Assembly (NCBI RefSeq): GCF_018603515.1
Contig: NZ_JACATN010000005.1
Coordinates: 186,001 to 250,000, forward strand
DNA from: Zobellia barbeyronii
GTDB taxonomy: Bacteria; Bacteroidota; Bacteroidia; Flavobacteriales; Flavobacteriaceae
Length of the DNA stretch: 64,000 nucleotides
Reading direction: 5' to 3'
The notes beneath the pieces were generated by a model. That model ran no database searches. It was not told where the DNA came from and saw only the letters and a list, made by a program, of their open reading frames with translations. Position 1 is the first letter of the stretch; each line of letters begins with the position of its first letter. Shown piece after piece: positions 1-64,000 of the stretch. The position numbers and the translations under genes were made by a program.

Positions 1-484
1 GGTTATGGTCAATACGGTTATTTTTACCATAAATCGTTACCCAATAATCCTGCACTTGACGTTCTGGATTATTGAAATTATCAATGACACATTCCGTTAA
101 ACGGCTGTTATTAGCCATTTCTTCTCTATTTTTTCTAAAAGAAATAACTGCATTTGTTGGTGTGTAACCATTTTTAAAAACAAGACCTTTTACTATTAAA
201 TGGTCACCTGCAATTCTTAGATTAGAAGCTCCTTCTAAAGTTACTTTTCCTTTTTCTTCAACGGTAAGCGTGATTGGCTTTTCTGCCGTACCGTTAGCTT
301 CAAACAAAAGTTCTGCATCCATCCATGCTCCATTAGCAAGAACAATGCTATCACCTGGTTGCGCCTTTTGAAGCATTTCTTCAAACTCTGCTACATTTTT
401 TACTGTTCCCATTTGCTGTGCTGTAGCAAATGAGCAGCTAACCGTGATAAAAATTAACGAGAATAATTTATTTAAGTGTGTCAT
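1..484 (-). CDS. PL6 alginate lyase, N-terminal part (runs off the window)
   Basis: This is the first 161 codons of a secreted polysaccharide lyase; the rest lies left of base 1. The ATG is at 484-482. A signal peptide (MTHLNKLFSLIFITVSCSFA) ending before AQQ is followed by a parallel beta-helix start that closely matches the N-terminus of the complete PL6 lyase at 1892-4207: both share the AQPGDSIVLANGAW / ASPGDEIIMANGEW segment and later LTECVIDNFNNPE / LTNSVILDYNKPQ. Known PL6 members cleave alginate by beta-elimination, often at mannuronate residues. The catalytic Lys/Arg region is outside the window, so activity cannot be judged. It has its own promoter and operator immediately upstream. 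Confidence 0.88.
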   Translation of the reverse strand, partial: MTHLNKLFSLIFITVSCSFATAQQMGTVKNVAEFEEMLQKAQPGDSIVLANGAWMDAELLFEANGTAEKPITLTVEEKGKVTLEGASNLRIAGDHLIVKGLVFKNGYTPTNAVISFRKNREEMANNSRLTECVIDNFNNPERQVQDYWVTIYGKNNRIDHN

Positions 485-491
485 ATGTAAA

Positions 492-517
492 TTGGTTTAC
501 CAAACTGGTTTACCAAA
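492..517 (-). promoter_or_regulatory. Tandem palindromic operator at the PL6 promoter (copy 1)
   Basis: Two copies of TGGTTTACCA (493-502 and 506-515) start 13 bp apart. Each has the inverted form TGGT-N2-ACCA, the shape bound by FadR-type GntR regulators. The block overlaps the 3' end of the promoter -7 element and sits just upstream of the ATG at 484, a repressor position. The same 26-bp block recurs at 4309-4334 before the second PL6 gene. A GntR-family repressor of alginate catabolism is known in Zobellia; that this is its target class is inference. Confidence 0.75.
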
Positions 518-543
518 AGTACATATATTTGCTAGACTCACAA
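514..543 (-). promoter_or_regulatory. Bacteroidota-type promoter of the truncated PL6 gene
   Basis: On the minus strand TTG (543-541), a 19-bp spacer and TACTTTTG (521-514) fit the Bacteroidota sigma-ABfr consensus TTTG / TAnnTTTG. The start codon is about 30 bp downstream. The operator begins inside the -7 element. Confidence 0.65.
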
Positions 544-711
544 GTTTTTAACAGAAAATCGGTCGATATTCATCCGAATAGATAATTTGACCTTGACGAA
601 ATTATCAATTCTATAAATTAAGTATTACTGGTTTTACGCTATTTAAACCTACCTATTCCAAATTGCAAAGCAGCAGTATCAATAACTTCAAAATCACCTC
701 TTAGGCAGATA

Positions 712-1776
712 CTATTCTTCAATTGGCAATGTACCTTCGCCTACAGTGGCTTCCTTAAACCAGACCTCCGTATAGCATCCATTTGCATACTGTTTTGGTA
801 TATCGCCATCATACGTTTCGGAACCTGTACTCCAAACCATATTGTCATCTGGAGATTTTCCATTAGTTTGATTGTACGCACCTTGTTTGAAGTATTGAAT
901 TTCACCAGCATATGCATTTTCACGTTCAATTCCGTCACGACCAATAGACGCATATAAAGTCCATATTTGTTCCGGTATATCAGATTTCTTAGAGAAATCT
1001 GATTTCAATAAGTTTTTTGTAAATTTTACAGTGTCATGTCCTTCACTTGAAAAGGTTAGATACATTATACCTTTAAAGACATTTATTTCATAACTAAACT
1101 CTTCTCCTAATTCAATTCCATTTTCAGGTTCTTTAGGATATGTAGTAGCGGTTTCTCCAACAACAGACATGTCATTTCCCCAAATGGCTGTTGAATAATC
1201 CCATCTTTTTGAATTGTCTCCTTTTGTATTAATTTCATAATTCCAAAAAACAGAACCTTTTGTATGGCCAGGAAACTTTTTATAAAAGATTTTTATAGGT
1301 TCGTTCTCATGTCCTTCATCACTATGGATTTGCCCAACTACCACAGAATATGACGCGGCAACTCTAGCGTCACCTGAGGTAGATACATGCTGAACCTTTA
1401 GTGTACCGGTTAATTTACCTCCGGTTTCTGGTATCCAATGTTTTTTTTGTCCTAACTCTGTTCTTGTATTACTTGAAGTTCTTGAGGTAACCCCAGAGTT
1501 AGGCGTTTTATAAACTACCCAATCCGCTTGATCATCCTTTTCTACATAGAAAAAATCTTTTTTCTCATAGTTCACTAGTTCTTCCGAACGAGTTCCGTCA
1601 CCTAAAAGAATTTTCCATTCGTCCATAAAAGGAATTACATCACTTGGATATTTAGTTTCCTTCTCAGTTTGAGCTGTTGCCTCTGAACTCGTATCTGGAG
1701 AGACTTTAGCATTGTTCTTACAAGCGAATAATGCTAAAACTGCAACTACCGTAAATACTGATTTTTTCATCTTCAA
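712..1776 (-). CDS. PL7 alginate lyase, lipoprotein
   Basis: A surface or periplasmic alginate lyase of 354 residues. A lipoprotein signal with lipobox LFAC (Cys19) is followed by a linker of about 25 residues and one PL7 beta-jelly-roll domain. The three PL7 signatures are present in order: RTEL (105-108), QIH (149-151) and YFKQGAYNQ (295-303), which supply the catalytic Arg, Gln, His and Tyr. In known PL7 enzymes QIH rather than QVH goes with polyguluronate or mixed-block preference, so a G-preferring enzyme is likely but not proven. About 50 residues after the last motif form an unassigned C-terminal tail. It lies downstream of the two-domain PL6 gene in the same direction with no operator copy of its own, so it is probably cotranscribed with it. 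Confidence 0.92.
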   Translation of the reverse strand: MKMKKSVFTVVAVLALFACKNNAKVSPDTSSEATAQTEKETKYPSDVIPFMDEWKILLGDGTRSEELVNYEKKDFFYVEKDDQADWVVYKTPNSGVTSRTSSNTRTELGQKKHWIPETGGKLTGTLKVQHVSTSGDARVAASYSVVVGQIHSDEGHENEPIKIFYKKFPGHTKGSVFWNYEINTKGDNSKRWDYSTAIWGNDMSVVGETATTYPKEPENGIELGEEFSYEINVFKGIMYLTFSSEGHDTVKFTKNLLKSDFSKKSDIPEQIWTLYASIGRDGIERENAYAGEIQYFKQGAYNQTNGKSPDDNMVWSTGSETYDGDIPKQYANGCYTEVWFKEATVGEGTLPIEE

Positions 1777-1786
1777 ATTGATTTTA

Positions 1787-1869
1787 CTCGATAATCGAGA
1801 TTAAATGCTCCGAGGCTTGCCTCGAAATCAAAGTGTATTCCTTTTAATGCCTCTGGGCTTGCCCCGAGG
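1787..1869. repeat. Cluster of three short palindromes (REP-like) between PL6 and PL7
   Basis: The 115-bp gap between the two lyase genes holds three inverted repeats. They are CTCGATAATCGAG (1787-1799), CGAGGC-TT-GCCTCG (1811-1824), and CCTCTGGGC-TT-GCCCCGAGG (1850-1869, one mismatch). The last two share a GGC-TTGCC core and GC-rich arms unlike the surrounding AT-rich DNA. This resembles repetitive extragenic palindromes and could set relative mRNA stability of the two lyases. Genome copy number is unknown. Confidence 0.6.
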
Positions 1870-1891
1870 TAGTTTACTAAAGAATACTTAG

Positions 1892-4207
1892 TTAGTACAT
1901 CAGTTTAAGTGGAAGGTTTTCTTCTACGATAAGCTCCCCTGAATTTTTGATTTCGTTATTAGCATGTGTGTTATTTTTGGCACCCCATAAGCGAGCAACG
2001 AATTTTACCGGATTGTCCAGAAATTTGTTTCCTGAAAGGTCCACATTAATAATACCATAGGTGTTAAGTAAAATTCCGTCTTCTTCGTTGGCACCACAAT
2101 TTTCAAAAGTGCTATTAGTTACAACTAAATTTCCACCAACAGTAGATTCATCATAACCACCCCTATAGTAATCAACTACATTTTTACCAACATTCTCAAA
2201 TTGACAATTCTCTATAAAGATATTCTCTGCACTATATTCCCCACGATCATCGGTTTCTTCAGAAATTTCCAAACCATTTGCACAGTTTTTTATAGAAGTA
2301 GATTTAAACTTAATATACTCGGAGAATGAATGTTTGTACGCTTTTAGAACATAATCAAAATTAGATATTTCGGAATCCACAACGGTCAAATTATAAAGAC
2401 TGGACATGTTCTCTTTTAAGCTTGCGAACGCGTACTGATCTTTTGCGCCTATAAGGTAAACACCTTTAAGAGTAAGCTTTCCTTTAGGGTTCATTTCAAA
2501 GGCCGGTGTTCCTGGAGCACCATTATATTGAATAATAGCCTTGTTATTGACATCCGCTGAGCGAATGGTCAACATCTTATCAATTTTTAAAGAGGTTTTC
2601 AGCTTATACTTGCTGGAAGTCAGAACAATGGTATCACCATTTTTTGCTTTCTGGAGCGTACTAACCAATTTGGAAGTTGAACTAACGGAATAGGTTTTGG
2701 GTGCATAGTCATTAGCAGAATTTGGAGAATACCAATCTGGACCGTACTGAGATACATCCATAAGATTTAGATTTTTAACCGGCTTACCTACAACAGCCCC
2801 AACTTCGTTTTTTTCCTCTCTTGAATTCCCAAAAAGGTCCTTTTTAATTAAATCAAATTCAAAACCATTATAAAGTTCCGGACTGGACACATCAGCCGAT
2901 GGAATCCAAACATTTTCTTCCAATTCAGAAATTGAAAAATCTTCTGCTTCAATACCGGAGATTTTATCAAATGAAACTCCTTGATTGTTAATGATATTAC
3001 TTTCAAAATCAATTCCATCCAAAGAATCATGAGCAATTACAACTTGCTCAACACCTTTGTCATTGTAGATTAGGTTGTTGGCCACAATTGTACGAATAGG
3101 TCTTTCAGACCTGATTTCGCTAGCGGGAAGAATATCCTTTTGATCTACGTTAGAACCAACACTAAACTGCCAAGGGGAGCAATTAATGTATGAATTATAG
3201 GCTACCACTACATCTGTAACCTGTATATATCTATTTAAAGGCGATTTTTTAATACCGTTCATAATGGCCAACGGACTTCTGAACGTATCTCCTTTTAGGT
3301 CAAAAAAGTAATTGTTCGTCACCCAATGTCCTGTTCCAATAAGTCTCACTCCTCCTATTTGCTCAGAATTTTTATCGCCTATAAAATAATTGCCATCTAT
3401 AATACAATAGTTACCGTGCCTTGTAACCACTGACCCTTCGCTTTTATAGAAAACATTGTTTCTAAATTCGTTAAAGTTGGTTTTACTTGAAATAACTTCA
3501 ACTTCGCCATTACATCTGTCAAAGAAATTATGTTGAACCAAGGTGTAACTTGGAGCCATTGAAGTATAACTATTACCAAGCTGTATGGTTTCTGCACTTG
3601 GACCACCTTTTGGAGGTCTTGGTCCAAAATAATTGTTGGTGATTTTATGATAATTCTTTATGCTATGATTCCCTGCCAAATCAATTCTGACCGTAGGCCC
3701 TCTGTTAGCCTTACCGGCGATATAACAACCTTCTAGTTCATTATGACGCCCGTGAAACAAAACCCATAAATCCGTTTGATTTTTTTGAGGCTTATTATAA
3801 TCTAAGATTACACTATTGGTAAGCTTGGAGTGATTGGCAACCGTATCTTTATTAATTGCAAACTCCACCACGGCATCGGAAGGAGAATAACCACTCGTGA
3901 AATTCAAACCACTGACTACCAAATAATCTCCACCAAGTTTTAAGTCAGATACTCCACTGATGAAAACTTTTCCAGCAGTTTCGGCTTTAAGCGTAATTGG
4001 CTGCTCTTCTGTTCCATAACCTACAAATTTAATCTGTACATCCTTCCATTCGCCATTGGCCATTATTATCTCATCTCCAGGACTTGCACTATTTATTGCA
4101 GCATTCAATTCTGATATGTTTTTTACATAAAACTCTTGATAATCAGGGTTTTTAGTAAATGAAAAGAATAAAAGAGCTGCACTTATTGCTAATAAACTAG
4201 TTTTCAT
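1892..4207 (-). CDS. Two-domain PL6 alginate lyase
   Basis: A secreted alginate lyase of 771 residues, the size of PL6 enzymes with two parallel beta-helix domains. A signal peptide covers about residues 1-18 with no lipobox Cys. The N-terminal helix (about 25-440) is catalytic: Lys242 (in ISSK) and Arg263 (in TRHG) are 21 residues apart, the spacing of the catalytic Lys/Arg pair in characterised PL6 lyases. The C-terminal helix (about 505-760) is a second right-handed helix with repeated asparagine ladders. Transcription comes from the promoter and operator just upstream, and the PL7 gene follows 115 bp downstream. Products would be unsaturated oligo-alginates. Whether it acts on polymannuronate, mixed blocks or polyguluronate cannot be read from the sequence. 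Confidence 0.93.
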   Translation of the reverse strand: MKTSLLAISAALLFFSFTKNPDYQEFYVKNISELNAAINSASPGDEIIMANGEWKDVQIKFVGYGTEEQPITLKAETAGKVFISGVSDLKLGGDYLVVSGLNFTSGYSPSDAVVEFAINKDTVANHSKLTNSVILDYNKPQKNQTDLWVLFHGRHNELEGCYIAGKANRGPTVRIDLAGNHSIKNYHKITNNYFGPRPPKGGPSAETIQLGNSYTSMAPSYTLVQHNFFDRCNGEVEVISSKTNFNEFRNNVFYKSEGSVVTRHGNYCIIDGNYFIGDKNSEQIGGVRLIGTGHWVTNNYFFDLKGDTFRSPLAIMNGIKKSPLNRYIQVTDVVVAYNSYINCSPWQFSVGSNVDQKDILPASEIRSERPIRTIVANNLIYNDKGVEQVVIAHDSLDGIDFESNIINNQGVSFDKISGIEAEDFSISELEENVWIPSADVSSPELYNGFEFDLIKKDLFGNSREEKNEVGAVVGKPVKNLNLMDVSQYGPDWYSPNSANDYAPKTYSVSSTSKLVSTLQKAKNGDTIVLTSSKYKLKTSLKIDKMLTIRSADVNNKAIIQYNGAPGTPAFEMNPKGKLTLKGVYLIGAKDQYAFASLKENMSSLYNLTVVDSEISNFDYVLKAYKHSFSEYIKFKSTSIKNCANGLEISEETDDRGEYSAENIFIENCQFENVGKNVVDYYRGGYDESTVGGNLVVTNSTFENCGANEEDGILLNTYGIINVDLSGNKFLDNPVKFVARLWGAKNNTHANNEIKNSGELIVEENLPLKLMY

Positions 4208-4308
4208 CGTTTAGGTGTTTTGAGAGAGTTGTTCTATTAGATTCTTTAAAATAGTTGAGAATTTCGAATACAGATTAAGTAACTACATCCAATTGCCATC
4301 TTGCCTAA

Positions 4309-4334
4309 TTGGTTTACCAAACTGGTTTACCAAA
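4309..4334 (-). promoter_or_regulatory. Tandem palindromic operator at the PL6 promoter (copy 2)
   Basis: TGGTTTACCA occurs at 4310-4319 and 4323-4332, again 13 bp apart, with the same three-base linker and flanks as the copy at 492-517. It overlaps the -7 element of the PL6 promoter. Exact conservation of a 26-bp block in two otherwise different upstream regions argues for one shared regulator. Confidence 0.78.
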
Positions 4335-4361
4335 TATAGCTTATTTATCTTTCTAAACAAA
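4331..4361 (-). promoter_or_regulatory. Promoter of the PL6-PL7 operon
   Basis: On the minus strand TTTG (4361-4358), a 19-bp spacer and TATATTTG (4338-4331) match the Bacteroidota consensus. The spacing and the overlap with the operator equal those of the promoter at 514-543. The leader to the ATG at 4207 is about 115 nt. Confidence 0.72.
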
Positions 4362-4546
4362 GGATTTAGTCCTTACTCCTGACGATAATTAGTAACCTAA
4401 AACTTCATTTACTATTCTTATTTATCAATTCACCTGACTACTATTGCCTAAAATTGATGTTTATCTGAAAGAAGAAACACTTGGTCTAAAGCTTCAAATT
4501 TTTTATAAGGCTGATAGTTATATACTCATAACTTAAAATCCCTATC

Positions 4547-5896
4547 ATGAAGTTTAAAAACCTACTATTTATCAGTACTTCCCTTTTGATTTTTGGCGCA
4601 TGTTCTAGTGATGATTTACAAATTGATGTCCCAGATACGGATACCGAGCAACCGGAAGAAGAAGAACAAGTTCCAGGGAATGGTGCTCCTGAAGCATTCA
4701 ATCTTGTAGCTTTAGATAATGGTGCAGCAGATATTGATTTAAATCCGCTTTTAACTTGGGCTACTGCTACAGATCCAGATGGCGATGAACTTACCTATAA
4801 ACTTTTTCTAGACACAACAGTATCTCCAGAAACTATTATAGCAGAAGATTTAACAGCACCTGAGTTTTCTATAACTGAAGGTTTGGAACGAAACAAGGTA
4901 TATTATTGGAAAGTAGTTGCTAGTGATAGTAATGGAGGTAAAACCGAAAGTACCGAAACCTTTAGCTTTAGCACTAAAGGCTATACGTTTTCCGAAACTG
5001 CTTTAACTGCTAATGCGGAATTTAGTAAACGAAGAAATCATAGTATTACTGAGTTTGACGGTAAATTATGGATGATAGGTGGTCAAAACGACAACTCAAA
5101 TTACAAAGACGTATGGTCTTCTGTAGATGGAAAAACCTGGGAGCTAGTGGCAGAGGATCCTTTTGGTTTTGGAGGAAAAAATAACCACACAGCTATTGTA
5201 TTCAAAAATAAGTTTTGGATTATTGGTGGAGGTTTTAGTGATATCTGGTCCTCTACTAATGGTATAGATTGGGTACGGAATGATTTATCCGGTCCATTTG
5301 GCTCTAGAGAAGGTCATTCTACCCTTGTTTATGATAACAAGTTGTGGGTTATTGGTGGAACTAAGGTAACTGAACAAATGAATGATGTTTGGTATTCTGA
5401 AGACGGAATAACTTGGACAGAAGCAGCATCTAGCACACAGTTCTCACCACGTACAGACCATACTACGGTAGTATTTAATGATAAAATGTATTTAATGGGG
5501 GGAACTACAATTCAAGATTTCTCACCTTTATTCTATAATGATATTTATACGTCTACTGATGGCATAAACTGGACGGAAGTAGCTACGGAATCTGTATTTG
5601 AAATTCGTGCTAATCATACCTCTTTAGTGTATGACAACAAAATGTGGGCCATTGGTGGCTGGCAAGCTGTAACGAATCAAGAAACTATGGAGCAAGACGT
5701 TGTTTCATTTGCAGATGTATGGTATTCAGATAATGGAACCGAATGGAATAAACTGAGCGGTAGCGATTCTTATACCGGAAGATTAGGACATGCCTCTACT
5801 GTTTTCGAAAATAAAATACTTATCTCTGGTGGATTACATATTGACCAAGATGATAATCTTAGATCTCACTACAATGACGTATGGGTCATTGAATAA
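4547..5896 (+). CDS. Kelch-repeat lipoprotein with an FN3-like domain
   Basis: A predicted surface lipoprotein of 449 residues with lipobox FGAC (Cys19) and an acidic Asp/Glu/Pro linker. A beta-sandwich of fibronectin type III or cadherin character follows (about 45-143, with DPDGDELTY and WKVVASDSNGG). Residues about 155-449 form a beta-propeller of repeated kelch-like units: RxxHS...VYDNKLWVIGG...NDVWYSxDGxTWT, at least five. Such propellers bind proteins or glycans; no catalytic residues are visible. It is transcribed away from the alginate genes and lacks the alginate operator motif on its own side, so a role in alginate use is only a neighbourhood guess. A strong bidirectional terminator follows. 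Confidence 0.8.
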   Translation: MKFKNLLFISTSLLIFGACSSDDLQIDVPDTDTEQPEEEEQVPGNGAPEAFNLVALDNGAADIDLNPLLTWATATDPDGDELTYKLFLDTTVSPETIIAEDLTAPEFSITEGLERNKVYYWKVVASDSNGGKTESTETFSFSTKGYTFSETALTANAEFSKRRNHSITEFDGKLWMIGGQNDNSNYKDVWSSVDGKTWELVAEDPFGFGGKNNHTAIVFKNKFWIIGGGFSDIWSSTNGIDWVRNDLSGPFGSREGHSTLVYDNKLWVIGGTKVTEQMNDVWYSEDGITWTEAASSTQFSPRTDHTTVVFNDKMYLMGGTTIQDFSPLFYNDIYTSTDGINWTEVATESVFEIRANHTSLVYDNKMWAIGGWQAVTNQETMEQDVVSFADVWYSDNGTEWNKLSGSDSYTGRLGHASTVFENKILISGGLHIDQDDNLRSHYNDVWVIE

Positions 5897-5915
5897 TTGT
5901 AATAACAACCAATAA

Positions 5916-5946
5916 AAAAAGCCCTTTCTAAACGAAAGGGCTTTTT
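5916..5946. terminator. Bidirectional intrinsic terminator
   Basis: A 13-bp perfect stem (5916-5928 with 5934-5946), with GC core GCCCTTTC/GAAAGGGC, closes a five-base loop. It has A-tracts before and T-tracts after it, so it can end both the kelch gene and the convergent ATPase gene. Confidence 0.9.
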
Positions 5947-5967
5947 AATTTTTAAGACTAGGGTTTT

Positions 5968-7437
5968 CTACAACCCATCTATATAACTCCCATAAAGGTC
6001 TTTAAATTGATAGCCTTCTGCGAATCTATTTTTACTTAGTTTCTTATGTGATACAAGTCCCCATAAAACCAATTCCTTCAAGAAGTACATATCTTCCTTA
6101 GGAAAATCTGGTTGATGCTCTTTTATCAGCTGACTAAGCTCAGGAATGCCGTCTAACGTTCGCTTGTATTCTTCATCCGTAAACTCATCCAACAACTCAA
6201 AACCTTCACCTTGAAAGAACCAACTCAACAAATCATCATATGGAGATGGAGCGTCTTTTCTTTCCAGTTTGTTTATTGCTGGAAAATATTTTGGAAACAG
6301 GCTTTTTACAGCATCATCAATCAAAATTTCAGCTACACCATCTGCACCTTCCTGCTCACCTTCATAGACCAATTCTATCTTACCGGTAATGGCAGGGATA
6401 ATCCCCATAAAATCACTCAATCGTACCATGGTGCTACTAGCATCTGTCACTAAAGCTCTTCTTTCTGCAGTACTCAAAAGGTTTTCAAAAGCGGTTATAC
6501 TTGTTCGTGCACTTACACCACTTTTAGCATCTACATATTCACTATCACGAGCTTCAAAAATAATTTGCTCGAGTAAATCTTTGGCCAAGTCCGGTACATA
6601 AACAGAATCCGTTTGGCGTGCGTCAAGATTAGCTTCTTGTTCCGTAATTTTTCTAGCGGTTTCAATATCATCCGGATAATGCGTTAATATCTGAGACCCA
6701 ATTCTATCTTTCAACGGCGTTACTATACTTCCTCTATTTGTATAATCCTCAGGGTTTGCGGTAAACACAAACTGAATATCCAACGGTAATCTGAGTTTAA
6801 AACCACGAATCTGTATATCTCCTTCCTCCAATATATTAAATAGAGAAACTTGAATACGTGCTTGTAAATCTGGAAGTTCGTTAATGACAAAAATACAGCG
6901 GTTAGCACGTGGGATCATCCCAAAATGAATCACTCTATCATCTGCATAAGATAATTTAAGGTTTGCCGCTTTTATAGGATCTACGTCTCCAATTAAATCG
7001 GCCACGGTAACGTCTGGTGTTGCTAATTTTTCGGCAAAACGCTCATCTTTATGCAACCAAGAAATTGGAGTGTCATCTCCTTTTTCTTTAATCAGCTCCA
7101 TAGCATATCTAGACATGGGCTTCATAGGGTCATCATTAATTTCCGAACCTTCTACTACAGGAATAAATTCATCTAATAAATCTACCATTAAGTGAGCTAA
7201 ACGAGTTTTAGCCTGACCACGCAATCCTAGTAAATTAATATTATGCCGAGATAAAATAGCCCGCTCCAACTCTGGAATAACGGAATCTTCATACCCCCAT
7301 ACCCCAGGGAAAGTTTCTTCACCCTTCTTTATTTTTTGAATGAGGTTGTCTCGCAACTCATCTTTAATAGATTTGCTTTTATAACCTGCAGCTTTTAGCT
7401 CCTTTAATGTGGTAATCTCTTTATGTTTCAAAGTCAT
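5968..7437 (-). CDS. MoxR/magnesium-chelatase-I-like AAA ATPase
   Basis: A 489-residue cytoplasmic AAA+ ATPase. The nucleotide site is at 71-79 (GLRGQAKTR), a Walker A variant with Ala where the canonical Gly precedes Lys. A Walker B-like segment is at 181-191 (CIFVINELPDL) and a sensor/arginine-finger stretch at about 227-246 (TANPEDYTNRG...PLKDRIG). The protein resembles ChlI/BchI and MoxR proteins. No bacteriochlorophyll genes are nearby, so chelation is unlikely. The VWA protein 480 bp upstream in the same operon is the usual partner, suggesting a chaperone or metal-insertion machine for unknown clients. A 149-residue membrane protein is encoded between them. Confidence 0.82.
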   Translation of the reverse strand: MTLKHKEITTLKELKAAGYKSKSIKDELRDNLIQKIKKGEETFPGVWGYEDSVIPELERAILSRHNINLLGLRGQAKTRLAHLMVDLLDEFIPVVEGSEINDDPMKPMSRYAMELIKEKGDDTPISWLHKDERFAEKLATPDVTVADLIGDVDPIKAANLKLSYADDRVIHFGMIPRANRCIFVINELPDLQARIQVSLFNILEEGDIQIRGFKLRLPLDIQFVFTANPEDYTNRGSIVTPLKDRIGSQILTHYPDDIETARKITEQEANLDARQTDSVYVPDLAKDLLEQIIFEARDSEYVDAKSGVSARTSITAFENLLSTAERRALVTDASSTMVRLSDFMGIIPAITGKIELVYEGEQEGADGVAEILIDDAVKSLFPKYFPAINKLERKDAPSPYDDLLSWFFQGEGFELLDEFTDEEYKRTLDGIPELSQLIKEHQPDFPKEDMYFLKELVLWGLVSHKKLSKNRFAEGYQFKDLYGSYIDGL

Positions 7438-7448
7438 ATGTTTCTATA

Positions 7449-7898
7449 CTATTGTTTATCTAAAATAGGAATGGTTTGTTTCAATTCTACTGGACCCTTA
7501 ATTCGAACTTGAATATTTATATATTCCCATTTGTTATTTATTTTTTGTGCTAAAACATCCATATTTGCACGAACCTTTTTCTTTTTTTTATCACCTCTTA
7601 CATGAATGGTTATTGCTACCGAATCACCTTCTTTAGAATAACCAACTGACCCTTCTAACATATCGAATTGACCCATTGGTTTTAACTCTCCTAATAAAGC
7701 AATTATTTTCGGATTACTTTTAACAATTTCCAATGCGCCCTCTGCTATTTCAGGTTCTGAATATGCCTTTGCCAAATAAGCCACATTGCGCGGTAATTCT
7801 TTTGGTAGGGTTGAAAGAAACAAGCCCATACAGATCAAGAAGAACAACGAAAACCAAGTACGTTTTCTTTTAAACCAAGGTTTTTTATACGTTGTCAT
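7449..7898 (-). CDS. Small membrane-anchored protein, Coa1-like
   Basis: A 149-residue protein with a basic N-terminus (KRKRTWF), one transmembrane helix (about 12-30) and an extracytoplasmic domain of about 115 residues. The NPKIIALLG...GSVGYS...W.YINIQV pattern resembles the Coa1-like (cytochrome oxidase assembly factor 1) fold. That match is by eye and tentative. It lies 11 bp upstream of the ATPase start and 19 bp downstream of the VWA gene stop, so the three genes form one operon. A link between this machine and a membrane complex is inference. Confidence 0.6.
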   Translation of the reverse strand: MTTYKKPWFKRKRTWFSLFFLICMGLFLSTLPKELPRNVAYLAKAYSEPEIAEGALEIVKSNPKIIALLGELKPMGQFDMLEGSVGYSKEGDSVAITIHVRGDKKKKKVRANMDVLAQKINNKWEYINIQVRIKGPVELKQTIPILDKQ

Positions 7899-7917
7899 CT
7901 TATCTATTTTCCTCTTT

Positions 7918-9069
7918 TTACTTCAATCTCTTTTTCCTATTTGTTTCGTAATCTTCAAAAATCATTTCACCCAAACCTTGCAGCCCTGTAAAGAATGCCT
8001 TGCCCTTATTTGCTTCTGTAAAATGCCTAATGAATTGCATCAAATAAGCGTCTTGGGCAATCATAAACGTGGTTATAGGAATATGTAATTTTCTAGCCTG
8101 TCTTGCCATGTTGTAACATTTCTCGACTATATAATCATCCAAACCAACACTATTCTTATAATAAGTACCATCCGGAAGCCTTAAACAACTGGGCTTTCCA
8201 TCGGTAATCATAAAAATCTGCTTATTGGTATTCCGCTTACGACGTAGCATATCCATTGCCAACTGAAGTCCAGCTACAGTATTGGTATGATACGGTCCAA
8301 CCTTTAAGTACGGAAGGTCCTTTATAGGAATAGGCCAAGCGTCATTACCAAAAACCAAAATATCCAAAGTATCCTTTGGATAGCGAGTCGTAATCAACTC
8401 TGCCAATGCCATTGCCACTTTTTTAGCTGGTGTAATCCGATCTTCGCCATACAGAATCATACTGTGGCTAATATCAATCATCAATACAGTGCTCATCTGC
8501 GCTTTATGCTGAGTATCCTCAACCACCAAATCGTCTTCATTTAAAGTGAAGCTACCCATACCATGATTGATTTGAGCATTTTTAAGACTCTCGGTCATTG
8601 AAATGTGCTCCAAACCATCACCATAACGGTATTCTCGCAAATCTCCCGTATGCTCATCTCCTTGTCCGGATTTTCCTGTTTTATGGTTTCCGGAACCACT
8701 CCGTTTAATTTTACCAAAAATCTGATCTAATGCACGTTGGCGAATTAAGCGTTCCATTTTAGCGGTAATAGAAATATTTCCTTTTCCACCATTTTCATCG
8801 CCCTCTTCTCCTTCTCCGCCGGCAGCATTATCATCAAATTCTTCCTGAATGTATCCTTTTGCTTTTAACTCCTCAATAAAATCATCAATCGTATATTCAT
8901 CATCCGTCAGTTCATACTCCTTATCCAATTCACGAAGCCAATCTATGGCCTCGTCAAAATCACCAGAAGTATGGGTTATGAGTTCTTGAAATATATCAAA
9001 AAGTTTATCGAAAGGAGTTTGTCCCGGTGCTTCATATGTTGAAAACCGGAATCCTTTTCTTGTGTTCAT
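7918..9069 (-). CDS. VWA-domain protein, partner of the MoxR-like ATPase
   Basis: A 383-residue cytoplasmic protein from the chosen ATG at 9069. An acidic N-terminal helical region (about 10-100, Glu/Gly-rich near 85-95) precedes a von Willebrand A domain whose MIDAS motif DISHS is at 199-203. Later metal-site elements are a Thr near NTVAG and the TDGKPS segment. It resembles the ChlD/BchD and CoxE/YehP-type partners of MoxR ATPases, which bind Mg2+ and dock onto the AAA ring. Starts at 9114 (ATG, adds MEVLTVLLSNFIFMA) and 9075 (ATG) are possible. I prefer 9069 because MNTRKGFRF begins the soluble domain. It is the first gene of the three-gene operon. Confidence 0.82.
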   Translation of the reverse strand: MNTRKGFRFSTYEAPGQTPFDKLFDIFQELITHTSGDFDEAIDWLRELDKEYELTDDEYTIDDFIEELKAKGYIQEEFDDNAAGGEGEEGDENGGKGNISITAKMERLIRQRALDQIFGKIKRSGSGNHKTGKSGQGDEHTGDLREYRYGDGLEHISMTESLKNAQINHGMGSFTLNEDDLVVEDTQHKAQMSTVLMIDISHSMILYGEDRITPAKKVAMALAELITTRYPKDTLDILVFGNDAWPIPIKDLPYLKVGPYHTNTVAGLQLAMDMLRRKRNTNKQIFMITDGKPSCLRLPDGTYYKNSVGLDDYIVEKCYNMARQARKLHIPITTFMIAQDAYLMQFIRHFTEANKGKAFFTGLQGLGEMIFEDYETNRKKRLK

Positions 9070-9195
9070 AGCCATAAATATAAAATTACTTAATAAAACC
9101 GTTAACACCTCCATTTTTAGGAAATGTTAACGGTTATGGGCTATAAGCATTTACAAAGCATGGCTGCTTTGTTATTTTTTAAGGAGAAGAGTAAA

Positions 9196-10593
9196 TTAAC
9201 TTATAATTCCTAAAGGTGCGGTAGTTTTCCAAGCACCACGGGTAAAATCTGGAAACTCTTGTGGAGCACCGTTAGCTGCTACAGAAGTTTCACTTAGAGG
9301 CGAAACCGCACTCCAAAGACAACCTTCGTAAACATTCTGATCCAAAGGCTCTCCATTTCTTAAACATTCAACAACACGGAATAACATCATAAAATCCATT
9401 CCGCCGTGACCTCCCATTTTTGTAGCTAGGTCTCCTACTCTCTTATATAATGGGTGTTCATATTTTTCATAGATTTTTGCCAAACCATCTCCTTCTGCCC
9501 AGTGGTGGTGATCTTCAGTTGCGCCTTCAACGCCACCTTCTATAGCAACACGGGTTGGGAAACCTGCCAAAGTACCTTTTGTACCTTGAATCATATTATG
9601 ACGGGTATACGGACGTGGACTAGTTTCATCCCATTGTACCATAATAGTACGACCCATTGTGGTTTTTATGATAGAGGTATTGATATCTCCTCCTTTATAA
9701 TCCAATTTATTCCATTTGTGATCAGCAGGAAAGTTCTTTTCCGCATACAATTGGCGGCCTTTTGCAGGAGACGAAAATGAATTAATAAACTTGAAATTAT
9801 CATCTGTACGACCAATGTTCATATACTGCGCAACAGGACCCAAACCGTGTGTTGGATAAAGATTTCCATTTCTATGCGCATAATGTGGCGTTCTCCAAGA
9901 ACCGGTACCACGGTCCACCTCGTTCATTTGAAAACGCAATTCATGAATATACGCCGCTTCCCCATGTAGTAATTCTCCAATAACACCTTCACGACACATA
10001 TTAAGATACAACAACTCATCTCTACCGTAGTTGACGTTCTCCATCATCATACAATGTTTCTGTGTCTTTTCAGAAGTGTCTACAATATCCCACATTTCCT
10101 TTATGGTCAAGGCCAATGGAACTTCTACAAAAGCATGACTTCCGCTATTCATAGCTGCAATGGCCATAGGGGCATGTAATCCCCAAGGAGTAGCAATGAT
10201 AACCGCATCCGGTTTTTGTTCCTCCAGCATTTTTTTCCAATCGTTTTCACTATCGGTATATAGCTTTACTTTTTTATGTCTCTGTCCTTTTCCTGCCTCC
10301 TTACAAACGTCTGCAGACTTTTTGGCCAAATCTTCGTAAAGGTCGGATATAGCAACAACCTCTGTACCTTCTATTGCCGCAATTTGAGCTACATGCCCCG
10401 AACCTCTTGCTCCTACACCTATAAACGCAAAACGCACCTTAACTAATTTAGGAGCTTTAAAAGCACCCATGTATTGTGCCGAATAAGGCCTGTCCGTTCC
10501 TAAAAAATTAGCTTGGGAAACATTTGGAGCCAAAGCTATGCCTGCTCCTACCAATGAAGTTTTTTTTAGGAAATTTCTTCTGTTTGAGTTCAT
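9196..10593 (-). CDS. Gfo/Idh/MocA oxidoreductase, GH109-like, Tat-exported
   Basis: A 465-residue NAD-dependent enzyme. The chosen start (10593) gives a twin-arginine signal, NRRNFLKKTSLVGAGIALAP, typical of GH109-type glycosidases; the longer frame to 10683 adds an implausible extension. A Rossmann domain with FIGVGARGSG follows at about residue 56. The C-terminal domain has PTHGLGPVAQYMNI and MGGHGGMDFMM, characteristic of the GH109 alpha-N-acetylgalactosaminidase group. That group uses NAD in a redox-assisted hydrolysis. Substrate is unknown and many members remain uncharacterised. It is monocistronic and divergent from the DUF1853 gene. Confidence 0.8.
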   Translation of the reverse strand: MNSNRRNFLKKTSLVGAGIALAPNVSQANFLGTDRPYSAQYMGAFKAPKLVKVRFAFIGVGARGSGHVAQIAAIEGTEVVAISDLYEDLAKKSADVCKEAGKGQRHKKVKLYTDSENDWKKMLEEQKPDAVIIATPWGLHAPMAIAAMNSGSHAFVEVPLALTIKEMWDIVDTSEKTQKHCMMMENVNYGRDELLYLNMCREGVIGELLHGEAAYIHELRFQMNEVDRGTGSWRTPHYAHRNGNLYPTHGLGPVAQYMNIGRTDDNFKFINSFSSPAKGRQLYAEKNFPADHKWNKLDYKGGDINTSIIKTTMGRTIMVQWDETSPRPYTRHNMIQGTKGTLAGFPTRVAIEGGVEGATEDHHHWAEGDGLAKIYEKYEHPLYKRVGDLATKMGGHGGMDFMMLFRVVECLRNGEPLDQNVYEGCLWSAVSPLSETSVAANGAPQEFPDFTRGAWKTTAPLGIIS

Positions 10594-10745
10594 CTGTGTT
10601 TTTTTGTGAGTTGTTGTAGAAATGAATCTACAATATAAAGAAGTTTTCGATAATTTAATCATGCCCAGCTCTGGTATTAACAAAGTCTTACGAAGTAATG
10701 GTTATTTTTTTGACAGAAGATTAAGAGAACATATCTTCGTGAAAG

Positions 10746-11552
10746 ATGATAAAAGAACAGTGTTTTGGTTTTTTAAGTACACCTGCTTTGTGGACAGGTG
10801 AAGAATTTGGAATAAATCAATTTGTTTTCCCAGAGGTAAACTTAAATAGATTTCTACCAAAACCCATTTCCAAAAAACTACGTTTAGGTCATCAAATGGA
10901 ACATGTATTTACTCAGTTATTAATTAGAAATAACACCTACGACCTTATTCTCCATAACCAGCCTGTTAAAGATGAAAACCGGACCATTGGTGAAATAGAC
11001 TTTATTCTGAAACACCGAGAAACAGAAAAACTGATACATGTTGAGCTGACGTACAAATTCTATATTATAGACCCGACTATATCCGAACCTATACACCGAC
11101 TAATTGGGCCGAACCGTAAAGATATGTTCTTTACAAAAATGGAAAAAATAAGGAACAAGCAGTTTCCCCTTTTACATTCTAAAAATGGGATTAAAACTTT
11201 AGAAGAAAGACAAATAAACCACGAAGAAATTGAGCATCAAGCTTGCTTTAAAGCACAGCTCTATATGCCATATACTAATGCTGATGTAGACATTACACCT
11301 TTAAATAAGAACTGTGTTTATGGATATTGGTTAAAGTTTGAGGCTTTTGAGAAAGACGATTTTAAAAACCACCAATATTATATTCCAAGTAAATCAGAAT
11401 GGGTAATTCCACCTCATAAAAAAGTACGTTGGTCCTCACATTTTGAAACTTTAATGGAAGTGAATCTCCATACTTTAAACCAGAATGCTCCCATGCTCTG
11501 GATGAAAAAATCAGATACCGAGTTTCAGAAATTTTTCGTGGTTTGGTGGTAG
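10746..11552 (+). CDS. DUF1853 family protein
   Basis: A 268-residue cytoplasmic protein without signal peptide or membrane helix. It fits the DUF1853 family in length and in the conserved block EIDFIL...HVELTYKF (about residues 79-103). An acid-to-beta-strand pattern of Asp, Glu and Lys there recalls PD-(D/E)xK nuclease folds, an inference from spacing only. It stands alone, divergent from the GH109-like gene and convergent with the DUF4249 gene. No function is assigned. Confidence 0.7.
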   Translation: MIKEQCFGFLSTPALWTGEEFGINQFVFPEVNLNRFLPKPISKKLRLGHQMEHVFTQLLIRNNTYDLILHNQPVKDENRTIGEIDFILKHRETEKLIHVELTYKFYIIDPTISEPIHRLIGPNRKDMFFTKMEKIRNKQFPLLHSKNGIKTLEERQINHEEIEHQACFKAQLYMPYTNADVDITPLNKNCVYGYWLKFEAFEKDDFKNHQYYIPSKSEWVIPPHKKVRWSSHFETLMEVNLHTLNQNAPMLWMKKSDTEFQKFFVVWW

Positions 11553-11565
11553 ATTATTAGTAAGT

Positions 11566-11675
11566 TTTTAGTATAGAGTACTGAGCAGAAAGTCTTTGAT
11601 AGCTATGTCTAGTTTTACAGACCGCATTTGTTATTCCTTCACTAACTACTAAATACTCTGTACTAAATACTAAAC
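11566..11675. repeat. Imperfect inverted repeat between convergent genes
   Basis: TTAGTATAGAGTACTGAG (near 11568-11585) pairs with GTACTAAATACTAA and flanking bases (about 11655-11673) on the opposite strand with roughly 15 of 18 matches, around a 70-base centre. The right arm also contains the direct repeat ACTAAATACT. It may act as a weak bidirectional terminator for the DUF1853 and DUF4249 genes. Confidence 0.35.
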
Positions 11676-11681
11676 GCAGTC

Positions 11682-12527
11682 TTACTCAAACGTATAACTT
11701 GTTTTATTCACTTCTGTTAGCCTAAAGTATCCGTGTGCGTAATTATCTGGATTTGTCAGGTTTATGCAGTTTCCTTTTACAGCAACTGGGGTGGCAGAAA
11801 AAATACCAACACCACCTATTTGATCTATTAAAATATCCATATAACCATAATAGGCTTCTGAAATACCATACATTTCTATGGTTACCACATCTCCAGGAGC
11901 AAGAGCTTCTATTTTATCTGTGTCTTCATCTTCTTCAATTTCATACCACCAGTCTAGTTCGTTTCCATTTACAAATTCATCGTCACCTACCTCAAATTCT
12001 GGCAGTAAATCTCCTTGCTTTTGGAATTTAAAAAGATAAAAGTTATCCTCGTCTTCGGGATCTGTAAATTCTACATGTAGCTCCAGTTCCTCATCATCAA
12101 AACCATCCTCAAGTCCTTGGTATAAATCTGTGATTTCCGTAACCGTCATCATAGTTTCATTTGCAGAATAGGTTTCTCCGTTATGTATAACTGTAAGTGT
12201 GTATGATTCATTTAATACAGGTACAAATTCAGAAGTAGTGTATTCACCATTATTCTGATCTATAAAGATAAATTCCGCACCGCTTACATCATTAGTTACA
12301 GAAACAGATGCGCCCGTAACAGCTGTGTTACTAGTGGTGTCAAAAAACTCGGTAGATGTACTCAACTTTACAATCTGTTCGTTTCCGGTAGTACCTTTCT
12401 CCCAATCTAATGAAGCTTGAATTACTAGTCGGGATTGTCCTTCTTGTACCTCCACATCAATCACATCACTACAAGAAGTGATTGAAACGAACAAGAGAAG
12501 TACGATGGATTTTATATAGTTGTACAT
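11682..12527 (-). CDS. DUF4249 outer-membrane lipoprotein
   Basis: A 281-residue lipoprotein with lipobox SITSC (Cys19). The beta-rich body has an early immunoglobulin-like carrier part (about 30-130), a very acidic middle stretch (DGFDDEELELHVEFTDPEDEDN and nearby) and a C-terminus without helices. DUF4249 genes regularly follow TonB-dependent receptor genes in Bacteroidota and are thought to work with them at the surface, by analogy with SusD. Here it starts 5 bp after the receptor stop. Both depend on the ECF-type promoter at 14981-15006. The ligand is unknown; neighbouring genes give no hint of a polysaccharide substrate. Confidence 0.85.
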   Translation of the reverse strand: MYNYIKSIVLLLFVSITSCSDVIDVEVQEGQSRLVIQASLDWEKGTTGNEQIVKLSTSTEFFDTTSNTAVTGASVSVTNDVSGAEFIFIDQNNGEYTTSEFVPVLNESYTLTVIHNGETYSANETMMTVTEITDLYQGLEDGFDDEELELHVEFTDPEDEDNFYLFKFQKQGDLLPEFEVGDDEFVNGNELDWWYEIEEDEDTDKIEALAPGDVVTIEMYGISEAYYGYMDILIDQIGGVGIFSATPVAVKGNCINLTNPDNYAHGYFRLTEVNKTSYTFE

Positions 12528-12532
12528 TTTTT

Positions 12533-14941
12533 TTAAAATTTAAAGTTATAGGTTAACGAAGGGACGATTCCAAAAATGGCAGTTCTAGTAGCTTCATTAG
12601 CTCCCGTTTCTAAATTCTGTCCAAAGGAAATAGATGCTGCATTCTTACGGTTATAGGCGTTATAAATACCTAATACCCACTCTCCTTTAAAACGCCTCTC
12701 TGGTTTACGATTCGGTTTATAATTAACCGATAAATCTAAACGGTGATAGGAAGGCAAACGGTCTGAATTCCTATCAGCATAACTGGCTACAGAAATTCCT
12801 TCGTATTCATATTGGCCATTTGGGTAAGTAACCGGTCTACCGGTTTGAAAAACAAGATTGGCACCAAAGCTTAATTTATCATTCAACTTATAAGCCCCTG
12901 AAATAGAAATATCATGTGTTCTATCATAGGGTGTATTGTACCAGTCACCATCATTAATACCTAAACCACCTGCATTTCCGCCAGGAGTTCGTTGTTCAGA
13001 TTTTGACAAGGTATATGCAATCCATCCCGTAAAATCACCTTCATTTTTACGTAATAAAAGTTCAAGACCATAAGCTCTAGATTCTCCATTTAAAATCTCC
13101 GTTTCTATAGTGTTTTGTCCTATTAAATCAGACCCATCAATATAATCGATTCTATTATCGGTGTTTTTGAAGTAGACTTCCGCCTCCATAGAATATGCCT
13201 TATCCTTGAAGTTTCTAAAATATCCCAATGCATATTGATTTGATAATTGTGGCTTAACATATTGTCCACTAGGTGCCCAAACATCTAATGGTGTAGCCGA
13301 AGAAGTATTCGATAGCAAATGAATGTATTGGGCAACTCTTGAAAATCCTACTTTTAAAGATGAATCATCATTTAAAACATAAGCCAGCGAAGCTCTAGGT
13401 TCAAAATTTCCAAACTTCTCTATAACATCTCCTTTATCATAATTTGTCTCCCCTACTTCAGTTCCTCTCTCATAAATACCTAAAACCGAATTGTATACCA
13501 CAGGTTGATTATTGGCATACTCTACCATGGCTTGTCCTCCAAATCTAGTAAACCCACTATAACGCAAACCGTATTGGGCTGTTAAATTATCCGTTAGCTT
13601 ATGTTCAGCATTTATATATACACCACTTTCTAGCGCTTTCTTACTGTCTAAAATAAATGAGTTAACAGATGAAGTCTCAGAAGTAGGACGAATTTCCCCT
13701 GGATCAAAATCATAATAAATTCCACTGGCACCAAAGTCTAACTTGAACTTATCACTGAAGTAGTATTTAAAATCATATTTCAGATTATAATTTGTGATTG
13801 AAGAAACCCAATCAAACTCTGCCGTGGTAATACCTAAATCATAATCATACTTACTATAAACTACGGATAGGTTTGAAAAGAGTCTGTTATTGAATATATG
13901 GTTCCAACGTAAATTCCCCGTTGAATTTCCGTAACTACTCGTGAAATTCTCACCTAACTCAAAAGCATCCCTACCGAAATAACCCGAAAGATATAACCTG
14001 TTATTCGCATTAATCTTATAATTGGTTTTTAAGTTTAAATCGTAGAAGCTAACGCTATTGTCCTCGCCAGCAGCTTTTAATAATAAGTCTGCATATGATC
14101 GTCTCCCTGCTATTAAGAACGACCCCTTTTCTTTGAACAAAGGACCTTCAAGTGCAAGACGACTAGAAATTATACCAATCCCTCCTGTTGCTGCAAACTG
14201 CTTACTATTTCCATCTTTTTGACGCACATCTAATACAGAAGAAACTCTACCACCATAGCGTGCCGGAATACCACCTTTGTATAATTTCACATCTTTAATA
14301 GCATCGGCATTAAATACGGAGAAGAAACCAAACATGTGAGATGTGTTATAAATAATAGCCTCATCTAACAATACCAAGTTTTGATCACCCGCACCACCTC
14401 TTACATGAAAACCTCCTGTACCTTCGCCATTATTTGTAACACCCGGAAGCATTTGTAACGACTTTAGAATATCTACCTCACCCAAAACCACGGGCATTTG
14501 TTTTACGGTTGCTATATTCATTTTAGCAACACTCATTTCCGGCTTTCGTAAGATGGCCCTTTCCGGCTCATCTGCGCTAACCACAACTTCTTCTAACTCG
14601 GTTGAAAATTCTGAAATCTCAAAATCGAACTTTTGATCTTTATCCAAGGTAATTTCCTGATACTTTTCGGAATATCCCATATAGGAAATAAGCAAGCGAT
14701 AGTTCCCTTCAGGAGCTGTAATGGAGTAGAATCCGTATTCATTAGTGACCACTCCAATAGAAGTTCCTTCCAAAAAAACGGAAGCCCCAAAAAGGGTTTC
14801 ACCATTTGCTGCATCACTTACTTTACCACTAACAGTATAGTTTTCTTGCGCAATGCTTACCGCACTAACCAGCAAAAATAGCAAGCTTAACATGGCCGTA
14901 AACCATTGTTGTGAAGTACTATTAATTACATTTTTTGTCAT
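12533..14941 (-). CDS. TonB-dependent receptor with carboxypeptidase-regulatory-like domain
   Basis: An outer-membrane transporter of 802 residues from the ATG at 14941; the frame extends to 15007 but would cross the promoter. A signal peptide (WFTAMLSLLFLLVSAVSIAQ) precedes a CarboxypepD_reg-like beta-sandwich (about 35-115), a plug domain (about 125-240, with LVLLDEAIIYN) and a 22-strand barrel ending in the aromatic terminus YNFKF. There is no STN signalling domain, so it is not a classic FecA-type receptor although an ECF sigma gene is divergent. Substrate is unknown. It is cotranscribed with the DUF4249 gene. Confidence 0.88.
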   Translation of the reverse strand: MTKNVINSTSQQWFTAMLSLLFLLVSAVSIAQENYTVSGKVSDAANGETLFGASVFLEGTSIGVVTNEYGFYSITAPEGNYRLLISYMGYSEKYQEITLDKDQKFDFEISEFSTELEEVVVSADEPERAILRKPEMSVAKMNIATVKQMPVVLGEVDILKSLQMLPGVTNNGEGTGGFHVRGGAGDQNLVLLDEAIIYNTSHMFGFFSVFNADAIKDVKLYKGGIPARYGGRVSSVLDVRQKDGNSKQFAATGGIGIISSRLALEGPLFKEKGSFLIAGRRSYADLLLKAAGEDNSVSFYDLNLKTNYKINANNRLYLSGYFGRDAFELGENFTSSYGNSTGNLRWNHIFNNRLFSNLSVVYSKYDYDLGITTAEFDWVSSITNYNLKYDFKYYFSDKFKLDFGASGIYYDFDPGEIRPTSETSSVNSFILDSKKALESGVYINAEHKLTDNLTAQYGLRYSGFTRFGGQAMVEYANNQPVVYNSVLGIYERGTEVGETNYDKGDVIEKFGNFEPRASLAYVLNDDSSLKVGFSRVAQYIHLLSNTSSATPLDVWAPSGQYVKPQLSNQYALGYFRNFKDKAYSMEAEVYFKNTDNRIDYIDGSDLIGQNTIETEILNGESRAYGLELLLRKNEGDFTGWIAYTLSKSEQRTPGGNAGGLGINDGDWYNTPYDRTHDISISGAYKLNDKLSFGANLVFQTGRPVTYPNGQYEYEGISVASYADRNSDRLPSYHRLDLSVNYKPNRKPERRFKGEWVLGIYNAYNRKNAASISFGQNLETGANEATRTAIFGIVPSLTYNFKF

Positions 14942-14980
14942 TTTATTTATTTTGATTTTTGATTGATGAACACCTCTATG

Positions 14981-15006
14981 GACAACAAAAAATAAAGAAG
15001 GTTGCA
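14981..15006 (-). promoter_or_regulatory. ECF-sigma promoter of the TonB receptor operon
   Basis: On the minus strand TGCAACC (15006-15000), a 16-bp spacer and GTC (14983-14981) have the same layout as two other sites at 15115 and 18444. The element replaces the housekeeping TTTG/TAnnTTTG pattern, which is absent here. The site lies 40 bp upstream of the start codon. Confidence 0.7.
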
Positions 15007-15114
15007 CGCCTTTTTAATTTTTATTAAAATACTAAAACAACGAAGCTAATAAATCATAAAAAGATAAGTACTATAATATATGTATACCTTAGTATTAAAA
15101 TAATTCTCCCCATA

Positions 15115-15140
15115 TGCAACCCTCGCAACTTTTGCTTGTC
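15115..15140 (+). promoter_or_regulatory. ECF-sigma promoter of the sigma factor operon
   Basis: TGCAACC (15115-15121), 16 bp, then GTC (15138-15140). It matches the divergent receptor promoter exactly in both boxes and spacing, which implies autoregulation of the sigma gene starting at 15189. Confidence 0.7.
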
Positions 15141-15188
15141 TTTGTTAATGAAATGTAATTTAGAGTAGAATCAACCCTCTTAAATTAA

Positions 15189-15731
15189 TTGGAAACCGAA
15201 ATCCGTTTTACGCATAAGTCCCTTGTTGAAAGTAGCAAGTCTGGCGATAGGAACTCACAGCACCAACTGTATGAGCTCTACGTAGATGCTATGTACAATA
15301 TTGGGATGCGTTTTTTAGGAATTAAGGAAGATGCAGAAGATATTGTGCAAGACAGCTTTGTAGATGCTTTTAAAAACCTGCACAATTTTAAATATGAATC
15401 AACCTTTGGTTCTTGGCTTAAACGGATTGTAATCAACAAAAGCATTAATCATTTAAAAGTGAAACGACTACCACTTGCTGCGATGGAAGACCATGAATAT
15501 CATCTTACAGAAGAGCAAAGTTACGAGCCGGTAGACGCGATGGATATAGAGAAGATAAAACGAGGTATTGAGAAACTTCCTTTGGGTTATAAAAACATAA
15601 TTAACCTGTATTTGCTGGAAGGCTATGACCACATGGAAATTGGAGAAGTGATGGGTATATCCGTATCAACTTCCAAATCTCAATACCACAGAGCAAAAAA
15701 GAAACTGGTTGAAATTATAAAGACGTTATAA
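15189..15731 (+). CDS. ECF-type RNA polymerase sigma factor
   Basis: A 180-residue sigma-70 family factor. Region 2 (about 20-85) contains the DAEDIVQDSFVDAF helix for core and -10 binding; region 4 (about 125-175) contains the GISVSTSKSQYHRAKKKL helix-turn-helix for -35 recognition. The start is a TTG at 15189; no ATG gives an intact region 2. The stop overlaps the next start by one base (TAATG), so translation is coupled to the putative anti-sigma gene. It likely recognises the TGCAAC[C/T]-N16-GTC promoters at 14981, 15115 and 18444, including its own. Confidence 0.88.
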   Translation: METEIRFTHKSLVESSKSGDRNSQHQLYELYVDAMYNIGMRFLGIKEDAEDIVQDSFVDAFKNLHNFKYESTFGSWLKRIVINKSINHLKVKRLPLAAMEDHEYHLTEEQSYEPVDAMDIEKIKRGIEKLPLGYKNIINLYLLEGYDHMEIGEVMGISVSTSKSQYHRAKKKLVEIIKTL

Positions 15732-16270
15732 TGGACAATTTTGAAAAACATATCAGAAAAAACAAAGCACAGTTTGATGGCCAAAAAGCCGATCGCGTTA
15801 AGCTTTGGGCAAATATTGAGGCTAAGTTAGACCCGCCAAAACAAAAAGTGATACCGCTGTGGAAATCACCCATGTTGCGCATAGCTGCAACCGTACTAAT
15901 TGTTTTAGGTATTTCAAGACTACTAGGTGTTTCTTTCTTAAGTAACTCGGATAGCGAAAACTCTTTTGTATCCAGAGAATTACAGGATATAGATATGCAT
16001 TACCAAGGTCTGGTTTCTTACCAAGTACAACTGGTACAAAAAAATGAAAGCCTGTCCGATGCGGATAAAGCTGAGTTTCTATCCTTCATGGATGAACTAG
16101 ATGTGGAGTATGAACAATTGCGACTAGAAATGCAGAATAATCTAGATAATGATTTGGTGCTTGAAGCCATTGTTTCCAATTATAGAAAGCGCATAGAACT
16201 TATAGAAAACCTTTTGCGACAACTGAACAAATCAAAATTAAAAGATGACGATTATGGATATACTTTATAA
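15731..16270 (+). CDS. Putative anti-sigma factor, single-pass membrane protein
   Basis: A 179-residue protein with a cytoplasmic N-terminal domain (about 1-45), one transmembrane helix (about 49-67, MLRIAATVLIVLGISRLLGV) and a helical, acidic extracytoplasmic domain (about 75-165). No named family is recognised. Position and coupling to the sigma gene, plus the topology, make it the probable anti-sigma factor. It overlaps the next gene by 17-26 bp, depending on the start chosen there. Confidence 0.65.
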   Translation: MDNFEKHIRKNKAQFDGQKADRVKLWANIEAKLDPPKQKVIPLWKSPMLRIAATVLIVLGISRLLGVSFLSNSDSENSFVSRELQDIDMHYQGLVSYQVQLVQKNESLSDADKAEFLSFMDELDVEYEQLRLEMQNNLDNDLVLEAIVSNYRKRIELIENLLRQLNKSKLKDDDYGYTL

Positions 16271-17342
16271 AAAACTGCTCCTATTTGCTGCGGCAATGGT
16301 CTTTGGCCTTCCGGTCATGGCGCAGGAAAAGGTGTCTAAAAAAGTTACCAAGACCTACGAGTTCACTAATGCTGGCGAACTTCATTTAGACAACAAATAT
16401 GGTAACATAAATATATATGGCTGGTCTAAAGACGAGGTGTCCATTACGGTGAACATTACCGTTACACATAAGAAAAAAGACAATGCCAAAGAACTTTTAG
16501 AGCGTATACGCCCTGTTCTTCGTGAAAGCGAAAACTTTATATCTGTTAGTTACGAGATTGGAGAAAATAGTTCCGGCTTCTTTTCTAATCTTTTTGAAAA
16601 AGCGAATCCTTTTGATTTTGACCGAAGTAATGTTCAAATAGATTATAAAGTGTACATGCCCGAAAAAGCGGAACTAGAAATTCTCAACAAATTTGGTCAT
16701 GTTTTTATTGAAGGTTGGCAAGGGGTGCTAGAAGCCGATGTGCAACATGGCGATATGTGGATAAATGAAAATCTGAACAAAGCCGACATTACTCTAAAAT
16801 ATGGAAAGTTAAGAGCCAAAAACATCAATTACGGTAATTTAGATTTAAAAAATGGTGGTTTGGATATGGACGATTCAAGTACCATGCGTCTGAACAGCAG
16901 TGGTAGTGATATAGATATGCATATGGTTGGTTCCTTAGAGTTTTATTCCAACAAAGATGAAGTTGATTTAGAAGAAGTAAGCACACTCTACGGCGTATTA
17001 AAATTCAGTAATATTCAATTGCGAAGATTAGCAAAAGATATAGATTTGATTTTAAAAGTATCAGATTTTACAGTAGACCATATTCAAACTCCAAACGCAA
17101 ATATTGCTATTGAACAGGAGTCTTCCGAGGTTAGCCTTAATATCTCAGGTTTTCCACACGAATTTAATGCTGTGCTAGAAGAAGGTCTTGTACGGCTACC
17201 TAAAACGTTTCATGATGTAGATTCGAAAATGCTGGATAAAGGGAAAAAACTTCGTGAAATAAAAGCGACTTACGGTAAAAAGTCCCAAGGTCATATTTCT
17301 ATTACCGGTAAAAAGGGTGTGGTTTTACTGAAAGAGTTGTAA
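16254..17342 (+). CDS. DUF4097-like surface protein of the ECF operon
   Basis: A secreted protein of 362 residues with a signal peptide (LLLFAAAMVFGLPVMAQ). Short repeated beta-strands follow (GELHLDNKYGNINIYGW, LEILNKFGHVFIEGW, ADITLKYGKLRAKNINYGN), as in DUF4097/DUF2807 putative adhesins with a one-sided beta-roll. The start could also be the ATG at 16245. It overlaps the previous gene and is probably translated from the same transcript. A DUF2807 protein in the other ECF-driven operon (19414) has the same architecture, suggesting one envelope stress or adhesion response. Molecular function unknown. Confidence 0.72.
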   Translation: MDILYKKLLLFAAAMVFGLPVMAQEKVSKKVTKTYEFTNAGELHLDNKYGNINIYGWSKDEVSITVNITVTHKKKDNAKELLERIRPVLRESENFISVSYEIGENSSGFFSNLFEKANPFDFDRSNVQIDYKVYMPEKAELEILNKFGHVFIEGWQGVLEADVQHGDMWINENLNKADITLKYGKLRAKNINYGNLDLKNGGLDMDDSSTMRLNSSGSDIDMHMVGSLEFYSNKDEVDLEEVSTLYGVLKFSNIQLRRLAKDIDLILKVSDFTVDHIQTPNANIAIEQESSEVSLNISGFPHEFNAVLEEGLVRLPKTFHDVDSKMLDKGKKLREIKATYGKKSQGHISITGKKGVVLLKEL

Positions 17343-17377
17343 TCACAAATATTTAGTCTATTAGAGTCTAAAGCATA

Positions 17378-17417
17378 AAAAATCGATTGGTTTCAAATAG
17401 AAACCAATCGATTTTTT
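17378..17417. terminator. Bidirectional intrinsic terminator
   Basis: A 17-bp near-perfect stem built on ATCGATTGGTTTC/GAAACCAATCGAT closes a five-base loop (17395-17399), with A- and T-tracts on the outside. It separates the ECF operon from the convergent VOC gene. Confidence 0.92.
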
Positions 17418-17430
17418 TATACATCTTTTT

Positions 17431-17943
17431 TTACTTAGAATACGCCCCAGAGGAATACGTAAGCTCATAACTGTGCGTATAAATTTCAAACACAATACCA
17501 AACGGATCCTCTACATAACACATTTTATAAGGCTTGTCATTTGGGTAATAAGATTTAATTGGCATGCGCTGCTTCCCTCCATACGCAACAACCTTATCAA
17601 CCAAACCTTCAATATCCGGATCTTGTACACAAAAATGAAATAACCCTGTATTAAACGGATTAAATTCTGGAGCCTCTTTAACACCATGTGGGAAAGTGAA
17701 TAATTCTATCCCTATGCCATCTGAAGTTGACATATGTGCGATTTCAAATTCTTCCCAATCATTGCCAAATACGTCTATACACATTTGACCAATAGCCGTA
17801 TCTGCATCCTTCTTTACTTTAGACGGAGGCATAATTACATACCAGCCCATTACTTCTGAATAGAATTTAACTGCCTTCTCTATGTCAGGAATAGTAATGC
17901 CTATATGTGAGAATGATTTTGGATAATCTTTATTTGTGCTCAT
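17431..17943 (-). CDS. VOC-family (glyoxalase/dioxygenase-like) protein
   Basis: A 170-residue cytoplasmic protein with the vicinal-oxygen-chelate fold. The N-terminal FSHIGITIPDIEKAVKFYSEVMGW and C-terminal YVEDPFGIVFEIYTHSYE halves carry the metal-ligand type His and Glu. VOC members include glyoxalase I, extradiol dioxygenases and resistance proteins; which applies here is unclear. The ATG at 17943 is preferred over 17964. The gene is divergent from an HxlR regulator 120 bp away, the common arrangement for a regulator and its target, so it may respond to an electrophile or quinone. Confidence 0.78.
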   Translation of the reverse strand: MSTNKDYPKSFSHIGITIPDIEKAVKFYSEVMGWYVIMPPSKVKKDADTAIGQMCIDVFGNDWEEFEIAHMSTSDGIGIELFTFPHGVKEAPEFNPFNTGLFHFCVQDPDIEGLVDKVVAYGGKQRMPIKSYYPNDKPYKMCYVEDPFGIVFEIYTHSYELTYSSGAYSK

Positions 17944-17996
17944 AGTCTCTGTTTTAGAGTTCAAAATAAAACTATATTTGTCTTATTAGCAATAAC

Positions 17997-18024
17997 TTAC
18001 CAAAAAGTAGTATAGTTACCAAAA
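17997..18024 (+). promoter_or_regulatory. Direct repeat in the HxlR/VOC divergent promoter
   Basis: TTACCAAAA occurs at 17997-18005 and 18016-18024, about two helical turns apart, in the 119-bp gap between the divergent genes. A TATATTTG element lies at 17973-17980 on the plus strand. The repeat is a candidate HxlR operator. Confidence 0.4.
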
Positions 18025-18062
18025 CGAGTTAAATGCAGTTAATCAGTTAATTACAATACATA

Positions 18063-18377
18063 ATGAATCAAAATTATTACTGCCCTTTAGACCAAACCAT
18101 GAACCTAATTGGTACAAAGTGGAAACCCTTAGTGCTTTTTCATCTTTTAGATGGCCCATTGCGTTCTGGAATACTACAGAAAAAAGTGCCCGGAATTTCA
18201 AATAAAATGTTCACCCAAACCGTACGTGAATTAGAAAAGGACGGTTTGGTTCTAAGAGAAGTGTTTCCTGTAGTGCCACCAAAAGTAGAATATGCACTAA
18301 GTGAAAAAGGAAAATCTCTTGAAAGTATATTAAGAAGCCTTGATAAATGGGGCGCCAAATACTGTTCAAAAGAATAA
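18063..18377 (+). CDS. HxlR-family transcriptional regulator
   Basis: A 104-residue winged-helix DNA-binding protein. The N-terminal CPLDQTMNLIGTKWKPLVLFHLLDGPLR and the wing PGISNKMFTQTVRELEKDGLV are classic for HxlR. Cys7 is in the position of the redox-active Cys of YodB/QorR-type members, which sense quinones or oxidants by thiol chemistry. It is divergent from the VOC gene and likely controls it. Confidence 0.88.
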   Translation: MNQNYYCPLDQTMNLIGTKWKPLVLFHLLDGPLRSGILQKKVPGISNKMFTQTVRELEKDGLVLREVFPVVPPKVEYALSEKGKSLESILRSLDKWGAKYCSKE

Positions 18378-18443
18378 ATACCCTTAAATAAAAAGGGGAA
18401 TTACAGTGGTAAAATATTTTTTTCAAAAAAATATCGGTTTAGA

Positions 18444-18469
18444 TGCAACTTTTTAAAGCTTTGGTTGTC
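18444..18469 (+). promoter_or_regulatory. ECF-sigma promoter of the outer-membrane/DUF2807 operon
   Basis: TGCAACT (18444-18450), a 16-bp spacer and GTC (18467-18469). It shares boxes and spacing with the two promoters beside the sigma gene, so this operon probably belongs to the same regulon. It is 33 bp upstream of the first start codon. Confidence 0.62.
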
Positions 18470-18501
18470 TATTAGATAAATCAATCAAAAAACGGACAGT
18501 A

Positions 18502-19167
18502 ATGAAACCACTCAAAATTAGTCTCCTTTTATTAATCGCTGGAGCTACCTTTTCAAGTTTCGGGCAAGATACAACAGATGATTACTTAGAATTTAATGAT
18601 CGTAACAATGTTGTTCACGGTGTATACTTAGGTCTTGACCTTGGCGTTGGTGAAATAGACGGAGAACCTTCTTATACTGGCGGAATAAAGGTGGCCTATG
18701 TTGCTAATCAGCAATTTGAAGTAGGTTTTGCTGGTACTTTTCTCTATTCCCAACAAGATTTATTCAATAATACTTTATCTCGCAATGAGGATCTTATTGG
18801 TGCTTATGGCGGTCTGCATTTGGAACCTATTTTCTTCAGCAAAAAAAGAGTAAATCTTTCATTTCCCCTTTTATTAGGCGCAGGTGCTGTTGGTTATATC
18901 GAAAATAATTTTCATGACGAAGAATATGAAGAAGAGCTCACCGAGGATGATGTTGATGTTGTTTTCGTAGCCGAACCTGGTATAAGTGCCCTATTTAATG
19001 TCTCTCGTTATTTGCAACTAGAAGCAGGCATCAAATATCGTTTTTCAAGTAGAATAGAACTTCCCCCAACACGAACTACCCGTATTAATGGCTTTTCAGC
19101 CGGAATAGGAGTTAAAGTAGGTGTTTTCAATATGGGTAGAAATAGATACAAAAAGAACGTACAATGA
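18502..19167 (+). CDS. Outer-membrane beta-barrel protein, unassigned
   Basis: A 221-residue protein with a signal peptide (SLLLLIAGATFSSFGQ). Alternating hydrophobic strands and glycine turns (VHGVYLGLDLGVGEI, GGIKVAYVANQQFEVGFAGTF, YLQLEAGIKYRFSSRI) fit a small outer-membrane barrel of about eight strands. It carries an acidic loop (HDEEYEEELTEDDVDV) near residues 138-153. No named family is recognised. It heads a three-gene operon from an ECF promoter; the stop overlaps the next start by 4 bp (ATGA). Confidence 0.7.
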   Translation: MKPLKISLLLLIAGATFSSFGQDTTDDYLEFNDRNNVVHGVYLGLDLGVGEIDGEPSYTGGIKVAYVANQQFEVGFAGTFLYSQQDLFNNTLSRNEDLIGAYGGLHLEPIFFSKKRVNLSFPLLLGAGAVGYIENNFHDEEYEEELTEDDVDVVFVAEPGISALFNVSRYLQLEAGIKYRFSSRIELPPTRTTRINGFSAGIGVKVGVFNMGRNRYKKNVQ

Positions 19168-19358
19168 AAGCAAACAACAAGAAAATCTGTCCCCATTGTC
19201 ACGATGTTATAGAAACACAATATGTATTCAGCGAAAACAACCAGGTGTTTCTTAAGAAAGATTTTACCTGTAGTTCTTCTTCTAAAGAAGAATGGTCACC
19301 CATTAACTTTCAATGGATTCCTGTAGTTCAGTTACAGGAGCGTTTAGTGCAAGTCTAA
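19164..19358 (+). CDS. Small protein with a CxxC motif, overlapping the previous gene
   Basis: A 64-residue protein with ICPHCHDVIE near residues 8-17, a CPxC knuckle with an adjacent His, and another Cys at about 37. The start overlaps the previous stop (ATGA), evidence for real, coupled translation. It may bind zinc or act in a redox relay. Not recognised as a named family. No signal peptide, so it stays in the cytoplasm. Confidence 0.6.
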   Translation: MKANNKKICPHCHDVIETQYVFSENNQVFLKKDFTCSSSSKEEWSPINFQWIPVVQLQERLVQV

Positions 19359-19413
19359 AACAGCATAATTCATCAATCCGCTTTCCCTTAGGGCAAGCAT
19401 AAAATCAATCAAA

Positions 19414-20136
19414 ATGAAAACAAAAACGATTTTTATCGTCATGGCCGTGGCATGCGGAATTTTAACCTCCTGTGATTATGATCATGTAAAAGCATCAGAC
19501 GAAATCACCGCCAAAGATTTAACTATTTCCGATTATGACAAATTAAAAGTTTCCAATGCTTTTGATGTTTATGTTACCTTTTCTGAAGGCGAAGAACAGA
19601 TTCGTATAGAAGCAAATGACAATCTTCACGAACGTATTGTTGTAGCCAGAGAAGGAAATGAAATTATTATTAAACTAAAGAAGTTTACCACCGTTAGTGG
19701 AAACCCAACATTGAAGGCTTTTATTACCACTAGAGATATTTCCGAATTTGACCTCTCTGGTGCAGCAAGCATTACACTTGAAACTCCTTGGGATATAACA
19801 AAAGGAAAAATTGAACTTTCAGGAGCATCAGACTTTACAGGTGAAGTTATTGCTGATTTTCTAGAAGTAGACATGAACGGTGCTTCTAAAACAAATATTT
19901 ATGGTGAAGTAAAATCGGTACATGCAGACCTTTCAGGAAGCAGTGACCTTAGAGATTACGACCTTCAGATTGAACGCCTGAATATTGACCTATCAGGTGC
20001 CAGCGAAGCTTTCCTTACCGCAACTGAATCTATTGATGTTGATGCCTCTGGAGCTAGCACCCTTAATTATAAAGGCAGCGCTGTAATTAATCACCAGAGA
20101 TTAAAAGGTGCTTCACAACTAAAAAATAGAAACTAG
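19414..20136 (+). CDS. DUF2807 (head GIN-type) lipoprotein
   Basis: A 240-residue lipoprotein with lipobox ILTSC (Cys20). The beta-roll body consists of repeated strands with the ladder LSGAASITLE, LSGASDFTGEV, MNGASKTNIY, LSGSSDLRDY, LSGASEAFLT, ASGASTLNYK, at about 20-residue spacing. This is the DUF2807 auto-transporter-adhesin-like repeat. It is the last gene of the ECF-driven operon. Its stop lies inside the left arm of the inverted repeat at 20131-20167. Function unknown; likely an envelope surface protein. Confidence 0.82.
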   Translation: MKTKTIFIVMAVACGILTSCDYDHVKASDEITAKDLTISDYDKLKVSNAFDVYVTFSEGEEQIRIEANDNLHERIVVAREGNEIIIKLKKFTTVSGNPTLKAFITTRDISEFDLSGAASITLETPWDITKGKIELSGASDFTGEVIADFLEVDMNGASKTNIYGEVKSVHADLSGSSDLRDYDLQIERLNIDLSGASEAFLTATESIDVDASGASTLNYKGSAVINHQRLKGASQLKNRN

Positions 20137-20167
20137 TAAAACGACTACTTATGTCGTTTTACTAGTT
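20131..20167. terminator. Perfect 15-bp inverted repeat holding both convergent stop codons
   Basis: AACTAGTAAAACGAC (20131-20145) pairs perfectly with 20153-20167 around the loop TACTTAT. The left arm carries the TAG of the DUF2807 gene (20134-20136) and the hisIE stop begins at the loop edge (20145-20147). The short T-tract makes it a moderate terminator candidate. Confidence 0.65.
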
Positions 20168-20744
20168 CTGCTTCAATATCTTTCAAGGTGAAACCTTTTG
20201 CCTGAAGTAAGATTAAGTAATGGAAAAGTAAATCTGCACTCTCGTATAAAAAGAGGTCATCATTATCATCCATGGCCTCTATTACCGTTTCCACAGCTTC
20301 TTCACCCACTTTTTGAGCAATTTTGTTGATGCCTTTTTCAAATAAAGAGGCTACATAAGACTTACTAGAATCCGAAGCCTCACGACGCTGTGTTATAACT
20401 TCTTCCAATTGAGACAGGAAACCAAAATTTGAAGTGTTCTCTTCGTTCCAGCAGGTATCCGTTCCTTTATGACATGTAGGCCCAACTGGCTTTACAGAAA
20501 TTAAAAGCGAATCATCATCACAATCATTTTTGATATCTACCAGTTCAAGAAAGTTTCCACTCTCCTCACCTTTGGTCCATAAACGCTTTTTAGTACGACT
20601 GAAGAAAGTCACTTTTTTGGTCTCTTGAGTTTTCTCAAAAGCCTCTTGGTTCATATACCCCAGCATTAAAACGTTTTTAGTAACCGCATCTTGAATAATT
20701 GCAGGTACTAGTCCGTCTCCGTTCTTGTCAAAATCTATTTTCAT
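20145..20744 (-). CDS. hisIE: Bifunctional phosphoribosyl-AMP cyclohydrolase / phosphoribosyl-ATP pyrophosphatase
   Basis: A 199-residue fusion catalysing steps 2 and 3 of histidine synthesis. The HisI part (about 1-105) has the cyclohydrolase hallmark RLWTKGEESGN and the zinc Cys motif NDCDDDSLL...GPTCHKGTDTCW. The HisE part (about 110-199) has the MazG-like helices KVGEEAVETVIEAMDDND...ADLLFHYLILL with metal-binding Glu/Asp. It is the last gene of the his operon, separated from hisF by the racemase gene. Confidence 0.95.
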   Translation of the reverse strand: MKIDFDKNGDGLVPAIIQDAVTKNVLMLGYMNQEAFEKTQETKKVTFFSRTKKRLWTKGEESGNFLELVDIKNDCDDDSLLISVKPVGPTCHKGTDTCWNEENTSNFGFLSQLEEVITQRREASDSSKSYVASLFEKGINKIAQKVGEEAVETVIEAMDDNDDLFLYESADLLFHYLILLQAKGFTLKDIEAELVKRHK

Positions 20745-20847
20745 TTTATTCTATTTATCTGTCCGATAACTATCTAAGAAGGTTTCCCGTTCCTATGTTT
20801 TTGATTGCACTCATGCAACTCACATATTGTTTATTATAATTTCAAAC

Positions 20848-21540
20848 TCAATTAAGAGCAAACTCCACAGCGGCATATGCATGCTCCTTGGTAGTATCAA
20901 TAACCGCAATATTACAATCTTCTTGTTGAATCAGTAAAGGTATTTCTGTACAGCCCAAAATTACACCCTGCGCACCTTCTTTTTCAGCTTTAAGAATAAT
21001 ATCTATATATTGTTTTTTTGAAGTCTCTGTAGTAATTCCCTTAGAGAGCTCTGTATAAATAACATTATGTACTACTTCTCTATCTTCTTTAGAAGGTATC
21101 AACACCTCTATTCCAAACTGGTTTTTTAGAATGTCTTTGTAGAAATCCAATTCCATAGTGTACTTGGTTCCCAACAATAAAACTTTTTTGCATCCTTTTG
21201 CTTGTACTGCCTTACCAGCTACTTCTGCTATATGTAACAAAGGAACAGTTATTTTCTCCTTGATTGCTGGAACACTTAAATGCATGGTGTTAGCGCAAAC
21301 CAAAATAATATCCGCTCCGGCGTTTTGCAATCGTAATGCTATATCAGCCATTTGAATATGCAGAGAATCCCAATCATCTTCAGCTTGTTTTGAAGAAATA
21401 TCCGAAAAATTAACCGATTCTATGATACACTTACATGAACTTTGACCCCCTAATGTTTCGGCAATTTTTGTATTCAATAGTTGGTAATACAACTGAGTCG
21501 ATTGCCACGTAATCCCGCCTATTAATCCTATTTTTTTCAT
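20848..21540 (-). CDS. Aspartate/glutamate racemase family protein in the his operon
   Basis: A 230-residue cytoplasmic enzyme of the PLP-independent racemase family. It begins MKKIGLIGGITWQSTQLYYQ, with the two catalytic-type cysteines in VCANTMH (near residue 81) and LGCTEIP (near residue 196). The substrate could be Asp, Glu or another acid such as a hydantoin or malonate analogue. It sits between hisF and hisIE, with gaps of 69 and 103 bp, all in the same direction, so it is probably cotranscribed. It has no known role in histidine synthesis. Confidence 0.82.
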   Translation of the reverse strand: MKKIGLIGGITWQSTQLYYQLLNTKIAETLGGQSSCKCIIESVNFSDISSKQAEDDWDSLHIQMADIALRLQNAGADIILVCANTMHLSVPAIKEKITVPLLHIAEVAGKAVQAKGCKKVLLLGTKYTMELDFYKDILKNQFGIEVLIPSKEDREVVHNVIYTELSKGITTETSKKQYIDIILKAEKEGAQGVILGCTEIPLLIQQEDCNIAVIDTTKEHAYAAVEFALN

Positions 21541-21609
21541 TGCCTCTGGTTTTTACATAACTAATTTTCCTGCATGCAAGCAGCCAAGATTTTGGAATAT
21601 AATCTAGAA

Positions 21610-22365
21610 CTATAACCTCACTGGAATTCCGTTCCCCTTTAGTTTTTCTTTTAGATCTTTAATACCGATTTCCTTAAAGTGAAAAACACTTGCCGCAAGG
21701 GCTGCATCTGCTTTACCCTCTACGAATGTATCCGTAAAATGTTGCATATTCCCAGCACCACCAGATGCTATAATAGGTATATTCAATTCCGTACTTAGTT
21801 TGCTCAAAGCTTCATTAGCAAAGCCATCCTTGGTACCATCATGGTCCATTGAAGTGAATAATATTTCACCAGCTCCTCTTTCTTCTACCTCTTTAGCCCA
21901 TTCAAACAGTTTACGTTCAGTCGGCACTTTTCCGCCTACCAAATGCACAATCCACTCACCATCTATCTGTTTGGCATCAATTGCTACTACAATACATTGC
22001 GAACCAAATTTGGCAACTAAATCATTTATTAACTGCGGATTTTTTACTGCCGATGAATTAATGGACACTTTATCTGCTCCATTTTGCAAAAGGATATCTA
22101 CATCTTCAACCGAAGAAATCCCACCACCAACGGTAAATGGAATATTCACTTTTTCTGCCACGTGATAGACCAGTTCTGCTAAAGTTTTACGCTTTTGTTC
22201 GGTAGCTGAAATATCTAGAAAAACAAGCTCATCTGCTCCTTCCCTACTATAAATCTCTGCTAATTCCACTGGATCACCAGCATCACGTAAATCGACAAAG
22301 TTTATTCCCTTTACCGTTCTGCCGTCTTTAATATCCAAACAAGGAATTATTCGTTTTGCTAACAT
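21610..22365 (-). CDS. hisF: Imidazole glycerol phosphate synthase subunit HisF
   Basis: A 251-residue TIM barrel, the cyclase subunit that pairs with HisH to make imidazole glycerol phosphate and AICAR. The start [20 protein letters not shown] holds the catalytic Asp11. Phosphate-binding loops FTVGGGI and IIASGGAG are present, and Asp in the segment TSMDHDGT is the second catalytic acid. In the his operon downstream of hisA with a 79-bp gap. Confidence 0.97.
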
Positions 22366-22444
22366 ATTTTTAAATTAGAACTTAGAAACTGAGTTTTAAA
22401 ACTCCTATATTTTCCTCCGTTCATTAGTGCATTCGCTTTAATTT

Positions 22445-23212
22445 TTAACCACCAATTTTTAGAATAAAATCTTCCAATTGTTTTAAGCTGATTCTATTTT
22501 CATAAATGGCTTTGCCAATGATAGTTCCTTCACAACCCATTTCTGCAAGCCTAGGAAGTTCATCAAAAGTAGAAATACCGCCACTAGCAATTAGTTTTAG
22601 GCCTTGGGTTACATTCCCGCCAATTTCACTCATACTCACCTTACACTCCTCTAAAATCTTCTTGTACAAGTCAAAAGATGGACCTTCTAACATTCCATCT
22701 TTAGAAATATCGGTACAGATTACATAAGCAATACCTTGTTCTTGATAAGACGATATAAAAGGAATTAGTTCTTCCTTTGATTCTTCTTGCCAGCCTGAAA
22801 CCGCTACTTTTTCATCTTTTGCATCGGCACCTAGAATAATTTTTTCAGCACCGTAAGTTTGAATCCAGTTAGAAAAAGTATCCTTATCTTTTACCGCAAT
22901 ACTCCCACCAGTAATCTGATTAGCACCGCTTTCAAAAGCAATACGCAAATCGTCATCTGTTTTGAGTCCACCGCCAAAATCAATACTCAAAGTAGTATTA
23001 GCAGCAATTTGCTCTAAGATTTTATGATTAACAATATGCTTGCTTTTAGCACCATCCAAATCCACCAAATGCAAATATTGAATACCATGAGCTTCAAACT
23101 CTTTGGCAACCTCTAACGGATTCTCATTATAAATTTTCTTGGTATCATAATCCCCTTTTGAAAGGCGAACACATTTACCGTCTATAATATCTATTGCTGG
23201 AATTATTCTCAT
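22445..23212 (-). CDS. hisA: Phosphoribosylformimino-AICAR-phosphate isomerase HisA
   Basis: A 255-residue TIM barrel isomerase. The N-terminus [21 protein letters not shown] has the catalytic Asp8. FGGGL and IASGGIS are the two phosphate-binding loops, and CTDISKDGM has the second catalytic Asp. It acts on ProFAR between HisIE and HisHF. It is preceded by hisH (40-bp gap). Confidence 0.97.
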
Positions 23213-23252
23213 TGTAATGGGTACTGAGTGGTTAATTGCTTTTTATTATTTT

Positions 23253-23834
23253 CTAACTTTCTAGAAAGTTTTTCAAAATGGCCTCGCCTACTTCACTACT
23301 TTTTTCAGGGTGAAATTGGGTGCCATAAAAATTATTCTTCGCCAGTGCAGCGCTGTATTTTATTCCGTATTCAGATTCCGCTATGGTTTCTTTGCAAAGT
23401 GGCGCATAAAAACTGTGCACCAAATAAATATGCTCTTTTTCCTCAATATTTTTAAAAAGCTCCGACTTTAAGTTGGCAATCTGATTCCACCCAATCTGGG
23501 GAACTTTCACTTCATTCGTGAATTTGATTACATCCACATCAAAAATACCTAAACCTTTGGTGTCGCCTTCTTCTGAAGAGTGGCACATTAACTGCATTCC
23601 TAAGCATATACCCAAAACAGGCTGCTTTAAATTCGGAATTAGTTTATCCAAACCACTTGCCCGTAATTTAGACATGGCACTACTCGCCTCGCCTACACCA
23701 GGAAAGATAACCTTGTCTGCAGATTTTATTTCTTCTATATCGTGACTCAAAACAGCTTCATACCCCAAACGCTTTATAGCGAATTTGATACTCTGAATAT
23801 TCCCTGCACCGTAATTTATGATTACTATTTTCAT
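23253..23834 (-). CDS. hisH: Imidazole glycerol phosphate synthase glutaminase subunit HisH
   Basis: A 193-residue class I glutamine amidotransferase that feeds ammonia to HisF. The nucleophile is Cys in GICLGMQLM (near residue 77), with the triad His and Glu in QFHPEKSS near the C-terminus. The ATG at 23834 (MKIVIINYGAGN) is preferred to the longer frame from 23849, whose extra five residues precede the conserved start. Confidence 0.97.
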   Translation of the reverse strand: MKIVIINYGAGNIQSIKFAIKRLGYEAVLSHDIEEIKSADKVIFPGVGEASSAMSKLRASGLDKLIPNLKQPVLGICLGMQLMCHSSEEGDTKGLGIFDVDVIKFTNEVKVPQIGWNQIANLKSELFKNIEEKEHIYLVHSFYAPLCKETIAESEYGIKYSAALAKNNFYGTQFHPEKSSEVGEAILKNFLES

Positions 23835-23902
23835 TCTTTTCAATACCAAATATGAAGTTTAAAATACGAGCTTCTGAATTCGCACTTCTTTACTTCATAA
23901 TT

Positions 23903-25039
23903 CTACAAAACTCCTTTTGTGCTAGGCAGCACCATCTTTTCAACATCTCGCTTGACCGCCATTTTAATCGCCTTTGCAAGGGCTTTAAATATAGCTTCAA
24001 TTTTGTGATGCTCATTTGTGCCTTCTGCCTTTACATTCAAATTGGCTTTAGCGCCATCTGTGAACGATTTAAAGAAATGATAAAACATTTCAGTTGGCAT
24101 ATCGCCTACCATTTCACGTTTGAACTCAGCATCCCAAACCAACCAGTTTCTACCACCAAAATCTATAGCTACCTGAGCAAGACAATCATCCATAGGAAGG
24201 CAAAAACCATAGCGCTCAATACCCATTTTGGAACCTAGAGCTGTATTAAACACTTCTCCCAAGGCAATTGCGGTATCTTCTATAGTATGGTGCTCATCTA
24301 CTTCTAAATCACCATTTACCTTAATTTCCAGATCCATTTGACCATGACGAGCTAATTGATCTAACATATGGTCAAAAAATGCCAACCCAGTCTTGATATC
24401 ACTCTTACCAGTACCATCAAGGTTTAGGTTAATAAAGATATCAGTTTCGTTGGTCTTTCTATGCGTTTCTGAAGCTCTTTCCTCCAATTTCAAAAATTCG
24501 TAAATCTTTTCCCAATCATTACTTTCTAAAGCAATAACCGAGTCCAAAGCATCTCTTTTTACTGTGATTTCGCCAGTACCTAAGTTAGTTTCATCATTAA
24601 TGAAAATACCTTTTGAACCTAGGTTTTTTGCTAATTCAATGTCCGTTAAGCGGTCACCGATTACAAACGAATTCTTTAAATCGTAGTCTTCAGAAAAATA
24701 CTCCGTTAACAAACCTGTACCTGGTTTTCTTGTATTTGCATTTTCATGCGGAAATGTACGGTCTAGAAAAACCTTATCAAAAACGACTCCTTCGTTCTCA
24801 AAGGACTTCAATATAAAATTATGTACCGGCCAAAACGTATCCTCAGGAAAAACATCTGTTCCAAGTCCATCTTGATTGGTAATCATTACCAATTCATAAT
24901 CTAATTCCTTGGCTATTTTACTTAAAAAGGTAAATGCCTTAGGATAAAAAATCATCTTTTCAAAACCATCTATCTGCTCATCTACAGTCTCCTTAATAAT
25001 GGTACCGTCTCTATCTATAAATAAAACTTTCTTCGCCAT
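23903..25039 (-). CDS. hisB: Bifunctional histidinol-phosphatase / imidazoleglycerol-phosphate dehydratase HisB
   Basis: A 378-residue fusion. The N-terminal HAD phosphatase (about 1-165) has FIDRDGTII (nucleophile Asp8) and [10 protein letters not shown], and removes phosphate from histidinol phosphate. The C-terminal dehydratase (about 180-378) has the metal-binding [12 protein letters not shown] and [13 protein letters not shown] histidine motifs. The fused form explains why no separate histidinol-phosphatase gene is in the operon. It lies 25 bp downstream of hisC. Confidence 0.97.
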
Positions 25040-25064
25040 GGTATTAGTTTCTTGAACTTTTGGT

Positions 25065-26114
25065 TTAGGTTAGCTTATTAAGCACTTCTATTAATTTTTT
25101 ATTTTCTGATGGTGTTCCTACCGTAAAACGCAAAGTATTCTCGCAAAGCGGTTGGGTTGTCCTGTTACGAACTACCACGCCTTCAACCAGTAACTGGTTA
25201 TAGCGTTTATTTGCATCATCTACTTTAGCCAACACAAAATTGGCATCAGAAGCATATATTTTTTCTACAAACAACACTTCACGCAAGACTTTAAGTAATC
25301 GCTCTCTTTCGTTTAATATATTGGATATTTCACTTTTTACAGAGTCTAAATCAAGAACTCTTTTTAACGCTTTTTGCTGTGTAAGTTCATTTACGTTGTA
25401 TGGTGGTTTTATTTTATTAATTGCTGCTATTATCTCTTTAGAGGCAATGCAAATCCCTAAACGAATACCAGCCATTCCATATGCTTTAGAAAGCGTTTGC
25501 GTAATCACCAAATTAGGAAATTCAGATAGTCTAGAAACCCAACTTTCACTATCTGCAAAATCAATATAGGCTTCATCAACAACAACCAATCCGTTGAACT
25601 TACTCAACAAATCAACCATGATTTCTTCACTAAAAACATTTCCCGTCGGATTGTTCGGAGAACATAAAAATAACAGCTTTGAGTGCTCATCAACCGTATT
25701 AAAAATTGCTTCTACATCCGGCTGAAAATCATCGGTTAGTAAAACCTCTCTATTCTCTACCGTATTAATGCCCGAAAGCACTTTATACATACCATATGTT
25801 GGAGGTAAAGAAATTATATTGTCAATCTTAGGTTCACAGAAAGTTCTGAATAATAAATCCAGCACTTCATCGCTCCCATTTCCTAAAAGTATATTTTCTG
25901 CGACAATACCTTTCTGCTCTGCCAAAACCGACTTTAATCCGCGTTGCTGTGGATCAGGATATCTGTTTACCCCATTTTCAAACGGATTCTCATTAGCGTC
26001 TAAAAACACCATCTCTGAGCCATCTGAAACATATTCATCACGGGCAGAACTATAAGGACTCAATCCTTTTACATTCTCCCTTATCAGGTTTTGTATGTTG
26101 AAGGTCTTGTTCAT
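25065..26114 (-). CDS. hisC: Histidinol-phosphate aminotransferase HisC
   Basis: A 349-residue PLP enzyme converting imidazole acetol phosphate to histidinol phosphate. It has the fold-type I motif CSPNNPTGN (near residue 151), the PLP-ribose Asp in VVDEAYIDF, and the Schiff-base Lys in [16 protein letters not shown]. The start overlaps the hisD stop by one base (TAATG), so translation is coupled. Confidence 0.96.
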
Positions 26115-27397
26115 TATTTTAAACTATTGAGACGTAAAGTAACCGCATTTTTGTGCGCATATAGTCCCTCGGCCTCGGCCATGATTTCTATTGCTGCTCC
26201 AATTTCTTTAATTCCAGTTTCATTGATTTTCTGAAAAGTCATACTCTTCATAAAACTATCTAGGTTTACACCACTGTATTGCTTAGCGTACCCATTTGTT
26301 GGCAATGTATGATTGGTTCCAGAAGCGTAATCACCCGCACTTTCTGGAGTATAATTTCCAATAAAAACAGAACCGGCATTCTTAATGTTGTTCACAAAGA
26401 AATCTTCGTTTTCTACACAAACAATATAATGCTCAGGTCCATATGCATTAATCAAATCATTAGCTGTTTGATCATCCGCTACGTAAATCAATTTACTGTT
26501 AGCAATGGCCTTTTCGGCAATATCTTTTCTTGGAAGTTCAGGTAGTTGCTTTTCAACTTCCTTTTCCACCGCATCGATCATATCTTTAGAAGTAGAAACT
26601 AGAATAACCTGACTATCTATACCATGTTCAGCCTGACTCAACAAATCTGAAGCCACAAAAGCAGCATTAGCAGAATCATCAGCAAGAACTAATAATTCAC
26701 TAGGACCAGCAGGCATATCTATTGAAATACCATATTTGGTAGCAATCTGTTTTGCCACGGTAACGAATTGGTTACCTGGTCCAAAGATTTTATATACTTC
26801 TGGAATACTTTCCGTCCCAAATGTCATAGAAGCAATAGCTTGAATGCCACCTACTTTAAAAATTTTCTTGACGCCACATAAATTGGCAGTGTAAAGAATA
26901 GCAGGGTTAATCTTCCCTTCTTTATTAGGAGGCGAACACAACACCAACTCTTCGCAACCAGCAATCGTAGCCGGTACGGCAAGCATTAAAATTGTGGAAA
27001 ACAAAGGTGCTGTACCGCCAGGAATGTAAAGTCCTACCTTTTGAATAGGTCTTTTTTCTTGCCAGCATTGTACCCCATTAGCCGTTTCAACTGAAACTTT
27101 ACTTGTCTTTTGAGCCTTGTGAAAAACTTCTATGTTATTTTTTGCCAACTGAATAGCATCTTTAAGCTGTTGAGAAACTAAAGCCGATGCTTCTTCTATT
27201 TCATTTTCAGAAACTACAAGGTTCTCAATAATAACACCGTCAAACTTTTCGGTATACTTTTTTAAGGTTGCATCTCCATTGCTCTGCACCTCTTTAAAAA
27301 TAGCTTCTACAGTCTGTTCAATATCCGCTACGGTCTGAGTTGGGCGCTTTAAAACGGTGCCCCACTCCGCCTTATCAGGGTTATATATTTTGTTCAT
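26114..27397 (-). CDS. hisD: Histidinol dehydrogenase HisD
   Basis: A 427-residue zinc enzyme for the last two oxidations to histidine. Expected segments are present: YIPGGTAPLFSTILMLAVPA, the NAD-binding FGPGNQFVTVAKQ, IDMPAGPSELLVLAD and the zinc/catalytic histidine segments AEHGIDSQ and GPEHYIV. It sits 5 bp downstream of the GNAT gene. Confidence 0.97.
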   Translation of the reverse strand: MNKIYNPDKAEWGTVLKRPTQTVADIEQTVEAIFKEVQSNGDATLKKYTEKFDGVIIENLVVSENEIEEASALVSQQLKDAIQLAKNNIEVFHKAQKTSKVSVETANGVQCWQEKRPIQKVGLYIPGGTAPLFSTILMLAVPATIAGCEELVLCSPPNKEGKINPAILYTANLCGVKKIFKVGGIQAIASMTFGTESIPEVYKIFGPGNQFVTVAKQIATKYGISIDMPAGPSELLVLADDSANAAFVASDLLSQAEHGIDSQVILVSTSKDMIDAVEKEVEKQLPELPRKDIAEKAIANSKLIYVADDQTANDLINAYGPEHYIVCVENEDFFVNNIKNAGSVFIGNYTPESAGDYASGTNHTLPTNGYAKQYSGVNLDSFMKSMTFQKINETGIKEIGAAIEIMAEAEGLYAHKNAVTLRLNSLK

Positions 27398-27402
27398 TTT
27401 CT

Positions 27403-27840
27403 TTACTCTAAATTCTTAATCATATGGTATCCTAAAGGCTCAAAACCGTGGCGTTTCCAAAACTTTACCCCTTTTTCATTATGCAGGTAGCAGTTACATT
27501 CTAAACTCGTACAGTCTATACTTTTACCATATTCCGAAAGCCAATCCATCATTAAATTCCCCACACCGTTACTGCGGTATTCTTCGTTTACAAATACATT
27601 GTCCAACTCCAAATGTTTGCCCTTATACAATTTTTGTAAAAGCCAAATTCCACAACAAGCAATCAATTTTTGATTATCATAGACGCCTAAACATTGGTAT
27701 CCGCCCATGGCCAACATAGACTGTAATCGACTTTTCAAAACCTCCTTAGAAAGCTTACCTTGATTCAACTCAAAAATCAGAGGCAAAATAGATTCCATTT
27801 CATCATAAGGAATCAATTCTAGTTTTAAGTCGCCCTTCAT
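27403..27840 (-). CDS. GNAT acetyltransferase inserted in the his operon
   Basis: A 145-residue acetyltransferase of the GNAT fold. The central acetyl-CoA loop is VNEEYRSNGVGNLMMDW (R-x-x-G-x-G) and the C-terminal KFWKRHGFEPLGYHMIK is the usual late strand. It lies between hisG (9-bp gap) and hisD (5-bp gap), so it is cotranscribed. It is not a known step of histidine biosynthesis. It may acetylate an amine or amino acid, perhaps in response to histidine status; that is inference. Confidence 0.85.
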   Translation of the reverse strand: MKGDLKLELIPYDEMESILPLIFELNQGKLSKEVLKSRLQSMLAMGGYQCLGVYDNQKLIACCGIWLLQKLYKGKHLELDNVFVNEEYRSNGVGNLMMDWLSEYGKSIDCTSLECNCYLHNEKGVKFWKRHGFEPLGYHMIKNLE

Positions 27841-27849
27841 AACAACTAA

Positions 27850-28707
27850 TTAAAGTACCATCTTTTCAATAGGACAAACTAAAATACCCTCAGCTCCTGC
27901 TTTTTTCAACTCATCTATCACTTCCCAAAAAGAATCCTTGTTAATTACCGTATGAACAGAACTCCAACCCTCTTCTGCCAATGGAAGTACAGTTGGGCTT
28001 CGCATACCCGGTAAAAGACTTAAAACTTTTTCTAGTTTGTCATTTGGAGCATTCAACAACACATATTTAGAACCCCTGGCTTTCAATACAGATTGGATAC
28101 GAAATCGTAATTTTTCTAGTAACTCTTTTCTTTCTTCTGAAATTTTTGGAGAAACAGCCAAGACCGCTTCACTGGTAAGCATTACTTCTACTTCTTTAAG
28201 ATTGTTTTTAAACAATGTGCTTCCGCTGGAAACAATATCACAAATACCATCGGCCAAACCAATGTTTGGGGCAATCTCAACAGAACCACTAATAATGTGC
28301 AAATCTGCCGAAACGCCTTTATCCTTTAGGTAATTTATAACCGTATTTGGATACGAGGTTGCTATTCGCTTACCTTCAAAATCCTTTACAGAATTATATT
28401 TGAAAGATTTTGGCACTGCTAGGGAAACTTTACATTTAGAGAAGCCAAGTTTTTCTGCAATTGAAATATCCTCTCCTTTTTCAATTAAAACATTCTCTCC
28501 GATAATAGCAATATCTACAACACCATCTCTAAGGTATTGCGGAATATCTCCATTTCTAAGGTAGAATACCTCCATTGGAAAATTCCTTGATGAAGCTTTA
28601 AGTTGGTCCTTTCCATTATCAATAGAAATTCCACAATCTTTTAAAATTTGAAGGGATTCCTCGTTTAGTCTTCCCGATTTCTGAATAGCAATTCTAATTT
28701 TAGTCAT
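27850..28707 (-). CDS. hisG: ATP phosphoribosyltransferase HisG (long form)
   Basis: A 285-residue enzyme for the first committed step: ATP plus PRPP. Its length and C-terminal ACT-like regulatory domain (about 212-285, SVHTVINKDSFWEVIDELKKAGAEGILVCPIEKM) mark the homo-hexameric long form, which is feedback-inhibited by histidine. The catalytic periplasmic-binding-protein fold is about 1-210, with the PRPP loop GICDIVSSGSTL. First structural gene of the operon, directly after the leader peptide and attenuator. Confidence 0.97.
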   Translation of the reverse strand: MTKIRIAIQKSGRLNEESLQILKDCGISIDNGKDQLKASSRNFPMEVFYLRNGDIPQYLRDGVVDIAIIGENVLIEKGEDISIAEKLGFSKCKVSLAVPKSFKYNSVKDFEGKRIATSYPNTVINYLKDKGVSADLHIISGSVEIAPNIGLADGICDIVSSGSTLFKNNLKEVEVMLTSEAVLAVSPKISEERKELLEKLRFRIQSVLKARGSKYVLLNAPNDKLEKVLSLLPGMRSPTVLPLAEEGWSSVHTVINKDSFWEVIDELKKAGAEGILVCPIEKMVL

Positions 28708-28748
28708 TTCTTTAATTTAATGCTTGGCAACCAAAACAGAGTTAAATA

Positions 28749-28779
28749 CAAAACCCGTTTGATTGCTCAAACGGGTTTT
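28749..28779 (-). terminator. His operon attenuator hairpin
   Basis: A perfect 10-bp stem (AAACCCGTTT at 28751-28760 with AAACGGGTTT at 28769-28778) and an eight-base loop lies between the leader peptide stop and hisG. On the minus strand it is followed by a short T-rich run, as in an intrinsic terminator. Its place after a His-rich leader suits ribosome-dependent attenuation. Confidence 0.8.
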
Positions 28780-28808
28780 TAAATATGTTGTACTACTACA
28801 ATACATTC

Positions 28809-28862
28809 CTACCTCGCCTGAGCGTGTGTATGAATATGATGATGTGTAGTTCTGTTTTTCAT
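28809..28862 (-). CDS. His operon leader peptide
   Basis: A 17-codon open frame, MKNRTTHHHIHTHAQAR, starts at ATG 28862 and stops with TAG (28811-28809). Five of 17 codons are histidine, three of them consecutive. It sits 29 bp upstream of the attenuator hairpin and about 100 bp upstream of hisG. This is the signature of his leader peptides, in which ribosome stalling at His codons under histidine starvation prevents the terminator forming. Confidence 0.88.
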   Translation of the reverse strand: MKNRTTHHHIHTHAQAR

Positions 28863-28876
28863 TATACTGTAAATGT

Positions 28877-28904
28877 AAAAGGTATTTTCCATTTCACAAA
28901 ACAA
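28877..28904 (-). promoter_or_regulatory. Possible promoter of the his operon
   Basis: On the minus strand TTG (28904-28902), a 17-bp spacer and TACCTTTT (28884-28877) resemble the Bacteroidota consensus with one mismatch in the -7 box. It precedes the leader peptide start by 15 bp. Other AT-rich alternatives exist. Confidence 0.4.
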
Positions 28905-28941
28905 AAGTTTAAAATGAAACAAAAATAATTAACTCCGTGTA

Positions 28942-29754
28942 TTAGTTATTCCCTAAAATTAAAGGAAGACCGTCACTGCCACCTACTATCACCACCTTTG
29001 TATTTGGCGATTCAGATAATTTTAACGTAGCGTCTATACCTTTATCTTTTAAAATCTGGTCGTTTAAGGAAGCACTCAAGATTTTGTTAGCATCTGCTTT
29101 ACCTTGCGCCTCAATAGTTACTTTTTCAGCCTCTTTTTTAGCGGTAACCAATCTAAACTCATATTCTAAAGACTCTTGCTCTTGCTTTAACTTACGTTCA
29201 ATAGCATCTTTAATAGTTGGTGGCAAAGTAACATCTCTAACCAATATTTCATTTAATTGAATATACTGTCCAGACACAATTTTCTGAGTCTCATCAAAAA
29301 TTTCTTGTTGGATAGCATCTCTTTTACTTGAGTACAATTGTTCTGGCGTATAACGCCCAACCACTGAACGAGCTGCTGATCGTATTGTTGGCAATAAGAC
29401 TCTTTGTATATAATCTTGCCCTTTTTCTTGATGTAATTTTCCTAAATCGTTACGTATTGGTTCAAACCAAGCTGATGCTTCCAATTTGATATCCAAACCA
29501 TTACTAGACAATACATTCATCTGCTCAAGAACCTCTTGTTGCCTTACTTCATAAATAGTAACTCTGTTCCATGGTGCTACCAGATGAAATCCCTCACCCA
29601 TTGGAGCCTCATCAGTTACTACACCCCCACCAAATGTTTTGTACAGAACTCCTGCCTGACCTGAGTCTATGGTAACAGTGGATTTAGAAAATAAAATAAT
29701 CAGTACTATAAATCCGAATATTACTGGTAATGCAATCTTAGGTAATTTGTCCAT
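28942..29754 (-). CDS. Prohibitin/HflK-type SPFH membrane protein
   Basis: A 270-residue protein with one N-terminal transmembrane helix (about 8-26) and an SPFH/band 7 domain (VTIDSGQAGVLYKTFGGGV... to about 190). A C-terminal coiled coil (KQEQESLEYEFRLVTAKKEAEKVTIEAQGKADA) is followed by a hydrophobic tail. Such proteins form large rings at the inner membrane and modulate FtsH-type proteases or lipid domains. It follows the VWA membrane protein gene by 10 bp in the same direction. It is also just upstream of the his leader region, which has its own promoter. Confidence 0.88.
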   Translation of the reverse strand: MDKLPKIALPVIFGFIVLIILFSKSTVTIDSGQAGVLYKTFGGGVVTDEAPMGEGFHLVAPWNRVTIYEVRQQEVLEQMNVLSSNGLDIKLEASAWFEPIRNDLGKLHQEKGQDYIQRVLLPTIRSAARSVVGRYTPEQLYSSKRDAIQQEIFDETQKIVSGQYIQLNEILVRDVTLPPTIKDAIERKLKQEQESLEYEFRLVTAKKEAEKVTIEAQGKADANKILSASLNDQILKDKGIDATLKLSESPNTKVVIVGGSDGLPLILGNN

Positions 29755-29764
29755 TTATATTTGT

Positions 29765-31792
29765 TTAAGTTAATCCGTTATATTTTCTTAAAAACCATTC
29801 TAAGGCGAGTGCAAAAACCATGAGACCCAACAATAGTTTGAAATCTATCAAAGATACGACATTTTGCTTGTTTTTCTGGGTTGGCAGGTAATGATCATCA
29901 CCTAATAAATTGCGTATCAAATCATCTTTCTGATTGGGATAATACAGACTTCCTCCCGTGTTCTGAGCTAAACGTTGCAACTTTTTATTATCAGTTGCCA
30001 AGAACTGTTTTTCCACATCAAAATCTAAAATTGTAAAACTCCCTGATTTAGATAAATTTTCTTTTTTTACCACCACAGTGAAATCATATTTACCGGGAGA
30101 TAAATTACTAAGGTCAGCTTCATAGTAATTACCTTTCAACAACATTGGAACTTCCGTATTTGATTTTGTTCCTGAATTTTTAAGTTTAAGAATTATATCC
30201 GCGTTAGCATCAAAAGCAAAGGCTTTGTCAAAGTAAGTCGCTGAAATTCTTGTTTCGTTACTCCCCGCATATATATTCTCATAATCTAAGGTAAGCCGCT
30301 GCCGCGATTTATTAGTAGCTAAGTACAAAACAAGTTTACCAATGAGGTCATCAAAATTTTTGAAGCTCTGCGTGTTTCTATAGGCTTGCATTCGCCATTT
30401 CCAGATGTTTTCCCCAAACAATACCGCATCTCTTTTTTCATTTCCTTCAAAAACAGCTAACAAGGGTTCTTTTAGATTGACACCCTTTATCCGCTGAGTC
30501 AATAAAATATCATTTTTACCATTTAAGATAATATCGCCTAAACTACTTTGAAGCGGAGGGAAATAATCCACAGAAAAATCACCACTATTAAAAAGACTAA
30601 AGCCGGTATTTAAAACACCAAAGACCTCTTCTTCTTGATTGTAACTATTTTTAGTATACTCCTTTTGCGAACTATTCAAGAAACGCCAGTCGGTTTTAGG
30701 CCCTGTGACCGTAAAGGTATTGGCTTGTTTTTTTTCTATGTAGTCGTAAAGTTTTTTGAATGATGCGTTAGGCTGATAAAGAATAAAAAGATCTACGTCT
30801 TCCCATTCTTTTGAGTTGCCATTAGGTCTCATTATAGAGACCGAACGCTGACCATTGCTCTCTATAGATTTTTTTAAAGCTCCAATATCCGGATGTAGAA
30901 GGCTAGAAACTAGCGCTGTATTCGTTTTCTCATCTATAACCTCTACAACTACCGTTTTCTTATTATTGGCCTTATTTCGCTCGCTTTTGAGCTCACCAAT
31001 AGTAACTTGAAGGTTTTTTGTTCCAACTGATTTCGCATCTAACAAGGTGTTAACAACCTCACTGTTATTGGTACTAGAAAAAGAAACGGTTTGCCGGTAG
31101 ACCGTTTTTCCGTTTAAGGAAACCTCTACGGGCACATTTATATCTTCTTTACCTGTATAAGAAACATAAATTTCGACAGGATATTTATTCTTTAAAAAAG
31201 CGTATCGATTGGTATTTATCTGAGAAATAGTAACATCTTCATATCGTGTAGTATCTCCAACGGCTATAGGATAAACAGGAAATTGTTGTTTTTCATTTTG
31301 AAAATCATAATCTCTACCTAAAGTCTGGTTACCGTCCGAAATGAGAACAATAGCAGAATTGGTAGCGGAGTACACTTCTCTTAAAGCTGATAACGCTTTT
31401 GAAATATTCGTGTTCTTTTCCGCGAATGCTAGGGTATCATTCTCTTTTAAGGAAGCCCCAAAACTATACTTCTGAATAGAAAAACGCTCATTGAGTTCAC
31501 CGCTTTTCCCAATATCATCTATCGTCTTCTCTATAACTTGCTTAGATGAAGCAACAGATGAAGAATTATCAGTTAAGATAATTAGATTAGCCTTCTCAGT
31601 AGTGTATTCGTTTTTTGTAAATTTTGGATTTATGAGCAATAGAAATCCACAGAAAAAGGCAATAAAACGCAAAAAAGCCAAAGCTATATTCAGCTTGCCC
31701 TTACGTTTGTTTTTGTAGAAATATTGAAACAACACCAACGCCAGCGAAACAATTGCGGCCAAGATTATAAAGAGAATCGTTTGGGTGTTCAT
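29765..31792 (-). CDS. VWA-domain membrane protein
   Basis: A 675-residue protein with two N-terminal transmembrane helices (about 5-25 and 36-58) and one C-terminal helix (about 647-665). The first soluble domain (about 70-190) carries a VWA-like site with TDNSSSV (DxSxS MIDAS). A large Ig-like or beta-rich extracytoplasmic part follows, with DFDVEKQFLATDNKKL near the end. It resembles the Bat-like membrane VWA proteins common in Bacteroidota. Substrate and role unknown. It is close-coupled to the prohibitin-like gene downstream. Confidence 0.72.
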   Translation of the reverse strand: MNTQTILFIILAAIVSLALVLFQYFYKNKRKGKLNIALAFLRFIAFFCGFLLLINPKFTKNEYTTEKANLIILTDNSSSVASSKQVIEKTIDDIGKSGELNERFSIQKYSFGASLKENDTLAFAEKNTNISKALSALREVYSATNSAIVLISDGNQTLGRDYDFQNEKQQFPVYPIAVGDTTRYEDVTISQINTNRYAFLKNKYPVEIYVSYTGKEDINVPVEVSLNGKTVYRQTVSFSSTNNSEVVNTLLDAKSVGTKNLQVTIGELKSERNKANNKKTVVVEVIDEKTNTALVSSLLHPDIGALKKSIESNGQRSVSIMRPNGNSKEWEDVDLFILYQPNASFKKLYDYIEKKQANTFTVTGPKTDWRFLNSSQKEYTKNSYNQEEEVFGVLNTGFSLFNSGDFSVDYFPPLQSSLGDIILNGKNDILLTQRIKGVNLKEPLLAVFEGNEKRDAVLFGENIWKWRMQAYRNTQSFKNFDDLIGKLVLYLATNKSRQRLTLDYENIYAGSNETRISATYFDKAFAFDANADIILKLKNSGTKSNTEVPMLLKGNYYEADLSNLSPGKYDFTVVVKKENLSKSGSFTILDFDVEKQFLATDNKKLQRLAQNTGGSLYYPNQKDDLIRNLLGDDHYLPTQKNKQNVVSLIDFKLLLGLMVFALALEWFLRKYNGLT

Positions 31793-31858
31793 TAAGGAAG
31801 TTTCTTTTTTAAACTATAAAGTCCGGAAGTACCATAATGCACTTCCGGACCATATACT

Positions 31859-32605
31859 TTAGGTAAGCATGCCACCATCTACGTTCAGTACCTGACCCGT
31901 AACATAGGCCGAAAGGTCTGAAGCAAAAAATAGACAGGCATTTGCGATATCTTCTGGAGAACCACCTCTTTTAAGCGGAATACCATCTCTCCAACCTTGA
32001 ACTACTTTTTCATCTAATTTACCGGTCATTTCAGTTTCGATAAAACCTGGTGCTACGGCATTACATCTTATATTTCTTGAGCCCAATTCCAAAGCAACAG
32101 ATTTAGTAAAACCAATCATACCTGCTTTTGAAGCTGCATAGTTTGTTTGTCCGGCATTACCTTTAACACCTACTACACTACTCATGTTTACAATACTACC
32201 CTTTCGTTGTTTCAACATCGTACGTTGAACAGCTTTGGTCATATTAAAAACAGACTTTAAGTTTATCTCTATAACACTATCAAAATCTGCTTCTGACATA
32301 CGCATAAGCAAATTATCTTTGGTTATACCTGCATTGTTAATCAGAATGTCGATTCCACCAAAATCTTCTAGAACACTAGCAACCAATTTTTCAGAAGCTT
32401 CAAAACTTGCCGCATTACTTTTGTATGCTTTTGCTTTAACCCCTAAACCTGACAACTCTTTTTCGAGCGCCAAAGCTGGTGCTTCACTAGAACTATAAGT
32501 AAACGCTACATTAGCTCCGTTCTCGGCAAAAACTCGGGCAATACCCGTACCTATACCTCTACTTGCGCCTGTGATGATCGCATTTTTTCCTTCTAACAAT
32601 TTCAT
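31859..32605 (-). CDS. fabG: 3-oxoacyl-[ACP] reductase FabG
   Basis: A 248-residue short-chain dehydrogenase. TGASRGIGTGIARVF is the NADP loop (TGxxxGxG), NNAGIT the structural motif, Ser in MSSVVGV, and the catalytic Tyr/Lys in YAASK (near residues 154-158). It reduces beta-ketoacyl-ACP in the fatty acid elongation cycle. The full FabG length and the GVKGNAGQTNYAASKAG context favour FabG over a generic SDR. Monocistronic as seen. Confidence 0.92.
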   Translation of the reverse strand: MKLLEGKNAIITGASRGIGTGIARVFAENGANVAFTYSSSEAPALALEKELSGLGVKAKAYKSNAASFEASEKLVASVLEDFGGIDILINNAGITKDNLLMRMSEADFDSVIEINLKSVFNMTKAVQRTMLKQRKGSIVNMSSVVGVKGNAGQTNYAASKAGMIGFTKSVALELGSRNIRCNAVAPGFIETEMTGKLDEKVVQGWRDGIPLKRGGSPEDIANACLFFASDLSAYVTGQVLNVDGGMLT

Positions 32606-32666
32606 GCTCTAAATAGATTTGCTTTGTTCTACTTCAAATATAACTTTTGTTTGACAAAATGGCTAT

Positions 32667-32703
32667 AAAAAAATCCCGTTTCCGAAAAATCGAAAACGGG
32701 ATT
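32667..32703 (-). terminator. Intrinsic terminator after sucD
   Basis: On the minus strand an AATCCCGTTTTCG/CGGAAACGGGATT stem with an ATTTTT-type loop is followed by a run of T. It sits 19 bp downstream of the sucD stop. Confidence 0.88.
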
Positions 32704-32721
32704 CATATATCCGTAAGGGAA

Positions 32722-33594
32722 TTAACCCATAACCTCTTTAACTTTCAAGCCAATTTCTGCTGGAGAGTCTACCACGTGAATTCCGTGCTCTCTCATAATT
32801 TTCTTTTTAGCTTGAGCGGTATCATCACTTCCACCAACAATGGCACCAGCGTGACCCATGGTTCTTCCTGCAGGTGCAGTTTCACCAGCAATAAAACCTA
32901 CAATAGGTTTTTTGCTACCACTTTCTTTGTACCATTTAGCAGCGTCAGCTTCTAATTGACCACCAATCTCACCGATCATAACTACACATTCAGTCTCTGG
33001 ATCATTGATCAAAAGTTCAACAGCTTCTTTTGTGGTAGTTCCAATAATTGGATCTCCACCAATACCAATAGCAGTTGTAATACCTAAACCTTGACGAACT
33101 ACTTGATCAGCAGCTTCATAAGTTAAAGTACCAGACTTAGATACGATACCAACATTTCCTTTTTTAAACACAAAACCAGGCATAATACCTACTTTAGCCT
33201 CTCCTGGAGTAATTACACCAGGACAGTTAGGACCTACCAAACGGCAATCCATATGTTTTATATAATTGGATGCCTTTACCATATCGGCAACAGGAATACC
33301 TTCTGTAATTGTAATAATTACTTTGATACCCGCGCTAGCGGCTTCCATAATTGCATCAGCAGCAAAAGCAGGTGGTACAAAAATAATTGTAGTATCAGCT
33401 CCTACTTTTTCTACAGCTTCTTCAACTGTGTTAAAAACAGGTCTTCCCAAATGCTCTTGTCCACCTTTACCAGGTGTTACACCACCAACCACGTTGGTTC
33501 CGTATTCGATCATTTGTTCTGCGTGAAAAGTACCTTCACTACCTGTAAAGCCCTGAACTATTATCTTGGAATCTTTATTGACTAAAACGCTCAT
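32722..33594 (-). CDS. sucD: Succinate-CoA ligase, alpha subunit SucD
   Basis: A 290-residue alpha subunit of the TCA-cycle enzyme. The N-terminal CoA-binding Rossmann domain ([22 protein letters not shown]) and the phospho-histidine loop GHAGAIVGG (near residue 247) are in place. The SucC beta subunit is not encoded in this window, so the subunits are split. Ends at the terminator 32667-32703. Confidence 0.96.
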
Positions 33595-33664
33595 ATACTC
33601 TCTAGTTTATTTTAATGTGACAAAAATATAGGTTTACAAATGAAATCTGAACTCAGACAGCATT

Positions 33665-34597
33665 TTATTCTTCTAATTTTTTAAGAATGAAGGGGATTTT
33701 CTTCACATAAGCCAATTGTTTTAGCTTTTCACGTGATTCTTCAATGGGTGTTCCGAAATAACTTTTACCGCCTGCAACGGATTTAGTTACTCCTGTTTGC
33801 CCCATTATTACCGCTTTCTTTCCTATTGTAATTCCGCTATTGGTACCAACTTGACCCCAAAGCGTAACTTCATCTTCTATAATTACACAACCTGCAATTC
33901 CAGTTTGTGAAGCAATCAGACACTTTTCTCCAATAACCGTATCATGGCCAACATGTACTTGATTATCCAACTTTGTTCCCTTTCTAATAGTTGTATCCCC
34001 AGTAACTCCTTTATCTATAGTACAAAGAGCTCCTATTTCAACATTATCTTCAATAACTACTCTTCCACAGGAAATGAGCTTATCAAAACCTTCAGGTCTA
34101 TTTTTATAGTAAAAAGCGTCTCCACCTAAAACTGAACCTGAATGAATAATAACATTATCTCCAATGACGCAATTATCATAAAGACAGACATTTGCATGTA
34201 TCAAACAGTTCTTACCAATTTTCACGTTGTTCCCAATAAATGCATTGGGCTGAATAATAGTATCCTCCCCTATTTCTGCTGAAATGGCCACTGTACTTGT
34301 TGCCCTTTCAAAAGGTCTAAAGTGAACTGAAAGTTTATTGAAATCACGAAAAGGGTCATCAGAAATTAAAAGCGCCTTCCCTTCCGGGCAATCTACTTTT
34401 TTGTTGATAAGAACAATAGTAGCTTTTGAAGCTAATGCCTTATCATAATACTTGGGATGATCTACAAAAACAATATCACCGTTTTGAACCACATGAATCT
34501 CGTTCATGCCTAAAACCTGAAAATCATCAGCACCAACATACTCGCAATTGATTAATGTGGCAATAGTTTTAAGAGATTGAGGCTTCGAAAATTTCAA
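33665..34597 (-). CDS. LpxD-like acyltransferase paralogue
   Basis: A 310-residue hexapeptide-repeat acyltransferase. It has an N-terminal LpxD-like uridine-binding domain (about 1-100) and a left-handed beta-helix (about 105-280) with the catalytic-type His in [12 protein letters not shown] true LpxD is encoded at 37465-38514, so this second copy is a paralogue found near efp. It may use another acyl chain or nucleotide sugar. Same direction and 65 bp from efp, likely one transcript. Confidence 0.8.
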
Positions 34598-34662
34598 TGG
34601 AACAGTGTATTCGGTTATTAATTTTTGAGAAAATGTTTTATTAGGCTGATTAAAGAAAGTAA

Positions 34663-35229
34663 CTATTCCTTAACACGCTCCATATAAGTTCCTTTCTCAG
34701 TCTCTACCTTAATTTTATCGCCTTCATTGATGAACAAAGGAACGTTTACCTCTGCTCCTGTTTCAACTTTAGCTGGCTTAGTTGCATTAGTTGCCGTGTT
34801 TCCTTTAACACCTGGCTCCGTATACGTAACCTCTAAAACAACACTAGCTGGCATTTCCACAGATAATGGCATGCTATCCTCAGTGTTGAAAAGAACCTTA
34901 ACGATTTCTCCTTCTTTCAATAATCCAGGAGAATCAAGTAAACTTTCTTGAAGGGTTATCTGGTTGTAATCATCAGTATTCATAAAGTGAAACGTATCTC
35001 CTTCTGGATATAAAAACTGGTACGAACGCGTTTCAACACGAACATCCTCAATCTTATGACCTGCAGAAAATGTATTGTCCAATACTTTTCCTGTTGAAAC
35101 ACTTCTCAATTTGGTACGAACAAAAGCTGGTCCTTTACCTGGTTTTACATGCATAAACTCAATAATTTTAAAAATATCATTGTTGTAGCGAATGCAAAGT
35201 CCTTTTCTAATATCTGATGTTGATGCCAT
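34663..35229 (-). CDS. efp: Translation elongation factor P
   Basis: A 188-residue factor that rescues ribosomes stalled at polyproline. Domain I carries Lys32 in [15 protein letters not shown], the loop position that is often modified. Domains II and III follow with the usual [16 protein letters not shown] terminus. No EpmA/EarP-type modification gene is in the window. Confidence 0.97.
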
Positions 35230-35311
35230 TTCTAGTATACTATTTTAGTAAATGATTTTTGAACGAGAGCCTATTCTATTTGAATTTAGCTTCCCTACTA
35301 AAAATCTACGA

Positions 35312-36097
35312 TTAATTATTGCTGAAATATCCTTTCATAATTCCACGTTGGGAATCTCTGATAAACTGAAGAATCTCATCCCGTTCAGGAGTAGCTTCCA
35401 TTTCAGCTTCGATAATTTGAGTTGCTTGTGAATTGTTGTACGATTTTTGATAAAGAATACGATAGATGTTTTGTATTTCTCGAATCTTTTCCGACGCAAA
35501 ACCACGTCTACGCAAACCTACAGAATTAATACCCACGTATGAAAGTGGCTCACGAGCTGCTTTCACAAACGGAGGAACATCTTTTCTTACCAATGAACCA
35601 CCAGTAACAAAAGCATGTTGACCAATAGACACAAATTGATGCACAGCCACTAAGCCGGCTAGAATTACGTTGTCTCCAATAGTTACATGTCCTGCAAGTG
35701 TAGAATTGTTTGAAAAAATACAATTATCACCAACAATGCAATCATGCGCCACATGGCAATAAGCCATAATTAGACAATTCTCTCCAATTACAGTTTTATT
35801 CCTATCAGAAGTTCCTTTGTGAATGGTAGCACACTCCCTAATGGTTGTGTTATTACCAATTGTTACAATGGTATCTTCATTGTTATATTTTAAATCTTGA
35901 GGTGGAGCGGAAATTACGGCACCAGGAAAAATATTACAATTTTTACCAATGCGAGCGCCTTCCATTATGGTTACGTTAGAACCGATCCATGTGCCATCAC
36001 CTATCGTTACGTTGTTGTGAATTGTAGTAAATGGTTCTACCACAACATTCTTAGCAATTTTTGCGCCCGGGTGAATGTAGGCAAGGGGTTGATTCAT
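35312..36097 (-). CDS. lpxA: UDP-N-acetylglucosamine acyltransferase LpxA
   Basis: A 261-residue left-handed beta-helix enzyme for the first step of lipid A synthesis. The hexapeptide repeats run to about 190, with catalytic His118 in AYCHVAHDC, and a C-terminal helical domain follows (about 195-261). It follows lpxC-fabZ with a 1-bp gap, so the lipid A genes form a single operon with lpxD. Confidence 0.96.
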   Translation of the reverse strand: MNQPLAYIHPGAKIAKNVVVEPFTTIHNNVTIGDGTWIGSNVTIMEGARIGKNCNIFPGAVISAPPQDLKYNNEDTIVTIGNNTTIRECATIHKGTSDRNKTVIGENCLIMAYCHVAHDCIVGDNCIFSNNSTLAGHVTIGDNVILAGLVAVHQFVSIGQHAFVTGGSLVRKDVPPFVKAAREPLSYVGINSVGLRRRGFASEKIREIQNIYRILYQKSYNNSQATQIIEAEMEATPERDEILQFIRDSQRGIMKGYFSNN

Positions 36098-36098
36098 C

Positions 36099-37484
36099 CT
36101 ATTTCTTTTTAGCTATTTGCGCCATTAATTCTGCCTCACATACAAGCTTGTTATTTGCATAAGCGTACGCTTGCATATGACAAATACCTCTTCTTATTGG
36201 CGTTATAAGGCTACAGTGAAATGTTAATGTATCTCCTGGAAGTACTTTTTGTTTAAACTTAACATTATCCATTTTCATGAAAAAAGTTAAATAGTTCTCT
36301 GGGTCAGGAACGGTACTTAACACTAAAATACCTCCTGTTTGAGCCATGGCTTCAACTTGCAAAACACCTGGCATAACTGGAGCTCCGGGGAAATGACCAA
36401 TGAAGAAATTTTCATTCATAGTCACATTCTTCATCCCAACCACATGCGTGTCGGACAATTCTAAAATACGGTCAATCAACAAAAATGGAGGTCTATGAGG
36501 AAGTACTTCCATAATTTGATGGATATCCATCAAAGGCGGTTGATTTAAATCGTATTGTGGAATTTTATTCCGTTTCTCTAACTTTATAATATTAGACAGT
36601 TTTTTCGCAAACTGCGTATTTACAAAGTGACCAGGTTTATTGGCAATTATCTTACCTCTTATACGAATACCTGCCAAAGCTACATCACCTATGACATCTA
36701 ATAATTTATGTCTAGCTGCTTCATTAGGCTGATGCAAAGTAAGGTTATCCAAAATACCATTGGCTTTTACAGAAAGTTTCTTCTTATCGAACGCACTTTC
36801 GAGCTTTCGCATAGTTTCTTCAGAAATCTCTTTATCTACATAAACAATGGCGTTATTTAAATCACCACCTTTTATAAGACCACTATCAAGAAGCATTTCT
36901 AGCTCATGAAGAAAGCTAAATGTACGTGCTTCGGAAATCTCCTCTTTAAAATCTGACAAGCGCTCCAAAGTAGCGTTTTGAGTTCCTAAAACCTTGGTTC
37001 CAAAATCTACCATTGTAGTTACCTGATACGTGTCTGACGGAATAACAGTTATTTCACTACCTGTTGCTTCATCCTTATAAGAAATAACATCTTTTACAAT
37101 GTATTCTTCACGCTCAGCATCTTGTTCTACAACTCCGACTTTCTCTAAAGCTTCTACAAAATATTTTGATGAGCCGTCCATGATTGGAGGTTCAGGAGCA
37201 TCTAGTTCTATAAGTACGTTATCTATCTCAAGACCTACAAAAGCAGCCAAAACATGCTCTGAAGTCTGTATTTTAACCCCTCTTTTCTCTAAATTAGTAC
37301 CTCTCTGAGTATTGATTACGTATTTGGCATCTGCCTCAATAATCGGTTCTCCTTCTAAGTCTACTCTCTTGAACGCGTACCCGTGATTTTCAGGTGCGGG
37401 AACAAATTTCATGGTTACTTCGGCACCGGTATGAAGACCAACACCTTTTAAAATAACCTCTTTCTTAATGGTTCTCTGTTTCAT
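36099..37484 (-). CDS. lpxC-fabZ: Bifunctional UDP-3-O-acyl-GlcNAc deacetylase / 3-hydroxyacyl-ACP dehydratase
   Basis: A 461-residue fusion typical of Bacteroidota. The N-terminal LpxC part (about 1-300) has zinc ligands in SEHVLAAF and [11 protein letters not shown] and catalyses lipid A deacetylation. The C-terminal FabZ part (about 310-461) has [15 protein letters not shown] and [20 protein letters not shown], the hotdog-fold dehydratase of fatty acid synthesis. The fusion links lipid A and fatty acid flux in one protein. Overlaps lpxD by 20 bp. Confidence 0.96.
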
Positions 37485-38514
37485 TCTTGTAATGATCGCT
37501 GTATTTTTTTTCCAATTCGTCTATTCTGTTCAAAATCTTTGGTAAGTTCTTGAAGTAAACGTACGATTTATTATAGTCTCCGTAGTTCAAAGCCGGAGAC
37601 CCCTGTAATATTTCGTTACTTTTAATGTTACGCCCAATACCGGATTGCGCCTGTATTTTCACATTATCACCAATGGTAATATGTCCCACGATACCTACTT
37701 GCCCCCCAATCATACAACGTCTACCAATCTTAGTAGATCCTGCAATTCCTGTTTGGGCCGCTATTACGGTATGTTCACCAATTTCAACATTATGAGCAAT
37801 TTGAATCTGGTTGTCTAGCTTTACGCCTTTGTGTATTATTGTAGAGCCCAATGTAGCTCTATCTATAGTAGTGCCAGCACCTACATCAACATTGTCTTTT
37901 AAAATAACGTTACCTGTTTGTGGTATCTTTTTATACTCGCCATTTTTATCTGGGCTAAAACCAAATCCGTCAGAGCCAATAACTACTCCACTATTAATAA
38001 CACAGTTATTTCCAATAACCGTTTCTGAATAAATTTTAGCTCCCGCAAAAATTGTTACATTATTGGCAATAGATACGTTATCGCCTATATAAACATTGGG
38101 GTGAATTTTTACATTATCTCCTATCGTAACATTATTACCTAAGTAAGAAAAGGCTCCAAGATAAAAACTATCTCCGTATGTAGCAGTTTCCGATTTGAAT
38201 ACCGGCTCCTCAATACCTGTCTTGTTATTCTTTACTTCATTGTAGAATTCCAATATTTTACTAAAGGCCTCATAAGCATTATCTACCTTAATAAGAATAG
38301 TCTTGAGCTCATGCTCAGGAACAAAATCTTTATTAACTATTGTAATAGATGCTTTTGTAGAATATATGTGAGAAGTATACTTAGGGTTCGCCAAAAAAGT
38401 CAGAGCACCTTCCTCGCCCTCTTCTATTTTGGCCAATTTGTGAACGGTAACCTCGGAATTTCCTAGTAATTCACCTTCTAAAATACCTGCAATTTGACCT
38501 GCTGTAAATACCAT
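37465..38514 (-). CDS. lpxD: UDP-3-O-(3-hydroxyacyl)glucosamine N-acyltransferase LpxD
   Basis: A 349-residue enzyme for the third lipid A step. An N-terminal alpha/beta domain is followed by hexapeptide repeats and the catalytic His in [14 protein letters not shown], then a helical C-terminus. The ATG at 38514 is chosen. A GTG at 38520 gives a slightly longer frame and is less likely. The 20-bp overlap with lpxC-fabZ implies coupled translation. Confidence 0.95.
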
Positions 38515-38537
38515 GAGCACAAAAGTAAGAAAAATAG

Positions 38538-39767
38538 TTAAACAGAATCTTTGGGATAACAGATATAATATTTTGTAACCGTTTTTGACAACGCTTTAAG
38601 ATTTAACTGATCAGAAGCCTTTGCCACATCAATCAGCTTTTTATTCTTCCTTAATATATTGATGTTCTGATGATGGCGGTCATATGCTTTGTTCTCTATC
38701 TTTCCTTCAAAAACAAAATAAGTTGTTTCATGGTCGGACAGATTATATTTCACCTTAACCCTATCCATATGCTTTTTCAAAACAACTTTGTCAATTGGAC
38801 TATTCTTCAGCTTTACTTTTAAAAACTGCCTATTTATAAGCATTTCGCACATTGTTGACAATACAAAATCTGTATGGTCCTGCCATGATTTTATAGCCGC
38901 TAAAACATCCACATCATCCAATTTAGAAAAAACACTTAGAGTTTCTTTGTTGAAATTATTCTTTTCAACGCGGTGCTCCATAAAATACCGAAGCGCATTG
39001 CTACAAACAACAATTTGTCCTTCCTGCATAATCTCTTTGGCACGCTTAAGTATCCGAATTAACAGCTGCTCGGCAACAATTCCGGTTTTATGCAAATACA
39101 CCTGCCAGTACATAAATCTTCTGGCCATTAAAAACTTTTCTACGGAATAGATTCCCTTTTCCTCTACCACTAAATTACCCTCAACAACATTAAGCATGGT
39201 AATTAATCGTTCGGAATTGATGTTCCCTTCAGCTACACCGGTATAAAAACTATCCCTTTTCAAATAATCCAACCGGTCCATATCTAACTGACTAGATACT
39301 AACTGATTTAAAAATCGCTTTTCATATTCTCCTTTAAAAATTGATATAGCCAGCGTTAATCTTCCGTTAAAGATTTCGTTTAGAGCCTCCATAAACTGCA
39401 ACGAAATATGCTCATGGTCGGTACTCTCTACTATACTATGCTCCATAGCATGTGAAAAAGGTCCATGCCCAATATCATGCAAAAGTATAGCAATATATAA
39501 CCCTTCTTTCTCTTCTTCACTAACTTCAACCCCTTTGTACTCCAGTAACTGCAAGGCATTCTGCATAAGATGCATAGACCCTAAAGCATGATGAAACCGC
39601 GTATGGTGAGCCCCAGGATATACCAAATAGGATAAGCCCATTTGAGATATTCTTCGCAGACGCTGAAAATACGGATGGTTAATCAGGTCGAATATTAGTC
39701 CGTTCGGAATAGTAATAAATCCGTAAATTGGATCATTAAAAATTTTAAGCTTTCTTGAGTTTATCAA
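38538..39767 (-). CDS. HD-superfamily phosphohydrolase
   Basis: A 409-residue metal-dependent phosphohydrolase. The HD residues are [27 protein letters not shown] and the later Asp in [13 protein letters not shown]. This is the dNTP-triphosphohydrolase-like group. The start is a TTG at 39767, the only start that keeps the N-terminus before DPIYGF. It is divergent from the porX gene 68 bp away and ends 23 bp before lpxD. Substrate unknown. Confidence 0.85.
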
Positions 39768-39835
39768 AATGAGGGTTGCTTTGCAATGTTCACAGCGGTA
39801 AAGTTAGGTAAAAGACAAAGTAATAGACTCTGTAA

Positions 39836-41377
39836 ATGAATAAAATCTCCATCTTATGGGTAGACGATGAAATTGACCTACTCAAACCACATATTATATT
39901 TTTACAAGGAAAAGGCTATGATGTTATAACCTGTCAAAGTGGGCAAGAAGCACTAGAAGAATTGCAAAAATCTAGAGTTGATATTATTTTTCTAGATGAA
40001 AACATGCCAGGTATATCTGGGCTGGAAACCTTAGCCGAGATAAAAATATTAGACTCTTCCATTCCCGTTGTAATGATTACCAAGAGTGAGGAAGAATTTA
40101 TAATGGAAGAAGCCATTGGCTCCAAAATTGCCGATTACCTCATTAAGCCCGTAAACCCAAACCAGATTCTTTTATCCTTAAAAAAGAACCTTGACCATTC
40201 GCGTCTCGTTTCAGAAAAAACAACATCCAACTATCAGCAAGAATTCAGAAAGATAGCCATGGATTTATCTATGGTGAATTCAGTTGAAGAATGGGTTGAC
40301 CTATACAAAAGACTCATTTATTGGGAGCTACGCTTAGAAGATATTGAAGATAATAGTATGTTCGAAATTCTAGAATCTCAAAAAGCCGAAGCGAACACTC
40401 ATTTTGGAAAGTTCGTAGAGCGAAATTACGAAAGCTGGTTTGATAGTGATGGCCCTGTACTCTCTCATACATTGTTTAAGGACCTGGTAAAGCCAGAGTT
40501 AAAGGATAGTCCTACCCTGCTTTTGGTTATTGACAATCTACGTTATGACCAATGGTATGCTTTTGAAGATACTGTAAGCTCCTTTTACAAAAAGAATAAG
40601 GAAGAGTCTTATTTTAGTATTTTACCTACTGCTACGCAGTATGCGCGTAATGCAATTTTTTCTGGCCTTACTCCTATGGCCATGGAGAAAAAATATCCAC
40701 AATGGTGGAAAAATGACACAGATGAAGGTGGTAAAAATCTTCATGAAGCGGATTTCCTAGGCGAACAGATAAAAAGATTAGGCTTAAACCTGAAATGGGA
40801 ATATCACAAAATAAGCTCCCTGAAACAAGGTAAAAACCTGTCTCAAAACTTTAAATCACAAAAGGATAACGACCTAACCGTACTCGTTTACAACTTTGTG
40901 GATATGATTTCGCATTCCAAAACAGAAATGGAAGTCATTAAAGAATTGGCTAGTAATGATAAAGCTTATAGGTCTCTTACGCAAAGTTGGTTTAAAAACT
41001 CTCCCTTGTTAGAAATTATTCAGCAAGCTCAACAAATGGGGATGAAGTTAATTATAACCACAGATCACGGAACCATAAATGTAAAACAACCCTCTAAGGT
41101 AATTGGCGATAAAGAGACCAGCCTTAATCTTCGCTATAAAACAGGGCGAAGTCTTACCTATGAAAACAAAGACGTTTTGGCAGCCAAAGATCCTGCCCAG
41201 ATTCATTTGCCCCGTATAAACATGAGTAGTTCCTTTATATTTGCGAAAAACGACCTGTTCTTTGCTTATCCCAACAACTACAATCACTACGTTAACTATT
41301 ACCGAAACACCTACCAACATGGCGGAGTTTCTTTAGAGGAAATGATTATACCATTCATAGTTTTATCACCAAAATAG
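39836..41377 (+). CDS. porX: PorX-type response regulator with PglZ domain
   Basis: A 513-residue two-domain regulator. The receiver (about 1-120) has phospho-acceptor Asp54 in IFLDENMPG and the conserved Lys in MITKSE. After a helical linker, the PglZ domain (about 200-510) shows metal-site features in VIDNLRYDQW, PTATQYARNAIFSG and ITTDHGTINV, as in alkaline-phosphatase-superfamily enzymes. In other Bacteroidota PorX controls type 9 secretion genes and acts with PorY and an ECF sigma factor. The partner genes are not in this window. Confidence 0.92.
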   Translation: MNKISILWVDDEIDLLKPHIIFLQGKGYDVITCQSGQEALEELQKSRVDIIFLDENMPGISGLETLAEIKILDSSIPVVMITKSEEEFIMEEAIGSKIADYLIKPVNPNQILLSLKKNLDHSRLVSEKTTSNYQQEFRKIAMDLSMVNSVEEWVDLYKRLIYWELRLEDIEDNSMFEILESQKAEANTHFGKFVERNYESWFDSDGPVLSHTLFKDLVKPELKDSPTLLLVIDNLRYDQWYAFEDTVSSFYKKNKEESYFSILPTATQYARNAIFSGLTPMAMEKKYPQWWKNDTDEGGKNLHEADFLGEQIKRLGLNLKWEYHKISSLKQGKNLSQNFKSQKDNDLTVLVYNFVDMISHSKTEMEVIKELASNDKAYRSLTQSWFKNSPLLEIIQQAQQMGMKLIITTDHGTINVKQPSKVIGDKETSLNLRYKTGRSLTYENKDVLAAKDPAQIHLPRINMSSSFIFAKNDLFFAYPNNYNHYVNYYRNTYQHGGVSLEEMIIPFIVLSPK

Positions 41378-41389
41378 TATTGCCAATTT

Positions 41390-41800
41390 ATGGATATCAG
41401 ATACACTGAAAATGAAATTAGTGAAATTGCCAAAAAGGTAATTGAAAATGCCAAAAGTAAGGTACTCCTATTTCACGCACCAATGGGAGCAGGAAAAACA
41501 ACTTTAATAAAAGCTATTGCAAAAAACCTTGGCGTTGCCGATGCAGGTAACAGCCCCACCTTTGGCATTGTAAACGAATATGAGAATAAAGAAGGTGAAT
41601 TATTAGCTTACCATTTTGATTTCTACCGCATAAATGATGAAATGGAGGCACTGGACATGGGTTTTGAAGACTATCTGAACAGAAACGCATGGGTTTTTAT
41701 AGAATGGCCAGAAAAAATTGAATCTTTTCTACCCGAGGATAGCACCAATATTTTTATTGAAATAGTAGATATGCAAACCCGACATATTAAAATTTCTTAA
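41390..41800 (+). CDS. tsaE: tRNA threonylcarbamoyladenosine biosynthesis ATPase TsaE
   Basis: A 136-residue P-loop ATPase needed for t6A37 on tRNA. Walker A is at 33-38 (GAGKTT); the central W and the C-terminal FIEWPEKI are typical. It is 12 bp downstream of porX, the same direction, probably cotranscribed. The TsaB/TsaD partners are elsewhere. Confidence 0.94.
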   Translation: MDIRYTENEISEIAKKVIENAKSKVLLFHAPMGAGKTTLIKAIAKNLGVADAGNSPTFGIVNEYENKEGELLAYHFDFYRINDEMEALDMGFEDYLNRNAWVFIEWPEKIESFLPEDSTNIFIEIVDMQTRHIKIS

Positions 41801-41896
41801 AATACTTTTCGCAATGGAGCAAAAAACATTGTTTGAGGGACAGATTATTGTCCAATACTTGTTAAATTAGTTAAAGTGTAAGGTTTCTCGGCTAAG

Positions 41897-41930
41897 TTGT
41901 TCTGTTTTAACGTTTAAAGACGTACATTTG
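41897..41930 (+). promoter_or_regulatory. Promoter of the small repeat lipoprotein gene
   Basis: TACATTTG at 41923-41930 is a perfect TAnnTTTG -7 element. A TTG at 41897-41899 lies 23 bp upstream. The ATG of the small gene is 63 bp downstream. Confidence 0.55.
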
Positions 41931-41992
41931 ATGCTTTTTTTTCCTACTTTCGCTGAAATAACTAATTAATTTTTAATTTAAAACCCCTCAAA

Positions 41993-42169
41993 ATGAAAAA
42001 TTTAGTATTTGGTCTTATGGCATGTTTTACTTTGTTAGCTGTTTCTTGTGATTCTTCAACTACTGAAGAAGATTCAGTTTACGAACAAGGAGTGGACAAA
42101 AGAAAAATTCCTTCGCAAGCGGATAGTTTTGTTGACAAAAGAAAAATTCCTTCACAAGCAAATAAATAA
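41993..42169 (+). CDS. Small lipoprotein with two exact ten-residue repeats
   Basis: A 58-residue protein with a lipoprotein signal ending at lipobox LAVSC (Cys19). The body is only about 39 residues: an acidic stretch then two copies of VDKRKIPSQA (residues 34-43 and 47-56) and a final NK. The two coding copies (42092-42121 and 42131-42160) differ at three bases. All three are third-codon positions with no amino-acid change, so the peptide sequence is kept by selection. KR pairs in each copy could be cleavage sites. It has its own promoter and terminator. I do not recognise the family. It may be a secreted peptide precursor, a sorting or anchor peptide, or an envelope regulator. Confidence 0.8.
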   Translation: MKNLVFGLMACFTLLAVSCDSSTTEEDSVYEQGVDKRKIPSQADSFVDKRKIPSQANK

Positions 42170-42209
42170 ATTACTGTATTTACAAAAAACATAAATTTTA
42201 AGAATATAG

Positions 42210-42239
42210 AAAGGGTAATCAATAAATTACCCTTTTTTT
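42210..42239 (+). terminator. Intrinsic terminator of the small lipoprotein gene
   Basis: A perfect 10-bp stem AAAGGGTAAT/ATTACCCTTT (42210-42219 with 42226-42235), six-base loop, then a T run. It sits 40 bp after the stop and isolates the gene from the membrane protein at 42277. Confidence 0.88.
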
Positions 42240-42276
42240 CGTTACAAGAATTAGTAAAGATCATTCTTGAAAAAAA

Positions 42277-42954
42277 ATGCAGCAAAAATCCCCAGACAGC
42301 AGTAACAAAGCGCGAAAAAAAATCTTTATGGACTCCATAGGGGTTCTTTTAATCCTATTATCGCCCTTTATATTCAAACTACATCAATATCTACCAAGCG
42401 ACCCAAATGCAACAATAAGCTTTTTGGGCATAGAAATCGATAATCATGGATTTGTAGATATAAATACTTTCGCTTGGTTCTTACTGAGTAAAATAGTCCC
42501 TTTTTATTTATTCATACTTTGGTTTTTGACATGCAAACACTGGTGGTACCATATCATCTTAATTCCTGCTACCATGTACGCTTTTCAAATATACGAGGTG
42601 TTATTTTCAGAAGATAACATTGTTGACTCAAAAAACATTCTGTGGCTGTTACCTGTTTGCATGGTCGTTATTCCCTTGGTATATTTTATTAGACTAAAGT
42701 TATATGACAAATACGTTCACGGAATTGATTTAGAAGCCATGGAAGCAGAATTAACTGCTTTAAAGAAAAAAGAGGCCGCTAAATCCAATGACAAGAAAAT
42801 AGACAAATTCATTAGCAAAGAAACTTCGACAGATTCTTCAGGATATCAGTCAATGTCCGATAAAATAGACACTAAGCTATCTACAGATAATATTGAATCT
42901 AGCTTTAAGCAGTTTCAACTTAGATTTAGCAACTGGCTTCGACCTAAATTCTAA
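42277..42954 (+). CDS. Integral membrane protein, unassigned
   Basis: A 225-residue protein with four predicted transmembrane helices (about 20-40, 63-82, 88-108 and 118-140), with the Trp-rich HWWYHIILIPATMYAFQIYE around the third. A charged C-terminal tail follows (about 150-225), with KKKEAAKSNDKK and a Ser/Asp-rich stretch. No family recognised. It is 109 bp from ald in the same direction; the ald gene has its own palindromic upstream region. Confidence 0.6.
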   Translation: MQQKSPDSSNKARKKIFMDSIGVLLILLSPFIFKLHQYLPSDPNATISFLGIEIDNHGFVDINTFAWFLLSKIVPFYLFILWFLTCKHWWYHIILIPATMYAFQIYEVLFSEDNIVDSKNILWLLPVCMVVIPLVYFIRLKLYDKYVHGIDLEAMEAELTALKKKEAAKSNDKKIDKFISKETSTDSSGYQSMSDKIDTKLSTDNIESSFKQFQLRFSNWLRPKF

Positions 42955-43029
42955 TTTACCTTACTTATTTTACGATATCACAAAGTATGATATCATCCAA
43001 AATTCAACAAAATGTCGTATTTTTACTAT

Positions 43030-43050
43030 TAATCGCGTATCGTACGATTA
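43030..43050 (+). promoter_or_regulatory. Palindromic element before ald
   Basis: TAATCG (43030-43035) and CGATTA (43045-43050) form an inverted repeat around nine bases, ending 12 bp before the ald ATG. Upstream, ATGATATCAT (42987-42996) is a 10-bp palindrome with a second GATATCA at 42974-42980. These are candidate operator sites for ald. Confidence 0.4.
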
Positions 43051-43062
43051 GAAGTAAAAACT

Positions 43063-44262
43063 ATGAACCAACCATCTTCTCCTTTTAGCAAACAACAGTT
43101 GCTTCCACAAGAGGAAACCTTGGAAATTCTTCGTCAAAAGGGTGAGCTATTTATTGGCATCCCAAAAGAGAACCAATATCAAGAGCAACGCGTCTGCCTT
43201 ACGCCAGATGCCGTAAATGCCATAACCGCTAACGGTCACCGTGTACTAATTGAATCCGGAGCCGGAGAAGGCGCTCATTATACCGATTTAGAATACACAA
43301 ACGCTGGAGGGGAAATAACCCGAGATACGAAAAAAGTTTTTTCTTGTCCATTACTTTTAAAAGTAGAACCGCCCACGCTTTCAGAGCTTGAAATGATGAA
43401 TCCGCAAACGGCCATTATTTCAGCTTTACAAATAAAAACACAGAGTAAGGCCTATTTTGAAAAAATGGCCAAGAAACGAATTACCGCAATCGCTTTTGAA
43501 TATATTCGCGATGAAGACGGTAAATACCCTGCTGTTCGCTCATTGAGTGAAATTGCAGGAATATCTTCCGTTCTTATTGCTTCCGAAATTATGGCTGCTA
43601 CAAATGACGGTAACGGATTAATGTTCGGAAATATAAGTGGTGTCCCACCTGTTGAAGTTGTTATTATTGGCGCAGGAACGGTTGGAGAATTTGCTGCTCG
43701 CTCAGCAATTGGGCTTGGTGCAAACGTCAAGATTTTTGACAATTCTATCTCTAAATTACGCAGTATTCAATCTAATCTTAGGCAAACGGTATATACATCG
43801 ACTATTCAGCCTAAAAACCTTTTAAAATCTTTAAAGCGTTGTGATGTAGCCATTGGCGCAACTCGCGGTAAAGACCGATCACCCGTAGTAGTCACCAGCA
43901 GTATGGTAGAGCACATGAAAAAAGGTGCCGTTATTATTGATGTGAGTATAGATATGGGTGGATGCTTTGAAACAAGCACAGTAACCACTCACAACAAGCC
44001 CACTATTGAGAAATTTGGTGTAATCCACTACGGTGTTCCTAACATTCCTTCTCGCTATCCAAAAACTGCTACACTTTCAATCAGTAATATTTTTACACCT
44101 TATCTCCTTGAATTAGGTGAGAATGGCGGTTTGGAGAATTCATTACGTTTTGATAAAGGTTTACGAAACGGACTCTACATGTATCATGGTATTTTAACCA
44201 ACAAATCTGTAGGCGAATGGTTTGATTTACAGTACAGTGACATAAATTTTCTTATTTTTTAA
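43063..44262 (+). CDS. ald: Alanine dehydrogenase
   Basis: A 399-residue NAD-dependent enzyme interconverting alanine and pyruvate plus ammonia. The N-terminal substrate-binding part has IGIPKENQYQEQRVCLTPDAV (Lys and Arg of the active site). The Rossmann segment is VVIIGAGTVGEFAARSAIG. The C-terminus is KGLRNGLYMYHGILTNKSVGEWF. It has a longer N-terminus than the family's usual 370 residues. The related transhydrogenase alpha subunit is a less likely alternative because no beta-subunit gene follows. Confidence 0.9.
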   Translation: MNQPSSPFSKQQLLPQEETLEILRQKGELFIGIPKENQYQEQRVCLTPDAVNAITANGHRVLIESGAGEGAHYTDLEYTNAGGEITRDTKKVFSCPLLLKVEPPTLSELEMMNPQTAIISALQIKTQSKAYFEKMAKKRITAIAFEYIRDEDGKYPAVRSLSEIAGISSVLIASEIMAATNDGNGLMFGNISGVPPVEVVIIGAGTVGEFAARSAIGLGANVKIFDNSISKLRSIQSNLRQTVYTSTIQPKNLLKSLKRCDVAIGATRGKDRSPVVVTSSMVEHMKKGAVIIDVSIDMGGCFETSTVTTHNKPTIEKFGVIHYGVPNIPSRYPKTATLSISNIFTPYLLELGENGGLENSLRFDKGLRNGLYMYHGILTNKSVGEWFDLQYSDINFLIF

Positions 44263-44410
44263 AAGATAATTTCAATATCAATTTACCTTCCCTACCATAA
44301 ATAGGTGGTTTATTACTATTTTTGCCTCCGTTTTGAACAGGTTGATTTAGGGATATCCAATACCTTTAAAAACCGAAAATACAGAACACTAATTTCAGTA
44401 ATAAGAGATA

Positions 44411-44791
44411 ATGGATTTTTTAAAACGTTTGGGTTTTTATCTTATTGGGCTTTCTATCGGAATCGTTTTCTTGACGTTTATCTTAAAGAAAAAATCAGAT
44501 GAAACGGGTGTTTCATTTTGTTATTTCCCTAATTGTAGAACCCTGAAAGATATCCGCTCAAAACAAATGTCTTATTCTGAAGATGTGAGTAGACTATTTT
44601 CTGAAAAGAAGATTGATACGTTAGATATCATCAACATTTTAAAAAATGGTGAGGTAGATTTCTCTAATAGTAAAACCAAGACCTCTCCTTGTAAAACTTA
44701 TATTATAGAAGGTACTTTAAAGGATAAAGAAGCTGTTCTAAGAATTAAAAACTGCAGAGAAAAAGCTCTTATAGAATCCATTACTTATTAA
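44411..44791 (+). CDS. DUF4258-like small membrane-anchored protein
   Basis: A 126-residue protein with one N-terminal transmembrane helix (about 8-25) and an extracytoplasmic domain. The pattern DTLDIINILKNGEVDFSNS...CKTYIIEGTLKDKEAVLRIKNCREKALIESI matches DUF4258 in its helix-strand order. Cys are at about 37, 42, 95 and 115. Function unknown. It is monocistronic between ald and the convergent proline dehydrogenase gene. A competing frame at 44305-44502 is rejected. Confidence 0.72.
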   Translation: MDFLKRLGFYLIGLSIGIVFLTFILKKKSDETGVSFCYFPNCRTLKDIRSKQMSYSEDVSRLFSEKKIDTLDIINILKNGEVDFSNSKTKTSPCKTYIIEGTLKDKEAVLRIKNCREKALIESITY

Positions 44792-44823
44792 AAAAAAACG
44801 CCCAAAACAGTTGTTCCGGGCGT
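44790..44823 (-). terminator. Intrinsic terminator after the proline dehydrogenase gene
   Basis: On the minus strand GACGCCC...GGGCGT arms flank a loop of about 14 bases and are followed by a nine-base T run. It also sits right behind the convergent DUF4258 gene stop. Confidence 0.8.
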
Positions 44824-44831
44824 CATTTATA

Positions 44832-45998
44832 TTAAATTTTTCTTCGCTGTCTTTCCTTTTTCAATAAAGACAACTCTCTTGTCGTTTGCCCTGCTACGGA
44901 TGTATTCTCTTCTGCACGACGTATTAAATAAGGCATTACATCCCTTACCGGACCAAAAGGCAAATACTTAGCAACATTATAACCTTTATCTGCAAGATTA
45001 AACGAAATATGGTCGCTCATACCAAATAATTGCCCAAACCAAACACGATTGTCATTATTAGCTATTCCTTTCTCCGTCATAAGGTCCATTAACTTATAAG
45101 AACTATCCTCATTATGAGTTCCCGAGAATATTGAAACTGTATCTAAATGATTCACTATATAAGTTACAGCATTATCAAAGTTTTCGTCGGTTTCTTGTTT
45201 TGAAACACAAATAGGTGACTTATACCCATTTTCTTCGGCTCTATCATTTTCCTTTTCCATATAAGCGCCGCGAACAACTTTCATTCCAATCCTAAAATCG
45301 TCTTTATTGGCACGTACCTGCAGTTCTTTTAGATAATCTAGCCTGTCCCAACGGTACATTTGCAATGTATTAAATACAATTGCTTTTTTCTTGTTATACT
45401 TTCGCATCATGTCTTCAACGAGTTGATCAGCAGCACCCTGCATCCAACTTTCTTCCGCATCAATTAGCAACGAAACATCTAAATCATGTGCTTTTTTGCA
45501 AGTTTTATCAAAACGAGCTACTACTCTTTGCCACTCCTCCTGTTCCTTTTCTGTCAATGATTTTCCTTCACTCAGCTTTTGAAAAAGCGAAAATCTACCA
45601 TAACCAGTAGGTTTGAAGACCGCAAAAGGAATAGCATCCTTTTCCTTAACAAAGTCTAGCACTTTTAAAATCATAGCCATTGCATCATCAAAAGGGTCTT
45701 CTGTATCTTTCCCTTCCACTGAATAATCCAAAACAGAGCATACGTTTTTAGTATACATGCGATCAACAACTGGCATACAATCTTTCTCATTTACGCCACC
45801 ACAGAAATGATCAAACACGGTTGCCCTAATTAACCCTTCCACAGGAAGATGCGCCTTAATAGCAAAATTCGTCATTGCTGTGCCAATTCTTACGAGAGGT
45901 TCATTCGCAATCATTCGGAATAAAAAATAAGCTCGCTCAAGTTCTGAGTCGGTTTTCAAGGCAAAAGCCGTTGCGGTATCTTCAAAAATTCGTTTCAT
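44832..45998 (-). CDS. Proline dehydrogenase
   Basis: A 388-residue FAD-dependent enzyme oxidising proline to pyrroline-5-carboxylate, of the TIM-barrel PRODH family. Expected blocks are VKEKDAIPFAVFKPTGYGRF, LLIDAEESWMQ, FNTLQMYRWDRLDYL, KVVRGAYMEKE and YLPFGPVRDVMPYLIRRAEEN, the last with the substrate-binding Arg residues. It lacks the P5C dehydrogenase part, so it is monofunctional and cannot be called PutA. Divergent from aroB (127-bp gap). Confidence 0.92.
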   Translation of the reverse strand: MKRIFEDTATAFALKTDSELERAYFLFRMIANEPLVRIGTAMTNFAIKAHLPVEGLIRATVFDHFCGGVNEKDCMPVVDRMYTKNVCSVLDYSVEGKDTEDPFDDAMAMILKVLDFVKEKDAIPFAVFKPTGYGRFSLFQKLSEGKSLTEKEQEEWQRVVARFDKTCKKAHDLDVSLLIDAEESWMQGAADQLVEDMMRKYNKKKAIVFNTLQMYRWDRLDYLKELQVRANKDDFRIGMKVVRGAYMEKENDRAEENGYKSPICVSKQETDENFDNAVTYIVNHLDTVSIFSGTHNEDSSYKLMDLMTEKGIANNDNRVWFGQLFGMSDHISFNLADKGYNVAKYLPFGPVRDVMPYLIRRAEENTSVAGQTTRELSLLKKERQRRKI

Positions 45999-46125
45999 TT
46001 AATGTGATTTCTAGTGGTACCAAATATAAAGACACAAATTCTATTCTTTAGAAAAAAAATATGCTTTATTTTGTGGCTAGTCGTTAAAAAACATTCCGCG
46101 CAAGCGAAACCAAAATAATCTATTA

Positions 46126-47190
46126 ATGCAGTCTATAACAACTTCTTCTTACGCCGTACATTTTAACCAAAGAGCTTACGATGCTTTAAACGTTCATTTA
46201 TCCAACAAGGCGTATTCCAAAATTTTTATTCTCGTAGACGAAAACACTCATGAAAATTGTCTGCCGGCATTTATGTCTCAAATACAAGGTGACTATGATT
46301 TTGAGATTATTGAAATAGAATCTGGAGAAGAAAATAAAAATATAGAAACCTGTACAGGCGTTTGGAGTGCATTATCTGAACTTGATGGTGACCGCAAGAG
46401 CATTGTTCTTAACCTAGGTGGTGGCGTTCTTACAGATCTAGGAGGATTTGTAGCTTCAACCTTTAAAAGAGGCATAGACTTCATAAACGTACCCACTACC
46501 CTATTATCTATGGTAGATGCTTCCGTAGGAGGGAAAACTGGCGTAGATCTTGGACCTTTAAAAAATCAGATTGGTGTTATTAACCAACCAGAAATGGTTC
46601 TTATTGTTACTAGCTTCTTAAAAACATTAGAAGAAAGACAATTGCGCAGTGGTTTTGCCGAGATGCTAAAACACGGCCTCATACAAAGTAATACATACTG
46701 GGAAACCCTAAAAAAAGTTACAGAGTTTTTACATATTGATGATTTAATCTATGACTCCGTTGTTATTAAAAACGAAGTGGTACGCCAAGACCCAACGGAA
46801 CAACACTTAAGGAAAATATTGAATTACGGTCACACTTTAGGCCACGCTATTGAATCTTATTTTCTTGAAAGCAAAATACACAAAACCTTGCTACATGGTG
46901 AAGCCATTGGCATAGGAATGATTCTTGAAGCATACTTATCTAAAGAACTTCTTGGTTTATCAGATGTTGAATTGGCAGATATAAAAACCACGTTCCTTTC
47001 TTACTACGAAAAGGTAAGTTTCACAAAAGAGGACATTATTACTATTCTATCTTTATTGAAGTTCGATAAGAAAAACTCTCACGGCAACATCAACTTTGTC
47101 CTCATTTCAGCTATTGGCAAACCAGAAATAGACATTCAAATTCCCGATGAAATGTATCAAGATGCTTTTGCATACTACGCTGAACAATAG
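46126..47190 (+). CDS. aroB: 3-dehydroquinate synthase
   Basis: A 354-residue NAD- and zinc-dependent enzyme for the second shikimate step. NAD-binding NLGGGVLTDLGGFVASTFKRG, the FINVPTTLLSMVDASVGGKTGV signature and zinc ligands in RKILNYGHTLGHAIES and LLHGEAIGIGM are all seen. Length is normal. Monocistronic. Confidence 0.96.
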   Translation: MQSITTSSYAVHFNQRAYDALNVHLSNKAYSKIFILVDENTHENCLPAFMSQIQGDYDFEIIEIESGEENKNIETCTGVWSALSELDGDRKSIVLNLGGGVLTDLGGFVASTFKRGIDFINVPTTLLSMVDASVGGKTGVDLGPLKNQIGVINQPEMVLIVTSFLKTLEERQLRSGFAEMLKHGLIQSNTYWETLKKVTEFLHIDDLIYDSVVIKNEVVRQDPTEQHLRKILNYGHTLGHAIESYFLESKIHKTLLHGEAIGIGMILEAYLSKELLGLSDVELADIKTTFLSYYEKVSFTKEDIITILSLLKFDKKNSHGNINFVLISAIGKPEIDIQIPDEMYQDAFAYYAEQ

Positions 47191-47323
47191 TTACAGATAC
47201 TAATTTCTCTAGTTTGACAACTCTTTAGAGTATTTGATCGCAAAAAATACATAGTTTAGGTAAAAGATTTCTAACCCAAATCAATAACCTACCCATATCT
47301 AATGGGGCTAAAACCAACCTACT

Positions 47324-47644
47324 ATGTTACGTAAATTAGTCGATTACAAAAAGTTAGACCACAAACTTGGTGCATTATTAATTGAAACGTATTCCGATGG
47401 CTACGGAGATGATGACATCATCGTTTTCAAAAATCTTAAGGGAGAAACTATTGAGGCCGTTGAGCTAAAAACGGAGGATACCATCTACCTCGTAAAAATT
47501 AGCAAGAGCCTTTCTAATTTCATCGCCAATTTTGAAGAAAACATTGAAAAGGAATTAGAAAAGGTACCACAACCTGTAGATGCAGAAAATCCAAATTACC
47601 AAACAGATGACGAACGGAAGTTTGATTCTGAAGACCAGGACTAA
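47324..47644 (+). CDS. Small acidic protein of unknown function
   Basis: A 106-residue cytoplasmic protein, strongly acidic at its C-terminus (ENPNYQTDDERKFDSEDQD). The first 75 residues look like an alpha/beta fold with EAVELKTEDTIYLVKISKSLSNFI. No family recognised. Convergent with the DinB gene, 26 bp apart. Confidence 0.6.
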   Translation: MLRKLVDYKKLDHKLGALLIETYSDGYGDDDIIVFKNLKGETIEAVELKTEDTIYLVKISKSLSNFIANFEENIEKELEKVPQPVDAENPNYQTDDERKFDSEDQD

Positions 47645-47670
47645 TACTGCATATTTCTAAATAATAAATT

Positions 47671-48189
47671 TTACAAAAGATAACGTTCTCGCAATATATT
47701 GCGGTGATGCTTTTGGTGTCCACAAATAACAAAACCCAATATAGCTGCATTCCAAGGCAAATTACTGGCTACACCCTCTTTTTGTAGAGTTTCTACATTA
47801 AAGCTTTTGTAGAGTGTAATAGTTGAATGCCTTACTGCTTTGTATTCATCTATAATACTCTGTTTTGAGCGTGTTTCAGCTCTGGAGTTTGGAGCATACA
47901 AATCTTGTTCAAATCCCGGTAAAGGAGTTTTGTCACCTCTTGAAAATCGTAATGAACGGTATTGAAAAACACGTTCAGAGTCTATAATATGAAGGAGCAC
48001 CTGAGCAATAGTCCACTTTCCTGGTTCATAGCAATGTCCTAGCTTGTTTTCAGGAATACTCTCTATAAAATTAGGAAAATTCTTTATTTGGCTCTCTAGG
48101 ATTTCCAACAATTCAACATCACCTAAAACATCTATATAGGCTTTATAAAAAGGAATAGGTTCGGAAATAATAAGTTCTGAGGTTCTCAT
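47671..48189 (-). CDS. DinB-superfamily protein
   Basis: A 172-residue four-helix-bundle protein of the DinB/YfiT type. The three metal-ligand histidines are in WTIAQVLLHIIDSERVF (near residue 65) and ICGHQKHHRNIL near the C-terminus. Family members include thiol transferases (bacillithiol, mycothiol-type) and damage-inducible proteins; which applies is unclear. It lies downstream of the Lrp gene in the same direction, with a terminator between. Confidence 0.8.
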   Translation of the reverse strand: MRTSELIISEPIPFYKAYIDVLGDVELLEILESQIKNFPNFIESIPENKLGHCYEPGKWTIAQVLLHIIDSERVFQYRSLRFSRGDKTPLPGFEQDLYAPNSRAETRSKQSIIDEYKAVRHSTITLYKSFNVETLQKEGVASNLPWNAAILGFVICGHQKHHRNILRERYLL

Positions 48190-48201
48190 ATGATTTAAAA
48201 C

Positions 48202-48236
48202 AAAAAATCCTAAGCAGAATAACTACCCAGGATTTT
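48202..48236 (-). terminator. Putative terminator after the Lrp-type gene
   Basis: On the minus strand AAAATCCT pairs with AGGATTTT (8 bp) around a 17-base loop, followed by Ts. It lies between the Lrp stop and the DinB start. Confidence 0.5.
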
Positions 48237-48259
48237 ATATTACTATTTAAAGGTTTTTT

Positions 48260-48739
48260 TTACAATTCGTTGAAAATTGTATGCATTAACCTCTTTTTAT
48301 CATTAATGCTTTCCTCTAGTGAAATCATAGTTTCCGTACGGCTAATACCATCTATATCATCAATCCTAAAAATAATATTTTTAGCATGATTGGTATCTTT
48401 TGCTCTAATTTTACAGAAAATATTAAATTTTCCTGTTGTAATATGCGCTACAGTAACATTTGGAATTTGCTCCAAACGCTCTAAAACGAATTTTGTTTGG
48501 TGTGTCTTTTCTAAGAATATACCAACATAAGCAATAAAAGCGTAGCCAAGTTTTACATAATCTAATGTAAGTGATGATCCTTTTATAATACCAGCTTCTT
48601 CCATTTTCTTAACACGAACATGAACAGTTCCTGCAGAAATCAAGAGTTTCTTAGCTATATCAGTAAATGGAGTTCTGGTGTTATCAATTAACATATCCAG
48701 AATCTGGTGATCAATCTCGTCTAATTTTACTTTTCCCAT
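48260..48739 (-). CDS. Lrp/AsnC-family transcriptional regulator
   Basis: A 159-residue regulator with an N-terminal winged HTH (DEIDHQILDMLIDNTRTPFTDIAKKLLISAGTVHVRVKKMEEAG) and a C-terminal RAM/ACT domain (about 65-155) for effector binding and octamer formation. Members respond to amino acids such as leucine, asparagine or alanine. Ald is encoded 5 kb away, but linkage to it is not shown. A palindrome at 48775-48785 lies in its own promoter. Confidence 0.9.
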   Translation of the reverse strand: MGKVKLDEIDHQILDMLIDNTRTPFTDIAKKLLISAGTVHVRVKKMEEAGIIKGSSLTLDYVKLGYAFIAYVGIFLEKTHQTKFVLERLEQIPNVTVAHITTGKFNIFCKIRAKDTNHAKNIIFRIDDIDGISRTETMISLEESINDKKRLMHTIFNEL

Positions 48740-48774
48740 TATGATTGTGTTTTCGGCAAAAATAAATAATTATA

Positions 48775-48785
48775 GCATAATATGC
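48775..48785. promoter_or_regulatory. Palindrome upstream of the Lrp-type gene
   Basis: GCATAATATGC is an 11-bp palindrome 36 bp upstream of the start. A TATTTTTG element (48764-48757, minus) sits just downstream of it. Possible autoregulatory site. Confidence 0.4.
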
Positions 48786-48853
48786 ATTAAAAGTTGTATT
48801 TTTTTAACAAAAACGTAAGGATTCAATGATTTTAAAAAATAAAGCTCAAAGAT

Positions 48854-49963
48854 TCAACCTTTAATCATCTGATAAAAAGACTGTTGCCTTAGTTCATTCA
48901 AATTGGCTTCATTAAGACAGTCATAAGTTATATGACCATAGCATTCGACAAGAGCACCCTTTTTATCGACTAAAGGTTCAAAAGCAATCACACCCGCTTT
49001 TAACGTCTCTTTATAAAGTACACCTATAGCCTCGCCATTTTTTAAACTTGAATCAATTACATGTGCATTTTTTATCAGCACATCAACAAAGAGTTTTCCG
49101 TTTTCAGGGATTTTAAAATAGTCATCCTGTTGAAAATTGTCTATTGTATTTTTAGCTATAACAGTTACTCCTTGTAAAATGGCATGAAAAATATACTCTC
49201 TGGTATACTCCCGTTCGTAATCTTCCGTATAGTGACCAGATTCAAATAATATAGTAGGCACATTAAGCATCTGAAAGCTATCACCTACACAATTAGCATT
49301 AAATCCATCATCATATCTACCTACTTGACCTGGAATCACCTCTTGTAAAACCTGATTCATAGCAACTATCAACTGCATACTAATACCTCTGGTTCTTGAG
49401 ATACTCCTTTCTGGATCATGAGCAGGTGCCAAGAATGATACCGTTGCCGGTCTAGGAGTTCTGCCAACATTAAAAATAGTACGTTGGTCATGAAGGTTAA
49501 AACAATAATTGGGTTTAAACCCGTCAAAGACATTTTTCAACACTACACTTTCTGGCTGAGTCCTATTTTGAGCATCTCTGTTCAAATCTACCTCATTTGC
49601 ATTAATTCTAGTATAAACCGCAGCACCATCAGGATTTAATATTGGAATGATTAAAAGTGTGCATTGTTCCAAAATAAGTTTCGCAGAAGCTGAACCAGCA
49701 TTTAGAAAATTCACAAAATCCAAGACAGCCTTAGTGGTTGTAGATTCATTACCGTGCATTTGTGACCACATCAGAATTTTAATTGGTCCATTACCTAATT
49801 GCAGACTTTTTATCTCACGATCTTGAACAGATTTACCAACTGTTTTTATGAGGAGTTGCTCCTCGTTCTTTTCCAGAAATTCTAGAATTTGTTCATTAAC
49901 TACATAACGTCCGCTAACGGATTTTTCCTTTATAGATCTATACTCAGATTGTGAAATACTCAT
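48854..49963 (-). CDS. M14 zinc carboxypeptidase family protein
   Basis: A 369-residue metallopeptidase. The zinc motif HxxE is in MHGNEST (near residue 90), the third ligand His in CFNLHDQRT, and the catalytic Glu in FESGHY. The body is a carboxypeptidase A-like fold (about 30-275) with a C-terminal extension. It has no signal peptide, so it is cytoplasmic, which suggests peptide or cell-wall-peptide recycling rather than protein digestion. Divergent from the XRE regulator, and its promoter overlaps the TTACAATTGTAA sites. Confidence 0.85.
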   Translation of the reverse strand: MSISQSEYRSIKEKSVSGRYVVNEQILEFLEKNEEQLLIKTVGKSVQDREIKSLQLGNGPIKILMWSQMHGNESTTTKAVLDFVNFLNAGSASAKLILEQCTLLIIPILNPDGAAVYTRINANEVDLNRDAQNRTQPESVVLKNVFDGFKPNYCFNLHDQRTIFNVGRTPRPATVSFLAPAHDPERSISRTRGISMQLIVAMNQVLQEVIPGQVGRYDDGFNANCVGDSFQMLNVPTILFESGHYTEDYEREYTREYIFHAILQGVTVIAKNTIDNFQQDDYFKIPENGKLFVDVLIKNAHVIDSSLKNGEAIGVLYKETLKAGVIAFEPLVDKKGALVECYGHITYDCLNEANLNELRQQSFYQMIKG

Positions 49964-50004
49964 TTGGTCATTATTTTGAGTTACAAAAATAACTCCTTAA
50001 TAAT

Positions 50005-50081
50005 TTACAATTGTAATCAACAAAATACACATTTGTAAACAATAAATTTAATAACTAATCATTGATTGGATACAATTGTAA
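50005..50081. promoter_or_regulatory. Three TTACAATTGTAA-type sites between M14 and XRE genes
   Basis: A perfect 12-bp palindrome TTACAATTGTAA (50005-50016), a weaker copy ACACATTTGTAA (50027-50038, 9 of 12) and ATACAATTGTAA (50070-50081, 11 of 12). Centres are 22 and 43 bp apart, about two and four helical turns, placing them on one DNA face. The first site lies in the -33 region of the M14 promoter, whose -7 box is TATTTTTG at 49991-49984. Confidence 0.55.
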
Positions 50082-50253
50082 CCGTAAAATCATGTTAAAA
50101 ACTGGTTAAATCTAAAAACCGAATTAATTGACTTTAAATCAGCGATTTATATAATTTTATTTAAACTTAAAAATGTAACAATTTGACCCGCAAATCATAT
50201 TTTAAACAGAATATTCATGTCTTTTCACTACTTTTACTCTAATATTAATTACA

Positions 50254-50634
50254 ATGGTAAACACATCGGATTTTATTAAGCGTCTGGAGCATCTTCTGCA
50301 GTATTATGGGCTATCAGCTTCTAGCTTTGCCGATAAAATTAACGTGCAGCGCTCAAGTATTTCGCACCTTCTATCTGGTAGAAATAAACCTAGCCTAGAC
50401 TTTGTTCTTAAAGTAGTGAATGTGTTTCCTGATGTAAATCTGTATTGGCTATTGAACGGAAAAGGCTCGTTCCCTTCCGATGCCGAAAAAGCAACAACAA
50501 ACACAACATCCCCGCCCATACCAAAAGCTGCTCTAGAAGAATCTCCCGTAAAAACGTTGCCAAAATCTAAAAAGACAATAGAGAAAATTATTATTTTTTA
50601 TTCTGACGGAAGTTTTGAAGCTTATAACAATTAA
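50254..50634 (+). CDS. XRE-family transcriptional regulator
   Basis: A 126-residue protein with an HTH_3 domain (about 5-68): FADKINVQRSSISHLLSGRNKPSLDFVLKVVNVFPDVN. A Pro/Thr-rich linker and a short lysine-rich C-terminal tail with a beta strand (IEKIIIFYSDGSFEAY) follow. Such short regulators often bind short palindromes; the TTACAATTGTAA sites in front of the divergent M14 gene are candidates. No toxin or phage gene is adjacent. Confidence 0.87.
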   Translation: MVNTSDFIKRLEHLLQYYGLSASSFADKINVQRSSISHLLSGRNKPSLDFVLKVVNVFPDVNLYWLLNGKGSFPSDAEKATTNTTSPPIPKAALEESPVKTLPKSKKTIEKIIIFYSDGSFEAYNN

Positions 50635-50659
50635 TAGGCTTTAATTTCTTTATTTTGTA

Positions 50660-51040
50660 TTGATGATACAGAAAACACTCCCTATACTCACCGCATTAGT
50701 TTTGATGACTTCTTGCTATGAACCAGAAAGAAAGTGCACAGACTTTAAAGACGGCAAATTTGCTTTTACAACCACAATAGAGGACGAAGAAAAGACTACT
50801 ATTTTTCTGCGTAAAGGCGACTTAGAGGTCGATTATTTTGACGGCAAGGCCGATTCTTCTTCTGTTCGATGGATTAACGACTGTGAATACGTGGTAAAAA
50901 AACTCAATCCAAAGAACAAGTCCGAAGAGAAGTCCGTTCACATGAAAATACTGTCTACAACAGCTGATTCTTATATTTTTGAATACAACATCGTAGGCGA
51001 AGCCAAACACGATAGAGGAACCGCTATTAGAACTAAATAA
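50660..51040 (+). CDS. Small lipoprotein, unassigned
   Basis: A 126-residue lipoprotein with lipobox VLMTSC (Cys19). The mature part is a single beta-rich domain (CTDFKDGKFAFTTTIEDEEKTTIFLRKGDLEVDYF... to VHMKILSTTADSYIFEY) with another cysteine pair (Cys26 and Cys78). Proteins of this kind in flavobacteria are sometimes labelled DNA topoisomerase IV because of nearby par genes; nothing in the sequence supports that. It is 25 bp behind the XRE gene in the same direction. Confidence 0.75.
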   Translation: MMIQKTLPILTALVLMTSCYEPERKCTDFKDGKFAFTTTIEDEEKTTIFLRKGDLEVDYFDGKADSSSVRWINDCEYVVKKLNPKNKSEEKSVHMKILSTTADSYIFEYNIVGEAKHDRGTAIRTK

Positions 51041-51220
51041 TAGCACAAGACCCTTTTAGCACTATTGCTTTACAAAAGAATAAGTGACAACAAGCTGAAA
51101 TTAGCCATTATGAGTTGATTTAAGCTTAAACGAAACACATTAAAAGCAATTACCCCACTACAGACAATAAAGTGCTTTATATACGTGATTTTAGAGAAAA
51201 AATCAAAACTCCTAAAACCA

Positions 51221-51252
51221 AAAGCCCGACTTAATTAAGTCGGGCTTTTTTA
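51221..51252. terminator. Bidirectional intrinsic terminator
   Basis: A perfect 14-bp inverted repeat (51221-51234 with 51235-51248, AAAGCCCGACTT arms) with T- and A-rich flanks. It serves the sterol desaturase-like gene and possibly the lipoprotein gene. Confidence 0.9.
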
Positions 51253-51275
51253 TATAATTCTATATAAATCATCAT

Positions 51276-52232
51276 TTAGTTAGGCCTGCTGAACGCGACA
51301 TCAGGACTTTTCTCCTTGTGCTCCCTAGATAGACGCTGCTGTTGCTTGACCGTAAGCGTACTACCATCAGGACTCCATCCTGGAGGTCCAAAAATATAAA
51401 TCAGTTTATGAGAAAACTTTTTAGCCTTTTTTACATCGGCCCAAATATCCTTGAACTCATGAGTTAAAATCACAATTGGATTATAAGATTTTGGCGCATG
51501 AATAACTCCAAACTTAACTTCAACATCATCATCCAACTCTTTCCAAGTCCCAAAAACCTTATCAAAGATATTTAAGAAACCACCGTGGTTCTTATCTAAA
51601 TACTCCACATTCTGCGCATGATGCACTTGGTGCATGGTGTGCGTATTAAAAATCTTTTCTACCCATCCCATTTTAGGTACATACTGCGAATGCAGCTGAA
51701 ACTGCCAGAAAGACTCAATAGCCAATGCGAAAATTACAACTTCAACAGGAAAACCTATTGCTGGCATCCACATGTAAAAGAAAGGCTTGTAAAGCAACGT
51801 GAACCAACCGTTACGGATAGCTGTACCTAGATTAAAATGATCTGATGAGTGATGTACAATATGAGCTGCCCAAAGTATTCTTACTTCATGGTTTGCTCTG
51901 TGAAACCAATAATACGTAAAATCATCCGCTAGTTGACATGCTACAAATACATACCATGCATAACCAAAAGATTCATAGCCCATAATGTTAGTTCTTACCC
52001 CATCTACAATAGGGTTAAAAAACTCATAGGTATAGGTGAAAACGGTAATTAGAACGGTGATTTTTATAAGCGGACCTAAAATTGCCGAACCCACACCCAT
52101 TGCACCACTAGCAAAAAAGTCTTTCCACACATAGAGATCTTTATCTCCGTGAGTGTGGCTATAAGAGATTTCCAGCAATATAAATGCTAAAAAGCAAGGT
52201 ACGCCATAAATTAGGGGGTTCGTCAAGTCCAT
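51276..52232 (-). CDS. Sterol desaturase / fatty acid hydroxylase family membrane protein
   Basis: A 318-residue membrane protein with about four to five transmembrane helices and the di-iron histidine motifs of this family: HRANHE (near 115), HIVHHS (near 128) and HQVHHA (near 206). Known relatives hydroxylate or desaturate lipids such as sterols, carotenoids or fatty acids. The substrate is unknown; no sterol genes are nearby. The terminator at 51221-51252 follows. Confidence 0.88.
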   Translation of the reverse strand: MDLTNPLIYGVPCFLAFILLEISYSHTHGDKDLYVWKDFFASGAMGVGSAILGPLIKITVLITVFTYTYEFFNPIVDGVRTNIMGYESFGYAWYVFVACQLADDFTYYWFHRANHEVRILWAAHIVHHSSDHFNLGTAIRNGWFTLLYKPFFYMWMPAIGFPVEVVIFALAIESFWQFQLHSQYVPKMGWVEKIFNTHTMHQVHHAQNVEYLDKNHGGFLNIFDKVFGTWKELDDDVEVKFGVIHAPKSYNPIVILTHEFKDIWADVKKAKKFSHKLIYIFGPPGWSPDGSTLTVKQQQRLSREHKEKSPDVAFSRPN

Positions 52233-52344
52233 ATTTCAACAATTTTTTTTGCAAAGATAGCATTATTAAGACCTACATTTATACTAAGACCATTAATTAA
52301 GACTATTCTAACATAGCTAATACAGATACTATATTCTGAAGTAA

Positions 52345-52776
52345 TTACATTTTTTTATCTCGAAGCAACGTGTTCTGCTCTTGCATTAACTTCTCTAAGC
52401 TAGCTAACAATTCAATATTCTTTGGTGTCTCAACTTCTTTGTTTTGAGGGTCTTCCGCCTTTGACTTAAAGCTATGAAACCCCTTTATAACCACGAATAT
52501 TGTCAATGCTATAATGAGAAAATCGATTAACGCCTCTAGCATTTCACCATAACCTATTGCTACCTCCTGCGCAGTACCAAGTGCTTCGCGAAGCACATAT
52601 TTCTTGCTACTAAGATTAACATCGTCCGTCATTAAGGATAAAGGTGGCATGATAATTTTCTTAACCAATGTATTGATGACATTGTTAAAAGCTGTACCAA
52701 TAATAATACCGATTGCCATATCAATCATATTACCTTTTATGGCAAAATTCTTGAAATCTTGTATAAAGTTTTTCAT
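52345..52776 (-). CDS. mscL: Large-conductance mechanosensitive channel MscL
   Basis: A 143-residue channel subunit with two transmembrane helices (about 17-40 and 77-97). The N-terminal FKNFAIKGNMIDMAIGIIIGTAF pore-lining segment is classic. A short C-terminal coiled helix (SLEKLMQEQNTLLRDKKM) ends it. It opens under osmotic downshock, useful in a marine organism. It starts 15 bp after the parC stop, so may be cotranscribed. Confidence 0.96.
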   Translation of the reverse strand: MKNFIQDFKNFAIKGNMIDMAIGIIIGTAFNNVINTLVKKIIMPPLSLMTDDVNLSSKKYVLREALGTAQEVAIGYGEMLEALIDFLIIALTIFVVIKGFHSFKSKAEDPQNKEVETPKNIELLASLEKLMQEQNTLLRDKKM

Positions 52777-52791
52777 AGTAGACTTTATGCT

Positions 52792-55485
52792 TTATTCGAA
52801 CAATGAGGTCTGAGTTTCATCATCATCATCGTCGTCTATTTTTCCATTTTCACCATCCGCCCCGTCTGTTCCTTCGGTTTTTTGTGGTTCAGGCTCTTCA
52901 TGAGGTAATGGCTCTAACATATTAATCTCCAATACTTTGTCTTTAGTCAACTGGTTACCCATTGCCCCTATTCCTTTTACAGAAATAAATTCCTCCAGGT
53001 TCAGCTCTAAGTTATCTTTTCGGTCTTGCCCACGCTTCTTACCAAAGACCAATTCAATCATTGGCCTGTAGTCTGTACTAATGATTTCTACATGCGATTT
53101 TGGGTGATCCGTAAGAACATTTTCCTCTTTGTCCGGATGATCTATCAAGAAACGTTTTACGTAAAACAATTCTTTCTCACCCTCCCAGTAAACTACCGAT
53201 AGTGGTTTTTTAGGATTCCATTTTTCCAGAACCACCAAGTCTTCATCAAAATGAAGGGTAAGCTCAGGAATAACCGTTTTGACTAATCCATTTTGATTTA
53301 TAATCAACAAACGATTTTCACTAGTGAATTCACCTAAAAACTCACCTCTGTTATCAATATTCAACCGTTGAACCGTATCGTCAAACCATAACTTCCTAGG
53401 TTTCAAGGTAGATAGCCCCTTTTCCTTTAAATCAATGCGCTTCACGGAATATTTGGTGACTACATTCCCTTTAGAAGAACGCCCTTTAATCATGATTTTA
53501 GCGAAATCAATATCCCACTTCAATTTTTTAATACTTCCTACCTGACGTAAGCTCACAGACACTACTTCTGCCTCTCCATTAGGATTTCCTGAGAAATAAT
53601 GCACGAAGGTTCCAGGCAAACCACTACCCATATCATAATGCTTATCTCGAGTAATACTAGTTACGTTAAAACGCTTAATGTAAGTGGCTCCTCCTTTACC
53701 GTCCCTATAAATCATATTATAGACGGTACGTTTATCTTTTTTCTTGAAAACAGCCACATATATAATGCCTTTGCCCACAAAAGTTTTTGAATCGACTTTA
53801 AACACCATCATTTTACCGTCTTGGGTAAATGCGATAACATCATCAATATCACTACAATCCGTGATGTATTCATCACGTTTCAAAGACGTGCCTACAAAGC
53901 CTTCTTCACGGTTCACATATAACTTGGTGTTCCGTATAATAACTTTGGTAGCCTCTATATCATCAAAAAGACGTATTTCAGATTTACGCTCACGACCTTT
54001 ACCATACGTATCTTTCAATCTTTGGAAATAAGCAATAGCATAATCAATAAGGTTTGCCAAATGATGCTTAACCTCTGCTATCTTTTCCTCTAGATTGTCA
54101 AGGTATTGCTGTGCTTTATCTAAATCGAATTTTGAAATACGCTTGATCCGTATCTCCGTAAGACGAACAATATCTTCTTCCGTAACCGCACGTCTTAAAT
54201 GCTTGGTAAATGGAGCTAACCCCTTATCAATAGCAGCGATTACACCTTCCCAGGTTTCCTCATCTTCTATATCACGATAGATACGGTTTTCTATAAATAT
54301 TCTTTCCAGCGAAGCAAAATGCCATTGCTCCTCAAGTTCTGCTAATTGAATCTCAAGTTCCTGACGAAGTAATTCTACCGTAGCATCCGTAGACCGGCGC
54401 AACATATCAATCACTCCAATAAAGAGCGGTTTGTTATCTTCAATAATGCAACCCAATGGTGAAATAGAAGATTCACAAGCTGTAAATGCATATAGTGCAT
54501 CAATCGTTTTGTCTGGAGAAATACCCGCTGGCAGATGCACTAAAATCTCTACATCAGCAGCTGTATTATCTTCAATTTTTTTAATTTTTATCTTCCCTTT
54601 GTCGTTTGCTTTAAGGATAGAATCTATTAAAGAAGAAGTGTTAGTGCCATACGGTATCTCACTTATAATCAAGGTGGTCTTAGAATGTTGTGCTATTCTT
54701 GCGCGTACTCTAATTTTTCCTCCACGAAGTCCTTCATTATAATTAGACACATCAATAATTCCCGAAGTAGGGAAATCAGGAAACAACTTAAAACGCTGTC
54801 CTTTTAAATGCTTAATGGAAGCATCTATGACCTCAATAAAGTTGTGCGGCATTATCTTGGTAGAAAGACCAACCGCAATACCCTCTGCTCCTTGTGTTAA
54901 AAGCAACGGAAACTTAACAGGGAGATTAACCGGCTCCTTCTTACGACCATCATAAGACTGTTGCCACTCTGTAATTTTTGGACTAAAAACTACGTCTAAG
55001 GCAAATTTTGAAAGTCGCGCTTCAATATATCTTGAAGCCGCCGCACGGTCACCCGTTAATATGTTACCCCAGTTACCTTGGGTATCAATCAATAAATCTT
55101 TTTGACCAATTTGCACCATGGCATCCGCAATACTGGCATCACCATGTGGGTGATACTGCATGGTATGCCCAACAACATTCGCTACTTTATTATAACGCCC
55201 ATCATCAAGATCTTTAAGCGAATGCATAATACGGCGTTGCACAGGCTTAAACCCATCCTCTATCGCAGGCACTGCTCGTTCCAAGATTACATAAGATGCA
55301 TAATCAAGGAACCAGTCCTTATACATTCCCGTTACACGGGTTAACGCATCATCTGGTGCTTGTTCTTCGCCATCCGTCGCCTCAACACCTTCTTTTTGTT
55401 CTTGCTGCTCTTCAGCAGATTCCCCAGATTGGTCGTCAGGTGTATTCTGATTTTCCGCTTCGTTCAGTTCGTCATTTTCCTCCAT
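52792..55485 (-). CDS. parC: DNA topoisomerase IV subunit A
   Basis: An 897-residue ParC/GyrA-type subunit. An acidic, Glu/Gln-rich N-terminus (about 1-45) precedes the breakage-reunion domain, with the active-site tyrosine in GDRAAASRYIEARL (near residue 150). A C-terminal beta-pinwheel is about 510-830. The C-terminus is a short poly-Asp tail (KIDDDDDDETQTSLFE). It is ParC rather than GyrA by pairing with the parE gene 26 bp upstream and by the lack of a GyrA box (QRRGGKG). Confidence 0.93.
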   Translation of the reverse strand: MEENDELNEAENQNTPDDQSGESAEEQQEQKEGVEATDGEEQAPDDALTRVTGMYKDWFLDYASYVILERAVPAIEDGFKPVQRRIMHSLKDLDDGRYNKVANVVGHTMQYHPHGDASIADAMVQIGQKDLLIDTQGNWGNILTGDRAAASRYIEARLSKFALDVVFSPKITEWQQSYDGRKKEPVNLPVKFPLLLTQGAEGIAVGLSTKIMPHNFIEVIDASIKHLKGQRFKLFPDFPTSGIIDVSNYNEGLRGGKIRVRARIAQHSKTTLIISEIPYGTNTSSLIDSILKANDKGKIKIKKIEDNTAADVEILVHLPAGISPDKTIDALYAFTACESSISPLGCIIEDNKPLFIGVIDMLRRSTDATVELLRQELEIQLAELEEQWHFASLERIFIENRIYRDIEDEETWEGVIAAIDKGLAPFTKHLRRAVTEEDIVRLTEIRIKRISKFDLDKAQQYLDNLEEKIAEVKHHLANLIDYAIAYFQRLKDTYGKGRERKSEIRLFDDIEATKVIIRNTKLYVNREEGFVGTSLKRDEYITDCSDIDDVIAFTQDGKMMVFKVDSKTFVGKGIIYVAVFKKKDKRTVYNMIYRDGKGGATYIKRFNVTSITRDKHYDMGSGLPGTFVHYFSGNPNGEAEVVSVSLRQVGSIKKLKWDIDFAKIMIKGRSSKGNVVTKYSVKRIDLKEKGLSTLKPRKLWFDDTVQRLNIDNRGEFLGEFTSENRLLIINQNGLVKTVIPELTLHFDEDLVVLEKWNPKKPLSVVYWEGEKELFYVKRFLIDHPDKEENVLTDHPKSHVEIISTDYRPMIELVFGKKRGQDRKDNLELNLEEFISVKGIGAMGNQLTKDKVLEINMLEPLPHEEPEPQKTEGTDGADGENGKIDDDDDDETQTSLFE

Positions 55486-55511
55486 TCAGAAAAATTCTGT
55501 ATTTCTTTGGT

Positions 55512-57374
55512 TTATAATTTGTTTTCTTCTACCAAGTCTATCTCTACTTTAAGATTTTCTATGATAAATTTTTGGCGGTCTGGTGTATTCTTGCCCATAT
55601 AAAAACTTAACAACGCCTCTATTGACATTGCCTTATCTAACATTACAGGTTCTAACCGAATATCAGCACCTATAAAATGTTGAAACTCATCTGGTGAAAT
55701 TTCACCTAAACCTTTAAAGCGTGTTATCTCTGGTTTACCAGATAGTTTTTCCATCGCATTTCTTCGCTCCTCTTCACTATAACAGTAAATGGTTTCTTTT
55801 TTATTCCGCACCCGGAATAATGGCGTTTGCAAAATATATAAATGATTCTCTTTTATCAATTCAGGAAAGAATTGCAAGAAGAATGTAATCAACAACAACC
55901 TAATATGCATACCATCAACATCCGCATCAGTTGCAATTACTACATTGTTGTAACGCAAGTCTTCCATAGACTCTTCAATGTTCAAAGCCGCCTGGAGCAG
56001 GTTGAATTCTTCGTTTTCGTATACGATTTTTTTGGACATACCGTAAGAGTTCAACGGCTTTCCACGGAGACTAAATACAGCTTGCGTGTTCACATCACGT
56101 GACTTCGTAATAGAACCGGAAGCAGAATCTCCTTCAGTAATAAACAAAGTACTATCCAAACGACGGTCATGCTTCATATCACCTAAATGCACACGACAAT
56201 CCCTCAATTTCTTATTATGAAGATTTGATTTCTTAGCGCGATCACGAGCGAGTTTACGAATACCGGAAAGATCTTTTCTTTCCCTTTCGGCCATCATAAT
56301 TTTACGCTGTAACTTTTCTGCAGTTTCAGGATTCTTATGTAGATAATTATCTAAATACTTTCCTATAAAGTCGTTAATATATGTTCGTACTGTAGGGAAC
56401 TTACCTCCCATTTCTGTAGAACCTAACTTGGTTTTAGTCTGACTTTCAAAAACAGGCTCCATCACCTTAATGGCAATCGCGGAAATAATAGATTTCCGAA
56501 CATCCGAGGCATCGTAGTTCTTTCCGTAAAAATCACGGATAGTCTTAACCAAAGCTTCACGAAATGCCGCCTGGTGTGTACCACCGTGCGTAGTATGCTG
56601 TCCGTTTACAAAGGAGTGATATTCCTCACTATACTGCGTTTTACTGTGCGTAATAGCAACCTCAATATCATCACCTTTTAAATGGATGACTGGATAAAGA
56701 ATATCTTCAGCGTTATTATTATCCTCCAATAAATCCTTTAATCCGTTCTCCGAATAAAACTTTTCGCCGTTAAAAACGATAGTCAATCCCGGATTTAGAT
56801 ATACATAGTTTTTGAGCATACGTTCCACATACTCGTTTCTATACTTAAATTTCTTAAAAATAGCTTCATCAGGGGTGAAACTAACTTTTGTCCCCCTACG
56901 CCTTGTAGTTTCATCAAGTAGCTCTTCTTTTTGAAGTTCACCAATTTGAAATTCGGCGGACTTAGATTTACCATCTCTGGTACTTTCCACACGGAAAAAG
57001 CTAGAAAGAGCATTCACGGCCTTGGTACCCACACCGTTTAAACCAACAGACTTCTTAAACGCACGCGAGTCATACTTACCTCCCGTGTTCATTTTTGAAA
57101 CCACATCTACCACCTTTCCCAAAGGAATACCACGACCATAATCGCGCACAATGACACGGTCCCCATGAATTGAGATTTCAATGGTCTTACCAGCACCCAT
57201 CACAAACTCATCAATACAGTTATCAATGGTTTCTTTTAACAAGATATAGATACCATCATCGGCCGAAGAACCATCACCCAACTTACCGATATACATACCG
57301 GGACGCAGCCGAATGTGCTCTTTCCAATCGAGTGAACGTATATTATCTTCTGTATATTGACTTTCCTCAGACAT
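55512..57374 (-). CDS. parE: DNA topoisomerase IV subunit B
   Basis: A 620-residue ATPase subunit. The GHKL ATP site has TIDNCIDEF and DYGRGIPLG; the transducer follows to about 390. The TOPRIM domain has EGDSASGSI and [13 protein letters not shown]. It is the shorter ParE form, without the insert often seen in GyrB. With ParC it forms the decatenating topoisomerase. The 260 bp upstream of the start hold no other gene. Confidence 0.94.
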
Positions 57375-57634
57375 AAATCAGGGGTTTGGAACTAAACTAA
57401 CGCTAAAGATAAGACGACAATTAAAAAGATGAAACCCCAAACTGTTAAAGTAATTAACAATGAATTTATCCATTTTGTTGATATATTCGCTTAATATGCT
57501 AAATTTTACCCTCATAACACACCAATTTCCACAAAAAAGCTAAAAATTTGTAATTCAGGTGATTTTTTCAGACCAAAGCATCGGTTTAAAATAATCTGAG
57601 GTCAGCATATTTACATCAATTAACACGCTACTTA

Positions 57635-58909
57635 ATGAAAAAACTATTGTTATGTATTCTAATTTCCACTGGAAGCATTACTTCTATTCTAGCTCAAGAT
57701 TTTGAAAAAGAGTACAAGGCTATTGAACCTAAAGTTATAGAATGGAGAAGGGAAATACATCAAAACCCAGAACTATCTAACCGTGAATTTAAAACAGCAG
57801 AAAAGATTGCCAAACACCTTACTTCTTTAGGAATAGAAGTCCAAACTGGTGTAGCCCATACAGGTGTGGTTGGGATTTTAAAAGGAAAAAAGCCCGGTAA
57901 GGTCATTGCTTTGCGAGCAGACATTGACGCATTGCCCGTTTTTGAACGAAACGACCTTCCGTTTAAATCTACAGTAGTAACAAATTACAAAGGAGAAGAA
58001 GTGCCCGTTATGCATGCTTGCGGACACGATACACATACCGCTATTCTTATGGGGGTTGCCGAGATTCTTTCTAAACACACCGATAAGATAAAAGGCACGG
58101 TAAAATTCATTTTTCAACCAGCTGAAGAAGGTCCTCCGGAAGGCGAAGAAGGCGGTGCACTACTCATGGTAAAAGAAGGTGTCCTCAAAAACCCTGACGT
58201 AGATGCTATTTTCGGGCTTCATATCAATTCACAGACACTAGTAGGTGTAATTCGTTACAAATCTGGCGGCACCATGGCCGCTGCCCAGAAATTTATCATC
58301 AACGTAAAAGGAAAACAAAGTCACGGCGCAAGACCTTGGTCCGGAGTTGACCCAATTTTAATTAGCGCTAAAATTATTGATGGCTTACAAACTATTATCA
58401 GTAGAGAGGTAGAATTGACTAATGAAGCCGCAGTGATTACCGTTGGAAAAATCACAAGTGGTGTGCGGTTTAACATCATACCGGAAAGTGCAGAAATGAT
58501 TGGCACCATCCGTACTTTAGATTATGACATGAAGGCACTTATCAATAGGCGAATGGAGGAGATGGTTCCCGCCCTTGCTAAAGCTTATGGCGGTGAAGCT
58601 ACAATTGAAATAAAAGACGCTACAGACATCACATATAACGACCCAGACTTGGTGACACAAATGCTACCTTCGTTAAACAAAGTCGCAGGAGAGAACAATG
58701 TGCAAACACAAAAAGCCGTTACAGGAGCGGAGGACTTCTCTTATTTTCAGAAAGAAGTACCCGGTTTTTTCTTCTTTTTAGGAGGAATGACACCCGGAAA
58801 TACAGCGTCTTTTCCGCACCATACACCAGATTTCATTATAGATGATAGCGGTCTATTATTGGGCGTAAAAGCTTTAACGGAAATGAGCATTGATTACCTT
58901 AATAAATAG
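57635..58909 (+). CDS. Secreted M20 amidohydrolase
   Basis: A 424-residue metal-dependent amidohydrolase of the M20D (hippurate/IAA-amino acid hydrolase) group. A signal peptide is about 1-20 (LLLCILISTGSITSILAQ). Metal ligands are in HACGHDTHTAIL (near residues 127-131), QPAEEGPPEG (near 160) and GLHI, with the dimerisation domain about 210-320. It likely removes an acyl group from N-acyl amino acids in the periplasm; the substrate is unknown. Confidence 0.9.
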   Translation: MKKLLLCILISTGSITSILAQDFEKEYKAIEPKVIEWRREIHQNPELSNREFKTAEKIAKHLTSLGIEVQTGVAHTGVVGILKGKKPGKVIALRADIDALPVFERNDLPFKSTVVTNYKGEEVPVMHACGHDTHTAILMGVAEILSKHTDKIKGTVKFIFQPAEEGPPEGEEGGALLMVKEGVLKNPDVDAIFGLHINSQTLVGVIRYKSGGTMAAAQKFIINVKGKQSHGARPWSGVDPILISAKIIDGLQTIISREVELTNEAAVITVGKITSGVRFNIIPESAEMIGTIRTLDYDMKALINRRMEEMVPALAKAYGGEATIEIKDATDITYNDPDLVTQMLPSLNKVAGENNVQTQKAVTGAEDFSYFQKEVPGFFFFLGGMTPGNTASFPHHTPDFIIDDSGLLLGVKALTEMSIDYLNK

Positions 58910-58962
58910 GTGATTAAAATAAATAACCTTAACAATTAGTTTAAATAGTTCTAAACATCTTT

Positions 58963-60531
58963 ATGGACCAAATAATTTCAATTTTTCAGAGTATTTCGTG
59001 GTGGATTTGGGTTTTGATTTTTCTTTTAATCGTTGCCATAAGAGATATCTTTTTTCAACGGTCACATACCATATCACATAACTTCCCTCTAGTAGGTCAC
59101 TTACGTTATTGGCTAGAAAGTATAGGCCCAGAAATGCGTCAGTATTTTGTAGCGAACAATCGTGAAGAACTCCCTTTTAACCGTATTGAAAGAGGTTGGA
59201 TTTATGCTTCCGCTAAAAAGGAAAACAACTACGAAGGTTTTGGAACTGACCGAGACATTTATGCACATCAACACATATTTGTAAAGAATCAAATGATGGC
59301 ATATAAGCTACCTGAAAATCACATTAATACAACGGATAAAACGTTTATTCCCTGTGCTAAAGTTATGGGCGCTTTTAATGAACGAAGAAAACCATTTCGC
59401 CCTAGTTCTATTATTAATGTATCTGCTATGAGTTTTGGCTCGTTATCAGCTGCGGCAGTAGAAGCTATGAATAAAGGGGTTGCTAAAGCAGACGCTTATC
59501 ATAATACAGGTGAAGGTGGACTTTCTAAATACCACAAACAAGGAGGAGATGTCATTTTCCATTTTGGAACAGGTTATTTTGGAGTTCGCACGCCGGATGG
59601 GAATTTCTCCATGGAAAAAATGAAAAAGCTCGTTGAGGAAAACCCTACGGTAAAAGCAATAGAGATTAAATTATCACAAGGAGCAAAACCAGGAAAAGGA
59701 GGCGTTCTACCAGGAGCTAAAATAACCCCAGAACTAGCTGAAATACGTGGTGTTGAAGTGGGTAAAGATGTATTATCCCCAGCAACTCACAAAGCTTTTA
59801 ACAATGTAAAGGAACTTTTAGAGCTTATAGAGAACATAGCTCAAGAAACTGGATTACCAGTAGGAATTAAAGGAGCAATTGGTAAATTAGACCAATGGGA
59901 AGAACTTGCTGATTTAATGGTTAAAACAGGTAAAGGTCCCGATTTTATTACCGTAGACGGTGGTGAAGGAGGTACTGGTGCTGCTCCCCCATCATTTGCA
60001 GATCATGTTTCATTACCATGGGTATATGGCTTCTCTAGCCTGTACAAAGTTTTTCTAGATAGAAAATTGACCGATCGCATTGTTTTTATAGGTAGCGGTA
60101 AATTAGGTTTTCCCGCAAAGGCAGCCATGGCTTTCGCTATGGGCGTTGACTGCATTAATGTTGCCCGTGAGGCAATGATGAGTATAGGATGTATTCAAGC
60201 CCAAGTTTGTCATACCAATCGTTGTCCTGCTGGAGTAGCTACACAAAATAAGTGGCTACAAAAAGGTATAGACGTCCCTTTAAAATCTGACCGCTTGGCA
60301 CAGTATTTTATGACCTTTAGAAAAGAACTTTTAGAAATCACACATGCTTCCGGGTATGAACACCCTTGTCAGTACACTATGGATGATATCCAACTGAACG
60401 TGGATGACAACGACCTGAATCGTAGTTTAGCCTCTTCTTATGGCTACAACAAAGCCAAAGTGCCTTTTATAAATATGCAAAAACTGTATGATTGCATCCA
60501 CTTGGGAGGAAAGCATTGTGAAAACAGCTAA
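58963..60531 (+). CDS. FMN-binding glutamate synthase family protein
   Basis: A 522-residue protein with one N-terminal transmembrane helix (about 12-30) and a glutamate-synthase-domain-2-like TIM barrel (about 90-480). The FMN and substrate region shows KLSQGAKPGKGGVLPG and VDGGEGGTGAAPPSF. The 3Fe-4S-type cysteines are in CIQAQVCHTNRCPAG. It lacks the amidotransferase and the full GltB length, so it is not a complete glutamate synthase. Its reaction is unknown. 53 bp behind the amidohydrolase gene. Confidence 0.85.
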   Translation: MDQIISIFQSISWWIWVLIFLLIVAIRDIFFQRSHTISHNFPLVGHLRYWLESIGPEMRQYFVANNREELPFNRIERGWIYASAKKENNYEGFGTDRDIYAHQHIFVKNQMMAYKLPENHINTTDKTFIPCAKVMGAFNERRKPFRPSSIINVSAMSFGSLSAAAVEAMNKGVAKADAYHNTGEGGLSKYHKQGGDVIFHFGTGYFGVRTPDGNFSMEKMKKLVEENPTVKAIEIKLSQGAKPGKGGVLPGAKITPELAEIRGVEVGKDVLSPATHKAFNNVKELLELIENIAQETGLPVGIKGAIGKLDQWEELADLMVKTGKGPDFITVDGGEGGTGAAPPSFADHVSLPWVYGFSSLYKVFLDRKLTDRIVFIGSGKLGFPAKAAMAFAMGVDCINVAREAMMSIGCIQAQVCHTNRCPAGVATQNKWLQKGIDVPLKSDRLAQYFMTFRKELLEITHASGYEHPCQYTMDDIQLNVDDNDLNRSLASSYGYNKAKVPFINMQKLYDCIHLGGKHCENS

Positions 60532-60603
60532 GAATAATATACATTTGTTTAACGTTATTAGTAATTTCCAAATCATATAACAAGAATTTAATCTGAGTAA
60601 TTT

Positions 60604-61374
60604 ATGAAATACCCCATACTTACATTTGGTCTTATCCTTTTCGCTAGCTTATCTATGCAAGCCCAACGCAAAAGCGACCTTTTAGAAGAAATAGCCCAAT
60701 TAAAAATGCAACTAGATTCAGTAAACGCTGAAGTTTTTGATGCAAGAAAGAATGAAAAAGTAGCCGTAACCAAAGCAGAATCTTACGGAACTCAAGTTAC
60801 AGAGCTTCAAAGTGCTAACAATACTTTAATGAAGAACCTGAATAATTTCGCAGAGGTTTCCAATAAGAACTCCAGCATGGTATCTACTGCCATGGCCAAT
60901 CTTGCTAACAAAGAAGATCAACTTAAAGCAATAAAAGGAGCCATCGCAACCAATGATTCGATTACCATAGCTGTTTTAACTAATGTGAAGCAGACCATGG
61001 GTGAGAATGCCAAAATAGGAGTTTCTGAAGGTGCCGTTGTTGTTTCTTCAGACTTGTCAAGTTTATACGGAAGTGATACTGGAACTACTCTTACTCCTGA
61101 AGCAGAAGCCTGGACAGAGAAAATTGCAAATATTTTAAATGCAAACCCTAGCACAGCTATTACCATAGAAGGTCTTAGCATGACTGGAGATTTAGAGACA
61201 CCTGCAAAACAGGCTATGGCAATTGCCACAGTTCTACAAAACAAATTTACAATAGCTCCTGAACGCATTGCGGCCTTAGGAAGGGACGGAAACTTAAAAG
61301 AAGGTATTCAAGTGAACATTCACCCTGATTTTAATAAATTCTACCTCATGGTTAGAGAGCAAATGAAGAACTAA
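60604..61374 (+). CDS. OmpA-like secreted protein with coiled coil
   Basis: A 256-residue protein with a signal peptide (LTFGLILFASLSMQAQ), a long coiled coil (about 20-100) and a C-terminal OmpA-like peptidoglycan-binding domain (about 140-250, VVVSSDLSSLYGS...AEAWTEKIANILNANPSTAITIEG). The domain is degenerate: the usual TDxxG and NxxLSxxRA signatures appear only as weak TGDLETPAKQAMAIATVL. A cell-wall-linked role is plausible. Confidence 0.72.
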   Translation: MKYPILTFGLILFASLSMQAQRKSDLLEEIAQLKMQLDSVNAEVFDARKNEKVAVTKAESYGTQVTELQSANNTLMKNLNNFAEVSNKNSSMVSTAMANLANKEDQLKAIKGAIATNDSITIAVLTNVKQTMGENAKIGVSEGAVVVSSDLSSLYGSDTGTTLTPEAEAWTEKIANILNANPSTAITIEGLSMTGDLETPAKQAMAIATVLQNKFTIAPERIAALGRDGNLKEGIQVNIHPDFNKFYLMVREQMKN

Positions 61375-61449
61375 AAGTTATCCCATTTTTTGTATACTTT
61401 TTGATAAAATCCCCCGTTCTAGTATCCAAATAAACCAAATACCAAAAAA

Positions 61450-61971
61450 ATGTCTGGAGAAGGAATTTTACAAATGTTCGGCTTTTTATTGCCTGCAGTA
61501 GTTACAGGAGTCGTTGCCTTTTACTTTTTTAAGTTACATACAAAAAACGAGGACGGGCGCAGACGTTTCCTGCTGCATAAAGACTCACAAAAGAATACCA
61601 TACCGGTTCGTTTACAAGCCTACGAGCGCATGGCACTTTTTCTTGAGCGAATAGCCATACCTAGCCTAGTTGTTAGGGTAGCACCAAAATCTGCCGATAA
61701 AAACGCATATGAAAGTCTTTTGATAAAAAGTGTTGAAACAGAGTTTGAGCACAATCTCTCACAACAAATTTATATGACGGACGAATGTTGGAATGTTATA
61801 AAAGCGGCTAAGAGTGCTACCATTCAAATGATTCGCAAAGCAGCCATGAGTGAAACAGATTCTGCAGATAAATTACGTGAAGACATCCTAACGGAAACCA
61901 TGGAGAAGCAATCGCCTTCATCAACAGCATTAACTTATATCAAAAGAGAAATAGGTTATCTCTGGCAGTAA
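61450..61971 (+). CDS. Single-pass membrane protein, unassigned
   Basis: A 173-residue protein with one N-terminal transmembrane helix (about 8-28) and a helical, charged cytoplasmic domain (ERMALFLERIAIPSLVVRV, ETEFEHNLSQQIYM). It resembles a small family found only in Bacteroidota; no function recognised. It lies 75 bp behind the OmpA-like gene. Confidence 0.65.
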   Translation: MSGEGILQMFGFLLPAVVTGVVAFYFFKLHTKNEDGRRRFLLHKDSQKNTIPVRLQAYERMALFLERIAIPSLVVRVAPKSADKNAYESLLIKSVETEFEHNLSQQIYMTDECWNVIKAAKSATIQMIRKAAMSETDSADKLREDILTETMEKQSPSSTALTYIKREIGYLWQ

Positions 61972-62009
61972 ATAAATAAAAGTATATATTAAACTTAACC
62001 AGTTTAGAT

Positions 62010-62047
62010 AAACCGTGCCAACTTTAAATAGTTAGTGCGGTTTTTTA
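62010..62047 (+). terminator. Intrinsic terminator
   Basis: An imperfect stem (AAACCG with CGGTTT, plus AACT with AGTT) around a loop, followed by six Ts. It sits between the convergent membrane protein and patatin genes. Confidence 0.6.
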
Positions 62048-62049
62048 TT

Positions 62050-62970
62050 TTATAGTACTTCGCCCTTTTCCGGTTCTATCTGGTTGAGTTCGGCATTTTT
62101 ATATTTGGCAAAGTTATAACCACTCTCCCACCAGACCGTCATTTTTTCCTTATCAAAAATCAAGGAATTGGTAGTGAGGACCGTTGGTGTGTAATAAAAG
62201 TTAATAATAGCATCATTGTGTTTCGCTACATACTTACCAATTCTAATGTTTTGATGCTCTATACGATCTAACATATACTCAAACATAGTAGTGAGTAATG
62301 AGAAGGCATTTCGCGAAGGCAACCGGTTTAAATGGCTTACTTCGGTCTGTAAAACAATAACGTCTACTTCTGTAGCTCCTCGTTTTATAGCTTCCTCTAT
62401 AGGTACCATGTTTCCTAACCCGCCATCTGCATATTCACAGCCGTTTTTGCGGACTAAACTCATAAAAGGTGTATAGTTGCATGAAATCCATATCCACTCA
62501 CAAAACTCGTCATAAGTGCAATCGTTAATGCTTTTGTATTCTACCTGATTTAAGGATAGGTTTGAAACCGTTGCAATAATCTCTTTTGGTCCCTTTTTTA
62601 AATTTTCAAACTCTTCTACCGTTAACGTATTTCTTATCAATTTTAGAAGATTTCTGCTTTCACCAAAGGTCTTTCTTCCTTTGTAAAAATTCTTCAACAC
62701 GTTCCAGTGGTCTATACCAATGGTATGAACGCCATGTTTCTTTTGTATGGTAAAAGGGCAATTACTGAAAATACTATGCTGATTCACATTCGTATAAACC
62801 TCTTTTATTTTTTCAATTTTAGCAAGAGCTAAGTGAGAAATAAGCAAACTACCTGTAGAGGTGCCAAGAAAAAAATCGTATTCATGATGGAGTTCTTCCA
62901 TTAGGTATTGCGCAACGCCGCCTGCAAAAGCGCCTTTACTACCTCCACCTGATATGACTAATGCCCTCAT
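62050..62970 (-). CDS. Patatin-like phospholipase
   Basis: A 306-residue serine hydrolase. The oxyanion loop is GGGSKGAF (residues 8-15), the nucleophile Ser in GTSTGSL (near residue 39), and the catalytic Asp in DGGLGN (near 187-192). Patatins release fatty acids from lipids. No signal peptide, so it is cytoplasmic or membrane-associated. It starts 2 bp after the M1-like peptidase stop, so cotranscription is likely. Confidence 0.9.
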   Translation of the reverse strand: MRALVISGGGSKGAFAGGVAQYLMEELHHEYDFFLGTSTGSLLISHLALAKIEKIKEVYTNVNQHSIFSNCPFTIQKKHGVHTIGIDHWNVLKNFYKGRKTFGESRNLLKLIRNTLTVEEFENLKKGPKEIIATVSNLSLNQVEYKSINDCTYDEFCEWIWISCNYTPFMSLVRKNGCEYADGGLGNMVPIEEAIKRGATEVDVIVLQTEVSHLNRLPSRNAFSLLTTMFEYMLDRIEHQNIRIGKYVAKHNDAIINFYYTPTVLTTNSLIFDKEKMTVWWESGYNFAKYKNAELNQIEPEKGEVL

Positions 62971-62972
62971 TA

Positions 62973-64000
62973 TTAATTAAGTTTTGTATTCATATAACGT
63001 GATTCGTCTTCGTTTAGTTTCTCAACCAGTTTCTGGATACGAATTTTATAATCTTCATCTTCTAAAAGTTCATCTATTAAACTTCTGGCGAATTTCTTAA
63101 ACTGCCATGAATGGTGATTTGTAGCGTAGATAAGATTAAGGAGTCCACCATCTGTAAAACCTATTTCGCGCAAGTATTGAAATGCGGACATACGAACCTC
63201 CCATCCATATTCCGGAGAAGTGTACCCACTTAATTCCGCAAAATACTTTGTAGTATTTTCAGCTTCATAGTCATTAGTGGCAACCGCTAGCAACAACCAC
63301 AATAACCGCACATTTTTGTTTGGTAAACCAATAACACCTTTAGTGGCATCTAAATACACCTTTTGACTTTCAGGAAAAGTTGACCATAGTTTATACAAAG
63401 CTAGTTCTTGAGTCACATAACTTTTATCTGTCAACAATTTCGCCACTACTTCCTTTTTATCAATTGGAATTTCATTAATAAGCTGAAGCCCTTTTTGACG
63501 GACTTCTAAATAAGGACTTTCGATGAGTGTCATTTGCAATCCACTTGCCACTATCCCTTTCTCAAGTTTATCTATTAATGCATCTTTATATTGTACGGGA
63601 TGTTTTTCATGTAACCAAACACTAAGGTCTTTTTCAGAATGATTAGAAACAAAAAAGGTCTCGATAGATTCGTTTTCCGCCATTAGATAAGTTTTTACTT
63701 CTTCATATGGAAACTCGGTAGACAGCAACCACTTTATTTTAAAATCATCTAAATTTAAAGTTGACGCTAGTTCAATCTCTTTAATGAAATCATCAATCGT
63801 TACATTCTTAAACTGATGTTTTTTCAAATAAGCTGAAACTCCTTTTTTAAATGCCTCATCCCCCACTTTATCTTTTAGCATAACCAAGGCCCATGCCCCT
63901 TTTTCATAAAAAGTAGCACTACTAGCTTTGGGGTCTACCAAAGCTTGCCCTTTGCCTTCCTCAGATATTTCCTGAAGATCTTTTGCGGTTTCAAACAACT
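62973..64000 (-). CDS. M1-family aminopeptidase-like protein, C-terminal part
   Basis: The last 342 codons of a gene whose N-terminal part lies right of the window. The visible start (ATFYEKGAWALVMLKDKVGDEAFKKGVSAYLKKHQFKNVTIDDFIKEI) matches the region after the zinc-binding helices in M1 aminopeptidases. A HEAT-like helical tail follows (about 150-340). The HExxH and GAMEN motifs are not visible, so activity cannot be judged. The first residue in the window is not a start codon. Confidence 0.72.
   Translation of the reverse strand, partial: LFETAKDLQEISEEGKGQALVDPKASSATFYEKGAWALVMLKDKVGDEAFKKGVSAYLKKHQFKNVTIDDFIKEIELASTLNLDDFKIKWLLSTEFPYEEVKTYLMAENESIETFFVSNHSEKDLSVWLHEKHPVQYKDALIDKLEKGIVASGLQMTLIESPYLEVRQKGLQLINEIPIDKKEVVAKLLTDKSYVTQELALYKLWSTFPESQKVYLDATKGVIGLPNKNVRLLWLLLAVATNDYEAENTTKYFAELSGYTSPEYGWEVRMSAFQYLREIGFTDGGLLNLIYATNHHSWQFKKFARSLIDELLEDEDYKIRIQKLVEKLNEDESRYMNTKLN

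Follow-up and report, generated by a model that had tools for sequence, protein, structure and literature searches.

Does the small lipoprotein gene of Zobellia barbeyronii that encodes two identical copies of a short peptide stand alone, or does it belong to a larger system? The gene lies in a stretch of 64,000 nucleotides of contig NZ_JACATN010000005.1 (hereafter the window; all coordinates refer to it, and all features lie on its + strand), where it had been singled out as a possible precursor of secreted peptides. As judged from sequence comparison, it is one half of a two-gene cassette rather than a lone repeated lipoprotein. The other half, a gene at 42277–42954 that co-varies with it, was missed in the original prediction, as was an array of three units phased by 21 bp upstream of the promoter.

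The peptide gene, its partner and their chromosomal site

The lipoprotein ORF was located at 41993–42169 and encodes, as predicted, 58 amino acids with a lipobox (Cys19). The product would be a small exported lipoprotein composed of a signal peptide ending at this Cys, an acidic linker and two peptide units, VDKRKIPSQA, encoded at 42092–42121 and 42131–42160 (39 nt from start to start). The 30-nt cores of the two units differ only by GTG/GTT, TCG/TCA and GCG/GCA, all synonymous, in agreement with the three third-position differences described at the outset. By searching one genome per species with a profile built from 26 relatives, family matches at E ≤ 1e-8 were found in 66 of the 397 Flavobacteriaceae genomes searched (counted by hand), so the gene does have homologues elsewhere. 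Those in a phylum sample of 296 genomes all fell within Flavobacteriaceae, and weaker profile matches were mostly restricted to the signal peptide.

The usual gene order at the canonical loci is porX-tsaE-peptide-4TM-ald, where 4TM denotes a predicted four-helix membrane protein. Among 70 canonical loci the 4TM gene comes next in 69 (the exception being L122), tsaE lies 5′ in 65, porX in 48, and ald lies 3′ in 63, loci truncated at contig ends being counted among those lacking porX, tsaE or ald; nine further fetched loci are relatives at other sites. In the window, the peptide and 4TM genes are the only ones between tsaE and ald. The 4TM protein (225 aa) was assigned its four helices by eye and from a low-confidence model (AlphaFold2 with four sequences, mean pLDDT 49.5); it has no Pfam or NCBIfam domain, and a PDB sequence search gave no match. 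Regarding the peptide, the family search, PADLOC and PHROGs returned nothing. NCBIfam NF050142 (PG1828 family lipoprotein) scored 22 bits against a curated cut-off of 50, with only the signal peptide (residues 1–30) aligned, and membership in that family was rejected. By sequence, then, the cassette matches no family model searched, and the view that it belongs to no described family stands across Pfam, NCBIfam, PADLOC and PHROGs.

Some loci carry more than one copy. L131 (3997–5147) has six near-identical peptide genes about 201 bp apart followed by a single 4TM gene, L125 (3369–4296) has four near-identical ones before a single 4TM gene, and in L108 and L112 the whole peptide-4TM unit is triplicated in tandem, each with its own peptide ending. 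In addition, 28 long ORFs in 25 loci (for instance L099: 3817–5067), mostly of 400–450 aa, contain one or two stretches resembling the 4TM protein; wherever their orientation was seen, they precede tsaE on the other strand, and the L099 product had no Pfam or NCBIfam match. Their products are possibly another part of the system.

The 4TM family extends further than the strong peptide matches, being present in 140 of the 199 Flavobacteriaceae genomes sampled; across the phylum, 198 sampled genomes gave 6 matches, all of them in Flavobacteriaceae. In 20 of the 140 genomes, hand-picked and without a strong peptide match, an ORF of 44–54 aa with a signal-peptide-like start was always found, its end lying shortly ahead of the 4TM gene or overlapping its beginning (20/20). 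A lipobox was present in 0/20 of these ORFs; 10/20 end in [ILF][KR]xPxxG, and 16/20 carry [VI][DE][KRG] near the end. By these motifs, the peptide is lipidated and sometimes repeated in one branch and not lipidated in the other.

Family members of the lipoprotein branch share the signal peptide, the Cys and the acidic linker, and their C-termini contain units resembling [VI]D[KR]xx[IVL]. Repeats within the gene were found at 18 of 79 loci; VDKTKIPSQAKKQSF, VDKTQLINGDKKNSF and GIDKSEVIVK are examples of the repeated units. When neighbouring copies at these 18 loci are compared, 128.5 of 201.7 synonymous sites differ versus 19.5 of 764.3 nonsynonymous ones (pS 0.64, pN 0.026), where finding the copies by protein similarity lowers pN and leaves pS unaffected. 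Same-type orthologues gave a comparable picture in the C-terminal part (pS 0.51, pN 0.06, six pairs). These substitution patterns show that the C-terminal units are kept by selection, as had been suspected from the window gene. Recent duplication is an unlikely cause of the identical repeats, since synonymous sites are near saturation overall, with L077 and L088 as exceptions (only 2 differing sites each). The notion of a peptide precursor remains plausible; dibasic processing, which had been read from the KR pairs, is neither conserved nor general, since the residue after [VI][DE][KR] in 97 units is T in 47, S in 16, K in 13 and R in 8.

As for the location of the lipoprotein, the LES surface-export signal, a motif definition for surface lipoproteins given in passages of PMC5080379, was searched for behind the Cys as C-X-K-(D/E)2 or Q-A-(D/E)2 and occurred in 0/79 canonical copies, and surface display through LES was rejected. 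Two acidic residues fall within +2 to +6 in 8/79 copies, and the acidic peak is at +8 and +9. Since no copy has the signal, the lipoprotein probably faces the periplasm, where the 4TM loops should also lie. With such a placement, peptide and partner would more likely meet within the envelope, or the peptide would be released; a plain surface signal would be harder to explain. The Cys itself is lost in 4 of 83 canonical copies, which retain the C-terminal motif.

Peptide type and the membrane half of the partner change together

The four Zobellia loci carry three C-terminal types (IPSQA twice, INGDK and DGGRR) and alanine dehydrogenases of 96–98% mutual identity. Their 4TM proteins are nearer to same-type proteins of other genera than to other-type Zobellia ones: identity was 67% between the window and L072 (other genus, same type) and 51% between the window and L091 (same genus, other type); likewise 62% for L087/L077 (other genus, same type) and 54% for L077/L072 (same genus, other type); and 71% for L091/L090 (other genus, same type). 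At the nucleotide level, the window shared with L087 and L091 72–81% around the ATG, 25–71% from +80 to about +680, 62–76% in the remainder of the 4TM gene and 78–94% over most of ald; the stretch from tsaE to the promoter was also low (56–61%). By sliding identity within Zobellia, the type-variable cassette was placed at approximately 42050–42690, reaching from the C-terminal part of the peptide to about 4TM residue 138.

Partial Mantel correlations given ald were calculated for 56 single-copy loci (999 permutations). The C-terminal part of the peptide correlated with 4TM residues 1–135 (r = 0.51, p = 0.001; 0.48 without near-duplicates; 0.32 to 0.43 per helix segment), and partial r was 0.14 for the 4TM tail, 0.08 for the signal-peptide part (p = 0.10), −0.03 for TsaE (51 loci) and −0.007 for PorX (29 loci). 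A role of the neighbouring PorX, a secretion regulator, had been suggested; its similarity does not track peptide type, and a link to PorX (T9SS) was dropped for want of evolutionary coupling, the comparison concerning similarity and not regulation. The 4TM tail contains a GID stretch that resembles the peptide motif by eye; this resemblance was also set aside, as the stretch is nearly constant across peptide types.

Trees were built for 32 loci. In the tree of the 4TM membrane part, peptide types were grouped (INGDK 100/99, DGGRR 100/98, window with L071 and L072 95/88), and a Zobellia clade (AU p = 2e-63) and the L089/L095 pair (p = 4e-80) were rejected; in the ald tree, Zobellia was recovered (99/97) and the types as clades were rejected (p = 1.8e-4, 7e-82 and 0.009). 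The loci were chosen by the analyst and the groups named after the similarities were seen, so these p-values are descriptive. L093/L094 (IPSQKD) were not firmly joined to the other IPSQ members. Even two species of one genus with 100% identical ald (rounded) have different peptides and an identity of only 44% in the 4TM part. By sequence, mixing of types is not universal among genera, since the same-genus pairs L075/L076, L088/L096, L093/L094, L118/L126 and window/L071 each share one. Taken together, the identities, partial correlations and trees show that peptide type and the membrane half of the 4TM protein change together, and that both have moved jointly from one species to another at a single chromosomal site, a movement not shared by the signal-peptide part, TsaE, PorX or alanine dehydrogenase.

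Promoter box and phased repeats

The gene was expected to have a promoter region of its own and a strong terminator, and this was borne out. The terminator hairpin at 42208–42237 has a 12-pair stem and a 6-nt loop with T's after it, and a similar hairpin lies 3′ of 50 of 83 canonical family copies compared to 6 of 415 shuffled sequences. Regarding the promoter, the TAnnTTTG box originally named, TACATTTG, does exist at 41923–41930; it is probably not the box used, being off the conserved position and absent from the corresponding sequence of L071, a close relative. When upstream regions were aligned, the box given by the best TTTTTCCTACATTTG match lay 47–53 nt 5′ of the ATG in 43 of 69, and in the window this position, 48 nt before the ATG, is occupied by TACTTTCG (41945–41952; one mismatch to TAnnTTTG), which is the likely promoter box.

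Further upstream lie three direct repeats with a 21-bp period (41867–41921; units at 41867–41879, 41888–41900 and 41909–41921). From the 69 extracted regions, those with poor boxes were excluded in both of the following counts. The 70 nt 5′ of the box showed a 21-bp periodicity (62 regions, z = 19), and a three-unit matrix (about −77, −56 and −35 nt from the box) outscored every shuffled sequence in 41 of 47 regions including the window, the matrix having been trained on the same regions that it scored and the periodicity test needing no such training. The window triple scored 22.7 versus a shuffled maximum of 6.9. LytTR sites are described in passages of PMC4847170 and PMC6193735 as direct repeats of 9–11 nt, 11–13 nt apart, just 5′ of the promoter, a geometry that the array in most regions shares with its three units and 21-bp period. 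By this geometry the phased repeats would be a LytTR-like operator, as a candidate site. The window genome has 14 LytTR matches, all away from the peptide locus, where no LytTR gene is found.

When ten genomes were searched with the operator pattern, 28 matches were obtained versus 8 for the reversed control. Seven of the 28 were at peptide genes, in five genomes, and the window genome had no match; given these numbers, single other targets are tentative. In L151, L167 and L169 (three genera), a gene for a NeuD/PglD-like sugar acyltransferase (by eye) has a 21-bp repeat pair at its start codon or just 5′ of it, a position that would suit repression. In L157, L159, L150 and L149, the genes preceded by operator-like repeats encode a TPR protein and an S8 peptidase (both by Pfam) and, judging by eye, a CAP-like lipoprotein and two small proteins whose C-terminal ends are T9SS-like, so that a regulon of exported proteins is possible.

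Readings of the cassette and comparison with known systems

We favour the reading that the peptide and the 4TM protein form a self-recognising, pherotype-like signal-receptor cassette, with the peptide as ligand of a cognate membrane partner, and give this reading a probability of about one half. The peptide would be exported and anchored as a lipoprotein, and the downstream gene would supply a dedicated four-helix membrane partner; the peptide would bind the extracytoplasmic face of its own partner and be a poor ligand for partners of other types, making the pair a self-recognising signal and receptor. In the lipoprotein branch, a LytTR-type regulator may drive expression through the three phased repeats 5′ of the promoter, and internal repeats and whole-gene arrays could raise the copy number of the ligand.

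Related lipoproteins beside sensor-like genes bear on this reading. Weaker relatives with the consensus SCTxDSxAExDxLYETQATEGDDG were found in 71 of 199 genomes at E ≤ 1e-4, a count that includes some canonical genes. At the best 30 relative loci, a large ORF starts at −31 to +221 nt in 28, 27 of these having a TPR_12 match, on stretches that end too early for a kinase domain to appear. For two TPR neighbours most of the length could be read; both contain TPR repeats together with a HATPase_c (histidine-kinase ATPase) domain, and the protein after each gives a weak response-regulator match that stays below the Pfam cut-off. Tandem acidic units are found in lipoproteins encoded next to TPR proteins, three in L226 (TDDDDNPVVEREG) and five in L227 (STDGDDTPTDDRQ). 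For other relatives, the gene that follows encodes a small membrane protein of a different kind (by eye). As a tentative extension, many Flavobacteriaceae may practise peptide self-recognition from one locus through a type-matched four-helix receptor, with types exchanged between genera and kept diverse and with sister lipoproteins working with TPR-domain sensor kinases.

Several observations count against a signal. With no known domain, the 4TM protein offers no visible route to a response; the TPR- and kinase-linked branch has no match in the window genome; in the non-lipidated branch the promoter array rose just above the null maximum in 1 of 19 valid regions; repeats occur in only 18 of 79 loci; the missing LES makes a simple surface signal less likely; and adjacent genes on one recombination tract can co-vary without ever touching.

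A polymorphic toxin with its immunity protein, in which the exported peptide harms cells of another 4TM type and the own 4TM protein protects, is an unlikely reading, even though a small exported peptide beside a small membrane protein, with types matched and exchanged between genera and peptide genes amplified (L131, L125), is what it would lead one to expect. A fixed chromosomal site and a partner in 140 of 199 genomes are unlike an accessory bacteriocin, the units are short and hydrophilic (by eye), relatives precede TPR proteins and kinases, and neither PADLOC nor PHROGs gave a match. We regard as equally doubtful that the peptide serves the 4TM protein as a subunit or regulator within the envelope, having no role between cells and changing type through phages, other selection or recombination; the genes adjoin, the pair is triplicated as a block in L108 and L112 and the surface-export signal is missing from all 79 canonical forms, all of which fits, yet by itself this reading leaves unexplained why congeneric species have different types that recur in other genera, and why one precursor holds several identical units. 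Linkage alone, that is, a hypervariable tract swapped by recombination, would fit a contiguous variable stretch whose neighbours share one history, but is very improbable because the contiguous signal-peptide part does not co-vary (0.08) and helices hundreds of bases away do, even if break points could fall at the signal-peptide border by chance of conservation.

To our knowledge, no peptide signal with matched receptor types is known in Bacteroidota, and none was found in the open-access literature, which is weak evidence of absence. If true, the signal-receptor reading would make this the first pherotype-like peptide signalling system in the phylum, and the pair is small enough for deletion, swapping and synthesis, making cell-cell recognition directly testable in a major polymer-degrading marine group. 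Under the rival readings too, it is an undescribed pair of peptide and membrane protein whose types change together.

Among known systems, the PG1828 lipoprotein (NF050142) resembles the peptide gene product as a small Bacteroidota lipoprotein with a similar signal peptide. Yeast precursors of the alpha-factor type hold several identical peptide copies per exported precursor, as some family members do here; unlike in yeast, dibasic sites are not conserved and most members have a single unit. As in pherotype systems, types vary jointly within conserved flanks, the variable partner being a candidate receptor; histidine kinases were found only beside related lipoproteins at other loci, and no processing or modification gene lies between tsaE and ald in the window (the other loci were searched for four marker genes). 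With neither a kinase nor a processing gene of its own, the pair does not count as a cassette of the ComQXP or agr kind.

LytTR Regulatory Systems (HdrRM, BrsRM), as described in parts of PMC6193735, have direct repeats just 5′ of the promoter and a membrane-protein partner, both of which are seen here; in contrast to them, the peptide locus has no LytTR gene. In staphylococcal agr, the agrB-agrC region is hypervariable (PMC6834553, in part), and AgrA is a LytTR regulator that binds direct repeats 5′ of its promoters (PMC4227749, in part). The present cassette is similar in its hypervariable peptide-partner region and its LytTR-like repeats 5′ of the promoter, whereas it has no agr-type processing enzyme, kinase or regulator gene beside it, and its peptide is linear in sequence, often repeated, and lipoprotein or Sec-exported. 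In ComQXPA of Bacillus subtilis, the peptide gene and the 5′ end of the receptor gene vary, the rest is conserved and groups are defined (passages of PMC6334282). The pair here differs in that it includes neither a ComQ-like gene nor a histidine kinase, in the recurrence of the same types across genera and in being known from its sequence, with signalling a proposal; it is alike in that an exported peptide adjoins a membrane protein and both vary as types within conserved flanks.
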